A stretch of 64,000 nucleotides of DNA from NCBI RefSeq assembly GCF_003425685.1, contig NZ_QJKM01000006.1, forward strand, positions 248,001 through 312,000, written 5' to 3'. The notes below the pieces were generated by a model, which was not told the DNA's origin, did not search any database, and was given only the letters and a program-made list of their open reading frames with translations. Positions 1 to 64,000 of this stretch are shown in pieces (within the stretch, counting starts at the first letter, position 1; every line of letters starts with the position of its first letter). Both the position numbers and the translations under genes were made by a program. This stretch comes from Rhizobium terrae (GTDB lineage: Bacteria > Pseudomonadota > Alphaproteobacteria > Rhizobiales > Rhizobiaceae).

Positions 1-176
1 ATCAGCACCCGCCCATCGGTCGGCGTGCGGCCGCTCGCGACCCCGAGATCGTGGAAATTCAGCGAACTGCCATGCAGCGCCACCCTGATCTCGCCGGGGC
101 CGGGCTTTCCGGGGTCCGGCAGGTCGGCAAGCTTGATGGCATCCAGCCCACCCGGCGCAGTCACGATCGCCTTCAT
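1..176 (-). CDS. MDR-family zinc-type/quinone oxidoreductase, N-terminal part only
   Basis: The gene runs off the left edge, so only about the first 58 residues are present. They begin MKAIVTAPGGLDAIKLADLP and continue with a GroES-like segment (PGPGEIRVALHGSSLNFHDL), typical of the N-terminus of NAD(P)H:quinone oxidoreductases and alcohol dehydrogenases of the MDR superfamily. The ATG (complement of 174-176) follows an AGGGAGGA ribosome site. The nucleotide-binding domain lies outside the window, so cofactor and substrate cannot be judged. It is transcribed away from the NmrA-like gene at 330 across a 153-bp gap. Confidence 0.75.
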   Translation of the reverse strand, partial: MKAIVTAPGGLDAIKLADLPDPGKPGPGEIRVALHGSSLNFHDLGVASGRTPTDGRVL

Positions 177-329
177 GAATTCCTCCCTAAGCTTCCTCGA
201 AAACCGTCGAATAGGTAACGGGAGTCAGGGAGGCTGACAAGCGTATCGCCCGCAAAGGATGGGCCGCATTCCGGAGGGTGGAACCTTGCCCGCGTTCATG
301 GATTTCTTTTTCAAAGCGAGGAGGCACCC

Positions 330-1187
330 ATGCATGTCATTCTCGGCGGAACCGGACATGTCGGTTCGGCGACGGCCGAAGCGCTGCTTTCCCGCGGCGA
401 ACCCGTAACCGTCGTCACCCGCAACGCCGAAAACGCGGAAGGCCTGCGCAGGAAGGGCGCTCGCGTGGCGGTCGCGGACATCGCCGACACCGAAGCGCTG
501 CGGGCGATCTTTCGCAGGGGCAGGCGGCTTTATGCGCTCAATCCGCCGGCGTCCCCGGATGGCGACACGGATATCCGCGAAAAACGGACGATCGCCTCGA
601 TCCTTTCGGCGATCGAAGGCTCCGGCCTCGAAAAGGTCGTCGGTCACTCGACCTACGGCGCCCGGAAAGGCGAGCGGATCGGCGATCTCGGCACGCTTTT
701 CGAACTGGAGGAGGGCCTCAGGCGCCAGCCGGTCCCCGCAAGCATCCTGCGCGCCGCCTATTACATGACCAATTGGGACATGAGCCTCGAAACGGCAAAG
801 AACAACGGCGTCCTCACGACTTTCTTCCCGTCCGATTTCCGTCTCGCCATGGTCGCCCCGGAAGACCTCGGCGAAGCCGCCGCCGACCTGATGACGGAGC
901 CTGCCAGCGAAACGCGGCTCGTCCATGCCGAGGGACCGGAACGATATTCCTCCGCCGATGTTGCGGCCGCACTCTCGCAGCGGTTTGGAAAGCCGGTGGA
1001 GGTCAAAACCGTGCCGCGCGAGCAATGGGAGGAGACTTATCGCAGTTTCGGTTTCTCGGATGCGGCTGCCAAATCGTATGCGGGAATGACGGCGCTTGCG
1101 ATGGAAAGTCCTCCGCCGCCTCCGAACGAAGCAAGGCGAGGCAGAGTGACTCTGCGTCGGTATCTGAGCGGGCAAGACGTCCAATGA
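330..1187 (+). CDS. NmrA-like atypical short-chain dehydrogenase (NAD(P)-binding)
   Basis: A 285-residue protein with an N-terminal Rossmann fingerprint (ILGGTGHVGSATAEALLSRG, residues 4-23) and the overall plan of NmrA/HSCARG-type atypical SDRs: nucleotide-binding half, then a variable C-terminal half. The YxxxK active site of classical SDRs is replaced by a HSTYGARKG stretch, usual for this subgroup. Members sense NAD(P)H or reduce quinones and small carbonyls; the substrate cannot be read here. The ATG is preceded by GCGAGGAGG. It stands alone, divergent from the truncated MDR gene and convergent with the kinase at 1197. Confidence 0.75.
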   Translation: MHVILGGTGHVGSATAEALLSRGEPVTVVTRNAENAEGLRRKGARVAVADIADTEALRAIFRRGRRLYALNPPASPDGDTDIREKRTIASILSAIEGSGLEKVVGHSTYGARKGERIGDLGTLFELEEGLRRQPVPASILRAAYYMTNWDMSLETAKNNGVLTTFFPSDFRLAMVAPEDLGEAAADLMTEPASETRLVHAEGPERYSSADVAAALSQRFGKPVEVKTVPREQWEETYRSFGFSDAAAKSYAGMTALAMESPPPPPNEARRGRVTLRRYLSGQDVQ

Positions 1188-1196
1188 GGCCTGCCG

Positions 1197-1784
1197 TCAG
1201 GCAGATCGCGGGCGCGCCCAATCCAAATTGGCCAGAATATCGAGGGCGATTTCGGAAACGGAGCGCCCGTCCGTATGGATACGCAGCATATCGCCGCCGG
1301 TTTCCGTCGTCATATGGTTCAACTGCCGAAGAGACCGTTGAAACTGGGCGTCAAGGCCATCCTCCGTTTCCCGGCGCGCCAGGCGGTCGGCTATGCTCTC
1401 CTCTGTCGCCATCAGGCGCACGACGATGATTTTGGCATTCGGTATGGCCGATGTGATCCATCGACGGTCGAACGCCAAATGCATCATCACTCCCGACATG
1501 ATGAGGCGCGTTTGCTTCAGCTCTCGATAGACCGACCATATCGCCTTGAGATTGAGTGCGCTGATATCGATGGTGCCGGGTGCCAATCGCTCCAGGTCCT
1601 GACGCGAGGGACGCGGGAAGACGCGGTCGAGTTCGTCGGTTTCGATAGCCGCATGGGCAATTCCGGCTTCGGCGAGACGGGCTGAAATTTCCCACGAAAG
1701 GGTCGATTTTCCAACGCCTGCTGGCCCGGTCAGCAAGAGGATTTCGACTTGGTCCTCAGCTTCGGAACAATGATCCTGGCTCAC
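1197..1784 (-). CDS. P-loop kinase-like ATP-binding protein
   Basis: A 195-residue protein with a clear Walker A motif near its N-terminus (LLLTGPAGVGKSTLSWEI, about residues 16-33), an acidic ETDELD segment about 25 residues later, and a DRLARRETE lid-like arginine segment. This plan fits small AAA_33/gluconate-kinase or adenylylsulfate-kinase-like phosphotransferases; the phosphate acceptor is unknown. The start is GTG, overlapping the uvrD stop codon by four bases (GTGA), so translation is probably coupled to the helicase gene. No functional link to DNA repair can be inferred from the protein itself. Confidence 0.65.
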   Translation of the reverse strand: MSQDHCSEAEDQVEILLLTGPAGVGKSTLSWEISARLAEAGIAHAAIETDELDRVFPRPSRQDLERLAPGTIDISALNLKAIWSVYRELKQTRLIMSGVMMHLAFDRRWITSAIPNAKIIVVRLMATEESIADRLARRETEDGLDAQFQRSLRQLNHMTTETGGDMLRIHTDGRSVSEIALDILANLDWARPRSA

Positions 1785-4372
1785 ACCCGCTCCACGAACC
1801 CGTCCAGCACCCGTTTCTGCCCGGCCCTGTCAAAGTCGATCGTCAGCTTGTTGCCCTCGATCGCCGAGATATTCCCGTTGCCGAACTTGACATGAAAAAC
1901 CCGGTCGCCGACGGCGAACTGTGATGGCGTATCCGCCACCGATTTCGCCACAAGTTCCCCTTCGATTGTTCGTGTCCGCGGCCCGCTTTCGCCGTAGCCG
2001 ATGCGTTCCACGGCGTGGCCGGAGCGGGTGCCCCAGTTGTCGCGGGTAGCATCTGTCTTGTTGGCCTGGGCACGTTTCCAGCCGGGGGTGGAATAGGTGT
2101 TGGCGAAGGGATCAGTCTTGTCGAAGCGGGACTGGCCGTAACCGCCGCGTCCTCCGCCGCCGTAACCGCCGTAGTTGGACTCTCCCACCGCGACATCGAC
2201 ATGCGCCTGCGGCAGTTCGTCGAGGAAGCGCGACGGCATGGTGGATTGCCAGAGCCCGTGGATGCGGCGGTTGGAGACGAACCAGATGTGGCAGCGGTGT
2301 TTTGCCCGCGTGATGCCCACATAGGCGAGGCGGCGTTCTTCCTCCAGTCCGGCGCGGCCGCCTTCGTCGAGCGCCCGCTGGTGCGGGAACAGGCCTTCCT
2401 CCCAGCCGGGCAGGAAGACGGTATCGAATTCCAGGCCCTTGGCCGAATGCAGCGTCATGATCGAGACGGCATCGAGGTTCTCGTTGTTGTCGGCGTCCAT
2501 GACGAGCGCCACGTGTTCGAGGAAGCCGCGCAGCGACTCGAAGGCTTCCATCGAGCGCACGAGTTCCTTGAGGTTTTCGAGCCGGCCCGGCGCTTCGGCG
2601 GATTTGTCGGCCTGCCACATGGCGGTATAGCCGCTCTCGTCCAGGATCTGCTCGGCGAGCACGGTGTGAACCGTGTTTTCGAGCAGGCCCTGCCAGCGGC
2701 GGAAATCCGTCACCACGTCGAACAGCGCCTTGCGCGCCTTGGGTTTCAGTTCGTCCGTCTCGATGATCTCGGCGGCGGCGGCGAGCATCGGCACGTCGCG
2801 GGCGCGGGCATAGTCGTGCAGATAACGAACGGTCGTGTCGCCCAGGCCACGCTTCGGCGTGTTGATGATCCGCTCGAAGGCCAGATCGTCGGCCGGCTGG
2901 CAGACGAGGCGGAAATAGGCCATGGCGTCGCGGATTTCGAGCCGCTCGTAGAAGCGCGGACCGCCGATGACGCGGTAGTTGAGGCCGAGCGTGACGAACC
3001 GGTCTTCGAATTCGCGCATCTGGAAGGAGGCGCGCACCAGGATCGCCATGTCGTTCAGCGCGTGCTTCCTGCCGTCCGAGCCGCCGCGCTGCAGGCTTTC
3101 GATCTCCTCGCCGACGGCGCGGGCTTCCTCTTCGGAATCCCAGGCGGCATGCACCATCACCTTTTCGTCATCGGGGTTCACCCGGTCGGTGAACAGCGTC
3201 TTCCCAAGCCGGCCTTCATTGTGCGCGATCAGATGTCCGGCGGCCCCCAGAATATGTTCGGTGGAGCGGTAGTTGCGCTCCAGCTTGATCACCTTGGCGC
3301 CCGGAAAATCCTTCTCGAAGCGCAGGATGTTGTCCACTTCCGCGCCGCGCCAGCCGTAGATCGACTGGTCGTCGTCGCCGACGCAGCAGATATTGATTTC
3401 GCTCGCGCCGCCGCTGCGCGGCTCGCTCCGCAAGGGCGCGCCGTCAGGCGCGACGGCCGCTTGGCCTTGCCGGCCTACGGCCGGGACCGTGCGCGTGCCC
3501 TGCGGCCGCTGGGCCAGGAGCCGCAGCCACATGTATTGGGCGGTGTTGGTGTCCTGGTATTCGTCGACGAGGATATAGCGGAACCTGTCGTGATATTCCC
3601 TGAGCAGGTCCGGGTTCTTGCGGAAGATGGCGATCGGATGCAGCAGAAGGTCGCCGAAATCACAGGCGTTGAGCGTCCTCAGCCGCGCCTGGTAGGCGGC
3701 GTAGAGCTCACGGCCCTTGCCGTTGGCGAAGGCGCGGGCATCGCCCTCGGGAATGTCGGCCGGCAGCAGGCCCTTGTTCTTCCAGGTATCGACCATGCCG
3801 GCGAACTGCTTGGCCGGCCAGCGCTTGTCGTCGAGACCCTCCGCCTGGATGAGCTGCTTGATCAGCCGCACCACGTCGTCGGTGTCGAGAATGGTGAAAT
3901 CGGAGCGCAGGCCGGCGAGTTCCGCGTGGCGGCGCAAGAGTTTCACGCCGATCGAATGGAAGGTGCCGAGCCAGGGCATGCCCTCGACTGCGCCGCCGAC
4001 GAGAACGCCGATGCGCTCCTTCATCTCGCGCGCCGCCTTGTTGGTGAAGGTGACGGCGAGGATCTGGGAAGGAAAGGCGCGGCCGGTCGCGAGAATATGG
4101 GCGATGCGGGTGGTCAGCACGCGCGTCTTGCCGGTGCCGGCGCCGGCGAGCACCAGGACGGGTCCGTCGAGGGTCTCCACCGCCTCGCGCTGTTCCGGGT
4201 TGAGGCCGGAGAGATAGTCGGGGGCGGCGCGGGACTGGTCGCGGGCGGCCATGGCGCGCGCGGCGATCCCCAAACTCCCGCCGGCGGCCGCGGCCGGGTT
4301 CACGGGCGTCCTGCGCGGCGCGGGTTCCGGCTCGTCGTCGAAGAACGGAATGTCGTCGAAACTGTTACTCAT
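1781..4372 (-). CDS. uvrD: UvrD/PcrA-type superfamily 1 DNA helicase
   Basis: A 3'-5' DNA helicase of nucleotide-excision and mismatch repair, 863 residues from the ATG I chose (MSNSFDDIPF, complement of 4370-4372). An in-frame upstream ATG would add 87 residues of non-helicase sequence and is rejected. Visible motifs are Walker A AGAGTGKTRVL (near 76-86), TFTNKAAREM, Walker B VDEYQDTN, GDDDQSIYGWRG, RNYRST and VGITRAKHR. The tail has a Gly/Tyr-rich linker (GGYGGGGRGGYG) and the tudor-like end domain (FGNGNISAIEGNKLTIDFD). About 37 residues near position 288-324, between Walker B and the QSIYGWRG motif, are not expected in the family; see the repeat at 3398-3510. Confidence 0.93.
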   Translation of the reverse strand: MSNSFDDIPFFDDEPEPAPRRTPVNPAAAAGGSLGIAARAMAARDQSRAAPDYLSGLNPEQREAVETLDGPVLVLAGAGTGKTRVLTTRIAHILATGRAFPSQILAVTFTNKAAREMKERIGVLVGGAVEGMPWLGTFHSIGVKLLRRHAELAGLRSDFTILDTDDVVRLIKQLIQAEGLDDKRWPAKQFAGMVDTWKNKGLLPADIPEGDARAFANGKGRELYAAYQARLRTLNACDFGDLLLHPIAIFRKNPDLLREYHDRFRYILVDEYQDTNTAQYMWLRLLAQRPQGTRTVPAVGRQGQAAVAPDGAPLRSEPRSGGASEINICCVGDDDQSIYGWRGAEVDNILRFEKDFPGAKVIKLERNYRSTEHILGAAGHLIAHNEGRLGKTLFTDRVNPDDEKVMVHAAWDSEEEARAVGEEIESLQRGGSDGRKHALNDMAILVRASFQMREFEDRFVTLGLNYRVIGGPRFYERLEIRDAMAYFRLVCQPADDLAFERIINTPKRGLGDTTVRYLHDYARARDVPMLAAAAEIIETDELKPKARKALFDVVTDFRRWQGLLENTVHTVLAEQILDESGYTAMWQADKSAEAPGRLENLKELVRSMEAFESLRGFLEHVALVMDADNNENLDAVSIMTLHSAKGLEFDTVFLPGWEEGLFPHQRALDEGGRAGLEEERRLAYVGITRAKHRCHIWFVSNRRIHGLWQSTMPSRFLDELPQAHVDVAVGESNYGGYGGGGRGGYGQSRFDKTDPFANTYSTPGWKRAQANKTDATRDNWGTRSGHAVERIGYGESGPRTRTIEGELVAKSVADTPSQFAVGDRVFHVKFGNGNISAIEGNKLTIDFDRAGQKRVLDGFVERV
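3398..3510 (-). repeat. In-frame palindromic insertion inside uvrD
   Basis: This stretch encodes about 37 Arg/Pro/Gly/Ala-rich residues (including GRQGQAAVAPDGAPLRSEPR) between two conserved helicase motifs that lie close together in other UvrD proteins. It contains two perfect hairpins: CGCGCC-GTCA-GGCGCG at 3437-3452 and CCGGCC-TAC-GGCCGG at 3470-3484. Length is a multiple of three and the frame is kept. It resembles short palindromic elements that enter coding genes (Rickettsia palindromic elements are the known precedent; rhizobia have RIME-type repeats). The boundaries are my estimate from the protein motifs. Confidence 0.55.
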
Positions 4373-4652
4373 GCGGCCAATGTAATGATTCGGACCCGAA
4401 AGACCAGAAAATGTTCTTCTTTTATTCCCAATCTCTCCACAAGGTCCGGCTAAACTGTGGCGCCATTGGGCAGACCGCCTCGAAAAATGCAGCCGGTGCC
4501 CGGCGCTCAGGCAGTCCATTGTCAAATTCTTTTGAAATTTCCGTGAGATTACAAATCCGTAAGAATACGTGCTGCCCATTGCGCAGGGACCCTGAAATAA
4601 ACGATACTTCATTGCGCATATTGGCCAGTGCATGTCTCGCCCGGAGTAGTGA

Positions 4653-5870
4653 ATGCGGATTTGGAAACAGCTTTTCCTGTGTCTCGTGGTGCTCGCCGCG
4701 GCATTGGGCGTGTGGGTCTACACGGTGCCGAGTGCGGCCGATACGCTGGCGAAATACGGCGTGCCCGAGAAGGCGGTCGCGATGATCCGGCCCGCGGCGC
4801 AGAAGCCCGCCGGCGAGGCGCAGGGCCAGCGCCAGGCCCAGGCGGGTGGCCAAGGGGTCGCTCAGGGGGCGGGGCAGGGCAATCCGCGAGGCCAGGGCGG
4901 CCAGGGCGGCAACCGCGCGGTCCTCGTGGTCGCGCAGCCGGTCAGGATCGGCACGGTCAACGACCGGCTGTCGGCGATCGGCAGCGGCCAGGCGATCCAG
5001 TCGGTCGTCGTTATGCCGCAGGCTTCCGGCACGATCCACGAGATCATGGTCACCTCCGGCCAGAAGGTCGTGAAGGGCCAGGTTCTCGCCCGCCTCGACG
5101 ATGACGAACAGGTGATCGAGCGTGACAAGGCCCAGGTGGCCCTGAAGAGCGCCCAGGAAAAATCCGCCTCCTACAAGAACCTGCAATCCTTCTCCCGCCT
5201 CGACGTCTTCGATGCGCAGATCGCCGAACAGGCGGCCAGGCTCGCGCTGTCGACCGCCGAACTCAACCTCAGGCGCCGCGATATCGTCGCGCCGATCGAC
5301 GGCATTGCCGGCATCGTCGCGGTCAACGTCGGCGACAACGTCACGACCCAGACCAGCATCGTCCCCCTCGACGACCGCTCGGCGATCCTCGTCGATTTCT
5401 GGGCGCCGGAGCGTTTCGCCGTCGCCATCGAGCCCGGCCAGCCGGTCGAGGCAAGCTCGATCGCGCGGCCGGGCCAGGTCTTTTCCGGCAAGGTGGACGC
5501 GATCGACAACCGCGTCGACGCCGCGAGCCGCACCATGCGCATCCGGGCGCGGGTGGAAAACCCCGGCGACGTGCTGCGCGCCGGCATGGCGTTCAGCGTC
5601 GGCATGCGCTTTCCGGGCGAAAAATATCCGTCGGTCGATCCGCTCGCCGTCCAGTGGGATGGCGAAGGTTCGTTTGTCTGGCAGGTCAGGGACAACAAGT
5701 CGGTCAAGACCCGCGTCAGGGTGATCCAGCGCAATCCGGATGCCGTGCTCGTCGAAGCGCAGCTCGGCGAAGGCGACCGGGTGGTCACGGAAGGTCTGCA
5801 ACGTGTGAGGGAAGGGGCGCCCGTGCGGATCTTCGGCGCGCCGGAAACGGCTGAGGTGGCGCGCCAATGA
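4653..5870 (+). CDS. RND efflux pump periplasmic adaptor (membrane fusion protein)
   Basis: A 405-residue HlyD/AcrA-family adaptor that would link the inner-membrane pump encoded next to an outer-membrane channel. The N-terminus has a membrane anchor (LFLCLVVLAAALGVWVYTV). Next comes a Gly/Gln-rich linker (about residues 50-85), then the lipoyl/barrel-sandwich halves (GTIHEIMVTSGQKVVKGQVL; RRRDIVAPIDGIAGIV) on either side of a shortened helical hairpin, and beta-barrel and proximal domains. The ATG has GGAG eight bases upstream. It overlaps the pump gene by four bases (ATGA). No outer-membrane factor or repressor gene accompanies the pair. Confidence 0.88.
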   Translation: MRIWKQLFLCLVVLAAALGVWVYTVPSAADTLAKYGVPEKAVAMIRPAAQKPAGEAQGQRQAQAGGQGVAQGAGQGNPRGQGGQGGNRAVLVVAQPVRIGTVNDRLSAIGSGQAIQSVVVMPQASGTIHEIMVTSGQKVVKGQVLARLDDDEQVIERDKAQVALKSAQEKSASYKNLQSFSRLDVFDAQIAEQAARLALSTAELNLRRRDIVAPIDGIAGIVAVNVGDNVTTQTSIVPLDDRSAILVDFWAPERFAVAIEPGQPVEASSIARPGQVFSGKVDAIDNRVDAASRTMRIRARVENPGDVLRAGMAFSVGMRFPGEKYPSVDPLAVQWDGEGSFVWQVRDNKSVKTRVRVIQRNPDAVLVEAQLGEGDRVVTEGLQRVREGAPVRIFGAPETAEVARQ

Positions 5871-8800
5871 AGATCGAACTTCCGGGCTTTGGCGAAGAGG
5901 ACGGCAAGCGGCGTGGCGATCCCAATAGTGGCCCCAATGGCGGCCCCAATGGCGGCGATGACAAATCGGGCCACGAGAAATCCGGCCAGACCTTCACCGC
6001 CCTCTTCGTCCGCCGACCGATTCTCGCCGCGGTCCTCAACACGCTGCTCGTCGTTGCCGGCCTCGCCGCGCTCGCCGGCGTCGAAGTGCGCGAACTGCCG
6101 GACGTCGACCAGCCGGTCATCACGGTGCGTACCAATTACGACGGCGCCTCGCCGCAGACCATGGACCAGGAAGTCACCCAGGTCATCGAAGGCGCGGTCG
6201 CCCGCGTCTCGGGCCTCAAGGCGCTTTCCTCGCAGTCGCAGTTCGGCTCCAGCCGCGTGACGATGGAATTTTCCGACAGCGTCGATCTTTCGGAAGCCGC
6301 CAACGACGTGCGCGATGCGGTCGGCCGCGTCGTCAACCAGCTGCCCGACGATGCGGACGAACCCCGCATCGTCAAGGCCGATGCCGATTCCGACGCGATC
6401 ATGCGCCTTGCGGTCACCTCGTCGAAAATGTCGATGGAGGACCTCACCCAGCTCGTCGACAACGAGGTGGTCGACCGGCTCGCCGCCGTCGAGGGCGTCG
6501 CCGACGTCGAACTTTATGGCGACCAGGACAAGGTGTTCCGCGTCGACGTGAACCAGGCGGCGCTCGCCGGCCGGGGCCTGACCGTCGCCGACGTCTCGAA
6601 GGCGCTGTCGAGCGCCGCGCTCGACGTGCCGGCCGGGTCGCTGAAGAGTACGACCCAGGACATCGTCGTGCGCACCACCGCCAGCCTCACGACGCCGCAG
6701 GATTTCGAGAACGTGCTGATCGGCCCGAACGTGCGCGTCCGCGACGTCGCGACCGTCTCGCTCGGCGCCGACGACGGCACCACCGTGTTGCGTGCCAACG
6801 GCGTGCAGGGCGTCGGCCTCGGCATCATTCGCCAGGCACAGTCGAACACGCTCAACATTTCGGAAGGCGTGAAGGCCGCCGTCGCGGAAATGTCGAAGAC
6901 GCTGCCGGAAGGCACGCGCATCGCGATTACCGGCGACGACGCGATCTTCATCCAGGGCGCGCTGCACGAGGTGGAAATCGCGCTGATCCTGTCGGCGACG
7001 GTCGTCGTCGCGGTCATCTGGCTTTTCCTGCGCGACTGGCGCGCCACGCTCATTCCGGCGCTCACCATGCCGGTGGCGCTGATCGGCACGCTGGTGGCGA
7101 TCTATCTGGTCGGCTTCTCGATCAACATCCTGACGCTGCTCGCCATCGTGCTGGCGACCGGTCTCGTCGTCGACGACGCGATCGTGGTGCTCGAGAACAT
7201 CGTGCGAAGGCGTGCCGAGGGCATGGGACCGCGCGCCGCCGCCGTGCTCGGCACCCAGGAAGTGTTCTTCGCCGTCATCGCGACGACGGCGACGCTTGCG
7301 GCCGTCTTCATTCCGCTCTCCTTCCTACCCGGCCAGATCGGCGGCCTGTTCAAGGAGTTCGGCTTCGTGCTCGCCTTCTCGGTGGCGCTGTCGTCGATCA
7401 CCGCCCTGACGCTCTGCCCGATGCTGGCATCGCGCATGCTGACGAGGCCGATCAAGGAGGAACATGGCTTGCTCGGCGTGTTCGGCAGCGCTTTTGCAAG
7501 CGTCTACGCCTCCGCCCTGCGCTTCTGCCTCAACGCGCCGCTGGTGGTTCTTGTCGTCGCCGCGATCTTCTCGTTTGCCGCCTACAACGTCTTCGGCCTG
7601 GTCAAGAGCGAGCTTACCCCGCGCGAAGACCGCGCGACGATCATGCTGCGTATGACGACGCCGCAGGGCGTCAGCCTCGATTTCACCCGCGACCAGATGC
7701 AGCGGGTCGAGGAGAACCTGAAACCGCTGCGCGATTCCGGCGAGATCGCCAACATCTTCTCGATCTCCGGCTTCGGCAGCAGCACCAACAGCGGCTTCAT
7801 GGTGCTCACCCTCGCCCCCTGGAGCGAGCGCGAGCGCAGCCAGGACCAGATCGCCGCCGACGTCAATGCCGCTGCGCTGCGTGTCCCGGCATTGCGCGGC
7901 TTCACCATGCAGTCGAACAGCCTGAAAATCCGCGGCGCCGGCAACGGCCTGCAGATGGCGCTGGTCGGCAACGATTACGACCAGCTGACGTCGACCGCGC
8001 TGAAGCTCGTCTCGGAAATGGAAAAGAGCCGGTCCTTCGATACGCCGCGCCTTACCAACGAACCGACCCAGGCGCAGCTTTCCGTCTCGATCGACCGCGA
8101 ACGCGCCTCCGACCTCGGCATCGACATCACCGGGCTTTCGACCGCCATGCAGTCGCTGCTCGAAGGCCGCTCCGTGGTCGACGTCTTCGTCCATGGCGAT
8201 GCGCTGCCCGTCAAGCTCACCTCGACGACCCGGCCGCTCGACGATCCGACCGACCTCGAAAACATCTTCCTGAAATCCGGCGACGGCAAGATCGTGCCGA
8301 TGTCGACGATTGCGACGCTCAAGGAAGGGGCGGTCGCGCCGCAGCTCAACCGCGAGCAGCAGCTCGCTTCGGTGTCGATCTCGTCGAACCTTCGCGACGG
8401 CGTGGCGCTCGGCGACGCGGTCAGGGAAGTGACGGCGCTCGCAAAGCCGCTGCTGCCGGCCGGCGTCCGGCTGATCCCGATGGCGGAGGCCAAGACGCTG
8501 GGTGAAAACTCGAACGCCATGCTGATGACCTTCGGTTTTGCGATCGCCATCATCTTCCTGGTGCTGGCCGCCCAGTTCGAAAGCGTGCTGTCGTCGATCA
8601 TCATCATGTCGACCGTGCCGCTCGGGCTTGCCTGCGCGGCGATCGCTCTGGTGCTCACCGGATCGAGCCTCAACGTCTACAGCCAGATCGGCCTCGTGCT
8701 TTTGGTCGGGGTCATGGCGAAGAACGGCATCCTGATCGTCGAATTCGCCAACCAGTTGCGCGACCATGGCGCGAGCGTGCGCGAGGCGATCGAAAAGGCC

Positions 8801-9127
8801 TGCGCGCTGCGCCTGCGTCCCGTCATGATGACGATGATCGCGACGATCATCGGCGGCGTGCCGCTGGTGCTTGCCCAGGGTGCGGGCGCGGAAGCGCGCA
8901 TCGCGCTCGGCTGGGTCATCGTCGGCGGCCTCGGCTTTGCCGTCGTCGTGACGCTTTTCATCACCCCGGTCGCCTATCTCCTGATCGCCCGCTTCGCCAA
9001 GCCGCATGTCCACGAGGAGGCGCGCTTCCACGAGGAGCTCGCCCACGCCTCGGCCTCGCGCCGCAAGGAAGAGGCGAAAGCCGAGGAGCAGGAGGACAAG
9101 GAACCGCCGCTGCTGGCTGCTGAGTGA
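5867..9127 (+). CDS. RND-family multidrug efflux transporter (AcrB/HAE1 type)
   Basis: A 1086-residue inner-membrane proton-driven exporter. It carries the usual duplicated plan: a helix after FVRRPILAAVLNTLLVVAG, a large periplasmic loop, a six-helix bundle with a conserved acidic pair (ATGLVVDDAIVVLENIVRR), and the second half ending with LGLACAAIALVLTG and GVMAKNGILIVEFANQLR. About 45 hydrophilic residues (Gly/Asn-rich) precede the first membrane segment, longer than in AcrB. The tail is charged (KEEAKAEEQEDKEPP). It is co-transcribed with the adaptor. The exported substrates cannot be deduced. Confidence 0.92.
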   Translation: MKIELPGFGEEDGKRRGDPNSGPNGGPNGGDDKSGHEKSGQTFTALFVRRPILAAVLNTLLVVAGLAALAGVEVRELPDVDQPVITVRTNYDGASPQTMDQEVTQVIEGAVARVSGLKALSSQSQFGSSRVTMEFSDSVDLSEAANDVRDAVGRVVNQLPDDADEPRIVKADADSDAIMRLAVTSSKMSMEDLTQLVDNEVVDRLAAVEGVADVELYGDQDKVFRVDVNQAALAGRGLTVADVSKALSSAALDVPAGSLKSTTQDIVVRTTASLTTPQDFENVLIGPNVRVRDVATVSLGADDGTTVLRANGVQGVGLGIIRQAQSNTLNISEGVKAAVAEMSKTLPEGTRIAITGDDAIFIQGALHEVEIALILSATVVVAVIWLFLRDWRATLIPALTMPVALIGTLVAIYLVGFSINILTLLAIVLATGLVVDDAIVVLENIVRRRAEGMGPRAAAVLGTQEVFFAVIATTATLAAVFIPLSFLPGQIGGLFKEFGFVLAFSVALSSITALTLCPMLASRMLTRPIKEEHGLLGVFGSAFASVYASALRFCLNAPLVVLVVAAIFSFAAYNVFGLVKSELTPREDRATIMLRMTTPQGVSLDFTRDQMQRVEENLKPLRDSGEIANIFSISGFGSSTNSGFMVLTLAPWSERERSQDQIAADVNAAALRVPALRGFTMQSNSLKIRGAGNGLQMALVGNDYDQLTSTALKLVSEMEKSRSFDTPRLTNEPTQAQLSVSIDRERASDLGIDITGLSTAMQSLLEGRSVVDVFVHGDALPVKLTSTTRPLDDPTDLENIFLKSGDGKIVPMSTIATLKEGAVAPQLNREQQLASVSISSNLRDGVALGDAVREVTALAKPLLPAGVRLIPMAEAKTLGENSNAMLMTFGFAIAIIFLVLAAQFESVLSSIIIMSTVPLGLACAAIALVLTGSSLNVYSQIGLVLLVGVMAKNGILIVEFANQLRDHGASVREAIEKACALRLRPVMMTMIATIIGGVPLVLAQGAGAEARIALGWVIVGGLGFAVVVTLFITPVAYLLIARFAKPHVHEEARFHEELAHASASRRKEEAKAEEQEDKEPPLLAAE

Positions 9128-9149
9128 GGAGCGGTCGGGCGGAGCCCGA

Positions 9150-9174
9150 GCAATCGATCCGGTGAATCGATTGC
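9150..9174. repeat. Intergenic hairpin, 9-bp perfect arms
   Basis: Just after the pump gene, GCAATCGAT (9150-9158) and ATCGATTGC (9166-9174) form a perfect inverted repeat around a 7-nt loop. It sits in a GC-rich stretch (GAGCGGTCGGGCGGAGCCCG upstream) without a T-run, so it looks more like a dispersed rhizobial intergenic palindrome than an intrinsic terminator. It may still stabilise the mRNA 3' end of the pump operon. Confidence 0.6.
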
Positions 9175-9297
9175 AGCGACGAACGCCCGGAGCGTAAGCG
9201 AAGGGGCAGGGCAATCTATGAAAAGCACGGAAACATCGGCGCCCTGTGCTTTTCCTTTGCCGGCAACCGGTGGAATATCGGGCAAAAACGGCCCGGC

Positions 9298-10014
9298 TTA
9301 CGCCTCGATCGTTCCCTTGCGGAACAGGAGGTCGAAGTGCAGCACCTCCTTGGTGCGCGGGTGCCGCCAGGCCGGCCACGCCTCGATCAGCACGAAGCCC
9401 ATCTGCGTCATCAGGGTGATGGCTTCCGGCACGACCATCTCGCCGGCATAGACTTCCGAAACGGCGACTTCCATCCGGACGGAGTCGATGCGCTTGAGGG
9501 AATTCGCCGCCCCCAGGATGACGTTGCGCTCGAACCCCTGCGTGTCGATCTTCAGATGCACTACGTCGTTTGCGGATGCCAGCCGGTCGAACAGGCTGTC
9601 GAGCGTCGTCAGGGCGACGGTCGCCTTCGCCTCGTAGCGAATGGGCTGGTGGATCGCCACCAGCAGGTCGGTCGCGGCCCGCAGCGAGCTTGACGCGCGG
9701 TTCTGCGAAATGCCGATCTCCGCCTGACCGTCCCGATCGCCCACCGCATAATTGAACGTCTGCCAGTCCCGGCCGGATGCCGCAGCGGCGGCCAGCTTCT
9801 CATAACATTCGGGGATCGGCTCGAAGGAGCAGATGCGTCCTTCCCAGCCCATGTCCCGCAGGCGCCTGCCGGTCTGTCCGGTATTGGCGCCGACATCGAG
9901 GTAAAGCGTGATCCCCCGCTTCCGCAGGAAATCGACCTCCTTTTCGAATTCGGTTTCGTCCCTTCTCTTCTTCCTGCGCCTGAAAATGCCGCGAAATAAC
10001 GACCTGGCCGCCAT
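9298..10014 (-). CDS. FkbM-family SAM-dependent methyltransferase
   Basis: About 238 residues from the ATG at 10014 (MAARSLFRGIFRRRKKRRDE), a Lys/Arg-rich head followed by the SAM-binding motif I LYLDVGANTGQTGRRL, the acidic motif SFEPIPECYEKL, and the FkbM signature VHLKIDTQGFERNVILGA. FkbM enzymes O-methylate sugars, polyketides or other small molecules, often on surface glycans. A longer frame opening at 10164 would run into the upstream gene and adds a low-complexity Arg-rich head, so I rejected it. The ribosome site (GGGGAG) is very close to this ATG, so the start is not certain. Confidence 0.8.
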   Translation of the reverse strand: MAARSLFRGIFRRRKKRRDETEFEKEVDFLRKRGITLYLDVGANTGQTGRRLRDMGWEGRICSFEPIPECYEKLAAAAASGRDWQTFNYAVGDRDGQAEIGISQNRASSSLRAATDLLVAIHQPIRYEAKATVALTTLDSLFDRLASANDVVHLKIDTQGFERNVILGAANSLKRIDSVRMEVAVSEVYAGEMVVPEAITLMTQMGFVLIEAWPAWRHPRTKEVLHFDLLFRKGTIEA

Positions 10015-10117
10015 GGCTCCCCGCAATGATCGAAATGGGTTGCGGCCGCGACTATTGGAACGCCGGTCCCGCGTCAAGCGGCTTGTCGCTTCACTGCGGC
10101 GATTGCGTCGCGCTTGT

Positions 10118-10981
10118 TCACGGGGCTTTTCCGGCCCTCTCCGTCGCCGGCCCCAGCAGCGCATCCAGCTGTCCCGCGAGCTTGCCGCCGTCCTCCCGGT
10201 CCTCCGCCATCTTCCGAAAAAGCCGCGCCATGCCGCGATAGATCAGCGAGGCGGGATCGTCGTCGCCCAGGAAGGCGGCGATCTCCTCCATCTCGGCGAC
10301 CCAGCGATAGGCTTTCGGATACATGTCGGGCAGGGCATGGGTGAACTTACGGTCGAGGTCGGGCAGGCTCTCGGCGATCTCGCGCTTCAGGCTCTCGTCG
10401 GCGCCGGAGCGGATCGAGGCGAGCAGCATGGCGGTGCCGAGGCCCGTCAGCCCCTTGTTGATGCCGGCATAACACATCTTCAGCGCGGAAGCGGCGCCGA
10501 TCGGCCCGTCGATCCGGCGGACTGACAGCCCGTGCGCGCCGAGCGCCGCGCTGCGGTTTTGAACGTCGCCGCTCACATAGATGCGCGGGCCGGCATCGCC
10601 GGGCTTCGGCGGCATGCCGATGATCGAACCGTCCAGAACCTCGACCGGGCTGCCGTCGAAGGCGCTCGCAACCTCCTTCATCGTGGCGGGAGAAATGGCG
10701 TTGCAGTCGATGACCACCACCGGCCTGCCGCTTTTGCGGGCCGCTTCCGCAACCTGCCGCGCGACGCTCACCGCCTCGGCCGGCGGCACGATCGACAGGA
10801 CGATATCGGCGGCGACGATATCCTCCAGGCCGGCGGTTTGCATTCCGGCGGTCCGGGCCCGGTCCTTGGTGGCCGCGGAGCGGCCCTCCAGATAGGTCAG
10901 CACGGTCGCGCCGCCTTCGACGAGCCGCGCGCCGATGCCGCTGCCCATGGCTCCGGCTCCGATGACTGCGATTGTCGGCAT
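10118..10981 (-). CDS. 6PGDH/3-HIBADH-like NAD(P)-dependent dehydrogenase with DUF1932-type C-terminus
   Basis: A 287-residue protein beginning with the NAD(P) dinucleotide fold AVIGAGAMGSGIGARLVEGG, then the beta-hydroxyacid-dehydrogenase core: DCNAISPATMK takes the place of the substrate-binding DAPVSGG region, and GAASALKMCYAGINKG carries the catalytic lysine. The C-terminal helical part resembles DUF1932, found in dehydrogenases annotated as phosphogluconate-dehydrogenase-like. The true substrate is unknown. It is upstream of the FkbM gene on the same strand with a gap of about 103 bp, so co-transcription is possible. Its promoter region is the AT-rich palindrome at 11067-11078. Confidence 0.78.
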   Translation of the reverse strand: MPTIAVIGAGAMGSGIGARLVEGGATVLTYLEGRSAATKDRARTAGMQTAGLEDIVAADIVLSIVPPAEAVSVARQVAEAARKSGRPVVVIDCNAISPATMKEVASAFDGSPVEVLDGSIIGMPPKPGDAGPRIYVSGDVQNRSAALGAHGLSVRRIDGPIGAASALKMCYAGINKGLTGLGTAMLLASIRSGADESLKREIAESLPDLDRKFTHALPDMYPKAYRWVAEMEEIAAFLGDDDPASLIYRGMARLFRKMAEDREDGGKLAGQLDALLGPATERAGKAP

Positions 10982-11066
10982 GATCGAACTCCCTGAAACG
11001 AGGTGAAAAACGGGGAAGAAAAAAAGATGTAGGGCACGCGCCGATGACCGGCGAATGAAATAGTCA

Positions 11067-11078
11067 TGATTATAATCA
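11067..11078. promoter_or_regulatory. TGATTATAATCA palindrome with TATAAT in both directions
   Basis: A perfect 12-bp palindrome in an otherwise GC-rich region, 86 bp upstream of the 6PGDH-like gene at 10981. It reads TATAAT on both strands and could be the -10 element for that gene or an operator. A good -35 at the right distance is not evident, so assignment is tentative. Confidence 0.35.
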
Positions 11079-11139
11079 ACAGGCTAGCACTTGCGTCGCC
11101 TTTTTCGGAAAAAACTTTCGTACTCTCTCATCCCCGCTC

Positions 11140-11265
11140 TCAGGACCCCTGCCTATACTGTGCCCGTCCCGCATCGGATACGCTGGCAGGCGTGCCAGTG
11201 AGGCGGGGCCGGCGCGGTGCGGGAGGATAGGACGCAAAGCCTCCCGCATCGGGTTCGCGGAACAT
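11140..11265 (-). CDS. Possible small protein (41 residues), doubtful
   Basis: An ATG at 11265 preceded by GGAGGG five bases upstream opens a 41-codon frame starting MFREPDAGGFASYPP, rich in Pro, Arg and Ala. I do not recognise it. It lies wholly within the repeat-rich intergenic region, where the motif CGATGCGGGA occurs twice, so the frame may be a by-product of repeated DNA. The good ribosome site is the only positive evidence. Confidence 0.2.
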   Translation of the reverse strand: MFREPDAGGFASYPPAPRRPRLTGTPASVSDAGRAQYRQGS

Positions 11266-11500
11266 GGTTTCCCTCCGGCGACACGGGAGAAGCGATGCGG
11301 TTACGGACCGGCCTTTTCGCTTCCGATGCCCGAAAAAGCGCGCCGGGCGTGCCTGTGCGGCACACATGAGGGCTGACCCGGATGGTTTCGCCGGTTTCCG
11401 GTCTCAATTCCCGGATCAGGTCCGGGAACGAAACCGGCGGCAAAGGACCGTCCGGTCCGGCCTTCGCAGAGGAACCGAAGTCGCGGGCACAAATAGCTGA

Positions 11501-11559
11501 ACGGGGCGCTGAGAGGTGTCACCTACTACTTAACTACGAGGCAGCTTTCAGCGCCCCGT
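11501..11559. ncRNA. Long-armed inverted repeat, candidate structured RNA
   Basis: ACGGGGCGCTGAGAG (11501-11515) pairs with CTTTCAGCGCCCCGT (11545-11559): 15 pairs with one G-U, closing a 29-nt loop. That is far stronger than chance and is not followed by a T-run on either strand, so it is not a simple terminator. It might be a small RNA, part of a 5' leader for the dehydrogenase gene starting 229 bp downstream, or a dispersed palindromic element. Confidence 0.4.
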
Positions 11560-11574
11560 CCGATCCTCGGGTCA

Positions 11575-11595
11575 CCCTCGGGTTTAACCCGAGGG
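11575..11595. repeat. Perfect palindrome centred on GGGTTTAACCC
   Basis: Ten-base arms (CCCTCGGGTT / AACCCGAGGG) flank a single central T. The same core CGGGTTTAACCCG recurs at 21277-21289 downstream of thyA, and further GAGG/CCTC repeats follow to about 11665. This looks like a dispersed intergenic repeat family. Confidence 0.65.
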
Positions 11596-11787
11596 CGAGG
11601 ATGACGAAGACCGCCTCGTCCTCCTCGGGAGAGCGAAGCGAAAACCGAGGATCACCCGAGGGCGACCAACGAAAAAATGCAGATGGCGCCAAGGGTGGAA
11701 TCCGTCTTGCGGCATGACGTTAATTTCTGGACAAAGCCGACCCCGTCGCCTAACCAATCCCTTGAAAAGACTGAGGGAGAATGGGGC

Positions 11788-13215
11788 ATGGCGATCAAGG
11801 ACGTGAAGGCGGGCCTTCGCAACGAGGAAGGCATCAGGACGGTGCTCGGCATCCTCAAGCAGGCCTTGGGGGAACGTTTCCAGACCGGCCAGTCGTTCCG
11901 CGAGCAGCATGCGCACACCACCACCTACCTGCCGGCCCAACTGCCGGACGGGGTCGTCTTCGCGGAAGGCGCCGATGACGTGAAGACGGTCGTCAAAGCC
12001 TGCGCCGCGCATCGGGTGCCGATCGTGCCCTTCGGCATCGGCTCTTCGCTGGAGGGCCAGGTCAATGCTCCTTCCGGGGGAATCTCCATCGATTTCAGCC
12101 GCATGAACAAGGTGCTCCGCGTCAGCCCGGCGGATCTCGACGTCACGGTGGAGCCCGGCATCACCCGCGAGGAGCTGAACCGGGAACTGCGCGATACCGG
12201 CCTGTTCTTCCCGATCGATCCGGGCGCCAACGCCTCGATCGGCGGCATGGCGGCGACGCGGGCGTCCGGCACCAATGCCGTGCGTTACGGCACGATGAAG
12301 GACAACGTGCTGTCGCTCACCGTCGTCACTGGCGACGGCGAGGAAATCCGCACCGCACGCCGCGCCAAGAAGTCCTCGGCGGGCTACGATCTCACCCGGC
12401 TTTTTATCGGTTCGGAAGGTACGCTCGGCGTGATCACCTCGATCACCCTGAAACTGCAGGGCATTCCGGAAAAGATCGGCGGCGGGGTCTGCGCCTTTCC
12501 GAGCGTCAAGGCAGCCTGCGATGCGGTCATCATGACCATCCAGATGGGCATTCCGGTCGCCCGCATCGAACTGCTCGACGACGTGCAGATGCGCGCCTGC
12601 AACGCCTATTCGAAACTCTCCTATCCGGAGCGCCCGACGCTCTTCCTCGAATTCCACGGCACGGAGGAAACGGTGGCGCTGCAATCGGCGCAGTTCGCCG
12701 AGATCGCCGCCGAATGCGGCGGCGACGAATTCCAGTGGACGGCGAATGCCGAGGAGCGAGCAAAACTCTGGAATGCTCGGCACAATGCCTATTGGGCGAG
12801 CCGTGCGCTGGCGCCGGAACTCGACGGGCTGTCGACCGATGTCTGCGTGCCGATCTCGCGGCTTGCCGAATGCGTCGCCGAGACCCAGGCCGACATTGCC
12901 GCGCAAGGCCTGCTCGCGCCGATCGTCGGCCATGCCGGCGACGGCAATTTCCACGTCCTGGTCCTCTTCGACGGCAAGGACCCGGTATCGGTCGAAAAGG
13001 TCGAGGCCTTCATCGCGCGGCTCAATCACCGGGCGCTCGCCATGGACGGCACCTGCACCGGGGAACACGGCATCGGCCAGGGCAAGATGGCCTTCCTGGA
13101 GGAGGAACTGGGCGGCGCGGTCGGCCTGATGCGGTCGATCAAGGCAAGCCTCGATCCGCAGAATATCTTCAATCCCGGCAAGATCTTCCGGCCGGAAGGC
13201 CCGAATGCCGAATGA
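11788..13215 (+). CDS. FAD-linked D-2-hydroxyacid dehydrogenase (D-lactate dehydrogenase/glycolate oxidase D type)
   Basis: A 475-residue flavoprotein. The N-terminal PCMH-type FAD domain shows VPIVPFGIGSSLEGQVNAPSGGISIDFSRM and GANASIGGMAATRASGTNAVRYGTM. The C-terminal FAD-oxidase domain ends with GHAGDGNFHVLV and the signature GTCTGEHGIGQGKMAFLEEE. These fit the DLD/GlcD/FAD-binding oxidase 4 family, which oxidises D-lactate, glycolate or related acids and passes electrons to cytochrome c or quinone. I chose the ATG of MAIKDVKAGL with GAGGGAGA upstream; an in-frame ATG at 11677 would extend into the repeat region. No GlcE/GlcF partners are adjacent, which favours a single-subunit D-lactate dehydrogenase. 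Confidence 0.85.
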   Translation: MAIKDVKAGLRNEEGIRTVLGILKQALGERFQTGQSFREQHAHTTTYLPAQLPDGVVFAEGADDVKTVVKACAAHRVPIVPFGIGSSLEGQVNAPSGGISIDFSRMNKVLRVSPADLDVTVEPGITREELNRELRDTGLFFPIDPGANASIGGMAATRASGTNAVRYGTMKDNVLSLTVVTGDGEEIRTARRAKKSSAGYDLTRLFIGSEGTLGVITSITLKLQGIPEKIGGGVCAFPSVKAACDAVIMTIQMGIPVARIELLDDVQMRACNAYSKLSYPERPTLFLEFHGTEETVALQSAQFAEIAAECGGDEFQWTANAEERAKLWNARHNAYWASRALAPELDGLSTDVCVPISRLAECVAETQADIAAQGLLAPIVGHAGDGNFHVLVLFDGKDPVSVEKVEAFIARLNHRALAMDGTCTGEHGIGQGKMAFLEEELGGAVGLMRSIKASLDPQNIFNPGKIFRPEGPNAE

Positions 13216-13291
13216 CGGGCTCCCGGAAGCTTGACTTGCCTGGCGGGCCGATGGAACTACTCTTGCTGGGCGGATAAAGGAAACGAAGACG

Positions 13292-16200
13292 GTGCTCGGA
13301 CGCATCCTTGTGGCGATCGGTGGTCTGGTGGTGGTGGCGCTGTTTTCGGCGCTGCTGGCGCCGTTCTTCGTCGACTGGTCGAGCTTCCGCGTCGGTTTCG
13401 AGGATCAGGCAAGCCGGATCCTCGGCAAGAAGGTTTCCGTCCACGGCAGCGTCGATGCGCGCATCCTGCCGTTTCCGTCCGTCACGCTCCACGACGTGCG
13501 GGTGGGGGCCGATACGGATGGCCAGCCGCTGGTACAGGTGGCACAGTTTTCCATGGATATGGAGCTTGCGCCCTTCCTTTCCGGCGAGGCGCGGATCTTC
13601 GACATGCGCATCGAGCAACCGAAGGCGCGCATCCGCATCCTCAAGGACGGCACGCTCGACTGGATGAGGGGCGGCCGCGCTTCCATCCCCGCCCGCACCG
13701 TCGTCATCGAGGACGTGCATGTCAGCGGCGGCGAGATCGATGTGATCGACGAACAGTCCGGCCGGTCGCGAAAACTGACCGCCGTCTCGGCCGATCTTTC
13801 CGCCGCATCGCTGCGCGGGCCCTGGCGGGGGGAGGGCAATGCGACCCTCGAAGGGTATGAAGCAAAGTTCAGCCTGGCCAGCGGTACCGCCGATGCCGAG
13901 GGAAAACGCGTGCCGCTGCGTTTGAGGCTCTGGCCGGATGCGCAGCCCGTCGAGGTCAATCTCGACGGAGAACTGGCGATCGCCGACAACAGGCCGACCT
14001 ATAACGGCACTTTCACCTTAGGCTTCCTGCAGGAAGAGGACGAGACGGAGCCGGTGAAACCGCCGCCGCCCGGCCCGCGCGCCAAGGGCGGCTTCGAACT
14101 CACCAACGAGCGCATCCGCATCCCGCAATACCGGCTGGAAGTGGGGGCGACCGACAATCCATACGTGGTGACCGGCGAGGCGACGCTCGATACTGGCGAC
14201 AAGCCGGAATTCCTGCTGACGGCCGATGGGCAGCAGATCGACGTCAACCGGCTCGGCGAAGGCACGCAGGCCAAGACGGGCCGCGATGCCGCCGCGTCCG
14301 CCCACAGGCGCATCAACAATTTCATCCGCATGGCGGCTTCCATCCCGATCCCGCAGGTGCCGGGCCGCGCCAGCCTCAAGCTGCCGGCGATCATCGTCAA
14401 CGATACGACGATTCGCGACATCCGGCTGGACATCCGGCCTGCCGGACGCGGCTGGGCGGTCGATAACGTCGTGGCCACCCTGCCGGGTCGCACCCAGCTC
14501 GAAGCGAAGGGCAGCCTCGCCCTGCGAGACCGGGTCGCCTTCGTCGGCGACATGCTGCTGGCGTCCAGCCAGCCGTCCGGGCTTTCCGACTGGCTTTCCG
14601 GCCGCGTCGATCCGGCGATCCGGCAGCTCCGGTCCGCCGGTTTTTCGGCGCGCGTCAACCTGACGCCGGACCTGCAGCGCTTCGACAATCTCGAACTGGC
14701 GATCGGGCCGGCGACGCTGAAGGGCAGGCTGGAGCGCCAGTCGCCGCAGAACCAGACGCCCAATCTCTCGATGGCGCTTGCGGGCAACGAGATCGATATC
14801 GACGCCATGCGGGCGCTCGCCTCGCTGCTGACCGGTGACGACGCGGGTCAGGACGTGCTCGATCATCGCATCGCGGCGAGCCTCAAGGCGGATCGTTTCA
14901 CGGCCTTCGGCGTGGCGGCCAACAATGTCGACACGGCCTTCACCATGGCCGGCGGCGTGCTGTCGCTTGAACGCCTGACCGTCGGCAATGTCGAGGGGGC
15001 GACGGTTTCCGCAAGGGGGCGGATCGAAGGCTCGCTGCTCGCCTATGTCGGCAGCGGCAGCCTGAATTTCCGCTCCGCCGATCCCACCGCATTCCTGGCC
15101 ATGCTGCGCGACCGGCTGCCGCCCCATCCGGTCCTGCAGCGGCTCGCCGCCAATGCCGGCTGGTTCGCCAATACGGATGTCGGCGCCAACCTGACCGTCG
15201 GTGGAAATGCCGGCGGGGTGGAAGTGGCCGTTAACGGCAAGTCGAACGGCAGCGCGGTGAAAGCCGACCTGAAGCTGCCCGGCCTGTTCGACCTGACGGG
15301 CAGCGACAACATGACGTTTACGACGTCCCTCGAAAATCCCGATCCGTCGATCCTTCTCGGGCAGGCGGGCCTCGATCCGCTCCTGCCCGGCGGCGACGGC
15401 GCCGGCCGGCTCGCCTTGAGCCTGCAGCAGGGCTCAGGCGGTGCGGCGAGGGCGGATCTCACCTTCAGGACCGAAAAAACCTCGCTCGAATTCAAGGGCG
15501 ACGTGAACATCCAGGACCAGGGTTTCGGCGAGGGCAGCGGACACCTCACGCTGAAGAGTGCGGATCTCGAACCTTATCTGTTCATCAACGGAGTCAGCCT
15601 GCCGGAATTCGGCATCGGCCTGCCGGTGGCCCTGGACGCCGATATCGGCGTGCTGCCGGATGCGGTCAGGATTTCGAACCTGAAGGGCACGGCGGCGGGC
15701 AACAATTTCAGCGGCGGCATAAGCGTCGACCGCAAGGCGCCCGGCCTGCCGGCAACCGGTTCGATGAATGTCGATACGCTCGATCTTGCCTGGCTTGGCG
15801 AAGCGATCTTCGGTTCCGTCAGCGATCCGAAAAGCGGTTCGTTTTCGGCGAAACCCTTGCAGCAGCCGATCTTCGGGAGCACCGATGTCGCGCTCGACTT
15901 GCATGCCCGGGCGTTCCGCACCGGCGCTTTCGGCACTATCCAGGATTTTTCCGCCAGAATGACCCATCGCAGCGGTGGCATCACCCTTGAGAACGGCGCG
16001 GGCACCTGGCGGGGCGGCAGGCTGACGGGCCGGCTGATGATGTCGAACGGCAATGGGATCGGACTTCTGCAGGTGCGGCTTTCCGGGGAGAATGCCGATC
16101 CGGCGCCTCTGTTGTGGACCGCCGCGGGACAACCGGTTGTCAGCGGAAGGCTGGGCTTCGACCTCTCGGTCGAATCGACGGGCAAGAGCGTTGCCGAACT

Positions 16201-16990
16201 GCTGGGCGCGGCAAGCGGCTCGGCCGAACTGCGGACGAAGGGGTTGAGTGTCGCGGGTCTCAATCCGGACGCGCTGAAGCCCCTCATGGCCGAGGTGGAC
16301 AAGCTGAAGGGCGAGGTGACGGAAAACCGGGTGAGGCCGCTGGTGGCCGGTCTCATACATCGCGGCACCGTTGCGTTCGGTGATGTCACCATTCCCGTGA
16401 CCATCACGGCCGGCGAGGCGCGGGCGCAGAATATCGCCGCGGCGGTCGGCACGACCAGATTTGCCGGCGAGGGCCGTTTCGATCTTCTCGAAGACAGCAT
16501 GACTGCCGATCTCGCCATCACCTATGATGCCGGCGAGGAAGCGCTTGCCGGCGGCGATCCGACGATCCGGCTCAATTATTCCGGCGACCTCGGCGGGCCG
16601 ATGGAGCGGCTCGACATCGGGGCGATGACCAACTTCCTGTCGCAGCGCGCCTTCGAGCAGGAGCGCCGGCGGGTCGAGACGCTGCAGGCAAGCGTGCTCG
16701 AAAAGCAGCGCCTGCGCCGCGAAGTCGTTCTCTACAATTTCCAGGTCGTCGAACGCCAGGCGGCGCGGGCGAAAGCCGAAGCCGAGGAGCGGGCCCGCCA
16801 GCAGGCGGCGGAAGCGGAACGCCAGAAGCAGCAGGCGGCAGAAGCCGCCGCGCGCGCGGCGGAAGAGGAACGGCAACGGCAGATCGGCCCGCCGCCGCTC
16901 ATCCTGCCGCCGACGGACGGCGCGCTGCGCCCGAACCTGCCCGGCATTCCGCCTGCGGACGGATCGAACCTGCCGGGCGTCCAGCGGTAG
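13292..16990 (+). CDS. Large AsmA-family protein
   Basis: A 1232-residue protein starting at GTG with AAAGGA upstream. An N-terminal membrane segment (ILVAIGGLVVVALFSALLAPFFV) anchors it in the inner membrane. The first 120 residues are typical of AsmA (VDWSSFRVGFEDQASRILGK; LPFPSVTLHDVRVG), and the middle is a long series of beta-rich segments. The C-terminal AsmA domain (about 800-1120) is followed by a charged helical stretch (about 1115-1190, many Arg/Glu/Ala/Gln, likely coiled coil) and a Pro-rich end. AsmA-like proteins are thought to form periplasmic lipid-transfer bridges affecting outer-membrane assembly. Codon usage and G+C match the neighbours. Confidence 0.85.
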   Translation: MLGRILVAIGGLVVVALFSALLAPFFVDWSSFRVGFEDQASRILGKKVSVHGSVDARILPFPSVTLHDVRVGADTDGQPLVQVAQFSMDMELAPFLSGEARIFDMRIEQPKARIRILKDGTLDWMRGGRASIPARTVVIEDVHVSGGEIDVIDEQSGRSRKLTAVSADLSAASLRGPWRGEGNATLEGYEAKFSLASGTADAEGKRVPLRLRLWPDAQPVEVNLDGELAIADNRPTYNGTFTLGFLQEEDETEPVKPPPPGPRAKGGFELTNERIRIPQYRLEVGATDNPYVVTGEATLDTGDKPEFLLTADGQQIDVNRLGEGTQAKTGRDAAASAHRRINNFIRMAASIPIPQVPGRASLKLPAIIVNDTTIRDIRLDIRPAGRGWAVDNVVATLPGRTQLEAKGSLALRDRVAFVGDMLLASSQPSGLSDWLSGRVDPAIRQLRSAGFSARVNLTPDLQRFDNLELAIGPATLKGRLERQSPQNQTPNLSMALAGNEIDIDAMRALASLLTGDDAGQDVLDHRIAASLKADRFTAFGVAANNVDTAFTMAGGVLSLERLTVGNVEGATVSARGRIEGSLLAYVGSGSLNFRSADPTAFLAMLRDRLPPHPVLQRLAANAGWFANTDVGANLTVGGNAGGVEVAVNGKSNGSAVKADLKLPGLFDLTGSDNMTFTTSLENPDPSILLGQAGLDPLLPGGDGAGRLALSLQQGSGGAARADLTFRTEKTSLEFKGDVNIQDQGFGEGSGHLTLKSADLEPYLFINGVSLPEFGIGLPVALDADIGVLPDAVRISNLKGTAAGNNFSGGISVDRKAPGLPATGSMNVDTLDLAWLGEAIFGSVSDPKSGSFSAKPLQQPIFGSTDVALDLHARAFRTGAFGTIQDFSARMTHRSGGITLENGAGTWRGGRLTGRLMMSNGNGIGLLQVRLSGENADPAPLLWTAAGQPVVSGRLGFDLSVESTGKSVAELLGAASGSAELRTKGLSVAGLNPDALKPLMAEVDKLKGEVTENRVRPLVAGLIHRGTVAFGDVTIPVTITAGEARAQNIAAAVGTTRFAGEGRFDLLEDSMTADLAITYDAGEEALAGGDPTIRLNYSGDLGGPMERLDIGAMTNFLSQRAFEQERRRVETLQASVLEKQRLRREVVLYNFQVVERQAARAKAEAEERARQQAAEAERQKQQAAEAAARAAEEERQRQIGPPPLILPPTDGALRPNLPGIPPADGSNLPGVQR

Positions 16991-17089
16991 GTGTGGTCCG
17001 CGCGGTGATCCTTGGACCGGAGCCTTCGCGAATACGGAAATCCGACGTACGAAGTCAGCCGGTCGCTGCGGTTCGGCCGATGGGCATAG

Positions 17090-17341
17090 CTATCTGGAGG
17101 ACCTGAACGAATTCAGCACATGCACCCGCAATGCCGAGGAGAGATTGCTGCCGGGCTGCCGCCGGTCGTCGATCTCGGCGATCAGGTTGGCGAGGCTGAC
17201 GCCACGCGCCGCAGCGATCGCCTTCAACTCGATCCAGAACTCGTCTTCAAGCGAAAAACTGGTGCGATGACCGTGAAGCGTCGCGGAATGTTTACGGATC
17301 ACGAAGCTCTCCGGACTGCGGAACAGGTTGGGCCTATTCAA
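17090..17341 (-). CDS. Ribbon-helix-helix domain protein
   Basis: An 83-residue protein with FVIRKHSATLHGHRTSFSLE and then DEFWIELKAIAAARGVSLAN, the plan of the RHH_4 family widespread in Rhizobiales. The arylamine/strand part plus two helices suggests DNA binding, but no target is known. The only start giving this frame is TTG at 17341, with no obvious ribosome site. It is the last of a small minus-strand group with the DUF4169 gene, sspB and the tmRNA gene. Confidence 0.7.
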   Translation of the reverse strand: MNRPNLFRSPESFVIRKHSATLHGHRTSFSLEDEFWIELKAIAAARGVSLANLIAEIDDRRQPGSNLSSALRVHVLNSFRSSR

Positions 17342-17415
17342 ACCGGCGGGTCTTTCGCGTCAAGCCGGCCATCCTTCAATGCCTAACGAATGGTTTACAT
17401 CCACAGGCGGGTGTT

Positions 17416-17610
17416 TCAATCGTCTTCGGTCGATTTTTCCAGCCGGCCCTGATCGAGCGTCTTTTCGGCTTTTTCGTTCAGCGTGCGGGTGAGGGATTTT
17501 TCGGCCTTGCTGCGGCCGAACGAAAGGCGGTTCTGCTCCGCTTGCTTTTCCTTCTCAAGCCTCGCCTTGTCCTTGCGGAACTGGCGCAGGTTGACGATCT
17601 CGGCGCTCAT
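17416..17610 (-). CDS. DUF4169-family small protein
   Basis: A 64-residue, highly charged protein starting MSAEIVNLRQFRKDKAR, matching the family DUF4169. It is almost all helix-forming, with Lys/Glu/Arg heptad-like spacing, and has no membrane segment. Function is not known. It starts 20 bp after the sspB stop on the same strand and is likely in that operon. Confidence 0.8.
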   Translation of the reverse strand: MSAEIVNLRQFRKDKARLEKEKQAEQNRLSFGRSKAEKSLTRTLNEKAEKTLDQGRLEKSTEDD

Positions 17611-17630
17611 GGCTGACGCGCCTCCCGGCG

Positions 17631-18137
17631 CTATTGTTTCTTGCGGAAGGAATCGAGCGAGATGACGGAGCCGGGCTTCTTCTCTTCACCGGGCTTGCCC
17701 TCGGTCTCGGCGGGTTTCGCGACGGCTTCGACCGGAATGGCGGTGATCTCCGCCGAGGCGTTCTCGTCCTCGTCGGCGAGCGGCACTTCGAATTCGAGTT
17801 CGAAATTGACCGACGGATCGTAGAAGCCGCGGATCGCATTGAAGGGGACGACGAGGCGTTCCGGGGTATCGGAGAAGGAGAGACCCACTTCGAACTGGGT
17901 GTCGGAAACCTTGAGGTCCCAGAACTGGTGCTGGATGACGATGGTCATCTGCTCGGTATATTTCGCCTTCAGGTGCTGCGAGATGCGCACGCCCGGGGCA
18001 CCGGTCAGGAAGGTGATGAAGAAATGATGATCGCCCGGCAGGCGGCCGGTGGCCGCAACCTCGGACAAAACCTTACGGATGACGCCGCGCAATGCGTCCT
18101 GCGCCAAAATGTCGTAACGGATGTGATCCTGCCCCAT
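17631..18137 (-). CDS. sspB: SspB-alpha, ClpXP adaptor for ssrA-tagged proteins
   Basis: A 168-residue protein from the ATG at 18137 (MGQDHIRYDILAQDALRGVI), which matches the conserved start of alphaproteobacterial SspB; an ATG six codons earlier is possible. The body contains the peptide-binding beta-sandwich (HHFFITFLTGAPGVRISQ; MTIVIQHQFWDL). The tail is a flexible Ala/Pro/Glu-rich linker, then a short conserved hydrophobic end (GSVISLDSFRKKQ) positioned like the ClpX-docking tail. SspB grips the tmRNA-encoded tag and delivers tagged proteins to ClpXP. The tmRNA gene lies directly upstream on the same strand. Confidence 0.92.
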   Translation of the reverse strand: MGQDHIRYDILAQDALRGVIRKVLSEVAATGRLPGDHHFFITFLTGAPGVRISQHLKAKYTEQMTIVIQHQFWDLKVSDTQFEVGLSFSDTPERLVVPFNAIRGFYDPSVNFELEFEVPLADEDENASAEITAIPVEAVAKPAETEGKPGEEKKPGSVISLDSFRKKQ

Positions 18138-18198
18138 ACGGTCCTGTCTTTCCATTCTCTCGTCTTTTAGTCAGACGCGTTATGCCATGCCGGCCCGG

Positions 18199-18603
18199 CG
18201 CGGGGAAGCCCCGCGAGCTGTTCCGAGTCAGCACCATAGTATTCGACTGAGGCGGGAAGGTGAAGGCTTCTGTTGCCAGGTGCCTTCGGACCCCGCCTTA
18301 CGGGGCTAACCGTAAGGACTTCAGAGCGGAATTCCCGCACCGCCATTAGGCAGCGAGAGCGTATTCCTTAGCGTTGTTGTCGTTTGCAACTACACTTTTT
18401 GACCCGATAACGGTGGTATCATGCCGAGCAAAAGTTCGATCTTTACGCCCTTGTCGATCCTATTTCGCCCCCATCAAAAGCCGGTCCGCAAGGTTTTCCA
18501 AGACGACCGACCGGTTTTTGGTGGAGGCGCCGGGTACCGCCCCCGGGTCCAATAGGTTTATTACACCGACCGTTTATTGCCATAGCCGGACGGGTGTCCG
18601 GCA
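18199..18603 (-). ncRNA. ssrA: Two-piece (circularly permuted) tmRNA
   Basis: On the minus strand the acceptor piece comes first. It ends in CGCCTCC-A-CCA (18529 to 18519) after a 5-bp T stem CCGGG/CCCGG with a 7-nt loop. The coding piece then begins GGGGGCG (18472 to 18466), which pairs fully with CGCCTCC and keeps a G-U at the third pair, the alanine identity element. The tag frame lies at 18387-18346. A GC-rich hairpin (18199-18215) is near the 3' end. The permuted order with an excised loop between CCA and the coding piece is typical of alphaproteobacteria. Both outer ends are approximate; the 5' end is placed from the promoter. Confidence 0.92.
18346..18387 (-). other. tmRNA tag reading frame (ANDNNAKEYALAA, stop)
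   Basis: Thirteen codons and a TAA within ssrA give the tag ANDNNAKEYALAA. The ALAA end is the ClpX recognition element and the AND-N start is the SspB-binding part, as in E. coli ANDENYALAA. It is read after a stalled ribosome switches to the tmRNA. Confidence 0.92.
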
Positions 18604-18609
18604 TCCCTC

Positions 18610-18638
18610 ATATAGGCGCTTCCCGTGCTTATGAAAAG
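18610..18638 (-). promoter_or_regulatory. Promoter of ssrA
   Basis: CTTTTC (complement of 18633-18638), exactly 17 bases, then CTATAT (complement of 18610-18615), close to the rhizobial housekeeping consensus CTTGAC-N17-CTATAT. It predicts transcription from about 18603, just before the acceptor piece. Confidence 0.7.
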
Positions 18639-18721
18639 GGGTTGCGCAACATTCGAAATCGCTTCTACAACATCGTCTCGTTAAGTGTTCCCGTCACGGG
18701 CGCTCAAAAGAGGAGTGGGAG

Positions 18722-19030
18722 ATGAGTGAATATTTCGACGACGTGAAGAAATATGACGGCGGCGCCGACGAGGCGGTGGTGGACAGGATCGTCAAGCACC
18801 TGGGGATCGCGCTTCGCAACCGGGATTCCGCCAATGTCGCCGCAAGCGACAAGACCGAACTCGACCGCGTCGTCGCCAACTGGTGCGGCAAGAAGCTCGG
18901 CGTGACGGGCGAGGCTGCGGAAAGCGCGGTTGCCGCCGCGGCCAAGACCATGGCCGCAGACCGCTCGAAGTCCCGCGTGACCTTCTATTACCTGGTCGCC
19001 AAGGAACTGGGCAAGCTCGAGACGCTTTGA
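18722..19030 (+). CDS. DUF2853-family protein
   Basis: A 102-residue soluble, helical protein (MSEYFDDVKKYDGGADEAVV...) matching the family DUF2853, including the conserved KKLGV and FYYLVAKELGKL segments. Function is unknown. A strong AAGAGGAGTGGGAG ribosome region precedes the ATG. It diverges from the tmRNA promoter. Confidence 0.82.
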   Translation: MSEYFDDVKKYDGGADEAVVDRIVKHLGIALRNRDSANVAASDKTELDRVVANWCGKKLGVTGEAAESAVAAAAKTMAADRSKSRVTFYYLVAKELGKLETL

Positions 19031-19250
19031 CGTCAAGGGGTCGGGTGAGCGATCTCGCCCGGCCCTCTCCAACCAAGCAGTGACCGGAATTTCACGAACC
19101 CGGAGTTCCGGTCATTTTCGGCAGATGCGTCGGGATGGTTTTTCCGACTGGCCACCCGTCCGGTCGGTCAACAGTTGAGCAAGGCATGCCGGGGACGCGC
19201 AATGCGCAGGCCAGTCCGTCCGGCGCATCCGGGACCGAGGAGGCGACACA

Positions 19251-20144
19251 ATGGGCAAACGGATCGTATTTACCGGAGGCAGCGGCAAAGCGGGGCGGCA
19301 TGTGGTGCCCTATCTTCTCGACCAGGGACACGAGGTCTTCAATCTCGACCTGAAGCCGTTCGACCATCCCGGCGTCAACACTCTCATCACCGACCTGACC
19401 GACAGCGGCGAAACGTTCAACGCGCTGTCCATGCATTTCGGCTTCAAGGGACTGGAAAGCGGCAAGGGGCCGGCGCCGGTCGATGCGGTGGTGCATTTCG
19501 CCGCCGTGCCGCGCATCCTGATGCGACCGGACAATGCAACATTCGCCGCCAATACGGTATCGACCTACAACGTCATCGAAGCGGCGATGAAGCTCGGCAT
19601 CCGCAAGGTGATCATTGCGTCCAGCGAGACCACCTACGGCGTCTGCTTCGCAGAAGGGGACAAGGATTATCACTCCTTCCCGCTCACCGAGGACTACGAC
19701 GTCGATCCGATGGACAGCTACGGGCTGTCGAAGGTCGTCAACGAGAAGACGGCGCGCGCCTTCTCCATGCGCTTCGGTGCGGACATCTACGCGCTGCGGA
19801 TCGGCAACGTGATCTCGCCCGAGGACTATGCCCGCTTCCCGGCTTTCCTCGCCGATCCACCGTCGCGCAAGCGCAATGCATGGAGCTATATCGACGCCCG
19901 CGATCTCGGCCAGATCGTCCATCTCTGCGTCGAAAAGGACGGGCTTGGCTATCAGGTCTTCAACGCCGTCAACGACACGATCACGGCCGACGAGCCGACC
20001 GGAGCTTTTCTCCGAAAGTGGGCTCCCAACACGCCGATCACGGGCGAGCTCGGCGAGTTCGAAGCGCCGATCAGCAACCGCAAGATCCGCGAAGTGCTGA
20101 ACTTCGCGGAGAACCACAACTGGCGGAAATATGTGACCCGATAG
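19251..20144 (+). CDS. NAD-dependent epimerase/dehydratase (extended SDR)
   Basis: A 297-residue extended-SDR protein: nucleotide-binding motif IVFTGGSGKAGRHVVPYLL, catalytic YGLSK (SYGLSKVVNEKTARAF), and the IIASSETTYG strand that holds the active-site Ser/Thr. It has the length of sugar-nucleotide epimerases and uronate-dehydrogenase-like enzymes; the exact substrate is not evident. GAGGAGG seven bases before the ATG fixes the start. It precedes thyA on the same strand, separated by 165 bp. Confidence 0.8.
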   Translation: MGKRIVFTGGSGKAGRHVVPYLLDQGHEVFNLDLKPFDHPGVNTLITDLTDSGETFNALSMHFGFKGLESGKGPAPVDAVVHFAAVPRILMRPDNATFAANTVSTYNVIEAAMKLGIRKVIIASSETTYGVCFAEGDKDYHSFPLTEDYDVDPMDSYGLSKVVNEKTARAFSMRFGADIYALRIGNVISPEDYARFPAFLADPPSRKRNAWSYIDARDLGQIVHLCVEKDGLGYQVFNAVNDTITADEPTGAFLRKWAPNTPITGELGEFEAPISNRKIREVLNFAENHNWRKYVTR

Positions 20145-20309
20145 GTCGAGGTTTCCAAAATCACGGGCTGAAAATACCGGGGAAAGCCAACGCGGCGAGA
20201 TTGGTCGGGCGGCGGCATGCTATTATGTAGCCGACGACCATGGAATCGGCGCACTGTCCTCGCCGGGCGCGAACATGCCCGAGAACGGACATCGCGGAAG
20301 GACATAGCC

Positions 20310-21227
20310 TTGACCCTGAGACATCCGGAATATCAATATCTCGACCTCATGGCGCATCTCCTGGAGAACGGTGACAAGCGGATCGACCGCACCGGCGTCG
20401 GCACGCTTTCGATGTTCGGAGCGATGATGCGCTTCGATCTTTCGGACGGCTCGTTCCCGGTCTATTCGACCAAGCGGGTCTACTGGAAGACCGCCGTCAA
20501 GGAGATGCTCTGGTTCCTGACCGGCCAGACGAACATCCAGTCGCTGCTGCGCGAAAACGTCCGCATCTGGACCGACTGGCCGCTCGCCGCCTACCGCAAG
20601 GCGACCGGCACCGAAATCTCGCAGCAGGATTTCGAAGACAGGATTTTGGCGGACGACGGTTTCGCCGAGGAATGGGGTGATCTCGGCCCGGTCTACGGCA
20701 AGCAGTGGCGCCGCTGGAAGGGCGCCGACGGCAAGGAATACGATCAGGTGGCGGAAGTCATCGAACTTCTGCGCAAGAACCCGTCGAGCCGCCGCATGCT
20801 GTTCCATGCCTGGAACGTGCCGGAACTCTCGCAGATGGCACTGCATCCCTGCCATATGACCTACCAGTTCCACGTCTCCAATCTCGGTGGCGACGGCCTG
20901 CCCAAGGTTTCCATGATGGTCAGCCAGCGCTCCTGCGACATGGGGCTCGGCAATCCCTTCAATATCTGCCAGCAGGCGGCGCTGCTTGCCATGGTGGCGC
21001 AGCAGGTGGACATGCAGCCCGGCGAACTCGTCTGGGTCGGCGGCGACGTGCACCTCTATCTCGACCATCAGGATCTTGCGAGGACCGTGCTGGAAAGGGA
21101 ACCGCGGCCGTTTCCGAACCTGAAGCTGCTTCGCCGCCCGGACAGCATCGACGGGTATACGATCGACGATTTCGAGGTGACGGGCTACGATCCCTATCCG
21201 GCCATCGAGGCGCCGGTTGCCGTCTGA
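20310..21227 (+). CDS. thyA: Thymidylate synthase
   Basis: Converts dUMP to dTMP using methylene-tetrahydrofolate. The product is 305 residues and carries the catalytic cysteine motif LHPCHMTYQFHV, the phosphate-binding SQRSCDMGLGNPFNI, and the C-terminal APVAV closure. It contains the extra segment of the long form seen in Lactobacillus casei (about residues 90-130, EISQQDFEDRI...). The best start is TTG at 20310 (then TLRHPEYQYLDL) with GGAAGGA seven bases upstream; an upstream ATG at 20217 adds a non-conserved Arg-rich head. Its partner folA lies 10 kb further on. Confidence 0.93.
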   Translation: MTLRHPEYQYLDLMAHLLENGDKRIDRTGVGTLSMFGAMMRFDLSDGSFPVYSTKRVYWKTAVKEMLWFLTGQTNIQSLLRENVRIWTDWPLAAYRKATGTEISQQDFEDRILADDGFAEEWGDLGPVYGKQWRRWKGADGKEYDQVAEVIELLRKNPSSRRMLFHAWNVPELSQMALHPCHMTYQFHVSNLGGDGLPKVSMMVSQRSCDMGLGNPFNICQQAALLAMVAQQVDMQPGELVWVGGDVHLYLDHQDLARTVLEREPRPFPNLKLLRRPDSIDGYTIDDFEVTGYDPYPAIEAPVAV

Positions 21228-21276
21228 GGAAGAAAGACGGCGTGATCGGCCACGACTTTTTCATCGTGCCCGCCCG

Positions 21277-21358
21277 CGGGTTTAACCCGAGGATGCCCGG
21301 GCATCTGCGAACGTCGCGCTTTTTTGATACATGGGCAGATCCTCGGCACGAGGCCGAG
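21277..21358. repeat. Palindromic repeats between thyA and xfp
   Basis: CGGGTTTAACCCG at 21277-21289 repeats the core of the 11575-11595 palindrome. A second perfect hairpin, CCTCGGC-ACGAG-GCCGAGG, lies at 21340-21358. Neither is followed by a clear T-run, though a T6 tract lies between them (about 21319-21324). The element sits between two convergent genes and may end both transcripts. Confidence 0.55.
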
Positions 21359-21387
21359 GACAACGTTGGATAAAAGGGGAAGGCCGA

Positions 21388-23778
21388 TCAGCCCGGCCAT
21401 TTCCAGTTCCGGATTTCGGGCATGTCCTCGCCGTGTTCGCGGACATAGCGGGTGTGCTCTTCAAGCCTGCCATTCAGCATGCCGATCACGGCGGCGGCCT
21501 TTTCCTTCAGGCCCGGCACGCGTTCGATCGCCTCGATGGCGAGATGGAACCGGTCGAGCTGGTTCAGCACCGTCATGTCGAAAGGCGTCGTGGTCGTGCC
21601 TTCCTCGACGAAGCCGCGCACATGGATGTTGCGGTGGTTGGTGCGCTTGTAGGTCAGCCGGTGGATGAGGTAAGGATAGCCGTGATAGGCGAAGATCACC
21701 GGACGGTCGGTGGTGAACAGCCGGTCGAAGGCGTCGTCGCTCAATCCGTGCGGATGCTGGTCCGGCGACTGCAGTGCCATCAGATCGACCACGTTGACGA
21801 CACGGATTTTCAGCTCCGGAATTGCCGCGCGCAGCAGTGTCACCGCCGCCAGCGTCTCCATGGTCGGCACGTCGCCGGCGCAGGCCATGACCACGTCGGG
21901 CGCCACCGCGCCGTCCTCGTTGCCCGCCCAGTCCCAGGCGCCGATGCCGGCCTCGCAATGCTTCACCGCCTCGTCCATCGTCAGCCATTGCGGTTCCGGC
22001 TGCTTGCCGGCGACGATGACGTTGATGCGATCCCAGGTCTTCAGGCAATGATCGCCGACCCAGAGCAGCGTATTGGCATCCGGCGGCAGGTAGATCCGCA
22101 CGGTATCGGCCTTCTTGTTGGCGACGAGATCGACGAAGCCCGGATCCTGGTGGGAAAAGCCGTTATGATCCTGCCGCCAGACATGCGACGTCAGCAGATA
22201 GTTGAGCGAGGAGACGGGTTTGCGCCAGGCCAGCTCGCGGGAGACCTTCAGCCATTTGGCATGCTGGTTGAACATCGAATCGATGATATGGATGAAGGCT
22301 TCGTAGCAGGAGAAGAAGCCGTGCCGGCCGGTCAGGAGATAACCTTCGAGCCATCCCTGGCAAAGGTGTTCGCTCAGGACTTCCATGACGCGGCCGTCAC
22401 GCGACAGGTGCACGTCGTAGGGCTCGATCGCCTGCATCCAGACACGGTCGGTGACTTCGAAGACGGCCCCGAGCCGGTTGGATTCCGTTTCGTCCGGCCC
22501 GAAGATGCGGAAATTCGCATTCGCATCGTTGAGCTTCAGGATGTCGCGCAGGTATTGCCCGAGGATTTCGGTGGTCTGCACCATGGCGGCGCCGCGTTTC
22601 GCGACCGGTACCGCATAATTGCGGATATCCGGCACGACCAGCTCCTTGCGCAGGAGGCCGCCATTGGCATGCGGATTGGCTCCCATGCGCCGTTCGCCGC
22701 CCGGCGACAAGGCGCGCAGCTCCTCCTTCAGGCGGCCATTGGCATCGAACAGGTCCTCCGGGTCGTAGCTTCTCATCCAGTCTTCGAGGATTTTCCGGTG
22801 GCCTTCGTTCTCCCGGCAACCGGCGACCGGCACCTGATGGGCACGCCAGAAATCCTCGACCTTCTTGCCGTCCACCTCCCTGGGGCCGGTCCAGCCCTTC
22901 GGGCTTCTCAGCACGATCATCGGCCAGCGCGGGCAGGCGTCCGGCGCCTTTCCGTCACGAGCCTGCGACTGGATGGCATGGATGCGATCGAAGACCTGGT
23001 CGAACATCGCCGCCATCTGGCGGTGCATCTGCTCCGGCTCGTGGCCTTCCACGAAGAAAGGCTCGTAGCCGTAACCGCGGAAGAGATGGTCGAGGTCTTC
23101 ATCGCTCGTCCGGGCAAGCAGGGTGGGGTTGGCGATCTTGTAGCCGTTCAGATGCAGGATCGGCAGGACCGCCCCGTCGCGGACCGGATTGATGAACTTG
23201 TTCGACTGCCAGCTTGCGGCGAGCGGACCGGTTTCGGCCTCGCCGTCGCCGACGACGCAGGCGACAATCAGGTTCGGGTTGTCGAAGGCGGCGCCATAGG
23301 CGTGCACCAGCGCATAACCCAGTTCGCCGCCCTCGTGGATGGAGCCGGGCGTTTCCGGCGCCGCATGGCTCGGTATGCCGCCCGGAAAGGAGAACTGCTT
23401 GAAGAGCTTTTTCATGCCCGCGGCGTCCTCGGAAATCTCCGGATAGATTTCGCTGTAGGTGCCTTCGAGATAGGTGCTGGCCACCATGCCGGGGCCGCCA
23501 TGGCCGGGGCCGCAGACATAGATCATGTCGAGATCGCGTTTGCGGATGACACGGTTCAGGTGGGTGTAGATGAAATTCAGGCCGGGCGTGGTACCCCAGT
23601 GGCCAAGCAGGCGCGGCTTGATGTGTTCGGCCTTCAGCGGCTCGCGAAGGAGGGGATTGTCGAGCAAATAGATCTGTCCGACCGAGAGGTAATTGGCGGC
23701 CCGCCAGTAGCGGTCCATGAGCGCCAGCTCTTCGTTGCCGATCTCCGGCGTCGCGGGCGAGGGGGTGTTCGGCTGCAT
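21388..23778 (-). CDS. xfp: Xylulose-5-phosphate/fructose-6-phosphate phosphoketolase
   Basis: A 796-residue thiamine-diphosphate enzyme that splits xylulose-5-P (and often fructose-6-P) with phosphate to acetyl phosphate and glyceraldehyde-3-P (or erythrose-4-P). Family signatures: [58 protein letters not shown], and the ThDP motif [20 protein letters not shown]. Length is normal. The start [13 protein letters not shown] (ATG at 23778) has AAGGAG seven bases upstream. The frame is open far further upstream through ackA, but that is a shadow. It lies 74 bp downstream of ackA on the same strand, so the two form an operon turning sugar phosphate into ATP and acetate. Confidence 0.95.
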
Positions 23779-23852
23779 GTTAAAGCTCCTTCGAATGATC
23801 CGTCGAAAAATCTGTTGCGGTTCTACCCCGGGGTGAAAGGCATGGTGATGAT

Positions 23853-25052
23853 CTAGGTCAGGAAGGGCCGGTCTTTCTTCTCGATCACGGAGAGGCATTC
23901 CTCGGCGATCACCTGCTCCTCGTCCGTCGGAATGACGTGGACGGCGATGCGGCTGGCGGGCGTGCTGATCTTCGAGGCGTTCCTGTCGTTCTCCGCGTCG
24001 TCCAGTTCGACGCCGAGCCAAAGCAGGCGGTCTGCGATCTGCCGGCGGATCTTCGGCTGATTTTCCCCGATGCCGGCAGTGAAGACGAGGGCGTCGAGCC
24101 CGCCGAGCGTGGATGCCAGCCGGCATATTTCTCCCGCGATCCGCAGCACGAAGAGATCGATCGCCTGCCGCGCCTCCTCGCTGCCGTCGTCGAGAAGTTC
24201 GCGGATGTCGCCGCTCGATCCCGAGACGCCGAGCAGGCCGGAGCGATGGTAGAGCATGTCCTCGACCTCTTCGAACGATCTGCCGAGAGGTCCCAGGAAA
24301 TGCAGCAGGGCGCCCGGATCGAGCCAGCCGGGGCGGGTCGCCATCGGAATGCCGTCCAGCGTCGAGAAGCCCATGCTGGTATCGCGGCTTTGGCCGTCTT
24401 TGACGGCGCAGAGGCTGGCGCCGCTGCCGAGATGGGCGATCACCACCTTGCCGAGAGCGATGTCCGGCGCCTTCCGTGTCAGTGCTCCCGCCACATGGCG
24501 GTAGGAAAGCCCATGGAAGCCGTAACGCTTGATGCCTCTGTCGTGATAGGCGCGCGGTATCGCGAGCCGCCGCACGAGGTCCGCCTGGGTGGCGTGGAAA
24601 TCGGTGTCGAACGACCCGGTCTGGAAGAGGGCCGGGCGGAGATGCCTGAGCGCCTTTACCAGCCGCAATGCCTGCGGCTGGTGCAGCGGCGCGAGTTCCG
24701 TGAGCGACCTCACCTTTTCGATCGTCGCCGTGTCGAGCGCGGCCGGTCCGTCGAAGATGTCGCCGCCATGGACGATGCGATGGCCTGCCGCGGCGACCGC
24801 ATCGAGGTCGAAATGGGCGCCGAGCTCGCGGAAGACCTCGTCGATGAGTTCGGCGAGATCCTCGCCGGCCTCCTTCTTCAAGGGCAGGTCGAACTGCGCC
24901 GGGCCTTCCTTGAGATGCAGGGTCAGGGGCCTTGCGGCGAGATCGACGACCGCCTTTCCGATACGCTCCGGCTTTCCCTCGGCCAGCCTGAAAATGCCGA
25001 TCTTCACGCTGGAGGAGCCGGCGTTGAACGTCAGGAGAAGCTTGTCCGTCAT
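23853..25052 (-). CDS. ackA: Acetate kinase
   Basis: A 399-residue enzyme making ATP from acetyl phosphate and ADP (reversibly). Signature motifs: [15 protein letters not shown] at the N-terminus, [34 protein letters not shown], and [13 protein letters not shown]. The start ATG at 25052 ([10 protein letters not shown]) has AAGGGG seven bases upstream; the frame stays open upstream but with no family similarity. It is the first gene of the ackA-xfp pair, and phosphoketolase supplies its substrate directly. No pta gene is adjacent. Confidence 0.95.
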
Positions 25053-25384
25053 GCGACGCCCCTTGTCTCGTGGCCCGGGCCGATCCGCGTTGCAGCCTCG
25101 GCCGAGGCCGGCGCCGCTGCAAGGCGGCCGGGGATCGACGGAAGGATAGGGGCGCGGGCCGCAAGAACCAGTGCATTCGCGCCGGCAAAATTGACCAAAT
25201 GTTGGGCGAGCATAAAACGGGCCTCGCGTGAAGACGATTTTTTGCCGGGCAGGCCGGCTGGCCGTGCCTTGTTGCCCTCGGCGGCGGCGCCTTTCCTTGA
25301 CGTAACGCAAGGCGGGCTCCGGCGTCATGAAGAATTGATCTTGCCGGTGCAGGCTCGACAAGACCTCAATACGGGAAAGAGACG
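25053..25384. other. Divergent promoter region, ackA / pyruvate-kinase-like gene
   Basis: A 332-bp non-coding region. The right-hand part holds a FixK/FNR-type dyad (25297-25310) suitably placed for the gene at 25385. An AT-rich patch (about 25187-25215) lies nearer ackA. I found no second dyad close enough to ackA for standard activation. Confidence 0.6.
25297..25310 (+). promoter_or_regulatory. FixK/FNR-type box before pyruvate-kinase-like gene
   Basis: TTGACGTAACGCAA fits the relaxed FixK consensus TTG(A/C)-N6-(T/G)CAA. Its centre is about 81 bp before the ATG at 25385. If it activates from -41.5, transcription starts near 25345, leaving a 40-nt leader. Confidence 0.6.
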
Positions 25385-26887
25385 ATGTTGGAACCAGTCG
25401 AAGATACTTCCGGTGTTGCGGGCGGTCTTGCCGGTCTCGGCGAGGAAATTGCAGCGCTCCGCAACGATATATCCATCCAGGGTGCTTCCCGGTTCGAGGC
25501 GTTCGTCGGGACCGGCAGCCCGGCGGAAGACAAGCGGGCCAGCCTGGACAATCTGTGCCATTACCTGTCGCTGCGGCAGCACGATCTCAGGGATCTGCAG
25601 AGAAAGCTGATGTGGCGGGGATTTTCGTCCCTCGGCCGGCTGGAGAGCCGCGTCCTTCCGACGATGGATGCCGTTCTTGCGGCAATTGCGGCCATGCGCG
25701 GCGTCGATCCGCCATTTCCGCCGCCTTCGGAAGAGCAGTTCTTCCGGGGCGAGCTCCTGCTTAGGCAGGCGACGGACGAGCTTTTCGGACCGCCTCGCGC
25801 CGGGCGGCGCGGCCGCATCATGGTGACGCTTCCGAGCGAGGCCGCCGGCCAGCCGGACTTCATTCTCGATCTCGCCCGGCGCGGCATGGACGTGGCGCGG
25901 ATCAACTGCGCCCATGACGACGAAAAGGCCTGGGCGGAAATGGCAAAGCACATAAGGGCGGCGGCTGGGACCCTCGGCCGTCCGCTGACGATCCTCATGG
26001 ACATCGCCGGACCGAAGATCCGCACGGAAACGGTGGCTGCGGAAAAGGGCGCCAAGCTGCAGACCGGCGATCTCCTGCGGCTGGTCGCGAGCGGCGCGCC
26101 ATATGCGACGCCCGAGGCGCCGTTCTGCGCCGCCGTTTCACTGCCGGAGATCGTCACCCGGCTGTCGGTCGGAGACCGCCTCCGCTATGACGACGGCAAG
26201 CTGGAGGGGGTCGTCGAAAGCGTCACGGACGGCGAGGCGCTGGTGCGCATCGGCCATACGAAGACGGGCGGCGCCAAGCTGAAGCCGGAAAAGGGGCTCA
26301 ACCTGCCCGACACGGCGCTCGGGCTCTCGCCGCTGACCGCCAAGGACCATAACGATCTCGCGACGATCATCGGGCATGCCGACATGCTCGGTTATTCCTT
26401 CGTCAGCCGGCCCGAGGATATCGACCTCCTGGAGGAAGCGCTTGCCGAATTTCCCCGTCGGGACCGGGCGCTCGGCCTGATCGCCAAGATCGAACAGCCT
26501 GAGGCGGTCACCAACCTGCCGGCGCTCATCGCCCGCGCCCGCTGCCGCAACCGGCCCTTCGGGGTGATGATCGCCCGCGGCGACCTGGCGGCCGAGATCG
26601 GCTTCGAGCGCGTCGCGGAAATGCAGGAGGAAATCCTCTGGATCTGCGAAGCGGCGGCGGTGCCGACCGTATGGGCGACGCAGGTTCTGGAAGACCTGGT
26701 GAAGGACGGCCTGCCCTCACGGGGCGAGATGACCGACGCCGCCATGGCCGCCCGGGCCGAATGCGTGATGCTCAACAAGGGGCCGGCGGTGGCCGAGGCC
26801 GTGACACTGCTGGACAGCCTGCTGGCCCGCATGGACGGCCATATCTTCAAGAAGACACCGACCCTGCGGGCGCTGAAGTCGTGGTAG
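25385..26887 (+). CDS. Atypical pyruvate kinase-like protein
   Basis: A 500-residue protein with the core of pyruvate kinase (PEP + ADP to pyruvate + ATP): RIMVTLPSEA, GMDVARINCAHDDE, ILMDIAGPKIRTE, KGLNLPDTALGLSPLTAKD, the catalytic-lysine segment LIAKIEQPEAVTNL, and MIARGDLAAEIGFERVAEMQ. It differs from standard enzymes in two ways. About 125 residues of unrelated helical sequence precede the core, and it ends shortly after the barrel, so the C-terminal regulatory domain is absent. It is probably an unregulated variant. It lies divergent from ackA-xfp and has its own FixK-type box. Confidence 0.82.
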   Translation: MLEPVEDTSGVAGGLAGLGEEIAALRNDISIQGASRFEAFVGTGSPAEDKRASLDNLCHYLSLRQHDLRDLQRKLMWRGFSSLGRLESRVLPTMDAVLAAIAAMRGVDPPFPPPSEEQFFRGELLLRQATDELFGPPRAGRRGRIMVTLPSEAAGQPDFILDLARRGMDVARINCAHDDEKAWAEMAKHIRAAAGTLGRPLTILMDIAGPKIRTETVAAEKGAKLQTGDLLRLVASGAPYATPEAPFCAAVSLPEIVTRLSVGDRLRYDDGKLEGVVESVTDGEALVRIGHTKTGGAKLKPEKGLNLPDTALGLSPLTAKDHNDLATIIGHADMLGYSFVSRPEDIDLLEEALAEFPRRDRALGLIAKIEQPEAVTNLPALIARARCRNRPFGVMIARGDLAAEIGFERVAEMQEEILWICEAAAVPTVWATQVLEDLVKDGLPSRGEMTDAAMAARAECVMLNKGPAVAEAVTLLDSLLARMDGHIFKKTPTLRALKSW

Positions 26888-26907
26888 CGCGGTGACGGCC
26901 GTGCCCG

Positions 26908-26921
26908 TTGACCCACGTCAA
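26908..26921 (+). promoter_or_regulatory. Perfect FixK/FNR box before APH/P-loop fusion gene
   Basis: TTGAC-CCAC-GTCAA is a perfect dyad of the FNR/FixK type. Its centre is 66 bp before the ATG at 26981, predicting a start of transcription near 26956 and a 25-nt leader. This also argues against the alternative upstream start at 26945. Confidence 0.75.
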
Positions 26922-26980
26922 GGTCGCGAAGCGGGCAGGGTGGCTTGCTTCGGACAGGCGGTTTGGCGAGGACGAACAGG

Positions 26981-28501
26981 ATGATGACCGAAGAGCAGGA
27001 CGGCACGATCGCCTTTCTGGCAGATCCGGCCACCCACGGCGGGTTGGAACCGATAAACATAATCCATACTCACATTTCTGTGATCGTTCTCGTCGGCGAT
27101 CGTGCTTTCAAGATGAAGAAGGCGCTGAAGCTGCCCTATGTGGACTTTTCCACCGCGACGATCCGTGAGGAGGCCTGCCGCAAGGAAGTCTCCTTCAACC
27201 GGGAAACCGCCCCCGGCCTTTATCTCGGCGTGCGGCGGATCACCCGCTCGGCCGGCGGCGCTCTGGAATTCGAAGGAGACGGGCCGCTGGTCGATGCGGT
27301 CGTCGAGATGACGCGGTTCGAACAGGAGCAGCTTTTCGACAGGATGGCCGTCGCCGGCCGGCTGACGCCCGCTCTGATGACGGAGGCCGCACGGATGATC
27401 GCCGAATATCACGGCAAGGCGCCGGTCGTTGCCGCCGGCGGAGGCGCCGACAATATCGCCGCCGTGCTCGACATCAATGACGCGGGTTTTGCCACCAGCA
27501 GCGTTTTTGCTCCGGAGACGATCGCCGCGCTCGGCGCGCGATTTCGCTCGGTGCTGCGCCGCCATGCGCCGCTGCTCGATCGCCGGGCCGAAGGCGGCAG
27601 GGTGCGCTGTTGCCACGGGGATCTTCATCTTCGCAATATCTGCCTTCTGAACGGAAAACCCTGCCTCTTCGACTGCATCGAGTTCAGCGCGCAGATCGCC
27701 ACGATCGACGTTCTCTACGACCTCGCCTTCCTGCTCATGGATCTCTGGCATCGTGGCTTTCCCGAGTTCGCCAATCTTGTGATGAACCGCTATCTCGATG
27801 AGACGGGCGACGAGGAGGGGTTTTGCCTGCTGCCGTTCTTCATGGCGGTGAGGGCGGCCGTTCGCGCCCATGTCACGGCGACGCAGGCCGAGGAGCCCGG
27901 CCAGGACCTCGACAGGCTGTCGGGGGAGGCGAAATCCTATTTCGACCTGGCGCAGGCCCTACTCGGGGACAGTGCACCGCTTCTCGTGGCGATCGGCGGC
28001 CTGAGCGGTTCGGGCAAGTCGACGGTCGCCGACTGCCTGGCGCCGCGGATCGGCGCCGCGCCCGGCGCAAGGATGGTCGAAAGCGACCGGATAAGAAAGG
28101 CGCTGCACGGCGTGCCGGCGGAAACGAGGCTGCCGGTCACGGCTTATAGTCCCGAGGTTTCCGCGAAGGTCTATCAGGAGATGGTCCGGCGCGCCGAAAC
28201 CATCCTTGCACAGGGCGGTTCGGTGGTAGCCGACGCCGTTTTCGACGATCCGGCCAAGCGCCATCTCATTGAGAATGCGGCCGCGGGTGCCGGCAATGTG
28301 CCGGAGTTCCTCGGGATCTGGCTCGATGCCGACCCGGCGCTGCTGATGCAGCGGGTCAGGCGCCGCGTCGGCGGCCCTTCGGATGCGAATGCGGACGTGC
28401 TGGCCGGTCAGCTTGCCCGCAATCCGACGGACGTCGCATGGCGGCATGTCGATGCGTCGCAGCCGCCGGACGCGATCGTCGCCGCCATCCTTTGCCGTTA
28501 A
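26981..28501 (+). CDS. Bifunctional aminoglycoside-phosphotransferase-like / P-loop ATP-binding protein
   Basis: A 506-residue two-domain protein. The first part (to about 320) resembles APH/kinase-fold proteins, with CCHGDLHLRNICLLNGKPCLFD (catalytic His-Gly-Asp and Asn) and IEFSAQIATIDVLYDLAFL. The second part (about 330-506) is a small P-loop kinase-like domain, LLVAIGGLSGSGKSTVADCL. This combination is a known family (COG2187 joined to COG0645). Mycobacterium tuberculosis Rv2004c, of the hypoxic DosR regulon, has the same plan. Substrate unknown; antibiotic resistance should not be assumed. The perfect FixK box in front ties it to low oxygen here too. Confidence 0.8.
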   Translation: MMTEEQDGTIAFLADPATHGGLEPINIIHTHISVIVLVGDRAFKMKKALKLPYVDFSTATIREEACRKEVSFNRETAPGLYLGVRRITRSAGGALEFEGDGPLVDAVVEMTRFEQEQLFDRMAVAGRLTPALMTEAARMIAEYHGKAPVVAAGGGADNIAAVLDINDAGFATSSVFAPETIAALGARFRSVLRRHAPLLDRRAEGGRVRCCHGDLHLRNICLLNGKPCLFDCIEFSAQIATIDVLYDLAFLLMDLWHRGFPEFANLVMNRYLDETGDEEGFCLLPFFMAVRAAVRAHVTATQAEEPGQDLDRLSGEAKSYFDLAQALLGDSAPLLVAIGGLSGSGKSTVADCLAPRIGAAPGARMVESDRIRKALHGVPAETRLPVTAYSPEVSAKVYQEMVRRAETILAQGGSVVADAVFDDPAKRHLIENAAAGAGNVPEFLGIWLDADPALLMQRVRRRVGGPSDANADVLAGQLARNPTDVAWRHVDASQPPDAIVAAILCR

Positions 28502-28536
28502 GAGGCGCCACACTACCGTCCGGCGCCCCATTCCGA

Positions 28537-29571
28537 TCAGGCGGATGCGAAGTCCAGCACCATGCGGCCGTCGATCTTGCCGTCCTTGAGGTGCTTGAAG
28601 ATGTCGTTGATGTCTTCGAGCGGCGCCTTGTGGATTTCGGTCCTGACCTTGCCTTCGGTGGCGAAGGCGATCGCCTCGTCAAGGTCGCGGCGGGTGCCGA
28701 CGATCGAGCCGCGCACCGTGATGCGCTTCAGCACGACGTCGAAGATCGGTGTCGGGAATTCTCCGGGCGGCAGGCCGACGAGGCTTACCGTTCCCTTCCG
28801 CCGCACCATGCGGATCGCCTGGGAGAACGCGGGAGGAGAAACGGCGGTCACGAGGATGCCATGCGCGCCGCCGCCGGTCGCGGTGAGGACTTCTTCGACC
28901 GCGGTCAGAGCACGGGCGTCCACGGCGAGGTCCGCTCCGAGGCTGCGGGCAAGTTCGAGCTTTTCGGCACTGACGTCGAGGGCGGCGACCTTCAGTCCCA
29001 TCGCCTTGGCATACTGGACGGCGACATGGCCGAGGCCGCCGATGCCGGAAATCGCCACCCATTCGCCGGGACGGGCTTCCGTTTCCTTGAGCCCCTTGTA
29101 GGTTGTCACGCCGGCGCAGAGAATGGGCGACATCGCCGCGAAATCGACATCCTGCGGGAGCCGGGCGGCGAAGGCCGCGGAAGCGATGACATATTCGGCG
29201 AAACCCCCATTGCAGCTGTAGCCGGTATTGTGCTGGTGCTCGCAGAGCGTTTCCCAACCGGTCTCGCAATATTCGCAGCGCAGGCAGGCATCGTGGAGCC
29301 AGGCGACGCCGACCGCGTCGCCTTCCTTGAATTCCGTGACGCCGGGGCCGAGTTCGACCACCACGCCTGCGGCTTCGTGCCCGGGGATGAAGGGCGGCGT
29401 GGGCTTGACCGGCCAATCGCCATCGGCGGCGTGAAGGTCGGTGTGGCATACGCCGCAGGCCATGACCTTGACGAGGATTTCTCCCGGCCCTGGAACCGGT
29501 ACCGGCACGCACTCGATTGCGAGAGGTTTGCCGAACTGATGCACGACGGCAGCTTTCATCATCCTGGCCAT
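28537..29571 (-). CDS. adhP: Zinc-dependent alcohol dehydrogenase (AdhP type)
   Basis: A 344-residue NAD-dependent enzyme interconverting primary alcohols and aldehydes. Catalytic-zinc ligands lie in MACGVCHTDLHAADGDW and GHEAAGVVVE; the structural-zinc set is complete (CLRCEYCETGWETLC); the NAD fold shows GIGGLGHVAVQYAKAMG. The start MARMMKAAVVHQFG at 29571 has GGAAGGAG six bases upstream; a longer frame from 29652 would begin at the FixK box itself. In this block it could recycle NADH by reducing acetaldehyde, though no acetaldehyde-forming enzyme is present here. Confidence 0.9.
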   Translation of the reverse strand: MARMMKAAVVHQFGKPLAIECVPVPVPGPGEILVKVMACGVCHTDLHAADGDWPVKPTPPFIPGHEAAGVVVELGPGVTEFKEGDAVGVAWLHDACLRCEYCETGWETLCEHQHNTGYSCNGGFAEYVIASAAFAARLPQDVDFAAMSPILCAGVTTYKGLKETEARPGEWVAISGIGGLGHVAVQYAKAMGLKVAALDVSAEKLELARSLGADLAVDARALTAVEEVLTATGGGAHGILVTAVSPPAFSQAIRMVRRKGTVSLVGLPPGEFPTPIFDVVLKRITVRGSIVGTRRDLDEAIAFATEGKVRTEIHKAPLEDINDIFKHLKDGKIDGRMVLDFASA

Positions 29572-29638
29572 CTCTGTCTCCTTCCTGTGGGAACAACGGT
29601 GTCGGCCGGGACTTTTCGACAAAACCGGCGCCCGCTCA

Positions 29639-29652
29639 TTGACCCAGCGCAA
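29639..29652 (-). promoter_or_regulatory. FixK/FNR-type box before adhP
   Basis: TTGACCCAGCGCAA fits TTG(A/C)-N6-(T/G)CAA. Its centre is about 75 bp before the adhP ATG, predicting transcription from about 29604 if activation is from -41.5. Confidence 0.6.
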
Positions 29653-29690
29653 TGGTCAAGACTGCCTGCATCGGATGCCATGCGGGGCTT

Positions 29691-29704
29691 TTGACAACGG
29701 TCAA
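29691..29704 (+). promoter_or_regulatory. Perfect FixK/FNR box before the 150-residue protein gene
   Basis: TTGAC-AACG-GTCAA is a perfect dyad, centred about 90 bp before the ATG at 29788. It lies 38 bp beyond the adhP-facing box, so this short divergent region has one box for each direction. Confidence 0.75.
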
Positions 29705-29787
29705 TGCGCAGGTGGCGAAACGTGGCAGGCTGAAGGACCGACGACCGGCGGGGCCGGTCTCGGCAGCTTTTCCGGCGGAGTGATGGG

Positions 29788-30240
29788 ATGGAGATGGAAT
29801 GCGATGCAAGAGAGCTGAGCGAAGCGGATGTCTATCGCGCCTTTGCGGTCATTCAGCACGTCATGCCCGGTTTTGATCTGGAAGCCTGGAAAACCCTGAC
29901 GGCCACGCCGGCCCTCCGGTACAACTGGCTGACCGTCACCGACCCGCAGGGCTACATACGCGGCCTCTGCCACGTCTTCCTCAGCCAGCATCCCGCCCTG
30001 GGACGCCAGCTCGAAGTGCCGATCTTTGCATCCGTCAGCCTCATCGACGAACAGGGTGTCGTCAAACGACTCTTCGAACTGGCCGAGAGGCGTGCAAGGC
30101 AGGAAGCATGCGATTCGATGCATTTCTGGCCGGCCGGTTCGCTGGACTGGAACAACGTCCTGAACCTCAGGCAAAGCGGCTCCTGGAGCCAGGGGCTGGT
30201 CTATCGCCTGCCGGCCGAGCGGGGGCCGGTCATCCACTGA
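29788..30240 (+). CDS. Unrecognised 150-residue protein
   Basis: I do not recognise this protein. It begins MEMECDARELSEADVYRAFAVIQHVMPG and has an alternating helix/strand look: WLTVTDPQGYIRGLCHVFLSQ resembles the central strands of a GNAT-like fold, and a helix KRLFELAERRARQEAC follows. There is no signal peptide or membrane segment. The GNAT resemblance is a guess; no acetyl-CoA-binding R/Q-x-x-G-x-G/A loop is visible. A perfect FixK box precedes it, and its 3' end overlaps that of the response regulator by 11 bp, tail to tail. Confidence 0.65.
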   Translation: MEMECDARELSEADVYRAFAVIQHVMPGFDLEAWKTLTATPALRYNWLTVTDPQGYIRGLCHVFLSQHPALGRQLEVPIFASVSLIDEQGVVKRLFELAERRARQEACDSMHFWPAGSLDWNNVLNLRQSGSWSQGLVYRLPAERGPVIH

Positions 30241-30958
30241 TCTTTCCGGTGAATACGTAACCGACCCCGCGGACGGCCTTGATGAGTTGAGGCTGGCTCG
30301 CGTCGGCTTCGATCTTGCGGCGGAGCCTTACGATCTGGGCATCGACGGTCCGGTCAAAAGCCTCAAGCTGGCGTCCGCGGGTGGCGTCCATCAGGAATTC
30401 CCGGGTGAGCACCCGGCCGGCATGCTGCACGAATGTCGCCAGCATGTCGAATTCGCCGGTGGTGAGCTCCACCTCGGCGCCTTGGGACAGCAACTGGCGG
30501 CGTGCCAGATCGAGCGTCCAGCCTTCGAACCGGATGAGCTTGTCGTCGTCGGCATTCTGCTTCGGAGCCGCAGGCTGGCGGCGCCGGAGAATGGATTTCA
30601 GCCGGGCATGCACTTCGCGCAGGTGAAAGGGCTTGGCGATATAATCGTCCGCGCCGATCTCGATGCCGATGATCCGGTCGATGACGTCGTCGCGGCCCGT
30701 CAGCATCATGATCGGCACGTCGGACGTGGTCCGCACCTCTCGGGCAAGGTCCAGTCCGTCCTTGCCGCCGGGCAGGGAAAGATCGAGAAGGATGATGTCG
30801 ACATTCCGCAGCTTCAACTGCGAATGCATTTCGCTGCCGTCCGCGGCGCCGCTGACGGTATAACCTTCGCCCTCGAAATAGCGGGTGAGCATCTGGCGGA
30901 TCCTGTCGTCGTCATCGACGACGAGAATATGTGCGGCGTCTGGTGGGCGAAATGACAT
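30230..30958 (-). CDS. OmpR-family response regulator (orphan)
   Basis: A 242-residue two-domain regulator. The receiver domain has the acidic pair ILVVDDDDRIRQML, phospho-acceptor Asp in IILLDLSLPG, Thr in MMLTGRDD and Lys in DDYIAKPF. The winged-helix DNA-binding domain has ELTTGEFDMLATFVQHAGRVL and RTVDAQIVRLRRKI. No histidine kinase gene is next to it. It ends the accessory block and faces folA divergently over 217 bp. Whether it controls the low-oxygen genes is not shown by the sequence. Confidence 0.9.
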   Translation of the reverse strand: MSFRPPDAAHILVVDDDDRIRQMLTRYFEGEGYTVSGAADGSEMHSQLKLRNVDIILLDLSLPGGKDGLDLAREVRTTSDVPIMMLTGRDDVIDRIIGIEIGADDYIAKPFHLREVHARLKSILRRRQPAAPKQNADDDKLIRFEGWTLDLARRQLLSQGAEVELTTGEFDMLATFVQHAGRVLTREFLMDATRGRQLEAFDRTVDAQIVRLRRKIEADASQPQLIKAVRGVGYVFTGKISG

Positions 30959-31175
30959 GGATAAGGAAACCGCGTCGTTACAATCTGTTGCACAAACGAA
31001 CCGTCTCGAATACCGCTAGCATTGGCCGGCCTGGCCGTTCCGGTCAACCGGCTTCATCCCGCAAACGGAGACAATGCTATTTTTTCACAAGTGGTTCGAA
31101 CGCACTCCATAAGCCGAATTCTGCATTTGCCTATGAGACATATTGCCTATTGGCGGCAGCTTGCCGGGAGCTGAC

Positions 31176-31706
31176 ATGACAAAACCTACTCTTGCCGTCA
31201 TCGTCGCGGTGTCGCGCAACGGCGTGATCGGCCGCGAGGGCGAGATGCCGTGGCGGCTTTCGACCGATCTCAAGCGTTTCAAGGCCTTGACGCTCGGCAA
31301 GCCGGTCATCGTCGGGCGCAAGACCTTCGAAAGTTTCGGGGGCAGGCCGCTGCCCGGCCGGCCGCACGTGATCATTACCCGCAACCGCGAATTCTCCTTC
31401 GACGGCGTCGAGGTCGCCGAATCGCTCCGGGACGCCATCCGCCGCGCTGAGCACAAGGCCGCCGAAACCGGCGCCGATTCAATCTACGTGCTCGGCGGCG
31501 GCCAGATCTATGCCGAAGCGATCGGGATCGCCGACACATTGTACGTCACGCATGTCGAGACCGAGATTTCCGACGGCGATACGTTCTTCCCGGCGATAGA
31601 TCCGAGCGCGTTCGAGCTGATCAAGGAAGTTTTCGTTCCGGCAGGCGAGAAGGACAATTATCCGACGCGCTTTGCCACCTACCGCCGCCGAAGCGCGGCA
31701 AACTGA
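31176..31706 (+). CDS. folA: Dihydrofolate reductase
   Basis: A 176-residue enzyme that reduces dihydrofolate with NADPH, closing the thymidylate cycle with ThyA. Motifs: VAVSRNGVIGREGEMPWRLS, the acidic active-site residue in STDLKRFKALT, KPVIVGRKTFESFG, and YVLGGGQIYAEA. The start MTKPTLAVIV has GGGAG upstream; an in-frame ATG at 31143 is less likely. It heads the folA-hflK-hflC-degP direction. Confidence 0.95.
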   Translation: MTKPTLAVIVAVSRNGVIGREGEMPWRLSTDLKRFKALTLGKPVIVGRKTFESFGGRPLPGRPHVIITRNREFSFDGVEVAESLRDAIRRAEHKAAETGADSIYVLGGGQIYAEAIGIADTLYVTHVETEISDGDTFFPAIDPSAFELIKEVFVPAGEKDNYPTRFATYRRRSAAN

Positions 31707-31846
31707 AACATTTCGTTACCAAACACCGGGAAGTTATTGACGCCGCGTTGAAAGCGGCCCGCGTCATACCTATAACGGGCAATGGCGCGGCCCCCCTTCA
31801 CACGGCAGGGTCGAGGCCCGGGAGAGATACGAACAAAGAGGTTTTG

Positions 31847-32944
31847 ATGCCCTGGAGCAATCAGAATGGCGGCGGCGGTCCTTGGGGCGGCGGCGGCGGC
31901 AATAATCAGGGGCCCTGGGGGCAGGGACCGAACCGCCCGCGCGGCGGAGGGAGCGGCGGTCCGCCCGACCTCGAGGACATCATCCGGCGCAGCCAGGACC
32001 GGCTGCGCGGCGTGATGCCGGGCGGGTTCAACGGCGGCGCGTTCGTCATCGTGCTCTTGGTGGTCGTCGCTTTCCTGGCCTTCCAGTCCGTCTATACCGT
32101 GCAGCCGGACGAGCGCGGCGTCGAACTGAGGTTCGGCCGCCCGAAGGACGAGATTTCCATGCCGGGCCTGCATTTCCATTTCTGGCCGCTGGAAACCGTC
32201 GAGATCGTCAAGGTCACCGAGCAGCAGCAGAATATCGGCGCGTCGCGCGGCTCGAGCTCGAATGCCGGCTGGATGCTGACCGGCGACCAGAACATCGTCA
32301 ACGTGCAGTTCTCGGTGCTGTTCACCGTCACGGATCCTAAGGCCTATCTCTTCAACCTGGAGGCTCCCGCCTCGACGCTGCAGCAGGTCTCCGAAAGCGC
32401 CATGCGCGAAGTGGTGGGCCGCCGCCCGGCGCAGGACATCTTCCGCGACAATCGCGAAGGCATTTCGACGGAAGTGCGCAACATCATCCAGGGAACGATG
32501 GATACCTACGGATCCGGCATTTCGATCAATGCCGTGCCGGTCGAGGACGCCGCGCCGCCGCGCGAGGTCGCCGATGCCTTCGAAGAAGTGCAGCGCGCGG
32601 AGCAGGACGAGGACCGGTTCGTCGAAGAGGCGAACCAGTATGCGAACCAGAAGCTCGGCCAGGCCCGCGGCCAGGCGGCCCAGGTCCGCGAAGAGGCTTC
32701 CGCCTACAAGGACAAGGTGGTCAACGAGGCGCAGGGTGAAGCACAACGCTTCGTGTCGATCTATAACGAATATGCCAATGCGCCCGACGTTACCCGCCGG
32801 CGCATCTTCCTCGAAACCATGGAAGCGGTCCTGAAGCACTCCAACAAGATCATCCTGGATAGCAAGGACGGCGTCGTTCCCTATCTGCCCCTCAACGAGA
32901 TGATGAAGCCGCAGGGGCCGGCCCAGCAGGGAGCCGTCCGATGA
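31847..32944 (+). CDS. hflK: HflK, FtsH protease modulator
   Basis: A 365-residue inner-membrane SPFH/band-7 protein that with HflC forms a large periplasmic cage around FtsH. The Gly/Asn/Trp-rich N-terminal tail is typical (NQNGGGGPWGGGGG), followed by one membrane segment (GAFVIVLLVVVAFLAFQSVY), the band-7 domain (PDERGVELRFGRP) and a helical region (VREEASAYKDKVVNEAQGEA). The ATG at 31847 has AGAGG upstream. It overlaps hflC by four bases. Confidence 0.95.
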   Translation: MPWSNQNGGGGPWGGGGGNNQGPWGQGPNRPRGGGSGGPPDLEDIIRRSQDRLRGVMPGGFNGGAFVIVLLVVVAFLAFQSVYTVQPDERGVELRFGRPKDEISMPGLHFHFWPLETVEIVKVTEQQQNIGASRGSSSNAGWMLTGDQNIVNVQFSVLFTVTDPKAYLFNLEAPASTLQQVSESAMREVVGRRPAQDIFRDNREGISTEVRNIIQGTMDTYGSGISINAVPVEDAAPPREVADAFEEVQRAEQDEDRFVEEANQYANQKLGQARGQAAQVREEASAYKDKVVNEAQGEAQRFVSIYNEYANAPDVTRRRIFLETMEAVLKHSNKIILDSKDGVVPYLPLNEMMKPQGPAQQGAVR

Positions 32945-33882
32945 ATTCCAGCCGACTTCCCGCATTCCTCATCGGGCTCGCCGTCGTCCTGGTGCTGCTC
33001 TATTCGTCGATCTTCGTGGTCAACGAGCGCGAACAGGCGATCGTCGTCCGCTTCGGCGAGATTCAGGACGTGAAACGCGAGCCGGGCATCTATTTCAAGC
33101 TGCCCTTCGCCTTCATGGATGCCGATCGGGTCCAGTATGTCGAAGACCGCGCCCTGCGCTTCGATCTCGACAATATCCGGGTGCAGGTCCGCGGCGGCGC
33201 CTTCTACGAAGTCGACGCCTTCGTCGTCTACTCGATCACCGACCCGCGTCTCTTCCGCGAAACGGTATCGGGCGACCGCGATTCGGCCGAATCGCGCCTT
33301 CGCACCCGTCTCGATGCGGCGCTGCGCCGTGTCTATGGTCTCAGGAACTTCGATGCGGCACTCTCCAACGAGCGGTCTTCGATGATGCAGGAGGTCCGCA
33401 CGGACCTCACTTCGGCGGCCGAGACCCTCGGACTGGCGATCCGCGACGTGCGCATCCGCCGGACCGACCTGACCCAGGAAGTTTCGCAGCAGACCTTCCA
33501 GCGCATGAAGGCCGAGCGTCTCGCCGAGGCCGAACTGATCCGCGCCCGGGGCAACGAGCAGGGCCAGCGGCGACGGGCGATCGCCGACCGCCAGGTGGTC
33601 GAACTGGTCTCCGAAGCGCAGCGCGATTCGGAAATCCTGCGCGGTCAGGGCGATGCCGAGCGCAACAAGATCTTCGGGGAGGCCTTCCAGCGCGATCCGG
33701 CCTTCTTCGAGTTCTACCGCTCGATGCGCGCCTATGTGGCAGCTCTTGCCGACAACGGCACGAGCCTCGTGCTTTCGCCGGATTCGGAGTTCTTCAAGTT
33801 CTTCAACTCCTCGGGGGGCGACCTGCCCGGGCCTCGGCCCGCGCCGGCTCAGCCGGCAGCGCCCGCAGCCCCGGCCAACTGA
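32941..33882 (+). CDS. hflC: HflC, FtsH protease modulator
   Basis: A 313-residue partner of HflK: N-terminal membrane segment (FLIGLAVVLVLLYSSIFVV), band-7 domain (NEREQAIVVRFGEIQ), helical arm (QTFQRMKAERLAEAELIRARG; GDAERNKIF) and an Ala/Pro tail. Start codon overlaps the hflK stop (ATGA), as usual. A strong terminator follows at 33895. Confidence 0.95.
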   Translation: MNSSRLPAFLIGLAVVLVLLYSSIFVVNEREQAIVVRFGEIQDVKREPGIYFKLPFAFMDADRVQYVEDRALRFDLDNIRVQVRGGAFYEVDAFVVYSITDPRLFRETVSGDRDSAESRLRTRLDAALRRVYGLRNFDAALSNERSSMMQEVRTDLTSAAETLGLAIRDVRIRRTDLTQEVSQQTFQRMKAERLAEAELIRARGNEQGQRRRAIADRQVVELVSEAQRDSEILRGQGDAERNKIFGEAFQRDPAFFEFYRSMRAYVAALADNGTSLVLSPDSEFFKFFNSSGGDLPGPRPAPAQPAAPAAPAN

Positions 33883-33894
33883 CGCGACGGCTTC

Positions 33895-33920
33895 GGGGCG
33901 GCGGAGAGCCGCCCCTTTTA
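33895..33920 (+). terminator. Intrinsic terminator after hflC
   Basis: GGGGCGGC-GGAGA-GCCGCCCC followed by TTTTA: eight perfect GC-rich pairs with a T-run, 13 bases after the hflC stop. It separates folA-hflKC from degP. Confidence 0.85.
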
Positions 33921-34104
33921 TGGGAAGACGGTCCACAGGCGTGACGAGCAGAGGGCGCAATACTCACGAAAAGGTAATTTCCTCCGCCGTCATTCCGCCT
34001 TATGCTCTGCCGAAACTCCGCCCGATTCAACGGTTCCAATAGCGTGCCCGGGTCGAGCGCCGCTCTCCGGTGTGACGCGGACAATCCAACAGCGAGGATG
34101 CCAG

Positions 34105-35772
34105 ATGGCCCATTCGGCTCGATCGACCTTCAAGCGCACCGTCACGCTGACGGCCGTCCTAACGATGCTGGGCGGGCCCTTGGGCGGACCCTTGCAGGCG
34201 ATTGCGCAAACCCCGGTGCAGCCGGCTCCGCCCGCGGCCGGCCCGAACGCCAATCCCGCTGCGCCGAGCACGCCCGGCCCGATGCTGCCGGCGCCGCCGA
34301 CGCCGTCGCCGACGATCAATCCGCCTCCGCCGCCCGGGCCGATGGTCTCGGCCGGCCCGACTTCGATCGCCGACCTGGCGGAAGGGCTGCTCGACGCCGT
34401 CGTCAACATTTCTACCTCGCAGAGTGTCAAGGACCAGGGCGCCGGCCCCCAGCCGCAGATCCAGGAAGGCTCGCCCTTCCAGGAGTTCTTCGAGGATTTC
34501 TTCGACGGCCAAGGCAACCAGGGCGGCAACCAGAAGGTCTCGTCGCTAGGCTCCGGCTTCGTCATCGATCCTTCCGGTTACGTCGTCACCAACAACCACG
34601 TCATCGAGGGCGCCGACGACATCGAGGTGATCTTCCCGAACGGCACCAAGCTGAAGGCCAGGCTCGTCGGCACCGACACCAAGACGGACCTTTCGGTCCT
34701 GAAGGTCGAGCCCAAGGCGCCGCTCAAGGCCGTGCGGTTCGGCAACTCGCGCCAGATGCGCATCGGCGACTGGGTGATGGCGATCGGCAATCCGTTCGGC
34801 CTCGGCGGTTCCGTCACGCTCGGCATCATCTCGGCGCGCGGCCGCAACATCAATGCCGGCCCCTACGACAATTTCATCCAGACCGACGCGGCGATCAACA
34901 AGGGCAATTCCGGCGGTCCGCTGTTCAACATGCGCGGTGAGGTCATCGGCATCAACACGGCGATCATCTCGCCGTCGGGCGGTTCGATCGGCATCGGTTT
35001 TGCCGTGCCGACGGAACTTGCGGGAAATATCGTCCACCAGCTGATCGAGTTCGGCGAGACGCGGCGCGGCTGGCTCGGCGTGCGCATCCAGCCGGTGACC
35101 GACGACGTCGCCAACAGCCTCGGGCTCGACAAGGCGCGAGGAGCGCTGGTTTCAGGCGTCGTCAACGGCGGTCCGATCAGGAACGGCGAGATCAAGGCCG
35201 GCGACGTCATCCTGACCTTCGACGGCCAGCCGGTCAACGAAATGCGCGATCTGCCGCGCATCGTGGCGGAGAGCCCGGTCAGCAAGGAAGTCGACGTGCT
35301 GATCCTGCGCGACGGAAAGCAGCAGACCGTCAAGGTGACGCTCGGCCGCCTGGAGGACAGCGCGGACGAGCCGGAGGACGATGGAGAGCCGGCCAAGCCG
35401 CAGGAGCAGGGCGAGAACAAGACGCCGAACAACGGGGCGCCGAACGACCAGAAAAGCCAGGCCGAACAGGCCCCCGCCGCGACCTTCGGCATGACGCTCG
35501 CGGTTCTCGACGAGGAAAAGCGCAAGAGCTACAGCATTGTCGAAAGCGTCGAGGGCGTGGTGATCACGGCGGTCGAACCCAATTCGCCGGCAGCTCAGAA
35601 AGGGCTGAAGGTCGGGGAGGTGGTCGTCGAGGTTGCGCAGGACTTCGTGGAAAATCCGGGAGACGTGGTGAAACGCATCGCGATGCTGAAGTCCGAAGGC
35701 CGCCGCAACGCGCATGTGATGGTATCCGACCCTTCGGGGAACCTGCGTTTCGTGGCCCTTCCGCTGGAGTAG
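34105..35772 (+). CDS. degP: DegP/HtrA-type periplasmic serine protease
   Basis: A 555-residue Do-like protease/chaperone. The signal sequence (FKRTVTLTAVLTMLGGPLGG, cleavage near QAIAQ) is followed by a very Pro-rich linker (about 35-90). The protease domain shows the triad His in VVTNNHVIEGAD, Asp in TKTDLSVLKV and Ser in NKGNSGGPLFNM. Two PDZ domains follow (around RRGWLGVRIQPV and AAQKGLKVGEVVVEV), separated by an acidic/Asn-Gln-rich linker. It acts in the periplasm on misfolded envelope proteins. I chose the ATG of MAHSARSTFKR over one 11 codons earlier. Confidence 0.93.
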   Translation: MAHSARSTFKRTVTLTAVLTMLGGPLGGPLQAIAQTPVQPAPPAAGPNANPAAPSTPGPMLPAPPTPSPTINPPPPPGPMVSAGPTSIADLAEGLLDAVVNISTSQSVKDQGAGPQPQIQEGSPFQEFFEDFFDGQGNQGGNQKVSSLGSGFVIDPSGYVVTNNHVIEGADDIEVIFPNGTKLKARLVGTDTKTDLSVLKVEPKAPLKAVRFGNSRQMRIGDWVMAIGNPFGLGGSVTLGIISARGRNINAGPYDNFIQTDAAINKGNSGGPLFNMRGEVIGINTAIISPSGGSIGIGFAVPTELAGNIVHQLIEFGETRRGWLGVRIQPVTDDVANSLGLDKARGALVSGVVNGGPIRNGEIKAGDVILTFDGQPVNEMRDLPRIVAESPVSKEVDVLILRDGKQQTVKVTLGRLEDSADEPEDDGEPAKPQEQGENKTPNNGAPNDQKSQAEQAPAATFGMTLAVLDEEKRKSYSIVESVEGVVITAVEPNSPAAQKGLKVGEVVVEVAQDFVENPGDVVKRIAMLKSEGRRNAHVMVSDPSGNLRFVALPLE

Positions 35773-35848
35773 GCAGCCCCATCCGCCGGATCGTCATGCC
35801 TTCATATCGCATGCTCCTGCCAGTGCGAGCCGCTGGCGGGTATGCTTT

Positions 35849-36439
35849 TCAGCTCGTGGCGGCCTGTCTCTGCTGCCGCCATTCGTCGCGCGTGATTGCG
35901 TAGACGATATGCGGCTTCAGTTGTGGATGTGTGTCCGGCACGCGTGGATGATCGAAATCCATCTCGGCGGCGCGGTGGAGGCCAAGCCGTTTCATGACCG
36001 CCGTGGAGCGGTGATTTTCGGTGACCGCGAAAGACACGACGGCGTCGAGTTCCTTCCGGCCGAAAGCAAAATCGAGCAAGGCGCGTGCCGCCTCCGTCAC
36101 ATAGCCATTGCCCCAAAAACGCGTGGCCAGCCGCCAGCCGATCTCCACCGTTCCGATCGGGAAAACATCCGGCATGTTGACCAGGGACAGCCCGCAGAAC
36201 CCCATCGGTTCGCCGGTCTGCTTCCGTTCCATGCAATAGAAGCCAAGCCCTGTTTCGGTAATGGTGCCGTTCAGCTTATCGAAAAGTGCATCCGCCTCTT
36301 CGTACGCCCCCCGGAAGGGGAAAAACTCCATCACCTTCGGATCCGAATTGATCTCCCGGAACAGATGGCGATCGCTGTCGAGCCAGCTTCTGAGTCGCAG
36401 GCGTTCGGTTTCAAGGATGATCATCGGATGAGGCATCAT
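35849..36439 (-). CDS. GNAT-family N-acetyltransferase (RimJ-like)
   Basis: About 196 residues beginning near MMPHPMIILETERLRLRSW; the true start could be any of three ATGs between 36424 and 36439. It has the Acetyltransf_3 plan: EIGWRLATRFWGNGYVTEAA carries the acetyl-CoA loop and AVTENHRSTAVMKRLGL the last helix. The target is not evident. It is convergent with degP. Confidence 0.8.
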   Translation of the reverse strand: MMPHPMIILETERLRLRSWLDSDRHLFREINSDPKVMEFFPFRGAYEEADALFDKLNGTITETGLGFYCMERKQTGEPMGFCGLSLVNMPDVFPIGTVEIGWRLATRFWGNGYVTEAARALLDFAFGRKELDAVVSFAVTENHRSTAVMKRLGLHRAAEMDFDHPRVPDTHPQLKPHIVYAITRDEWRQQRQAATS

Positions 36440-36540
36440 AGATCTTATGACGCTTGAGGAGACATCGAATATACCCATTCCTGCAACGATCTTCAATGCG
36501 GCTGGCGGTGGTTTTGGCAGCCGCCCGCCGATCAGGCGGG

Positions 36541-37437
36541 TTATGACTGCGTCGCCACGATATCTGTCTTACGGTAACCCTGGATATAAAGGAGGGCGGT
36601 AAGATCGCCGTAGTCGATGCGCATCTTCGCCTGAGCGGCAACGGTGGGCTTGGCATGCAGGGCCACCCCGGAGCCGGCGATACCGAGCATGCCGAGGTCG
36701 TTGGCGCCGTCGCCGACGGCGATCGTATCCTCTGGCGAGATGTCGAGCTTTTCGGCAATGGCAAGAAGTGCGTCCACCTTGGCCTGCTTGCCGAGGATGG
36801 GTTCAGCCACTTCTCCGGTCAGGTATCCATCCTTGTCGATGAGGATATTGGCGCGGTTTTCATCGAAACCGAGCGTTGCGGCGATGCGGCTCGTGAAGGC
36901 CGTGAAGCCGCCGGAGACGAGGGCGGCATAATGCCCCCTGGCCTTCATGGTGGCGATCAGTTCCGGTCCGCCGGACGTCAGGGTGATGCGCTTGGCGATG
37001 ACATCGTCGACGACGGTGATCGGCAGGCCTTTCAGAAGCGCCACACGTTCGCGAAGGGCGGGCTCGAAAGCGATCTCGCCGTTCATGGCCCGGGCGGTGA
37101 TCGCCGCAACCTTCTCCTTCAGGCCGACGACGTCGGCAAGTTCATCGATGCATTCCTGGCCGATCATGGTCGAATCCATGTCGGCGATCAGGAATTTCTT
37201 CCGCCGCGTTTCCGCTTCCTGGACCACGAGATCGATCGGCGCGCTGGCGATGACGGCGCGCAGATTGGCTTCGGCAGCCCGCACATCCGTGCCGTCGCGC
37301 AGTGCAAGGTCGCAGGCAATTCCGTCCGCCAGCCAGTAGAGGCCGGAGGCTTTCACCGCCTCGGCCGCTTGTTCTCCGAGGCTGGCCGAGAGAACGGGGT
37401 TTGACGGATGGGCAATGAGCGTGGCAACGAAAGCCAT
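36541..37437 (-). CDS. serB: Phosphoserine phosphatase
   Basis: A 298-residue HAD-superfamily enzyme for the last step of serine synthesis. Motif I is FLIADMDSTMIGQECIDELA, motif II SGGFTAFTSRIA, and motif III/IV IAVGDGANDLGML. An ACT-like N-terminal region of about 85 residues precedes the catalytic domain, as in E. coli SerB. The start ATG at 37437 directly abuts the miaA ATG on the other strand. A CCCGCC-TGATC-GGCGGG hairpin right after the stop may help end transcription, although it lacks a T-run. Confidence 0.93.
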   Translation of the reverse strand: MAFVATLIAHPSNPVLSASLGEQAAEAVKASGLYWLADGIACDLALRDGTDVRAAEANLRAVIASAPIDLVVQEAETRRKKFLIADMDSTMIGQECIDELADVVGLKEKVAAITARAMNGEIAFEPALRERVALLKGLPITVVDDVIAKRITLTSGGPELIATMKARGHYAALVSGGFTAFTSRIAATLGFDENRANILIDKDGYLTGEVAEPILGKQAKVDALLAIAEKLDISPEDTIAVGDGANDLGMLGIAGSGVALHAKPTVAAQAKMRIDYGDLTALLYIQGYRKTDIVATQS

Positions 37438-38331
37438 ATGAAGACCGACCTTATGGAAACTGTGGACGCGATCCTGATAACCGGGCCGACGGCGAGCGGC
37501 AAGTCGGCGCTTGCGCTTACGCTGGCCCGTGAGGCCAATGGCGTGGTGATCAACGCCGACAGCATGCAGGTTTACGATACGCTGAGGGTGCTGACCGCCC
37601 GCCCTTCGGACGAGGAAATGGAGGGCGTGCCGCATTTTCTCTATGGGCACGTGCCGGCGACGCGCGCCTATTCGACGGGCGAATGGCTAAGGGACGTGGC
37701 GGCGCTTCTGTCGCAGCTGAGGGAGGAGGAACGACTGCCGGTCTTCGTCGGCGGCACTGGGCTCTATTTCAAGGCGCTGACGGGGGGGCTTTCCGACATG
37801 CCGGAGATTTCGCAGGAGATCCGTTGCGCCGTGCGGCTGCGGTTGAAGGAGGAAGGAGCCGAGGTCCTGTATGCCGAGCTTGTCCGGCGCGACTTCCGGG
37901 TTGCGGAAAGTCTGGAGCCGAAGGACGGCCAGCGGATCGTCCGCGCTCTCGAAGTTCTCGATGAGACGGGGCGTTCCATATCCGAATTCCAGGGCCGGCA
38001 GGGGCCGGTGGTCATCGATCCCGAGCGGGCGAGGAAGATCGTGGTGCTGCCGGATCGCAAGATCCTGCACGAGCGGATCAACCGGCGTTTTGAAAAGATG
38101 CTGGAAGGAGGCGCGATCGATGAGGTGAGGGCGCTTCTCTCGCTCGATCCGGCGCCCGACGTGCCGGTGATGAAGGCGATCGGCGTGCGCGAGATCGCCG
38201 ATATGCTGGAGGGCCGGATGAGCCGCCGGGAGGTGATCGAACGCTGTTCCGCGCTGACGCGGCAATATGCCAAGCGGCAGATGACCTGGTTCCGCAACCA
38301 GATGGACGAAAGCTGGGAACGGCTCGGCTGA
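37438..38331 (+). CDS. miaA: tRNA dimethylallyltransferase
   Basis: A 297-residue enzyme adding the dimethylallyl group to A37 of tRNAs reading UNN codons. Motifs: P-loop AILITGPTASGKSALALTLA, NADSMQVYDTLRVLTARPS, FVGGTGLYFKALTGGL, and the C-terminal RQYAKRQMTWFRNQ. ATG at 37438 is back-to-back with the serB ATG (sequence CATATG); ATGs at 37408 and 37453 are alternatives. No clear ribosome site precedes any of them. It ends 18 bp before the convergent HerA-like gene. Confidence 0.92.
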   Translation: MKTDLMETVDAILITGPTASGKSALALTLAREANGVVINADSMQVYDTLRVLTARPSDEEMEGVPHFLYGHVPATRAYSTGEWLRDVAALLSQLREEERLPVFVGGTGLYFKALTGGLSDMPEISQEIRCAVRLRLKEEGAEVLYAELVRRDFRVAESLEPKDGQRIVRALEVLDETGRSISEFQGRQGPVVIDPERARKIVVLPDRKILHERINRRFEKMLEGGAIDEVRALLSLDPAPDVPVMKAIGVREIADMLEGRMSRREVIERCSALTRQYAKRQMTWFRNQMDESWERLG

Positions 38332-38349
38332 AACGCTTGCCGGACGCGC

Positions 38350-40521
38350 TCAATCCTTGTCGTAGAGACTGCTGAGCGGCTTCTTGAGGAGGCTTTCGCG
38401 CAACGAGCCTTCCCGGCGGAGGAGCGGATTGGGGCGCGGGGCGCTTTCCGGCTGCGGCGGACGCTGGAAGACCGGTGGCGGCGCGTCGGAAGGGCGGTCC
38501 CGGCGCAGGTCGGCAAATCGATCGGGACGGGGAGCAAGCGGCGGCTCCGGCGCAGGGCTGCGCGGCAGCATATCCGGTCGATAGGGTTCCGGTTGCGGGG
38601 CCTGCGAACCCATCGAGGTTGGCGAGGCTTGCGAAGCCGGCGGAGCTTGCGGCGCCTGTGCTGCAGGTCCCGCGTTCAGATTGACATGGCCGGTCGTGCG
38701 CAGTTCGCGGTTCCAGCGTTCGAGTTCGGCATCGCTTGCTGGCGGAAAATCGTCGTCGGTTTCGTCATCGGGGGCGGCCGCGTTCTCCGCAAAGCCCGGA
38801 TTGGACGCGCCATAGCTCTGCTGGAAGGCGGAAATATCCGGTCCGCTGATGGCGCGCATGCGCGCCACGACCGTGCGCAGATCGACGGTATCCGGCGTTT
38901 CCTCGGAGCCCTTTTCGGCAACGCCGTTGGCCTTCGGCAGATATTTCTTTTCGACGCGCGCGAATTTCATGCGCATCGGCACGGAAATGGCCTCGCCGAA
39001 GGCGATCGCCTCGCCATTGCCGATCGAGGAGAGGAAGCTGGTGGTCGAGATCGACGAGTTGGGGATAGCCGACTTGATGATCTCCTGGTCGCGATCGTTG
39101 GACAGGCGCATGGCGAACAGCGTCGAGCACTGTGACAGGATGGTCTGGTCGAGTTCGCCGGGGCGCTGGGTTATGACGCCGAGCGAGACGCCGTATTTTC
39201 GGCCTTCCTTGGCGATGCGGGAGATCGCCTGGCGGGTCGGGAAAAAGCCGAGTTCCCGGTCGGCCGGCACGTAGCGATGCGCCTCTTCGCAGACGACCAG
39301 CATGTGGATGGCGCCGTTGCTCCACAACGCCAGTTCGAAGGCCATGCGGCACAGGATGGAGGCGACCGAGTTGACGACTTCCGAGGGGATGCCGGCGAGC
39401 TGGAAGGTGGAGATCGGCCGGTCGCCGCCCGGGATGCGGAAGATATGCGCGATCGTCTCCATGATCGTGTCGTTGATCGTGTTGTTGGAGAACATGAAAT
39501 GATAGCGCGGGTCGTTGATCGCCGACATGATGCGCATCTTCAGCGACCGCAGGAACGGCTTTTCGCCGCGCCCCTCCAGACGGCCGATACGTTCGTCGAT
39601 CAAGGCGAGCAGATCCGCCATTCGGTAGGGAACGGGCGTATCGGCCGTGACCGAGCTTTTTTCCGTCGTGCGGCGCATCAGCGAGGAATCGCTGCCGCGG
39701 AAGGCGCGTTTCGCCTCAGGGATGACATCGCGCAGGATATCAAGCTCTTCAGCCACCGCAGGACGGCCACGGAAGACCACTTCGGAAAACTCTTCGAGCC
39801 GCATCAGCCAGAAGGGCAGGTCGAGCGTATCCGTATCGATGACGACAGCGTGTTCCGGAAAGGCGGCGGCGAATTCGTTGTGCGGGTCGAGGATAAGCAC
39901 GCGCAGCTTAGGATCGGCCTCGATCGCCTTGTGGAGAAGCAGCGACACGGCCGTCGACTTGCCGACGCCGGTCGAGCCGACGATGGCGAAATGCTTGGAT
40001 AGCATGGACGGGATATGGATGGTCGCGTCGATCGACTCGTCCTGGGTCAACTTGCCGATGACGCAGGTGTCGCTCTTGCCGGTATCGTAGATGCGCAGCA
40101 GGTCGGCAGCGCGGATGCGATGGGCGACGGCGCCGAGATAAGGATAACGCGAGATGCCGCCGGAAAACGCATCGCGTCCATCGGGGCCTTTATAGACCTC
40201 GCCGAGAAGCTCGCACTCGATATGGAAATGGGTGTTTCCGCCTTCGGTCCAGTTCTTTTCGCCCGCCTGCATTGCATAGGCGAGCGCCACGACGCGGTTT
40301 TCGCCGACGCTGATCGAGATCAGCCGGCCGACGGACCAGAGTTCGGTGAGGTCGGTATCGCCATTCTCCGCCACGGCCGAGATGGTTGCGTGAGAGCCGT
40401 TGCAGGCGACGACCCGGCCAAGCAGACGGTTGCCGGGCTTGTGGAGGTCCCGACGATCCTGTTCTCCTGCGGAAGCGGAACGGTGGAGATCGTTATTCAA
40501 CAAACTTCGGGCCCCTGTCAT
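38350..40521 (-). CDS. HerA-like ATP-binding protein (DUF87 ATPase)
   Basis: A 723-residue protein: an N-terminal barrel-like domain (RLLGRVVACNGSHATISAV), a FtsK/HerA-type ATPase core with Walker A FAIVGSTGVGKSTAVSLLLH, Walker B MLVVCEEAHRYVP and the arginine/sensor region ISRIAKEGRKYGVSLGVITQRPGE. A long Pro/Gln/Arg-rich disordered tail (about 590-723) ends in LLKKPLSSLYDKD. HerA ATPases are hexameric DNA translocases; here no NurA nuclease gene is adjacent. The start is uncertain: the ATG at 40521 has no clear ribosome site, and TTG codons 7-8 further in are possible. Confidence 0.82.
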   Translation of the reverse strand: MTGARSLLNNDLHRSASAGEQDRRDLHKPGNRLLGRVVACNGSHATISAVAENGDTDLTELWSVGRLISISVGENRVVALAYAMQAGEKNWTEGGNTHFHIECELLGEVYKGPDGRDAFSGGISRYPYLGAVAHRIRAADLLRIYDTGKSDTCVIGKLTQDESIDATIHIPSMLSKHFAIVGSTGVGKSTAVSLLLHKAIEADPKLRVLILDPHNEFAAAFPEHAVVIDTDTLDLPFWLMRLEEFSEVVFRGRPAVAEELDILRDVIPEAKRAFRGSDSSLMRRTTEKSSVTADTPVPYRMADLLALIDERIGRLEGRGEKPFLRSLKMRIMSAINDPRYHFMFSNNTINDTIMETIAHIFRIPGGDRPISTFQLAGIPSEVVNSVASILCRMAFELALWSNGAIHMLVVCEEAHRYVPADRELGFFPTRQAISRIAKEGRKYGVSLGVITQRPGELDQTILSQCSTLFAMRLSNDRDQEIIKSAIPNSSISTTSFLSSIGNGEAIAFGEAISVPMRMKFARVEKKYLPKANGVAEKGSEETPDTVDLRTVVARMRAISGPDISAFQQSYGASNPGFAENAAAPDDETDDDFPPASDAELERWNRELRTTGHVNLNAGPAAQAPQAPPASQASPTSMGSQAPQPEPYRPDMLPRSPAPEPPLAPRPDRFADLRRDRPSDAPPPVFQRPPQPESAPRPNPLLRREGSLRESLLKKPLSSLYDKD

Positions 40522-40681
40522 TGGGGTGGCGGATCGGGTCGCAAGTTCATCCGTCGGGCGCTACTCCAAACGGTGCGACTATATGCCGGGGGACTTAACA
40601 ACTGGTGTAGGAAAAGAAGGCTTGTCAGGGCGCCTGAGCGCAACAAAATCAGACGCATGGCGTTTTTTGGTGCAGGACGAC

Positions 40682-40711
40682 GTTGACGGATGCCATTTAT
40701 GTGGCTAACAA
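40682..40711 (+). promoter_or_regulatory. Promoter of the ilv leader
   Basis: GTTGAC (40682-40687), 17 bases, then CTAACA (40705-40710), following the rhizobial arrangement CTTGAC-N17-CTATAT. Transcription would begin at about 40717-40720, at or within three bases of the leader-peptide ATG. Confidence 0.6.
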
Positions 40712-40719
40712 TCCGCGCC

Positions 40720-40776
40720 ATGAAAATCTCGATCGCTCTTATTGTGGTGGGAACGCGCATGGGCAGGACGGTGTAA
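40720..40776 (+). CDS. Branched-chain leader peptide (attenuator peptide) of ilvIH
   Basis: Eighteen codons, MKISIALIVVGTRMGRTV, then TAA. Six of residues 3-10 are Ile, Leu or Val, the hallmark of an ilv-type attenuator peptide whose ribosome stalls when charged branched-chain tRNAs are scarce. There is no ribosome-binding site, and the predicted transcription start lies at the ATG, so it is probably a leaderless frame, as known for trpL of Sinorhizobium meliloti. Its stop lies inside the first hairpin of the attenuator. Confidence 0.8.
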   Translation: MKISIALIVVGTRMGRTV

Positions 40777-40835
40777 CCGTCCGGCGACAGCCACCCATGC
40801 GCGGAAAGACAGGCTCCTCGAAGGGGCCTTTTTTT
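40755..40835 (+). terminator. Transcription attenuator upstream of ilvIH
   Basis: Three nested or sequential structures are visible. GCGCATGGG (40755-40763) pairs with CCCATGCGC (40794-40802). Inside it GGACGGT-GTA-ACCGTCC forms a hairpin (40766-40782). Then an intrinsic terminator, AGGCTCC-TCGAA-GGGGCCT with one G-U and seven Ts (40811-40835), stands 65 bp before ilvI. The leader peptide's Ile/Val codons end just before the left arm, so a stalled ribosome would cover it. The antiterminator partner needs folding to define. Confidence 0.8.
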
Positions 40836-40899
40836 ATGCCTTCAATCCGGCTCGGAGGAGCCGCCGGTCAAAAATCCAGCAGCGAATGGAAGAAGCACA

Positions 40900-42693
40900 A
40901 TGACGGATGACAGCAACAAGATGCCAGACAACCAGATGACTGGCGCGGAAATCGTTCTGAAAGCGCTGAAGGACAACGGCGTCGAACACATCTTCGGTTA
41001 TCCGGGCGGTGCAGTCCTGCCAATCTACGACGAGATTTTCCAGCAGGACGAGATCCAGCACATTCTCGTGCGCCACGAGCAGGGCGCCGGCCACGCGGCC
41101 GAGGGTTATGCCCGCTCCACCGGCAAGGTCGGCGTCATGCTGGTGACGTCCGGTCCGGGCGCCACCAATGCCGTCACGCCGCTCCAGGATGCGCTGATGG
41201 ACTCGATTCCGCTGGTCTGCCTGACCGGCCAGGTTCCGACGACGCTGATCGGCTCCGACGCCTTCCAGGAATGCGATACCGTCGGCATTACCCGGCCGTG
41301 CACCAAGCACAACTGGCTGGTCAAGGACGTCAACGAGCTCGCCGCCGTCATCCACGAAGCCTTCCGCATCGCCCAGACGGGGCGGCCGGGGCCTGTCGTC
41401 GTCGATATTCCGAAAGACGTCCAGTTCGCGACCGGTACCTATACGCCGAAGCCGGAAACGGCCGCCAATGTCAGCTATCAGCCGAAGACGCAGGGCGACA
41501 TCAACGCCATCCGCGCCGCCGTGGAGCTGATGGCTTCCGCCCGCCGGCCGATCCTCTATACCGGCGGCGGCGTCATCAATTCCGGGCCGGAAGCCTCGAA
41601 GCTCTTGCGCGAGCTGGTCAAGCTTACCGATTTCCCGATCACCTCGACGCTGATGGGGCTCGGCGCCTATCCGGCCTCGGGCGAGAACTGGCTCGGCATG
41701 CTCGGCATGCACGGTTCCTATGAAGCCAACATGGCGATGCATGATTGCGACGTGATGATCTGCGTCGGCGCACGCTTCGACGACCGCATCACCGGCCGCG
41801 TCAACGCGTTTTCGCCGAACTCCCGCAAGGTGCATATCGACATCGACCCGTCCTCGATCAACAAGAACGTGCATGTGGATATCCCAATTCTCGGCGATGT
41901 CGGCGCGGTTCTGGAAGACATGGTCCGCCTGTGGCGTGCACTGCCCAACAGGCCGGCCAAGGCGCAGACGGAGGATTGGTGGACGCAGATCCACCGCTGG
42001 CGTGCCCGCAAGAGCTTCTCCTACAAGCATTCCAGCGACGTCATCATGCCGCAATACGCGCTGGAGCGTCTCTACGAACTGACCAGAGGCCGCAATACCT
42101 ACATCACCACGGAGGTCGGCCAGCACCAGATGTGGGCGGCGCAGTTCATCCATTTCGAGGAGCCGAACCGCTGGATGACCTCGGGCGGCCTCGGCACGAT
42201 GGGATACGGTTTCCCGGCCGCGCTCGGCGTGCAGGTGGCCCATCCGGACGCACTCGTCATCGACGTCGCGGGCGACGCCTCGATCCAGATGTGCATCCAG
42301 GAAATGTCGACGGCGATCCAGTACAATCTTCCGGTCAAGATCTTCATCCTGAACAACCAGTATATGGGCATGGTGCGCCAGTGGCAGCAGCTTCTGCACG
42401 GCAACCGCCTGTCGAACTCCTATACGGAAGCCATGCCCGACTTCGTGAAGCTGGCGGAAGCCTATGGCGGCGTCGGCATGTATTGCGACGACCCGAAGGA
42501 ACTCGACCAGAAGATCGAGGAGATGATCGCGGTCAAGAAGCCGGTGATCTTCGACTGCCGCGTCGCCAACCTCGCCAACTGCTTCCCGATGATCCCGTCG
42601 GGCAAGGCCCATAACGAGATGCTGCTGCCCGACGAAGCCACCGACGAAGCGGTTGCCAACGCGATCGACGCCAAGGGTCGGCAGCTCGTTTGA
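40900..42693 (+). CDS. ilvI: Acetolactate synthase, large (catalytic) subunit
   Basis: A 597-residue thiamine-diphosphate/FAD enzyme starting branched-chain amino acid synthesis (2 pyruvate to acetolactate, or pyruvate + 2-ketobutyrate). Motifs: EHIFGYPGGAVLPIYDEIF with RHEQGAGHAAEGYARSTG (the catalytic Glu region), LVTSGPGATNAVTPLQDAL, and the ThDP fingerprint VAGDASIQMCIQEMS...NN. Start ATG with GGAAGAAG upstream. It is controlled by the attenuator in front and followed by the small subunit 50 bp on. Many rhizobial annotations call it ilvB or ilvI. Confidence 0.96.
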   Translation: MTDDSNKMPDNQMTGAEIVLKALKDNGVEHIFGYPGGAVLPIYDEIFQQDEIQHILVRHEQGAGHAAEGYARSTGKVGVMLVTSGPGATNAVTPLQDALMDSIPLVCLTGQVPTTLIGSDAFQECDTVGITRPCTKHNWLVKDVNELAAVIHEAFRIAQTGRPGPVVVDIPKDVQFATGTYTPKPETAANVSYQPKTQGDINAIRAAVELMASARRPILYTGGGVINSGPEASKLLRELVKLTDFPITSTLMGLGAYPASGENWLGMLGMHGSYEANMAMHDCDVMICVGARFDDRITGRVNAFSPNSRKVHIDIDPSSINKNVHVDIPILGDVGAVLEDMVRLWRALPNRPAKAQTEDWWTQIHRWRARKSFSYKHSSDVIMPQYALERLYELTRGRNTYITTEVGQHQMWAAQFIHFEEPNRWMTSGGLGTMGYGFPAALGVQVAHPDALVIDVAGDASIQMCIQEMSTAIQYNLPVKIFILNNQYMGMVRQWQQLLHGNRLSNSYTEAMPDFVKLAEAYGGVGMYCDDPKELDQKIEEMIAVKKPVIFDCRVANLANCFPMIPSGKAHNEMLLPDEATDEAVANAIDAKGRQLV

Positions 42694-42743
42694 GGACGGG
42701 TCGCCACTTTTAAACAGAATTCTGAGGAAACGGACCCAAGACC

Positions 42744-43316
42744 ATGAATGCGCATCAGCAGCCGACGGGATCGGCCTATTTCATCGCTCCGGAAACGGCC
42801 AAGGCCGAAAGCCATACGCTATCGATCCTCGTCAACAACGAACCGGGCGTGCTGGCCCGGGTGATCGGCCTCTTTTCCGGCCGCGGCTACAATATCGAAA
42901 GCCTGACGGTTTCGGAAACGGAGCATGAGGCGCACCTATCCCGCATCACCATCGTGACGCGGGGCACCCCGACGGTGCTCGAACAGATCAAGGCGCAGCT
43001 GGAGCGCATCGTGCCCGTGCACCGGGTGGTCGATCTGACGGTTCGCGCCCGCGATCTCGGCCAGGAACGGCCGATCGAGCGTGAGGTGGCGCTGGTCAAG
43101 CTCGTCGGGCAGGGCGAACGTCGTGCCGAGACGCTGCGGCTGGCGGATGCTTTCCATGCCAAGGTCGTCGATGCGACGGTCGAACATTTCATCCTGGAAA
43201 TCACCGGAAAATCCTCCAAGATCGACCAGTTCGTGGCGATCATGAAACCGCTCGGGCTGATCGAGGTCTGCCGTACCGGGATCGCGGCGATGAACCGCGG
43301 GCCGCAGGGGATGTAA
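42744..43316 (+). CDS. ilvH: Acetolactate synthase, small (regulatory) subunit
   Basis: A 190-residue subunit that activates the large subunit and carries valine feedback sites. The N-terminal ACT domain is clear (HTLSILVNNEPGVLARVIGL FSG region, residues 28-50), followed by the second domain (EVALVKLVGQGERRAETLRL and FILEITGKSSKIDQFV). About 22 residues precede the ACT domain, a rhizobial feature. It is in one operon with ilvI. Confidence 0.95.
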   Translation: MNAHQQPTGSAYFIAPETAKAESHTLSILVNNEPGVLARVIGLFSGRGYNIESLTVSETEHEAHLSRITIVTRGTPTVLEQIKAQLERIVPVHRVVDLTVRARDLGQERPIEREVALVKLVGQGERRAETLRLADAFHAKVVDATVEHFILEITGKSSKIDQFVAIMKPLGLIEVCRTGIAAMNRGPQGM

Positions 43317-43348
43317 TGCGGCGCGTGTAACGAAGGGAATGCAACGCA

Positions 43349-44389
43349 GTGTGTTGCCGGGTGAAGGCGAGGGACGAGCGATTGCAGAAGGACTGGCTTC
43401 CTCCGCCCGGCGCGCGTCTCGGCGCGACCTTCTACGTGCGGCAATCCCAGCCCTGGCTCAGCCATTATTTCGGCGTCGACAGGCTGGAGGCGACACTTTC
43501 GCCGGGCATCGGCGGCGTCATTCTCTGGGGCGGCCGCATTCCGGCGAAGGCGGCCCGGGTCATCGCCCGGATGCGCGGTCTGCCGCGCTGGTTTCTGGAA
43601 GACGGCTTTTTGCGATCAGTCGGGCTCGGCAAGGAAAATGCCTTGCCGATCTCGATCCAGATCGACGATCTCGGCATGCCGGTGAAGGCATCGACGCCCT
43701 CGCGGCTGGAGCGGCTGATCGCGGGGTCCGTCGACAGGGACGTGGCCTTGTTGGGTGCGGACATCCGCGAGGCGCTCGTCCGGGAAAAACTCACGAAATA
43801 CAACAACCTGCCGCACAGGGCGCCGAAGCTCGAGCCGACGACGCGGCGGCGTATCCTGCTGATCGACCAGGTGTTTGGCGATGTTTCCGTACCCATGGCG
43901 GGAGGATCGCCGGGAAGCTTTGCACGGATGCTGGACGACGCGTTGGCGAGCGGCGCGCAATGCGTGGTGCGCACCCACCCCGACGTGATGGCGGGTTTCC
44001 GCAAGGGCTATCTGACAGAGAAAGCGGCGCAGACGCCGGGCGTGATCCTGATGGCGGATGCCATTTCGGTCGCGTCGATTCTCGGCGTCGTCGATGAGGT
44101 CTGGACGGTGTCGAGCCAGTTCGGCCTCGATGCGATGCTGCGCGGCATCCCCGTGCGCTGTTATGCCGGGCCGTTTTATGCGGGCTGGGGGCTGACGGAC
44201 GACCGGCTTGGCGAGCGCTCCAAGGCCATGCTTTCGAGACGGACGGCGCGGCCAAACGTCGATCAGTTGACCGCCGCCGCTTTCAGTCTCTATCCGGTCT
44301 ATCGGGACACTGCAGGCTGGAACGAAATCGATGTCTTCCAGGCGATCGATAAATTGGTTACCGAACGGAGACAGCTCGATCTCGACTAG
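43349..44389 (+). CDS. KpsC/KpsS-like capsule polysaccharide protein, single domain
   Basis: A 346-residue protein resembling the capsule-synthesis family (KpsC, KpsS, LipA). The tell-tale end motif GPFYAGWGLTDDRLGERSKAM is present, with QVFGDVS and VVRTHPDVMAGFRKG earlier and WTVSSQFGLDAMLRG before it. Family members are beta-Kdo glycosyltransferases building the lipid linker of capsules; KpsC has two such units, this has one. The start is a GTG at 43349 with GAAGGGA upstream. It follows ilvH by 32 bp, so may be transcribed with the ilv genes; no other capsule genes are near. Confidence 0.72.
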   Translation: MCCRVKARDERLQKDWLPPPGARLGATFYVRQSQPWLSHYFGVDRLEATLSPGIGGVILWGGRIPAKAARVIARMRGLPRWFLEDGFLRSVGLGKENALPISIQIDDLGMPVKASTPSRLERLIAGSVDRDVALLGADIREALVREKLTKYNNLPHRAPKLEPTTRRRILLIDQVFGDVSVPMAGGSPGSFARMLDDALASGAQCVVRTHPDVMAGFRKGYLTEKAAQTPGVILMADAISVASILGVVDEVWTVSSQFGLDAMLRGIPVRCYAGPFYAGWGLTDDRLGERSKAMLSRRTARPNVDQLTAAAFSLYPVYRDTAGWNEIDVFQAIDKLVTERRQLDLD

Positions 44390-44453
44390 GGCCATCCGCT
44401 TCCATGGCCCCGCCGTTCGCTCCGGCGTTCCGAGCCGACGTGTCCTGACCGAC

Positions 44454-45014
44454 TTAATTCCTTATCCAATCCTGCCTGTGCAGGCTGGTCAGGACCTCAT
44501 CTTTCCACGATCCGTCCGCAATGCACCGGCGCCGACGCGGCTCCTCGGCTGTGTGTTTGTAACCAAATCGCTTCTGCAAATCCCATGACGGCTCGTTTCC
44601 GACAAAATAGCCGTTGCGAATTTCAAGCAGATTCAACGTGTCAAAAGCGAAACGGATACGTTCGCCGAATGCTTCGCGTCCATAACCTCGACGATGGTAA
44701 GCCGCGTTGATCCAGATTCCACCGCCCGCACGACTGCGCCCTGGATCGATGTTGTTCAGGCTGACGCCGCCGATGACTGCGCGGTCGGCTTTCCGCTCGA
44801 TCGCAAATTCGTAATCAGGATGCTCGCCCTCATCAGGCGAAAGCCGCCGGCAATGTTCAAGCCATTTCAAGCCGTCCGATCGCTGGTATGGGTGCGGGAC
44901 GAATGCCAGCCAAGGCGAGACCCTGAGGTCATTCAGGCCTTCAATCAGCTGGTCGAGGTCGGCGAGCCTCCAGGGGCGCAGGACGAGTGCCTCGGTTTCC
45001 AGTATCGCTTCCAT
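44454..45014 (-). CDS. GNAT-family N-acetyltransferase (RimJ/RimL type)
   Basis: A 186-residue protein starting MEAILETEALVLRPWRLADL; AGGTGA five bases before this ATG decides against the GTG two codons earlier. It has GGGIWINAAYHRRGYGREAFGERIRF (acetyl-CoA loop RRGYG) and GNEPSWDLQKRFGY near the end, as in ribosomal-protein N-acetyltransferases. The target is unknown. It is convergent with the KpsC-like gene. Confidence 0.82.
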   Translation of the reverse strand: MEAILETEALVLRPWRLADLDQLIEGLNDLRVSPWLAFVPHPYQRSDGLKWLEHCRRLSPDEGEHPDYEFAIERKADRAVIGGVSLNNIDPGRSRAGGGIWINAAYHRRGYGREAFGERIRFAFDTLNLLEIRNGYFVGNEPSWDLQKRFGYKHTAEEPRRRRCIADGSWKDEVLTSLHRQDWIRN

Positions 45015-45043
45015 ATTCACCTGCGTTTTGGGCTACGAAGAGA

Positions 45044-45886
45044 CTATAACATTTCCAGCGGGCGCTTGCGGTCCGGCGGCGGGAAGGCGGCGTCGAGGGC
45101 TGCCCAGTCCTCGTCGCTGAGTTCCAGGTCGGCCGCTTCGGCATTTTCCCCGACGCGATCGGGATGGGCAGATTTCGGAATGGCGATGACACCGTCGCGC
45201 TCCAAGAGGAAGGCGAGCGCCACCTGGGCGGGGGTCGCCTGATAGGCCTTGGCGATGCGGATCAGTTCTCCATTGCGCAGGATGCGGCCCTGCTCGATCG
45301 GCGAATAGGCCATGATCGGGATACCGCGCTGCTGGCACCAGGGCAGGAGATCGTATTCGATGCCGCGGCGGGAGAGATTGTAGAGCACCTGATTGGCGGC
45401 GCAGTTCTGCCCGTTCGGTACGTCCAACAACTCCTGCATGTCGTCGAGATCGAAGTTCGAAACGCCCCAGGCGCCGATCCTGCCGGCGCGGCGCAGCTCT
45501 TCGAACCCGGCGACGGTTTCGGAAAGCGGGTGTTCGCCGCGCCAATGCAAGAGGTAGAGATCGAGGCGGTCGGTCCCGAGACGCTGCAGGCTGCGTTCGC
45601 AGGCATCGATCACGCCGCGGCGGCTGGCATTCCAGGGATAGACCTTGCTGACCAGAAACACCTCGTCGCGGCGGCCGGAGATCGCTTCGCCGGTGATTCT
45701 CTCGGCGCCGCCCTCGGCATACATTTCCGCCGTATCGATCAGCGTCATGCCGAGGTCGAGGCCGCATTTCAGGCTCTCGACCTCGATTGCCGCCTTGCGG
45801 GCGTCCTCGCCCATGTTCCAGGTTCCGAGGCCGAGCGAGGGCACGGAAATGCCCGAGGGCAGGGTGACTGTCGGGATATCGGGCAT
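45044..45886 (-). CDS. Aldo/keto reductase
   Basis: A 280-residue TIM-barrel NADPH-dependent reductase. Catalytic residues can be seen: Asp and Tyr in [20 protein letters not shown], Lys in [11 protein letters not shown], His in [17 protein letters not shown]-binding SYSP-like [10 protein letters not shown] and [16 protein letters not shown] follow. The ATG at 45886 has GAGG upstream. The substrate is not evident. It is divergent from the LysE-type exporter gene. Confidence 0.88.
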
Positions 45887-46059
45887 GGTCGACCTCGATC
45901 GTCGCATCGGGAAGGGCATGGCCATAGACATATGGCTTTTATCGAAGGTTCCAAGTTCTGCTTGAAGATCGTCCACAACGATCCTATCACCGAAGGACAA
46001 GCCGTCCGCGACACGAGACGGCAGGCACAATGGGGTGGTTTGGCATCCGGGGAGATCAC

Positions 46060-46653
46060 ATGCCGCTGGAAACATTTCTGGCCCTCGTCCTGTTCGCCTT
46101 CACGACCTCGATCACGCCGGGGCCGAACAACATGATGCTTTTTGCGTCTGGCGTGAATTTCGGCTTCACCCGCACCATTCCGCACATGCTCGGCATCGGC
46201 GTCGGTTTTTTCACGTTGCTGCTCGCGGTCGGGCTCGGGCTTGGCGCGCTGCTGCATACCGTACCGCTCGTCTATACGATCCTGAAATTCGCCGGCGGCG
46301 CCTATCTCGTGTGGATCGCCTGGAAGATCGGCATGTCCCGCAGCCTCTCGGACGGCAAGACGGGCGCACGGCCGATGACCTTTCTCGGTGCCGCCGCCTT
46401 CCAATGGGTCAATCCGAAGGCCTGGATCATGGCTGTGACGGCGATGGCCACATATACGAACCCCGAATATTACCTGGCGACCGTGCTTTTGGTCGGAATG
46501 GCGTTTGCGCTCGTCAACGTGCCGAGCGTTTCCACCTGGGCCGGCTTCGGTTCGGCGCTGCGCGAATGGCTGTCCGTGCCGGCGCGGCTCAAGTGGTTCA
46601 ACATCACCATGGCCGTCCTGCTTGTCGCAAGCCTCTGGCCGATGTTGAAGTAA
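46060..46653 (+). CDS. LysE/RhtB-family translocator
   Basis: A 197-residue membrane protein with about six helices and the RhtB-type start [22 protein letters not shown]. These proteins export amino acids or small solutes; the wider LysE superfamily also contains metal exporters. GGGGAG seven bases before the ATG fixes the start. It ends 10 bp before the nitrile hydratase alpha gene on the same strand, so it is likely in that operon, perhaps handling a product or cobalt, which is speculation. Confidence 0.85.
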
Positions 46654-46663
46654 GGAGACCGCC

Positions 46664-47299
46664 ATGTCCGAAGACCATCATCACGATCACCACCATGGCC
46701 ACGACCATCACCACGACAACCGTTACAGCGACATGCAGGCGCGAGTGAGGGCGCTGGAGACCGTGCTGACGGAGAAGGGACTGATCGATCCCGGCGCGAT
46801 CGACGCGATCGTCGAGACCTACGAGACGAAGATCGGGCCGCGCAACGGCGCGCACGTGGTGGCGAAGGCCTGGAGCGATCCGGAATTTGCGGACTGGCTG
46901 AAGCGCGATGCGACGGCGGCGATTGCGAGCCTCGGTTACAGCGGCCGGCAGGGCGAGCATATGCGGGCGGTCTTCAATACGCCCGATACCCATAACCTCG
47001 TCGTCTGCACGCTCTGCTCCTGTTATCCCTGGTCGGTGCTCGGCCTGCCGCCCGTTTGGTACAAGGCGCCGGCCTATCGCTCGCGAGCCGTCATCGATCC
47101 GCGTGGAGTGCTTGCCGAATTCGGCCTGACATTGCCTCACGACAAGAAGATCCGGGTGTGGGATTCCACGGCGGAGCTGCGTTATCTCGTCATTCCCGAG
47201 CGGCCGGAAGGCACGGGCGGGATGGGCGAGGAGGAGCTTGCAAATCTCGTCAGCCGTGATGCGATGATCGGCACGGCGGTTGCGGGAGTTCAGCCATGA
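46664..47299 (+). CDS. nthA: Nitrile hydratase alpha subunit, cobalt type
   Basis: A 211-residue subunit of the enzyme hydrating nitriles to amides. The metal-binding claw VCTLCSC (Cys115, 118, 120) has Thr at the second position, as in cobalt enzymes; iron enzymes have Ser. Residues [16 protein letters not shown] and the C-terminal part match the family. Unusually, residues 5-17 contain ten histidines ([13 protein letters not shown]), a likely metal-loading tail. AAGGAG precedes the ATG. Its stop overlaps the beta-subunit start (ATGA). No amidase gene is in the window. Confidence 0.95.
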
Positions 47300-47955
47300 A
47301 CGGGCCGCACGATCTCGGGGGGCAGATGGGGTTCGGCCCGGTGGCACCTGAAAAGGACGAGCCGTATTTCCATGCGGAATGGGAAAAGCGGGTGCTCGGG
47401 ATCACGCTTTCCTGCGGCGCCTTCGGCGCCTGGACGATCGACGAGAGCCGGCATGCCCGGGAGAATATTCCGCCTGCCGATTATCTCGCGGCGAGCTACT
47501 ACGAAATCTGGACACGCGCCCTGGAAGTGCTGCTCGAACGGCATGGGTTCGCGACCAAGGCCGAGGTCGATGCCGGCGCCCGGCAGATGGCGCCGGCGAC
47601 GCCGAAACGCGTCCTGAAGGCGGACATGGTGGCGGATGTGCTTGCCCGTGGCGGTCCTTGCGACCGGCCGGTGGAGACTGAGCCGCTGTTCCAGCCGGGC
47701 GACAGAGTGAGGACGCGGAATTTCAATCCGGAGACCCATACGCGGCTGCCGCGCTACGCCCGTGCGAAGACGGGCGTGGTCGAGGCGGTGCAGGGCTCCT
47801 ACGTCTTTCCGGACGACAATGCGCATGACAAAGGCGAGAACCCGCAATGGGTCTACACGGTGGTCTTCGATGCGGCGGAGATCTGGGGCGAGGGCGCCGA
47901 TCCGACGCTGACAGTCTCGATCGACGCGTGGGAGAGTTATCTTGAGCGCGTGTGA
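47296..47955 (+). CDS. nthB: Nitrile hydratase beta subunit
   Basis: A 219-residue subunit: N-terminal [23 protein letters not shown], central helical part ([18 protein letters not shown]), and C-terminal SH3-like barrel ([29 protein letters not shown]). The two conserved arginines that touch the claw are probably among those in the RLPRYAR and other Arg segments. It overlaps the alpha gene by 4 bp and the accessory gene by 14 bp, so the three are translated together. Confidence 0.94.
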
Positions 47956-48313
47956 GCTTCCGTCGCCGCTGGCGTCGTCGGTCGGCCTGCCGAAGTCCCC
48001 GGAGGGTGACCCGGTGTTTCCGGAACCTTGGGCGGCGGAAGCCTTTGCGATGACGGTGCATCTGCACGAGAAGGGCCTGTTTACCTGGAGCGAATGGGCC
48101 GAAGCGCTGTCGCGGGAAGTGCATCGGGAAGGTCGTGCGGAGGACGGCAGCGACTATTTCGACTGCTGGGTGACGGCGCTTTCCAGCCTATTGGTGGAAA
48201 AGGGCGTGGCGGATGCGGATGCGATCCTGGCGCTGCAGCAAAGCTGGCAGAGGGCGGCGGAGGCGACGCCGCATGGCAAGGCGATCGAGTTGGCGAATGA
48301 TCCGCTACGGTGA
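47942..48313 (+). CDS. Nitrile hydratase accessory (activator, P14K-like) protein
   Basis: A 123-residue protein homologous to the N-terminal helical part of beta subunits (EPWAAEAFAMTVHLHEKGLFTWSEWAEAL), the feature of cobalt-enzyme activators that swap into the alpha subunit to insert metal. A TTG start at 47942, overlapping the beta gene, gives [13 protein letters not shown]. It ends the operon; a hairpin lies 68 bp downstream. Confidence 0.87.
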   Translation: MSACELPSPLASSVGLPKSPEGDPVFPEPWAAEAFAMTVHLHEKGLFTWSEWAEALSREVHREGRAEDGSDYFDCWVTALSSLLVEKGVADADAILALQQSWQRAAEATPHGKAIELANDPLR

Positions 48314-48380
48314 AGATTTGCTGCGGCCTCTGTGGGCCGCCATGCTTGGAAATGTTCCTCATCCGGCTTCGTCCTGCGGA

Positions 48381-48410
48381 CCCTTTTTCCCCGTTCTGAC
48401 GGGAAAAGGG
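48381..48410. repeat. Imperfect long hairpin after the nitrile hydratase operon
   Basis: CCCTTTTTCCCCGT / ACGGGAAAAGGG arms around TCTG, with two bulged bases. It resembles the CCCTT...AAGGG palindromes common between rhizobial genes, and may also end the operon's transcript. Confidence 0.5.
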
Positions 48411-48554
48411 ATATGTCGCACCGGTCTGTCTCATCTCCGAGGTTTACTGCCTTCGGTGACTGGAAATCGGAACTTGCAGCTTGCGTCCTTCTGCCGGCGT
48501 GCCGGGACAAGGTAACGTGAGCCGGACGAGAGGCGGCTAAGCAGGTGAACTCCG

Positions 48555-49340
48555 TCACGACGGAAACTGCCGGTAACATTCCTCGGCGATCTTCTGCAGC
48601 AGGTCGCGGGAGATTTCGCCGGTGACAGCGTAACCCAGTTCGCCGTCGATCCAATAGAAGGTTTCCACCTTGCTGGCGGAAGCGAAACGGAAGCTCGTCG
48701 TGCGGTTTTCCTTGTTGCGGCCGACCATGACGGTAATGCGCTGGCCGGTCTGGTCCTCGTACATGAACATCGCCCCCGGTTTGCCGGCAACGGGGAGCAG
48801 GCGACCGCCGACCAGCTTGAAGCCGAGCGTCTGCAGGTTCGGCACTTTCAGGTCGGCGATCGACAGGCGCTTGCCGAGCCAGGTAGCGAGATGCGCTTCC
48901 TCGTTGGCGAAGACCTCGACCGGATGGCGCACCTCGCCGGCATAGACGAGGAAGGCGGTGCGCGCCTCGCGCGGGAGGATTTCCGTGTAAGCGAGCTGGA
49001 TATCCGGGCGCTGGAAAAGCGGCGGGACATAATGGCCGCCTGCGGCGCCCAGTGCGAAGATAACGACGGCGGCAGCGGCAAGCGCAACGCGGCGCTGCGG
49101 CCGGACGCGAGGGTGCCGGGAGGCGCCGGCAAGAAGCTGGATGTCACCGAGTTTCGACTTTTCGTAGCCGGCGAAGGCGCTGCGAATCTCGTCGTTCTGC
49201 GCCTGCCAGTCGGAGACCATGTCTGCGGCTTCGGGGTTTTCGGCCAGGAAACGTTCCACGCGGATACGATCGACCTCGCCGAGCAGGCCGTCGGCATAGG
49301 CGTGCAGGTCCGCTTCCGAAACGGAACGGGCTTCGGTCAT
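48555..49340 (-). CDS. Transmembrane anti-sigma factor
   Basis: A 261-residue protein. The first about 60 residues (SEADLHAYADGLLGEVDRIR...) are the cytoplasmic sigma-binding part without a zinc-binding HxxxCxxC motif. One membrane helix follows (RRVALAAAAVVIFALGAAGG), and then a periplasmic region of about 160 residues (FLVYAGEVRHPVEVFANEE). The start at 49340 overlaps the sigma-factor stop by 4 bases (ATGA), which also identifies its partner. The signal it senses is unknown. Confidence 0.87.
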   Translation of the reverse strand: MTEARSVSEADLHAYADGLLGEVDRIRVERFLAENPEAADMVSDWQAQNDEIRSAFAGYEKSKLGDIQLLAGASRHPRVRPQRRVALAAAAVVIFALGAAGGHYVPPLFQRPDIQLAYTEILPREARTAFLVYAGEVRHPVEVFANEEAHLATWLGKRLSIADLKVPNLQTLGFKLVGGRLLPVAGKPGAMFMYEDQTGQRITVMVGRNKENRTTSFRFASASKVETFYWIDGELGYAVTGEISRDLLQKIAEECYRQFPS

Positions 49341-49870
49341 CGGGGTCTCCGCAATTGAATGACGTTTTCCTCCCGCATCTTTTCCCGCAAGGACCGGCGC
49401 GCCCTGGAGAGCCGCGACATGACGGTGCCGAGCGGCACGTCCAGCATGTCGGCGACGTCCTGATAGCTGTGGCCCTCCACGACCACCAGCATCAGGACGG
49501 CGCGCGCCTCTTTCGGCAGCGTTTCCAGCGCCCCGACGAGACGTCTCTTTTCCAGCGGATCGTCGGAAACCGGGCTTTCGGCCAGATTTTCCGCCTCCTC
49601 GATCCCGACGGAAGGCCGGCGCGCGATCGAACGGCGCGCGTTGAGGTGAAGATTGGTCATGATCCTGTAGGCCCAGGATTTGAAATTCGAGCCGCGCCAC
49701 TGGCTGCGGTTTATCAGCGCCTTCTCGACGCAGTCCTGCAGCAGATCCTCGCATTCCGAATCCGACCGCGTCAGGCTGCGCGAATAACGCCTGAGCTGGG
49801 GCAGGAGGGCGAGGATCTGCGCCTCGAAGGAGAGCGGCGCGGGAGCCTGTGCCTCGCGCGCCGTTTCCAT
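49337..49870 (-). CDS. ECF-family RNA polymerase sigma factor
   Basis: A 177-residue sigma-70 family protein with region 2 (LLPQLRRYSRSLTRSDSECEDLLQDCVEKAL, SNFKSWAYRIMTNLHLNARR) and region 4 (LPKEARAVLMLVVVEGHSYQDVADMLDVPLGTVMSRLSRAR). I chose the ATG at 49870; a GTG at 49912 would overlap the upstream gene. It lies between the small secreted protein gene and its anti-sigma gene in one transcription unit. Confidence 0.9.
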   Translation of the reverse strand: METAREAQAPAPLSFEAQILALLPQLRRYSRSLTRSDSECEDLLQDCVEKALINRSQWRGSNFKSWAYRIMTNLHLNARRSIARRPSVGIEEAENLAESPVSDDPLEKRRLVGALETLPKEARAVLMLVVVEGHSYQDVADMLDVPLGTVMSRLSRARRSLREKMREENVIQLRRPR

Positions 49871-49886
49871 CGGGGAGCCTGTCTGA

Positions 49887-50261
49887 TCAGGGTTTTGCAA
49901 GGTCCCAAACACCGTTCACGCCGTCGCCGGTGATGTCGCCTTCCTTGGTGTCCTTGACCCAGTAATAGAGCGGCATGCCGTCCTTGGCCCACTGCTTCGA
50001 CCCGTCCTTGCGGGTGACGAGCGAGTATGCACCATCGGCCTTAGCATCGGAAGCGGCCATGACGGGCGGCCAGTTCTTGGCGCAATTGTCGTAGCAATTG
50101 GAGGTGCCGGGCTTGTCGTTCTTGAAGGTGTAGAGGGTCATGCCCTTTTCGCCGGCAAGCACGTCGCCCTTGGCGGTCTTGACGGTCTTGAACGGACCGG
50201 CGGCGAAGGCAATACCGGTCATCGCTGCGAACGCGATCGACGCGAGAATGAGCTTTTTCAT
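49887..50261 (-). CDS. Secreted protein of the COG4315 (YxFxxD repeat) family
   Basis: A 124-residue protein with a signal peptide (MKKLILASIAFAAMTGIAFA, cleavage after AFA; no lipobox cysteine) and two copies of the repeat seen as MTLYTFKNDKPGTSNC and MPLYYWVKDTKEGDITG, with CYDNCAKNWPP between. Function unknown; such genes often travel with ECF sigma factors and may be their main target. It is the first gene of the operon, 16 bp before the sigma start. Confidence 0.85.
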   Translation of the reverse strand: MKKLILASIAFAAMTGIAFAAGPFKTVKTAKGDVLAGEKGMTLYTFKNDKPGTSNCYDNCAKNWPPVMAASDAKADGAYSLVTRKDGSKQWAKDGMPLYYWVKDTKEGDITGDGVNGVWDLAKP

Positions 50262-50420
50262 GGATCGTCTCCCTGGTTGACGGCCTCCCGGAACTCTCCC
50301 CCGGGGTTACCAAAGCCAAGACACCGGAGGATGCGGATTTATTCCGTCGTCTTCGGAAGATTCTTCAAAAAATCGATAGTTATCTCTTGAGCTAAGTGTT
50401 TGCAGATGATACTTAGCCTT

Positions 50421-50765
50421 ATGGAAAACTATTCGGAACAGCTGGACGGGCTGTTCCAGGCGCTGGCGGATCCGACCCGCAGGGCGGTCCTGGTACGGCT
50501 CGGCACGGGACCGGCGAGCATCAGCGATCTCGCGGCACCTTTCGACATGGCGCTGCCTTCCTTCATGAAGCACATCCGCTTCCTGGAGGAGAGCGGTCTC
50601 ATCCGCACGGAAAAGGAGGGACGGGTCAGGACCTGTTCTCTCCAGCGATCGAGGTTTGCGATGGTCGAGGGCTGGCTTTCCGAACAGCGGGCCATCTGGG
50701 ACGGCCGCACCGACAGGCTCGAACAATTCGTTCTGGCGAAACAGGACAGGGAGAAAGGCAAATGA
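50421..50765 (+). CDS. ArsR-family transcription regulator
   Basis: A 114-residue winged-helix repressor: FQALADPTRRAVLVRLGTGPASISDLA and SFMKHIRFLEESGLIRTEKEGRVRTCSL. No metal-binding cysteine motif (ELCVCDL) is present, so it belongs to the group paired with SRPBCC proteins. The ATG at 50421 is preferred over a TTG seven codons earlier. Its stop overlaps the next gene's ATG (ATGA). Confidence 0.87.
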   Translation: MENYSEQLDGLFQALADPTRRAVLVRLGTGPASISDLAAPFDMALPSFMKHIRFLEESGLIRTEKEGRVRTCSLQRSRFAMVEGWLSEQRAIWDGRTDRLEQFVLAKQDREKGK

Positions 50766-51238
50766 TGCAGGGTTTCAATCCGGATCTCGACCTCACTATC
50801 TCGCGGGTCATCAAGGCGCCGCGTTCGGCGATCTGGAATGCCTGGACGGACAAGGCGAGTTTCGAACAATGGTGGATTCCCGCACCGGCACTCTGCCGCG
50901 TCGTGGCGATGGACATCCGGCCGGGCGGCGCCTTCGAGACGCAGATGAGCGAGAACGGCGGAGAATTCGGGCCGCACCTGAACGCCTGTTTTCTGGCTGT
51001 CGAGGAGGGGCGCAGAATCGTCTTCACGAATGCCCTGACCGGCGGCTGGCGGCCGGCGGAGCAGCCGTTCATGACGGCGATCGTTTCCTTCAACGATCAT
51101 GCCGAGGGAACGGAATATCTGGCGCATGTCATGCACAAGAGCCCGGACGACCGGAAGATGCATGACGAATTGGGATTTTTCGACGGCTGGGGCACGGTGA
51201 TTAGCCAACTGGCGAAGATGGTCGAAAGCAGGCAGTAG
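50762..51238 (+). CDS. SRPBCC (AHSA1-like) domain protein
   Basis: A 158-residue START-like protein: LTISRVIKAPRSAIWNAWTDKASFEQWW at the N-terminus and a C-terminal long helix (DELGFFDGWGTVISQLAKMV). Such proteins bind hydrophobic ligands in a deep pocket. Coupled translation with the ArsR-type gene suggests the regulator controls it; the ligand is unknown. Confidence 0.87.
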   Translation: MMQGFNPDLDLTISRVIKAPRSAIWNAWTDKASFEQWWIPAPALCRVVAMDIRPGGAFETQMSENGGEFGPHLNACFLAVEEGRRIVFTNALTGGWRPAEQPFMTAIVSFNDHAEGTEYLAHVMHKSPDDRKMHDELGFFDGWGTVISQLAKMVESRQ

Positions 51239-51240
51239 CG

Positions 51241-51720
51241 CTAGACCAGCCGGATGTCCGGCTTCGTCAGCATCAGCCAGAAGATGCCGATAACGGCGAA
51301 GAAGGCCGGGAAACCGCAGGCGAACCAGATGCGGTAGAGCCTAAACCATTCTGGCGGCAGGGGCGATGCATTCGCCTGGGCCGTGCGGGCGATATCTCGC
51401 AGGCGGATCTGGATCCAGACGACTGGCAGCCAGAAGAGGCCGGTCATCACATAGAGAATCAACGAAAGCACGATCCAGCCGTCCGTCAGCGACCAGCCGG
51501 TGGTCCTTGCCATCAGATAACCGGTGACCGGCTGCAGCACCACGGCGGTGGCGGTGAAGATCGTGTCGGCGAGCACCACCGTATTGGCGGTATGGGCTAT
51601 GAGCTTCGGGTCTTCGGTGCGGCGGGCGATCACCATGAAGAAGGCGATGCCGGCGCCGGTTCCCAAAAGCACGGTGGCGCCGATGACATGCAGAAGGCGA
51701 AGGATGCTTTCAACTTCCAT
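51241..51720 (-). CDS. DUF2269-family integral membrane protein
   Basis: A 159-residue protein with four predicted membrane helices (ILRLLHVIGATVLLGTGAGI; VVLQPVTGYLMA; GWIVLSLILYVMTGLFWLPVV; IWFACGFPAFFAVIGIFWLM). It matches DUF2269. Its ATG overlaps the stop of the preceding SDR-DoxX gene by one base (TGATG), so the two are probably translated and used together. Confidence 0.82.
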   Translation of the reverse strand: MEVESILRLLHVIGATVLLGTGAGIAFFMVIARRTEDPKLIAHTANTVVLADTIFTATAVVLQPVTGYLMARTTGWSLTDGWIVLSLILYVMTGLFWLPVVWIQIRLRDIARTAQANASPLPPEWFRLYRIWFACGFPAFFAVIGIFWLMLTKPDIRLV

Positions 51721-53000
51721 CAGCGTTCGTCCAGCGTGGCAAGCGCCGTCAGGGTGAGGGCGAGTGACGGCAGGACCTTGACCATTGGCCCGAGCGGATC
51801 AAGCCAGAGCTGAGGTTCCATTATGCTGCCGCCGGCGAGATATGCGAGGCTGACGGCGATCATGCCGAGGAACGCTTTTCTCGCTGCCGGACGCAGGAGA
51901 ACGGCAAGGCCAAGCAGGATATCGACGAAGCAGGTGCCGATCGTTACAGCCGTTGCGGCCGGAATCGGCATGAAGGGCAGGAAATGTGCGGCTGCGGCGT
52001 CGAGGCTCATGAGCGGGATCAGGCCGGACAGGAGCCAGAAAAGGGAGAGCGTTAGGATGATCACAGGCTTCAGCAGATAGAGGCGGGCGAACCAGAGGTC
52101 CTGCACGCCGCTCGGATATCCGGCGAGCGTGGCGGCGGCATCAGCGAGGTAGAGGCCGGCGGGCGTGGGCCGCGTGCTCAGGACGCCTTCGGACATGGCG
52201 GTTATTGCCGTCGAACGGAGCGGCGAACGCCAGCCGAGGTTTCCCGCGAGATCGGCGGCCCAGGCAACGGGTTTTGCCAAAACAGGCGGCAGCAGGACTA
52301 GAGCCGCTGCATCGAGGCCGAGCCACGCGCGGTGCAGCCGCACCAGATCGGCGAGCGTGGTGGTTCTTTCCGACGCGAGATCGAGATCGTTTGCCGGCGG
52401 AATGGAGCCGTCCACCGCACGCGACACAGCCTCGGCGACATCATCGACCGAAACCGTGGCGACCGGGCTTTCCGCATGGATGAGTGGCAGGACGCCGGGA
52501 AAACTTGCCAGAGATCGCAGAAGCGCCGTGCCGCCATGGGCATTCCGGCCGATCACGAGGGCCGGCCGCAGGATGACGAAGGGAAGGCCGCTTGCCGCGA
52601 GCGCCTCGTCCGCCCGGCGTTTGGTGGCGAGGAAGGCGAGCGTGCCGGCTACGCCGTCGGTACGGGCTGAAATCTGGACGATTAGCCTGCCGCAAGCCAA
52701 TTTCGCAGCTTCATAGAGCGCCAGCATGGCGTTCTGTTGGGTGGCAAGAAGATCATCAGACAAACCGTCCTGCAGTGCACCGGCGCAATTGACGATGACG
52801 TCCTGGTCCTCGATCAGGGGCCGCCAGCCGGCAACCGACAGTGTCGCAAGATCGGCGTTGAGCCATCGGGCGGTCGGCCATTTCAGGCGGGCCTTTTCCG
52901 GGCTGCGACCAAGGCCGGTGACCGCATGTCCATCGGCGACGAGCCTTTGCAGGATCGCCGAACCGATAAAACCCGTTGCGCCGAGAATCAGAATCTTCAT
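51720..53000 (-). CDS. SDR-type NAD(P)-binding protein fused to a DoxX-like membrane domain
   Basis: A 426-residue fusion. Residues 1-290 form an atypical SDR (MKILILGATGFIGSAILQRL; PFVILRPALVIGRNAHGG). Residues about 300-426 hold four membrane helices of the DoxX_3 type (PVIILTLSLFWLLSGLIPLMS; VDILLGLAVLLRPAARKAF). The start at 53000 is the ATG that begins the Rossmann fold; upstream ATGs add unrelated sequence. The pair with the DUF2269 gene recurs in proteobacteria. The role is not known; a membrane quinone or lipid-linked substrate is plausible. Confidence 0.83.
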   Translation of the reverse strand: MKILILGATGFIGSAILQRLVADGHAVTGLGRSPEKARLKWPTARWLNADLATLSVAGWRPLIEDQDVIVNCAGALQDGLSDDLLATQQNAMLALYEAAKLACGRLIVQISARTDGVAGTLAFLATKRRADEALAASGLPFVILRPALVIGRNAHGGTALLRSLASFPGVLPLIHAESPVATVSVDDVAEAVSRAVDGSIPPANDLDLASERTTTLADLVRLHRAWLGLDAAALVLLPPVLAKPVAWAADLAGNLGWRSPLRSTAITAMSEGVLSTRPTPAGLYLADAAATLAGYPSGVQDLWFARLYLLKPVIILTLSLFWLLSGLIPLMSLDAAAAHFLPFMPIPAATAVTIGTCFVDILLGLAVLLRPAARKAFLGMIAVSLAYLAGGSIMEPQLWLDPLGPMVKVLPSLALTLTALATLDER

Positions 53001-53110
53001 GATTCGAGCATAGGCGCTGCGCGTGACGAGAGAACAGCCTCCCCGGTTTTGATTCATCTTTCGTTCTTTTTCTGTTGCGCTTGCCATTCGAATCCTGCCA
53101 AGTCGCGGCC

Positions 53111-54235
53111 ATGCAATTTGCACCGCAACAGGATGAGGCCCTGAAGGCCGTTTCGAACTGGCTGAAAGAGGGCCGCAGCCAGGTTTTCCGGCTGTTCGGT
53201 TATGCCGGCACCGGCAAGACGACGCTTGCGAAATATTTCGCCGAACATGTGGACGGCGATGTGCTGTTTGCAGCTTTCACCGGCAAGGCGGCGCAGGTGC
53301 TTCGCTCGCGCGGCGCGCGCAACGCCAAGACGATCCACTCGCTGATCTACCGGCCGCGCGGCGAGGAGGCGGTCGAGGACGAGGAAACCGGCAAGACCTC
53401 GATCGCGCCGATGTTTTCCATCAACCGGCAGAGCCCGGTCGCCAAGGCGGCGCTGATCATCATCGACGAATGCTCGATGGTGGACGAGGCGCTCGGCAAG
53501 GACCTGATGAGCTTCGGGACGCCGATCCTGGTGCTCGGCGATCCCGGCCAGTTGCCGCCGGTCTCAGGCGGCGGGTTCTTCACCGAGCAGGAACCGGATT
53601 ACCTGTTGACGGAAATCCATCGCCAGGCCCGCGACAACCCGATCATCAAACTTGCCATGGACGTGCGCGAGGGCAAGGAGATCATGTACGGAGACTACGG
53701 CACCGCCCAGGTGATTTCCCGGAACGAGGTGACCCAGCCGCTGGTGCTGGAGGCCGACCAAGTCCTGGTCGGCACCAACAAGACCCGCAAGCGCTACAAT
53801 CAGCGGCTTCGGGAGCTCAAAGGGTTCACGGCGGAATATCCGCAATCCGGCGACAAGCTTGTCTGCCTCCGGAACGACCCCGCCAAGGGCCTGCTCAACG
53901 GTTCGCTGTGGCAGGTGATGAGTTCGTCGCGAGAGACCGTGAAACCCGGCATCAACCTGATGATCAAGCCGGAAGACGACGACATGGATCGTGGCGCGGC
54001 CAAGATCAAGCTTCTGAAGCAGGTTTTCGAGACCGAGGAGGAAATCCCCTGGTCGACGCGCAAGCGCTACGACGAGTTCGACTACGGTTATGCGCTGACC
54101 GTGCACAAGGCTCAAGGTTCGCAGTGGAACCGGGTCGTGCTGTTCGACGAGAGCTGGGCCTTTCGCGACACGCGCGAACGCTGGCTTTATACGGCGATCA
54201 CCCGCGCCGCCGAGACGCTGACGATCGTCCGCTGA
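53111..54235 (+). CDS. RecD-like superfamily 1B DNA helicase
   Basis: A 374-residue ATPase: Walker A FRLFGYAGTGKTTLAKYFAE, motif Ia FTGKAAQVLRSRGARNAKTIHS, Walker B ALIIIDECSMVDEALG, motif III ILVLGDPGQLPPVSG, and C-terminal GYALTVHKAQGSQWNRVVLF with LYTAITRAAETL. It lacks the N-terminal domains of RecD and RecD2, so it is a short stand-alone AAA_30-type helicase. The ATG at 53111 (MQFAPQQDEAL) is preferred over one 12 codons upstream. It diverges from the SDR-DoxX gene. Confidence 0.87.
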   Translation: MQFAPQQDEALKAVSNWLKEGRSQVFRLFGYAGTGKTTLAKYFAEHVDGDVLFAAFTGKAAQVLRSRGARNAKTIHSLIYRPRGEEAVEDEETGKTSIAPMFSINRQSPVAKAALIIIDECSMVDEALGKDLMSFGTPILVLGDPGQLPPVSGGGFFTEQEPDYLLTEIHRQARDNPIIKLAMDVREGKEIMYGDYGTAQVISRNEVTQPLVLEADQVLVGTNKTRKRYNQRLRELKGFTAEYPQSGDKLVCLRNDPAKGLLNGSLWQVMSSSRETVKPGINLMIKPEDDDMDRGAAKIKLLKQVFETEEEIPWSTRKRYDEFDYGYALTVHKAQGSQWNRVVLFDESWAFRDTRERWLYTAITRAAETLTIVR

Positions 54236-54260
54236 TTTCTTGCAGTACAGTTCGGCAGGA

Positions 54261-54950
54261 TCAGTTCGGCACGATGCCGAGCAGAACCGCCTTGGCGACT
54301 GCCTGAAAACGGTTGGTGGCCTGGAATTTGCGGATGATGCCGTCTTCCATCTGCCGCAGGTCTTCGAATTCGAGGTTGAGCGTGCGGGCAAGGCGCGGGG
54401 CGGAATAACCTTCCGCCATCAGGGCGAGACACTGCTTTTCCCGATCCGTCAGAACAAGCTGCATCGGCCTCGCCGTTTCGGGACCGTCATCCGTTTCTTC
54501 GCCCGTCAGCAGGTTTTCGATCTGCTGCATCTGCCGGCGGATATTGGAAATGTCGGAGGTCAGTTCGCGCTTGCGCCGGGCAAGCATGGCGTGGAACAAT
54601 TCATCGGCTTCTTCCTGGCTGCTGGCGCCGGCGAGCTCCTCCATCAGATCCTGGATGGCGGCGACGGAAATTCCGATCTCGCGGCAGGCGTTGATGACCG
54701 CCATCTGCTGGATATTCTCGCTGTTGTAGACCCGCATCGTCCCGGAGCGCTTGGCCGTGATCAGGCCCTTTTCCTCATAGAAGTGCAGCGTGCGATGGGT
54801 AACGCCGAACATGTCCGCCATCTCGGCGATCGCGACCGGCTGTTCGGGAATTTCGAATGGCAGGGTGATCTGGGGGAGGAAACTGAATGGTCCGGGGCTC
54901 CCAATGGGAGTGTCGCCTCCGGTTATCCTATGCATTACATCGCTCCGCAT
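54261..54950 (-). CDS. MerR-type regulator with a LuxR-like C-terminal helix-turn-helix
   Basis: A 229-residue protein that joins two DNA-binding modules. Residues about 38-108 are a MerR domain (VAIAEMADMFGVTHRTLHFYEEKGLITAKR). A coiled segment follows (RRKRELTSDISNIRRQMQQIENLL). Residues about 165-229 look like a GerE/LuxR HTH (LVLTDREKQCLALMAEGYSAPRLARTL...). There is no metal-binding cysteine pair. GGAG five bases before the ATG supports the start. What it senses and regulates is unknown; a TACGT-T-ACGTA site lies 181 bp upstream. Confidence 0.8.
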   Translation of the reverse strand: MRSDVMHRITGGDTPIGSPGPFSFLPQITLPFEIPEQPVAIAEMADMFGVTHRTLHFYEEKGLITAKRSGTMRVYNSENIQQMAVINACREIGISVAAIQDLMEELAGASSQEEADELFHAMLARRKRELTSDISNIRRQMQQIENLLTGEETDDGPETARPMQLVLTDREKQCLALMAEGYSAPRLARTLNLEFEDLRQMEDGIIRKFQATNRFQAVAKAVLLGIVPN

Positions 54951-55285
54951 CGGGTCTCCTGCGAAATGGCGTGTCAGTCACGCTACATCCTGGGGTTGCT
55001 ATTTCGGCAAGACCCCCAATGGATTGTCCTCGGTACGGAAAATGCGGATCCGATCGACTAGGTGGCAGAATTCACCGTCCAGGCCCTAATTTCCGCCGCC
55101 TTGGACCCTTCCGGCGAATTCTGTTAGCAATACGTTACGTAAAATTTTAGAAAATGGTAGCCCCGCCTCCCCCGTGAATTCTTGTCCATCAAAACTCTTT
55201 ATGAGTGCAATTTTCCAAGGCTGGTGGCCTTCCGGCAGCGCATGGCCTAAAAGCAGGGCGATTTCTTCGAGCCCTGGGATTTGCC
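54951..55285. other. Divergent region between the MerR-type gene and pdxJ
   Basis: A 335-bp non-coding region. It contains TACGT-T-ACGTA at 55131-55141 within AT-rich sequence (to about 55154). TTACGT-type dyads are bound by some MerR-family regulators (LiuR/FadP group), so this could be the operator of the neighbouring regulator or a pdxJ control site. No reading frame or RNA is convincing. Confidence 0.5.
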
Positions 55286-56038
55286 ATGCCGACCAAGCTT
55301 TCCGTCAATCTCAATGCCGTCGCCATGCTGCGCAACCGACGCGATCTTCCCTGGCCGAGCGTCGAAGCGCTGGGGCGTATCGCGCTTCAGGCCGGCGCTG
55401 CCGGTCTTACCGTGCATCCGCGGCCCGACCAGCGGCATATCCGCTTTTCCGACCTGCCGGTGATCCGGGCGCTGATCGATGATGAATTCCCGCATGCCGA
55501 GTTCAATATCGAAGGTTATCCGAGCGAGGATTTTCTGGCGCTTTGCGAGAGGACCGAACCCGAGCAGGTGACGTTGGTTCCGGACGATCCTGCCCAGGCG
55601 ACCTCGGACCACGGTTTCGACTTCCGGGCGAGCGGAGAATGGCTGAAGCCGATCGTGGCGCGGCTCAAGAAAGGCGGCATGCGGGTTTCGCTGTTTGCCG
55701 ATGGCGACGGCGACGTGGAAGCGGTGAAGCTGGCCAAAGCAACGGGCGCCGACCGGATCGAACTTTATACCGGGCCTTATGGCGGCTGTTTCGATAATCC
55801 AGAGCTTGGCACCGAGATCCTCGAAAAACTCGGCCGGACGGCAGATGCCGCCTTCCGCGAAGGGCTGGACGTCAATGCGGGCCACGACCTGACGGTCGCC
55901 AACCTGCCGGCGCTGGTGAAGCGCATTCCGAGGCTCGCCGAGGTCTCGATCGGTCACGGACTGACGGCGGATGCGCTGGAATACGGCATGGCGGAGACGG
56001 TTCGCCGCTTCCGGCGCGCCTGCGGGCAAGCGGTGTGA
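55286..56038 (+). CDS. pdxJ: Pyridoxine 5'-phosphate synthase
   Basis: A 250-residue TIM-barrel enzyme making pyridoxine 5'-phosphate from 1-deoxyxylulose-5-P and 3-amino-2-oxopropyl phosphate. Motifs: [59 protein letters not shown] and [13 protein letters not shown]. The start [10 protein letters not shown] (55286) is chosen over an ATG 27 codons earlier; the ribosome site is weak. The LPWP/VPDDP sequence variant is typical of Rhizobiales. Confidence 0.94.
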
Positions 56039-56057
56039 TTGCGGCCCGACCTCGCTC

Positions 56058-57002
56058 TCAGGCCGCCGAAAGCTTCGCTTCGCCGAGGTCGAGTTCCCAG
56101 GTCTGCCCGACGCATTCCGGCCCGAACATCGCATGTCTCTCCTCGGAGACGAGCCGGAAGCCGGCGGTCGTGTAGATCCTGAGCGCCGCCGTCAGGCAAT
56201 CATTGGTCCACAATGACAGCTTTCTGTAGCCGACTAAGGTCGAGAACTTGATGCACTGGTCGACGAGCGTGCGACCAAGACCGAGGCCGCGCGCGGCGGG
56301 ATCGAGATAGAGAAGCCGCAGCTTGGCGGTGTCGCCGCCGCCATCGGCCACAACCACCGAGCCAACCCGCCGGCCGTCGCGTTCGGCAATCCAGCAGCGC
56401 TCCCGCTCCGGGTTGAAATTGGCGATGAACCTGCCGGCGACCTCGGCGACGAGGCCTTCGAATTTTTCATTCCAGCCGTATTCGCGCGTGTAGGCGACCG
56501 CCTGGGTCTCGATGAGCCAGCCCATGTCGCCGATGCGGTGCGGACGGATGACGAGCGGCGCCCGGGCCGCCTGACCCGGATCGAGAAGGGCGCGGATGGT
56601 CTGCATCGAACCGATCAGGTTTTCGCGGCCGGCTTCGTCCACATGCTGCAATTCCTCGGTCAGCTGCCGGCGGGAGAGGGCGCCGAGCATTTCGTATTCC
56701 GCTTGTCCCTTGTCGGTGACAACCAGAATCTGGCTGCGTCCGTCGACGGGATCGGGTTCGCCGTCTATGAAGCCCGCCTCCCGGAATTTCTTGAGGAGCC
56801 GGCTGAGATAGGCAGGGTCGAGACCGAGATCCCGGTTGAGCTCGGTCGCCGAGACGCGCTGCCTTGCGCCCATCTCGTAAAGGATGCGCGCTTCGGTCAG
56901 CGTGTAAGGGGTTTCGAGGTAGCTCTTGGAAAGCAGTCCGAGCTTGTTGGTGTAGAAACGGTTGAAGGCGCGGACGGTATCGAGAAAGGCGGGGTCGGTC
57001 AT
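56058..57002 (-). CDS. MarR-type regulator fused to a GNAT acetyltransferase
   Basis: A 314-residue fusion. Residues 1-140 are a MarR winged helix (YTLTEARILYEMGARQRVSA; LDPAYLSRLLKKFREAGFID). Residues about 150-314 are a GNAT domain with acetyl-CoA loop LDPAARGLGLGRTLVDQC and LSLWTNDCLTAALRIYTTAGF. This architecture is a known family, but its substrate is mostly unknown. AGGAGATT precedes the ATG, and a perfect inverted repeat upstream (57027-57050) is a likely autoregulatory operator. Confidence 0.9.
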   Translation of the reverse strand: MTDPAFLDTVRAFNRFYTNKLGLLSKSYLETPYTLTEARILYEMGARQRVSATELNRDLGLDPAYLSRLLKKFREAGFIDGEPDPVDGRSQILVVTDKGQAEYEMLGALSRRQLTEELQHVDEAGRENLIGSMQTIRALLDPGQAARAPLVIRPHRIGDMGWLIETQAVAYTREYGWNEKFEGLVAEVAGRFIANFNPERERCWIAERDGRRVGSVVVADGGGDTAKLRLLYLDPAARGLGLGRTLVDQCIKFSTLVGYRKLSLWTNDCLTAALRIYTTAGFRLVSEERHAMFGPECVGQTWELDLGEAKLSAA

Positions 57003-57026
57003 GAGCTGAATCTCCTGTGGGGAGAT

Positions 57027-57050
57027 TCAGTCCACTATTTATTGGACTGA
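57027..57050. promoter_or_regulatory. Perfect inverted repeat, probable MarR-type operator
   Basis: TCAGTCCA (57027-57034) and TGGACTGA (57043-57050), with an 8-bp AT-rich spacer, lie 24 bp before the MarR-GNAT start. A 24-bp dyad next to its own gene is the usual setting of a MarR autoregulatory site. Confidence 0.65.
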
Positions 57051-57061
57051 GTCAAATAAAA

Positions 57062-57775
57062 TTATGCCGCCTGAACTGCCACATGACCGGCAAGTGCGAA
57101 ATCGACGGCAGCCTCGGCATGGACCGCGGTGGAATCGACGCCGGGAAGCGGCAGGTTTGCGGGATCGAGCAGAAGGCAGATTTCGGTGCATCCGAGGATG
57201 ATGCTGTCGGCGCCTGCCGCCTTGGCCTTCTCGATCATCGCGATGGCGCGTCTGCGGGAGGCATCGAGCACGGTGCCGGCGCAAAGTTCGTTGAAGATGA
57301 TGTTGTGGATGTCGGTGCGATCGTCCGCCTCCGGCACGACGACATCGATGCCGAGCGCCTTCATGTGTTCCGCATAAAAGCCATGTTCCATCGTGTAGCG
57401 GGTGGCGAGCAGGAGGGGGCGTTTCAAGCCCTGCGCCTTGAGCGCCCCAGCCGTTTCATCGATGATGTGGACGAGCGGAACGTCGACGGCCGCCTGCACC
57501 TCGCGCGCGATGAGATGCATGGTGTTGGTGCAGATCAGCACACATTCGGCACCGGCTTTTTTCAGGTTTTCGGCACTTGCTGCCAGATGTGCGGCCGCCA
57601 GATCCCAGCGGCCGGCCTTCTGCATTTCGACGATCTCGGCGAAGTTGACCGAGTGGAGGAGAATATCGGCGGAAGCGAGCCCGCCGAGGCGATCACGGAC
57701 CATTTCGTTGATGAGCCGATAATACACCGCAGTGCTTTCGAAACTCATGCCACCAATCAATCCGATCCTGCGCAT
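57062..57775 (-). CDS. Aspartate/glutamate racemase-family protein (YgeA-like)
   Basis: A 237-residue protein with both catalytic cysteines of the family: CVLICTNTMHLIA (first Cys region) and SIILGCTEICLLL (second). The start MRRIGLIGGMSFEST is typical of aspartate racemases and broad-specificity YgeA. GGAG precedes the ATG at 57775. It lies upstream of the MarR-GNAT gene but the operator between them suggests separate control. The preferred amino acid is unknown. Confidence 0.88.
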   Translation of the reverse strand: MRRIGLIGGMSFESTAVYYRLINEMVRDRLGGLASADILLHSVNFAEIVEMQKAGRWDLAAAHLAASAENLKKAGAECVLICTNTMHLIAREVQAAVDVPLVHIIDETAGALKAQGLKRPLLLATRYTMEHGFYAEHMKALGIDVVVPEADDRTDIHNIIFNELCAGTVLDASRRRAIAMIEKAKAAGADSIILGCTEICLLLDPANLPLPGVDSTAVHAEAAVDFALAGHVAVQAA

Positions 57776-57854
57776 TTTTTCTCCAAATAAGACAGAATTT
57801 AGCAACTCCATCTCAATATCGTGAAATTTGGAGATTTGCAATCCTTCTTGAATC

Positions 57855-58739
57855 TCAGCCGGCGAGGGCAGCCTTCTGCTCTTCGAAATAGCTGGCGAGC
57901 GATTGCGGTTTCCGACCGGTCAGGGCTTCGAAATCGCCCGTGACCAGATCAAAATTGCCGGCGCGCATGTTGGCATCGGCCGAGACCAGCATCTTGACCA
58001 CGAAATCGGGCAGGCCGGCGCCCGTCAGGCCCTGGCCAAGCTGTTCGTCGGTGACGTGTACGACGTCCAGCGGCTTTCCGGCGGCGGCGGAAACACGGGC
58101 GGCGATTTCCTCGGCGGTCAGCGATTCCTGACCGGTCAGCGTCAGCACCTGGCTGCCGGCCGGAGGGTTGGAGAGCGCGGATGCGGCGGCACGGGCGCAG
58201 TCGTCACGGCTGATATTGCTGAGCTTGCCGGCGCCCATGGCAGTATACCATTTGCCGGCCTGCAGGTTGTGCGGCATGCCCAACAGGTAATTGTCGTGGT
58301 ACCAGGAATTGCGCAGGATCGTGTAAGGGATGCCACTCGCCTTGATCGCCTCCTCGGTGCCAAGATGATCGGGAGCGAAGCTGACCAGCGATCTGTCCGG
58401 GTTGGGCATGGAGGTGTAGACGAGATGCTTGACGCCCGCCTTCATCGCGGCAGCGACCGCCGTCTTATGCTGCTTCAGCCGACCACCCGGTGTGGCGAGG
58501 TCGTCGGTGGAGATGATCAGGACACGATCTGCGCCGGCAAAGGCTTTTGCGAGGCCCTCCTCGTCCTTGAAATCGGCGGCGCGGGTCTCAACACCCCTGG
58601 CGGCGATGTCGGCGAGCCTGCCCGGGTCGCGGCTTGCGGCGATCAGATCGCCGGGCGCGACCTTCTGGGTTTCGAGCAGGTGGTGGAGCACCGCGCGGCC
58701 GAGTTGTCCGGCAGCACCGGTGACGAGAAGTCTGGTCAT
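57855..58739 (-). CDS. NmrA-like NAD(P)H:quinone oxidoreductase (QorB/QOR2-like)
   Basis: A 294-residue atypical SDR: LLVTGAAGQLGRAVLHHLLE at the N-terminus, DRVLIISTDDL and HLVYTSMPNPDRSL in the middle, and SYHDN-like NSWYHDNYLLGMP later, as in E. coli QorB (YtfG). These enzymes reduce quinones with NADPH. It is divergent from an HxlR-type regulator, the same arrangement as qor genes regulated by QorR. Confidence 0.85.
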   Translation of the reverse strand: MTRLLVTGAAGQLGRAVLHHLLETQKVAPGDLIAASRDPGRLADIAARGVETRAADFKDEEGLAKAFAGADRVLIISTDDLATPGGRLKQHKTAVAAAMKAGVKHLVYTSMPNPDRSLVSFAPDHLGTEEAIKASGIPYTILRNSWYHDNYLLGMPHNLQAGKWYTAMGAGKLSNISRDDCARAAASALSNPPAGSQVLTLTGQESLTAEEIAARVSAAAGKPLDVVHVTDEQLGQGLTGAGLPDFVVKMLVSADANMRAGNFDLVTGDFEALTGRKPQSLASYFEEQKAALAG

Positions 58740-58797
58740 GTCCTATCCCTTTCCTTGGGGCATGCTCGCACACTTGCCTGTGGCGAGATGGTTGTTG

Positions 58798-58812
58798 GTC
58801 TCAAAAAGAGAC
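58798..58812. promoter_or_regulatory. Small inverted repeat in the qorB-like/HxlR divergent region
   Basis: GTCTC-AAAAA-GAGAC, followed by CTAGCACTAG, lies between the two divergent start codons. It is a candidate HxlR-family binding site; the assignment rests on position alone. Confidence 0.35.
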
Positions 58813-58857
58813 TAGCACTAGAATAAGAATTGACTTCGTGCTGTAAAGGAGGCAGTT

Positions 58858-59301
58858 TTGAGGGAGATCGTTACCTCCAAGGAACCACCCATGGCCATTT
58901 ACCTGATGGAAAAGCGCATGCTGAACGGTCAGGAATGCGACACGCAAACCTGGGACATGGGCAATTGCCCGGTGCGCGACGTTCTCGACCGGATTGCCGG
59001 CAAGTGGTCGACGCTGCTGCTCGAAGCGCTGGCGCACAAGCCTTATCGCTTCGGCGAACTGCGTCGGCTGGTGCCGGACATTTCCCAGCGCATGCTGACC
59101 CAGACGCTGCGCGACCTGCAGCGCGATGGTTATATCGAGCGCGAGGTTTTCCCAACCAAGCCGCCGAGTGTCGAATACCGTATGACCGATCTCGGCCGCT
59201 CGCTGTTCGAGCCGCTGTCGAAAGTACTCTTATGGGCGGGGGAGAACCATGCCTCGGTGAAGGCGGCGCGGGTGAAGTTTGACGAAAGCGAACTCGCCTG
59301 A
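58858..59301 (+). CDS. HxlR-family (QorR-like) transcription regulator
   Basis: A 147-residue winged-helix protein: [20 protein letters not shown] with the conserved redox-capable Cys, [20 protein letters not shown], and [20 protein letters not shown] wing. A consensus AGGAGG five bases before TTG 58858 supports this start; an ATG at 58891 with AAGGAA is the alternative (136 residues). It probably represses the divergent quinone reductase gene and may sense oxidants or quinones through Cys. Confidence 0.87.
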
Positions 59302-59454
59302 TTGCGCCGAAGACGCAGGCCGGTACGGAGCAGGGCCTGTCCGGCACGTTGATTGCGGGATCCCCATGTCGGCAAGAGCACTCTGAGATAGTGCGGCGTT
59401 GTTCATCGTGGCGTTCGGCCAGATTCCAGGCTTTGGCAGCAAGGCTCGAACCGT

Positions 59455-59481
59455 AAAAGGGCGGCACGCAGGCCGCCCTTT
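59455..59481. terminator. Bidirectional terminator
   Basis: AAAAGGGCGGC-ACGCAG-GCCGCCCTTT: seven GC pairs plus A/T flanks on both sides. It lies 25 bp after the stop of the minus-strand alcohol dehydrogenase and also ends the region downstream of the HxlR gene. Confidence 0.75.
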
Positions 59482-59505
59482 CCCTTTGACGGATCGAAAG
59501 CGGTG

Positions 59506-60552
59506 TCAGGCCTTCAGGGATGCCATGTCGATCACGAAGCGGTAGCGCACATCGCTTTTCACCACCCGTTCGAATGCATCGTTGATGTTCTGGATGTCGA
59601 TCTTCTCGATCTCCGAGACGATGCCGTGCTCGCCGCAGAAATCCAACATTTCCTGGGTCTCCTTGATCGAGCCGATCATCGAGCCGGAAAGGCTCCGGCG
59701 GCCGGGGATGAGCGAGAACGCGTGGACCGGCACGGCGTGCTCCGGAACGCCGACAAGGACCATGGAGCCGTTGACTTTCAGAAGGCCGAGATAGGCGTTC
59801 CAGTCGATCGCGACGCCGACCGTGCAGATGATCAGGTCGAATGTGCCGGCGAGCTTGGCGAAGGTCTCCGCATCGCTTGTGGCGTAATATTCCCTGGCGC
59901 CGAGCTTCAGCCCGTCTTCCTTCTTGGACAGCGTCTGGGAAAGCACGGTGACATCCGCACCCATGGCGGCGCCGAGCTTGACACCCATATGGCCGAGGCC
60001 GCCCATGCCGACGATCGCGACCTTCTTACCGGGGCCGGCATTCCAGTGCCTGAGTGGCGAATAAAGCGTGATGCCGGCGCAAAGCAGCGGGGCTGCTGCG
60101 TCCAGCGGCAGATTGTCTGGGATCGACAGGACGTAACCTTCCTTGACGACGATCGAGTCGGAATAACCGCCATGGGTCGGCGTCTTGCCATCGGCTTCGA
60201 CGTCGTTATAGGTCTGCACCAGGCCCGGCATATACTGTTCGTTGTCGAGGTCGCGGGTGGCGCAGCCAACGCAACTGTCGACGAAGCAGCCGACGCCGAC
60301 CTTGTCGCCGACCTTGAATTTCGTCACGGAAGAGCCGACGGCCGATACCGTGCCGACGATTTCGTGGCCGGGCACCATCGGGTATTTCGAAAAGCCCCAT
60401 TCGTTGCGGGCCTGGTGGATGTCGGAATGGCAGACGCCGCAATATTCGATCGAGATGACGACGTCGTCGGCATTCGGTGCGCGGCGCTCGAAGGTAAAGG
60501 GCGTCAAGGGTTGCGACGCGTCGGTCGCGGCATAGCCTCTGGCAATGGCCAT
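59506..60552 (-). CDS. Zinc-type alcohol/aldehyde reductase (YahK/cinnamyl-alcohol-dehydrogenase-like)
   Basis: A 348-residue MDR enzyme. Catalytic-zinc motifs are intact ([17 protein letters not shown] and [10 protein letters not shown]), and the NADP fold shows [21 protein letters not shown]. The structural-zinc loop is degraded: after DSCVGC the third and fourth cysteines of CxxCxxCx7C are missing ([10 protein letters not shown]). The start [12 protein letters not shown] has GGAG six bases upstream. It is divergent from an AraC-type activator, like yqhD/yqhC. It probably reduces aldehydes with NADPH. Confidence 0.87.
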
Positions 60553-60757
60553 GAAGAGCTCCATTCAGCTGATGGTTGGGAGGGAATTGAACGGGGCGGA
60601 CTATGCCGGCAAAGAACGCAAGGGCGTTAGACCGATCCTGTCAGCTTTTTGCACGATCCTGCAAAAGTCCGTCGTCGGGGCCTTTGCCGGAGGCCGAACG
60701 CATTCTAGATAAGGCTCATCGAGCCCCGGGCCTGTTTCTCATTCGAAAGCCATCTGC

Positions 60758-61663
60758 ATGACGCTGCCGTTCAATCGCTATCAGGAGATTGCCTCGATCG
60801 CCGCCCGCTTTGCGCCGGACGAGGGCGAATTCCAGACGGGGATCGAGGGCCTGGCGATCAGCCGTCGCTCGACGCCGAGCGCCCCGTGTCACGGCAGCTA
60901 TCGCCCCTGTTTCGCAATGGTCATCCAGGGGCAGAAATGCGTGCAGTTGGGCTCAGATACGATCAATTACGGTCCGGGTTCCTATCTCCTGACCTCGCTC
61001 GATCTGCCGGTAACCTGGCGCGTGGTCGAGGCTAGTCCCGAATCTCCGCATTTCTGCGTGACGCTTGCCATCAACAGCGAAAAGCTTCTCGACCTGCTCA
61101 ACCGCATCGACATGCGCAAGCCGGTGATGACTGGCATTGCCCAGCGCGGCATCGTCGTCAACGATGCGACGCCGGAGCTTTTCGACGCGGCGCTGAGGTT
61201 TTTCCGTTTGCTCGATAATCCGAACGACATTGCCGCCATGGCGCCATTGATCGAGCAGGAACTCCTCTACCGGATTCTGACCGGACCTGCCGGAGACCAG
61301 CTGATCAGCATCGCGATCGCCGACAGCCACGGCAACCGGATATCCCGTGCCATCGCCTGGCTGCGGGAGAATTTCGCGCGGACACTGCGGATCGAAGACC
61401 TCGCCGAACACGTCAACATGAGCGTGTCCTCGTTCCACCATCACTTCAAGGCGATCACCGCGATGACGCCCGTCCAATATCAGAAGCAGTTGCGCCTGCA
61501 CGAGGCGCGGCGGCTGATGCTGTTCGAGCGGCTGGATGCCGGGATGGCCGGCCACCGTGTCGGTTACCAGAGCCAGTCGCAGTTCAGCCGCGAATACAGC
61601 CGTCTTTACGGCATGTCGCCGGCGCGGGATGTCGAAACCCTGCTGGAAGCGGCTGCCGAATAA
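60758..61663 (+). CDS. AraC-family regulator with AraC_N domain (YqhC-like)
   Basis: A 301-residue regulator: AraC_N-type sensor half (SAPCHGSYRPCFAMVIQGQK; GPGSYLLTSLDLPVTWRV) and a double HTH (RTLRIEDLAEHVNMSVSSFHHHFKAITAMTP; VGYQSQSQFSREYSRLYG). It lies divergent from the alcohol dehydrogenase across 205 bp and likely activates it in response to aldehydes, as YqhC does for yqhD. The ATG has no strong ribosome site. Confidence 0.87.
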   Translation: MTLPFNRYQEIASIAARFAPDEGEFQTGIEGLAISRRSTPSAPCHGSYRPCFAMVIQGQKCVQLGSDTINYGPGSYLLTSLDLPVTWRVVEASPESPHFCVTLAINSEKLLDLLNRIDMRKPVMTGIAQRGIVVNDATPELFDAALRFFRLLDNPNDIAAMAPLIEQELLYRILTGPAGDQLISIAIADSHGNRISRAIAWLRENFARTLRIEDLAEHVNMSVSSFHHHFKAITAMTPVQYQKQLRLHEARRLMLFERLDAGMAGHRVGYQSQSQFSREYSRLYGMSPARDVETLLEAAAE

Positions 61664-61671
61664 GCCGACCG

Positions 61672-62034
61672 TCAGCCCTTGGATAGCGACTTGTCGTTAC
61701 GGCATTGGGAAAGCTTGAGCTGTTTGAAGGAGAGGATCCTGGTGATCCGTTCCTCGCCATCCGTTTCGACCGACAGGCAGGCGCAGGCATAACCATAGTA
61801 GCCGTTGGTCTTGACGAATTCCTTTTCCGAAATGTCAGGGATGAGATCCATGCCTTCCGGCTCCTCGTCGTCAGGCCCCTGCGTCATGATCGTCCAGGTA
61901 TTGTCGCGGTCTTCCAGCCACCAGTTGCGCGGCGTCGGATTCTGAATCCAGCCGCAGCGGGTTTCCGCAGCCTGGGCAAAAGCCGGAAGAGCGGCGAGGA
62001 CAAGCGCGGCCGGCAGGCCGGATATGCGTTTCAT
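61672..62034 (-). CDS. DUF4087-family secreted protein
   Basis: A 120-residue protein with a signal peptide (MKRISGLPAALVLAALPAFAQA) and the DUF4087 body (RCGWIQNPTPRNWWLEDRDNTWTI; GYACACLSVETDGEE). The four cysteines could form periplasmic disulfides. Function unknown. It is convergent with the AraC gene, 8 bp apart. Confidence 0.82.
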   Translation of the reverse strand: MKRISGLPAALVLAALPAFAQAAETRCGWIQNPTPRNWWLEDRDNTWTIMTQGPDDEEPEGMDLIPDISEKEFVKTNGYYGYACACLSVETDGEERITRILSFKQLKLSQCRNDKSLSKG

Positions 62035-62107
62035 GGTTGATTCCCCCAACACGGTGTGCATCCAGAATAGCCGTATTTCTTGAAAGGACCATGATTTCGA
62101 AACCGGC

Positions 62108-62159
62108 TTGACGGCTGCGACGAATGGTTTATACGAACGGAACCGTACCGTACGGTACG
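62108..62159 (+). promoter_or_regulatory. Promoter with overlapping TetR-type operator
   Basis: TTGACG (62108-62113), about 16 bases, then TATACG (62130-62135), followed at the predicted start of transcription by a perfect 16-bp palindrome, CGTACCGTACGGTACG (62144-62159). An operator at that position would block RNA polymerase. It precedes the TetR-family gene by 17 bp. Confidence 0.72.
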
Positions 62160-62176
62160 CAATAAGGATTAAAACC

Positions 62177-63894
<1,718 letters not shown>

Positions 63895-63916
63895 GTCTCA
63901 AATATACAGCGAAATG

Positions 63917-63947
63917 AAAAGGCTCGGGTGAATTCCCGGGCCTTTTT
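63917..63947 (+). terminator. Intrinsic terminator after ilvC
   Basis: AAAAGGCTCGGG-TGAATT-CCCGGGCC followed by TTTTT, eight stem pairs with one G-U, 23 bases after the ilvC stop. The remaining bases to the window edge hold no recognisable gene. Confidence 0.88.
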
Positions 63948-64000
63948 ACGTATGTCGTGTTTGTCGGACTTAATTGGTATGGCGGTTTTTTGGCCGCTGG

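Follow-up and report, generated by a model that had tools for sequence, protein, structure and literature searches.

A FixK/FNR-boxed block for predicted low-oxygen ATP formation, carrying FxkR, between thyA and folA of Rhizobium terrae

The window analysed here consists of 64,000 nucleotides of Rhizobium terrae contig NZ_QJKM01000006.1 (positions 248,001 to 312,000). Between its thyA and folA genes lies a block of seven genes, the products of which are a phosphoketolase, an acetate kinase, a pyruvate kinase-like protein, a phosphotransferase fused to a P-loop domain, a zinc alcohol dehydrogenase, an unnamed GNAT-fold protein and an OmpR-type response regulator (Table 1). This block had been proposed in an initial annotation of the sequence, and all seven genes were confirmed. 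(Genes were called with a simple script based on codon usage. The names given to neighbouring genes in this genome and in its relatives--fixOQP, fixGHIS, Usp, HlyD, NUDIX and ABC--come mostly from reading the sequence, and Pfam was used to check fixN, hFixL, fixKf, FixK, FixJ, FixL, pta, two malic enzymes and one ATPase.) The host is a soil bacterium related to Neorhizobium.

Table 1. Features of the thyA-folA block and of the associated contig C4 (window positions unless prefixed by C4).
Feature	Position	Strand or location	Evidence
thyA, long form, 306 aa, left border	20307..21227	+	PF00303; 86-88% identity to 5/56 genus mates
xfp, phosphoketolase, 796 aa	21388..23778	-	XFP_N, XFP, XFP_C; NCBIfam NF003621, 1647 bits (cut-off 1295)
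ackA, acetate/propionate kinase, 399 aa	23853..25052	-	PF00871; NF005462, 633.5 bits (cut-off 486)
pta (phosphate acetyltransferase) relic, ~28 codons	25142..25225	-	tblastn with N. petrolearium pta: 60% over 30 residues, E 0.001
Box 1, TTGACGTAACGCAA	25297..25310	between ackA and pykL	before pykL in 9/9 orthologues
pykL, pyruvate kinase-like, N-terminal extension and barrel domain	25385..26887	+	PF00224 at 141-465 only, 162.5 bits; alignment A2
Box 2, TTGACCCACGTCAA	26908..26921	before aphP	kept in 11/12 orthologues
aphP, APH-type phosphotransferase fused to AAA_33 P-loop domain, 506 aa	26981..28501	+	PF01636, PF13671 above cut-off
adhP, zinc alcohol dehydrogenase, 344 aa	28537..29571	-	NCBIfam NF006940, 365.5 bits (cut-off 344)
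Box 3, TTGACCCAGCGCAA	29639..29652	before adhP	7/8 orthologues
Box 4, TTGACAACGGTCAA	29691..29704	before GNAT-fold gene	strict box, 17/17 orthologues
Unnamed GNAT-fold protein, 150 aa	29788..30240	+, tail to tail with fxkR	
fxkR, OmpR-type response regulator	30230..30958	-	PF00072, PF00486 above cut-off; 73-74% to known FxkR
K-box (predicted FxkR site), GTTACAATCTGTTGCA	30977..30992	+	one mismatch, 18 bp before fxkR
folA, right border	31176..31706	+	PF00186
hfixL, PAS-HisKA-HATPase-receiver	C4:212221-214140	contig other than that of fxkR	
fixKf	C4:214164-214919		
Perfect K-box	C4:215006-215021	86 bp before fixKf	sole perfect K-box of the genome

No C-terminal regulatory domain of PykL was matched in Pfam, and the protein stays below the NCBIfam cut-offs of all seven pyruvate kinase models listed (the best, PRK14725, gives 540.5 versus 642).

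The positions previously given for four FixK/FNR-type boxes (25297, 26908, 29639 and 29691) are exact and all intergenic, with gaps to the start codon of 74, 59, 67 and 83 bp; two of them, at 26908 and 29691, are perfect TTGAC-N4-GTCAA, and a CGCAA half-site occurs in boxes 1 and 3. No excess of the loose pattern is seen when the window is counted as a whole (5 sites versus 3.24 expected, with 25 of 100 shuffles reaching 5), and for this reason it is position and conservation that carry the claim. As to position, four of the five loose sites fall in the 1127 bp of intergenic DNA of the block, against an expectation of 0.098 loose and 0.003 strict sites there (the fifth, at 31287, is inside folA); among first-order Markov simulations, 0 of 20,000 reach four loose sites and 0 of 20,000 reach two strict ones. 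As to conservation, boxes precede the same genes in relatives whose surroundings differ, and the flanking genes mostly lack them. (This footprint covers 40 loci, L093-L132, from relatives that are not independent samples; matches were kept if they covered at least 60% of the query and began no later than query residue 20, and the stretch scanned for box 3 overlaps that of box 4.) Thus, although the window-wide count is as by chance, it is extremely unlikely, in view of the simulations and of the conservation before orthologues, that the boxes are accidental and the block a metabolic cluster of the ordinary kind, with no control by oxygen. The genome as a whole holds 51 sites of the strict form TTGAY-N4-RTCAA, versus 5 for a reversed control; 37 of the 47 sites read, which do not include the window's two, lie outside called genes.

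Among the best 80 alphaproteobacterial pykL loci of the matches listed, 79 have a full upstream region, and of these 16 carry a loose box and one a strict box--an excess over random stretches of those best loci (n = 1503; 1.7% loose, 0.3% strict)--with 13 of the 16 boxed loci titled Rhizobiaceae or 'Rhizobiales'. (Loci L145-L147 and the entries G048, G049 and G002 represent the same genomes.) General box control of pykL across the alphaproteobacteria was rejected, inasmuch as most of the 79 best-listed loci have no box; hence pykL is not as a rule under oxygen control.

The boxed low-oxygen block, as originally conceived, is supported for pykL, aphP, adhP and the GNAT-fold gene, which are offered here as the predicted regulon. 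For xfp-ackA, which may belong to it too, no separate box occurs within 160 bp; box 1 and ackA are separated by 244 bp, with the pta relic between them, and a near box is rare in relatives as well (xfp, 4 of 34; ackA, 1 of 21). In relatives pta stands at the place of the relic, beside ackA; the first box lies between pykL and pta, and pta heads a pta-ackA-xfp run. No stand-alone Pta was found in the R. terrae genome, the two PTA domains of which are parts of malic-enzyme proteins. Box 1 has the same form as the box (TTGACCTCACGCAA) through which, according to the relevant passages of PMC9104804, the xfp-ack genes of Bradyrhizobium diazoefficiens are placed under FixK2. That regulon likewise contains phosphoketolase, acetate kinase and adhP, with a box of equal asymmetric form; there, however, xfp (of xfp-ack, bll2518-bll2517) has its own box at -89, whereas in R. 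terrae the box is shared with pykL across the pta relic, and pykL, aphP and the GNAT-fold gene are added. Phosphoketolase and adhP also appear in a microoxia table within PMC6515984, and the predicted FixK regulon of Rhodopseudomonas palustris, in the part of PMC2908626 concerned, similarly brings together genes for phosphoketolase, a putative kinase, a zinc alcohol dehydrogenase, CBS and Hsp20 proteins; unlike the present case, that organism is a phototroph, its regulon is itself a prediction and FixLJ takes the place of FxkR there.

The gene at the right end of the block had been described as an OmpR regulator. It is OmpR-type, but not just another member of the block: it encodes FxkR, which signals upstream of FixK, with 73% identity to the pRL9 protein of R. 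leguminosarum 3841 and 74% to the p42f protein of R. etli CFN42. As the only close full-length FxkR match (the next full-length homologue in the genome reaches 46%), it is apparently the one full fxkR copy of this genome. The hFixL-FxkR-FixK cascade and its K-box are treated in portions of PMC7888657 and PMC4999443. Its other putative components, hfixL and fixKf, are on contig C4 together with fixN. K-box sites with 0-2 mismatches precede fxkR in all five of the relatives' loci examined, in four of which the site is common to a divergent fixKf; in the one relative that has fxkR at the same place as here, the K-box has two mismatches. Genome-wide, K-boxes with at most one mismatch are not enriched (6 versus 11 in a control), and it is position only that speaks for these predicted sites.

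As in the cascade of R. etli CFN42 and R. leguminosarum 3841, a K-box lies before fixK and before fxkR; hFixL and FixKf are 63% and 61% identical to the pRL9 proteins of the latter, and on pRL9 too adhP adjoins (follows) fxkR9, its product being 85% identical to that of adhP here. Unlike in that cascade, fxkR and hfixL-fixKf are on separate contigs, fxkR is inside a fermentation block, the genome has no nifH match above the cut-off and no FnrN-like protein occurs among 27 PF13545 Crp-type HTH matches. (For PF13545, scoring covered 150 of the 233 first-look candidates.) A feature of FnrN, in the text of PMC7888657 that concerns it, is an N-terminal cysteine cluster; by eye, none is present in the seven strong matches, and the 20 weaker ones read as other HTH regulators. 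Control by FnrN, one of the two regulators first envisaged, is therefore unlikely, whereas FixK-type regulators are indeed present. Diazotrophy, for want of a nifH match above the cut-off, was rejected.

FixK and FixKf are expected to share their boxes. The FixK-, FixJ- and FixL-like genes elsewhere on the contig of the block (C56:137449-140796) raise the alternative that a FixLJ-FixK cascade mainly works these boxes and that FxkR is a passenger. This is judged doubtful: a K-box is retained at the start of fxkR itself and another before fixKf, and fxkR, the GNAT-fold gene and xfp-ackA occur together on another replicon; moreover, the two cascades are not mutually exclusive. Another Crp/Fnr protein, of the NnrR/DNR-like, nitric oxide-responsive kind, might instead use the boxes in a nitrosative or denitrification response. 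NnrR-like genes, judged by eye, do occur (C34:169661, with its own strict box, and C8:16139), boxes 1 and 3 have the CGCAA half-site and R. etli fxkR adjoins nirK and an NnrU gene; nevertheless, the asymmetric TTGAC-N4-CGCAA is a published FixK2 site before B. diazoefficiens xfp-ack (in the pertinent passages of PMC9104804), and what is linked in several genomes is fxkR, fixKf and hfixL, leaving this explanation quite improbable.

Conserved boxes, FixK-type regulators and a strict box at both fixNOQP and fixGHIS support the proposed FixK/FNR-type low-oxygen block, which very probably is part of a Rhizobiaceae low-oxygen response island carrying FxkR and several FixK-regulon genes. In this scheme hFixL, encoded on C4, would phosphorylate FxkR at low oxygen; FxkR would bind the K-box before fixKf-hfixL on that contig and the second K-box near its own start, where it would probably damp its own expression; and FixKf would bind the four block boxes and those before fixNOQP and fixGHIS. 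The products of the block would then bypass oxidative metabolism: Xfp would form acetyl phosphate, from which AckA would yield ATP and acetate, PykL may yield ATP from PEP and AdhP may dispose of NADH. With pta decayed, acetyl phosphate would be drained mainly by AckA (or by protein phosphorylation or acetylation). In this scheme the gene content, the boxes with their conservation, the similarity to FxkR, the K-boxes, the decay of pta and the synteny are observed, whereas the phosphorelay partners, binding, oxygen response and fluxes are inferred. The location of FxkR, a key rhizobial oxygen regulator, inside a block for substrate-level ATP formation, in a genome without a nifH match above the cut-off, suggests that the hFixL-FxkR-FixK cascade also serves free-living low-oxygen survival. 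Within open-licence PMC, no paper joining FxkR with phosphoketolase was found, which does not imply absence from print, nor anything closer than work on phosphoketolase and FixK in rhizobia.

The arrangement is close to known rhizobial oxygen circuits, yet with an unnamed putative partner protein, that of the gene at 29788-30240. This protein has a GNAT fold but no Pfam or NCBIfam match. In GNAT proteins the acetyl-CoA loop, R/Q-x-x-G-x-G/A, lies before helix 3; in alignment A1 (n = 27) there are no conserved glycines there, D87 is nearly invariant at the loop position and no member (0/27) matches a Pfam GNAT family at E 0.1. A search of solved-structure sequences gave two matches only (E 0.6 and 1), and a protein search, at E 1e-5, yielded 38 clusters, with no Pfam domain and with all names shown being 'hypothetical protein'. 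An fxkR is found no more than 600 bp from a member of this family in 24 of the 41 places examined, and on plasmids too the two adjoin. (These are 41 of the 42 matches outside the genome itself, weak ones kept and the second piece of a split G016 match dropped; the fxkR side of the count comes from the first 55 relatives' rows, and the set of 120 'relatives' includes the R. terrae genome.) Speculatively, and with low probability, this protein, predicted to be FixK-induced, often tail to tail with fxkR and lacking the usual loop, might be a dedicated partner in the oxygen circuit that adjusts FxkR or hFixL by acetyl-group supply. In the absence of pta, acetyl phosphate made by Xfp might also phosphorylate FxkR directly, which would close a loop from metabolism to the oxygen regulator.

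The block was first taken for an insertion. It is foreign to the usual run, thyA and folA being within 300 bp of each other in 48 of 56 genus mates; but the insertion was not a clean one, for thyA itself is of another, long form. Eight genus mates have a long form; in six of them 1.2 to 51 kb separate thyA from folA, in the other two the genes are on different contigs, and the short thyA of genus mates is 41-50% identical to it over residues 117-306. The island, together with the long-form thyA, appears to have taken the place of a native short thyA beside folA. Alternatively, the thyA-block-folA order may be old and the relatives have lost the block, without any such replacement; G022, G027, G048 and G049 keep xfp-ackA, and G054 keeps fxkR, between thyA and folA. 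This is improbable, however: the thyA adjoining folA in those 48 genus mates is the different, short one, and at ten genus-mate loci (L093-L101, L104) xfp, ackA and the GNAT-fold gene are together, away from thyA and folA.

A low-oxygen island also occurs on pQ15_94_1 of Agrobacterium tumefaciens, a plasmid typed as conjugative, where xfp-ackA-GNAT-fxkR-fixKf-hfixL form a single run. Across the 18.4 kb read, tblastn at E 1e-10 matched neither pykL nor aphP nor adhP, and no K-box occurs within one mismatch; the island adds fixKf-hfixL, Usp, Hsp20 and a P-type ATPase, but shares with the present block the order and orientation of xfp, ackA, the GNAT-fold gene and fxkR, with two boxes between ackA and the GNAT-fold gene. 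That copies are scattered and plasmid-borne suggests that oxygen circuits move together with their metabolic targets.

The seven genes that the initial annotation had placed between thyA and folA were all found, with domains as expected, and each of its four FixK/FNR-type boxes fits the loose pattern TTG(A/C)-N6-(T/G)CAA. Over the full 64 kb this pattern shows no excess over chance (5 found versus 3.24 expected), and four of the five sites fall within the block's intergenic DNA. For those 1127 bp, simulation predicts 0.098 loose and 0.003 strict (TTGAY-N4-RTCAA) sites; the observed four loose and two strict sites were reached in 0 of 20,000 simulations. Among relatives' loci (L093-L132), whose genomes are akin to each other so that the counts are not independent, a box precedes pykL (a shortened pyruvate kinase gene) in 9/9 orthologues, aphP (encoding an APH/P-loop protein) in 11/12, adhP (zinc alcohol dehydrogenase) in 7/8 and, in strict form, the unknown, GNAT-fold gene in 17/17, the last two counts drawing on one common intergenic region. 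Among comparison genes in the same loci, a box lies upstream of xfp (phosphoketolase) in 4/34 cases and of ackA (acetate kinase) in 1/21, and none precedes thyA (0/4), folA (0/4), hflK (0/4) or fxkR (0/5). Because xfp-ackA and the unknown gene occur away from thyA and folA in ten of these loci (L093-L101, L104), the boxes move together with the genes.

Genome-wide, 51 strict sites were found versus 5 for a reversed control; those before fixNOQP and fixGHIS are joined by sites upstream of three Usp-like genes, of a gene resembling P-type ATPases and of further genes. Three TTGACAGCTGTCAA palindromes on one contig, none within 320 bp upstream of called genes, are perhaps another protein's site or a repeat. 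FixK/Fnr-type proteins, whose absence would have counted against the initial proposal, are present. Scoring 150 of 233 first-look candidates yielded seven strong Crp/Fnr proteins, among them a FixK-like one and FixKf, with an FnrN-type N-terminal cysteine cluster in 0/7; 20 weaker Crp-type HTH matches were read as other HTH regulators.

Coordinates of features in the window and elsewhere
Feature	Location	Remarks
thyA	window 20307-21227	long form, 306 aa; 86-88% in 5/56 genus mates
pta (phosphate acetyltransferase) relic, between ackA and pykL	window 25142-25225	60% over 30 residues, E 0.001
Strict site before fixNOQP	C4:203743	
Strict site before fixGHIS	C4:207456	
FixKf and hybrid hFixL genes	C4:212221-214919	side by side
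FixK-like and FixLJ-like genes	C56:137449-140796	side by side
FxkR-like fragment	C25:2938-3066	
Homologues of N. petrolearium interval genes	C67:18000-26284	read from 18000 on
TTGACAGCTGTCAA palindromes	C77:154378, 330120, 330448	
Strict box	C77:79914	62 bp upstream of a 497-aa frame
adhP after fxkR9	pRL9 (L251), 27191-29263	
Low-oxygen island	pQ15_94_1 (L252), 394059-412499	

The regulon type is already known, since FixK control or its prediction is on record in two species. Excerpts of PMC9104804 place B. diazoefficiens xfp-ack under FixK2, with 10-fold lower expression without fixK2 and the box TTGACCTCACGCAA; in R. palustris FixK is predicted to target a phosphoketolase and a zinc alcohol dehydrogenase (PMC2908626, in part), and excerpts of PMC3050613 give a mixed test of a phosphoketolase gene there, whose expression fell 9-fold on loss of fixK in one condition and changed little in others. 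From the sequence we infer oxygen-type regulation of the present block as well. As far as our literature searches reach, pykL, aphP and the GNAT gene would be new members of such a regulon, and both the position of fxkR and the loss of pta are also new.

The gene initially annotated as an OmpR regulator does belong to that family and can now be identified more closely as fxkR: its product shares 73% identity with the FxkR9 encoded on plasmid pRL9 of R. leguminosarum 3841 (a record now named R. johnstonii) and 74% with an R. etli p42f protein, the single match there at E 1e-60; an excerpt of PMC4125696 places fxkR on p42f. Among other full-length homologues in the own genome the best reaches 46%, and a 43-residue stretch within an 81-aa frame, 86% identical to FxkR residues 190-232, may be what is left of a second fxkR. 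The FxkR site, or K-box, is given as GTTACA-N4-GTTACA in excerpts of PMC4999443 and PMC7888657. K-boxes with at most one mismatch number 6 genome-wide versus 11 in the control, so that their number is uninformative and their places are telling: the one perfect K-box lies 86 bp upstream of fixKf-hfixL, and a one-mismatch K-box lies 18 bp upstream of fxkR. In relatives a K-box lies upstream of fixKf in 5/5 loci (at most one mismatch) and of fxkR in 5/5 (at most two); in 4/5 of these fxkR loci it is the same site as that of the divergent fixKf, and in N. petrolearium (L103), where fxkR sits inside the thyA-folA interval, it has two mismatches. By analogy with fxkR9 (Table 1 of PMC7888657, seen as an excerpt), the K-box near fxkR may repress.

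That the block is foreign to the usual thyA-folA run, as first proposed, agrees with a gap below 300 bp in 48/56 genus mates; a clean insertion does not fit, for thyA itself is of the long form. Those 48 carry a short thyA, whose identity to the window's copy is 41-50% across residues 117-306. Matches at the level tabulated come only from G022, G027, G048, G049 and G054 (thyA-folA distances 8.0, 7.9, 17.4, 22.2 and 1.2 kb, respectively); G008, G011 and G030 have a long-form thyA at 75-77%, away from folA. N. petrolearium and N. huautlense carry further genes in the interval, for a P-type ATPase, an ABC exporter and HlyD-like and NUDIX-like proteins, to which N. petrolearium adds a Usp-like gene; homologues (66-86%) of five of seven such N. 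petrolearium genes lie on another contig of the own genome. The Agrobacterium plasmid pQ15_94_1, typed as conjugative, carries a single contiguous low-oxygen island in the order Usp, Hsp20, Usp, P-type ATPase, xfp, ackA, GNAT-fold gene, fxkR, fixKf, hfixL. On pRL9, in the strain where the hFixL-FxkR-FixK cascade was studied, an adhP 85% identical to the window's directly follows fxkR9. Our reading is that the block would be part of a movable low-oxygen island which, with the long thyA, displaced the native short thyA.

In relatives, pta (Pfam PTA_PTB) heads pta-ackA-xfp, opposite pykL across box 1 (at 25297). Further relics, in L105, L096, L098 and L109, are of unequal length and suggest repeated loss. 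Because in the window pta is a relic between ackA and box 1, and PTA domains were found in the genome only in two malic-enzyme proteins, box 1 may still serve ackA-xfp via a leader of ~210 nt. As for pykL, the C-terminal domain is absent by domain search and alignment, the barrel is present and, as the alignment reads, active-site motifs are kept; the gene is widespread in Alphaproteobacteria, with the box mostly absent upstream among the matches listed. Elsewhere, the frame behind the strict box on C77 resembles, by eye, an acetyl-CoA hydrolase/transferase, whose product could turn acetate back into acetyl-CoA where pta has been lost.
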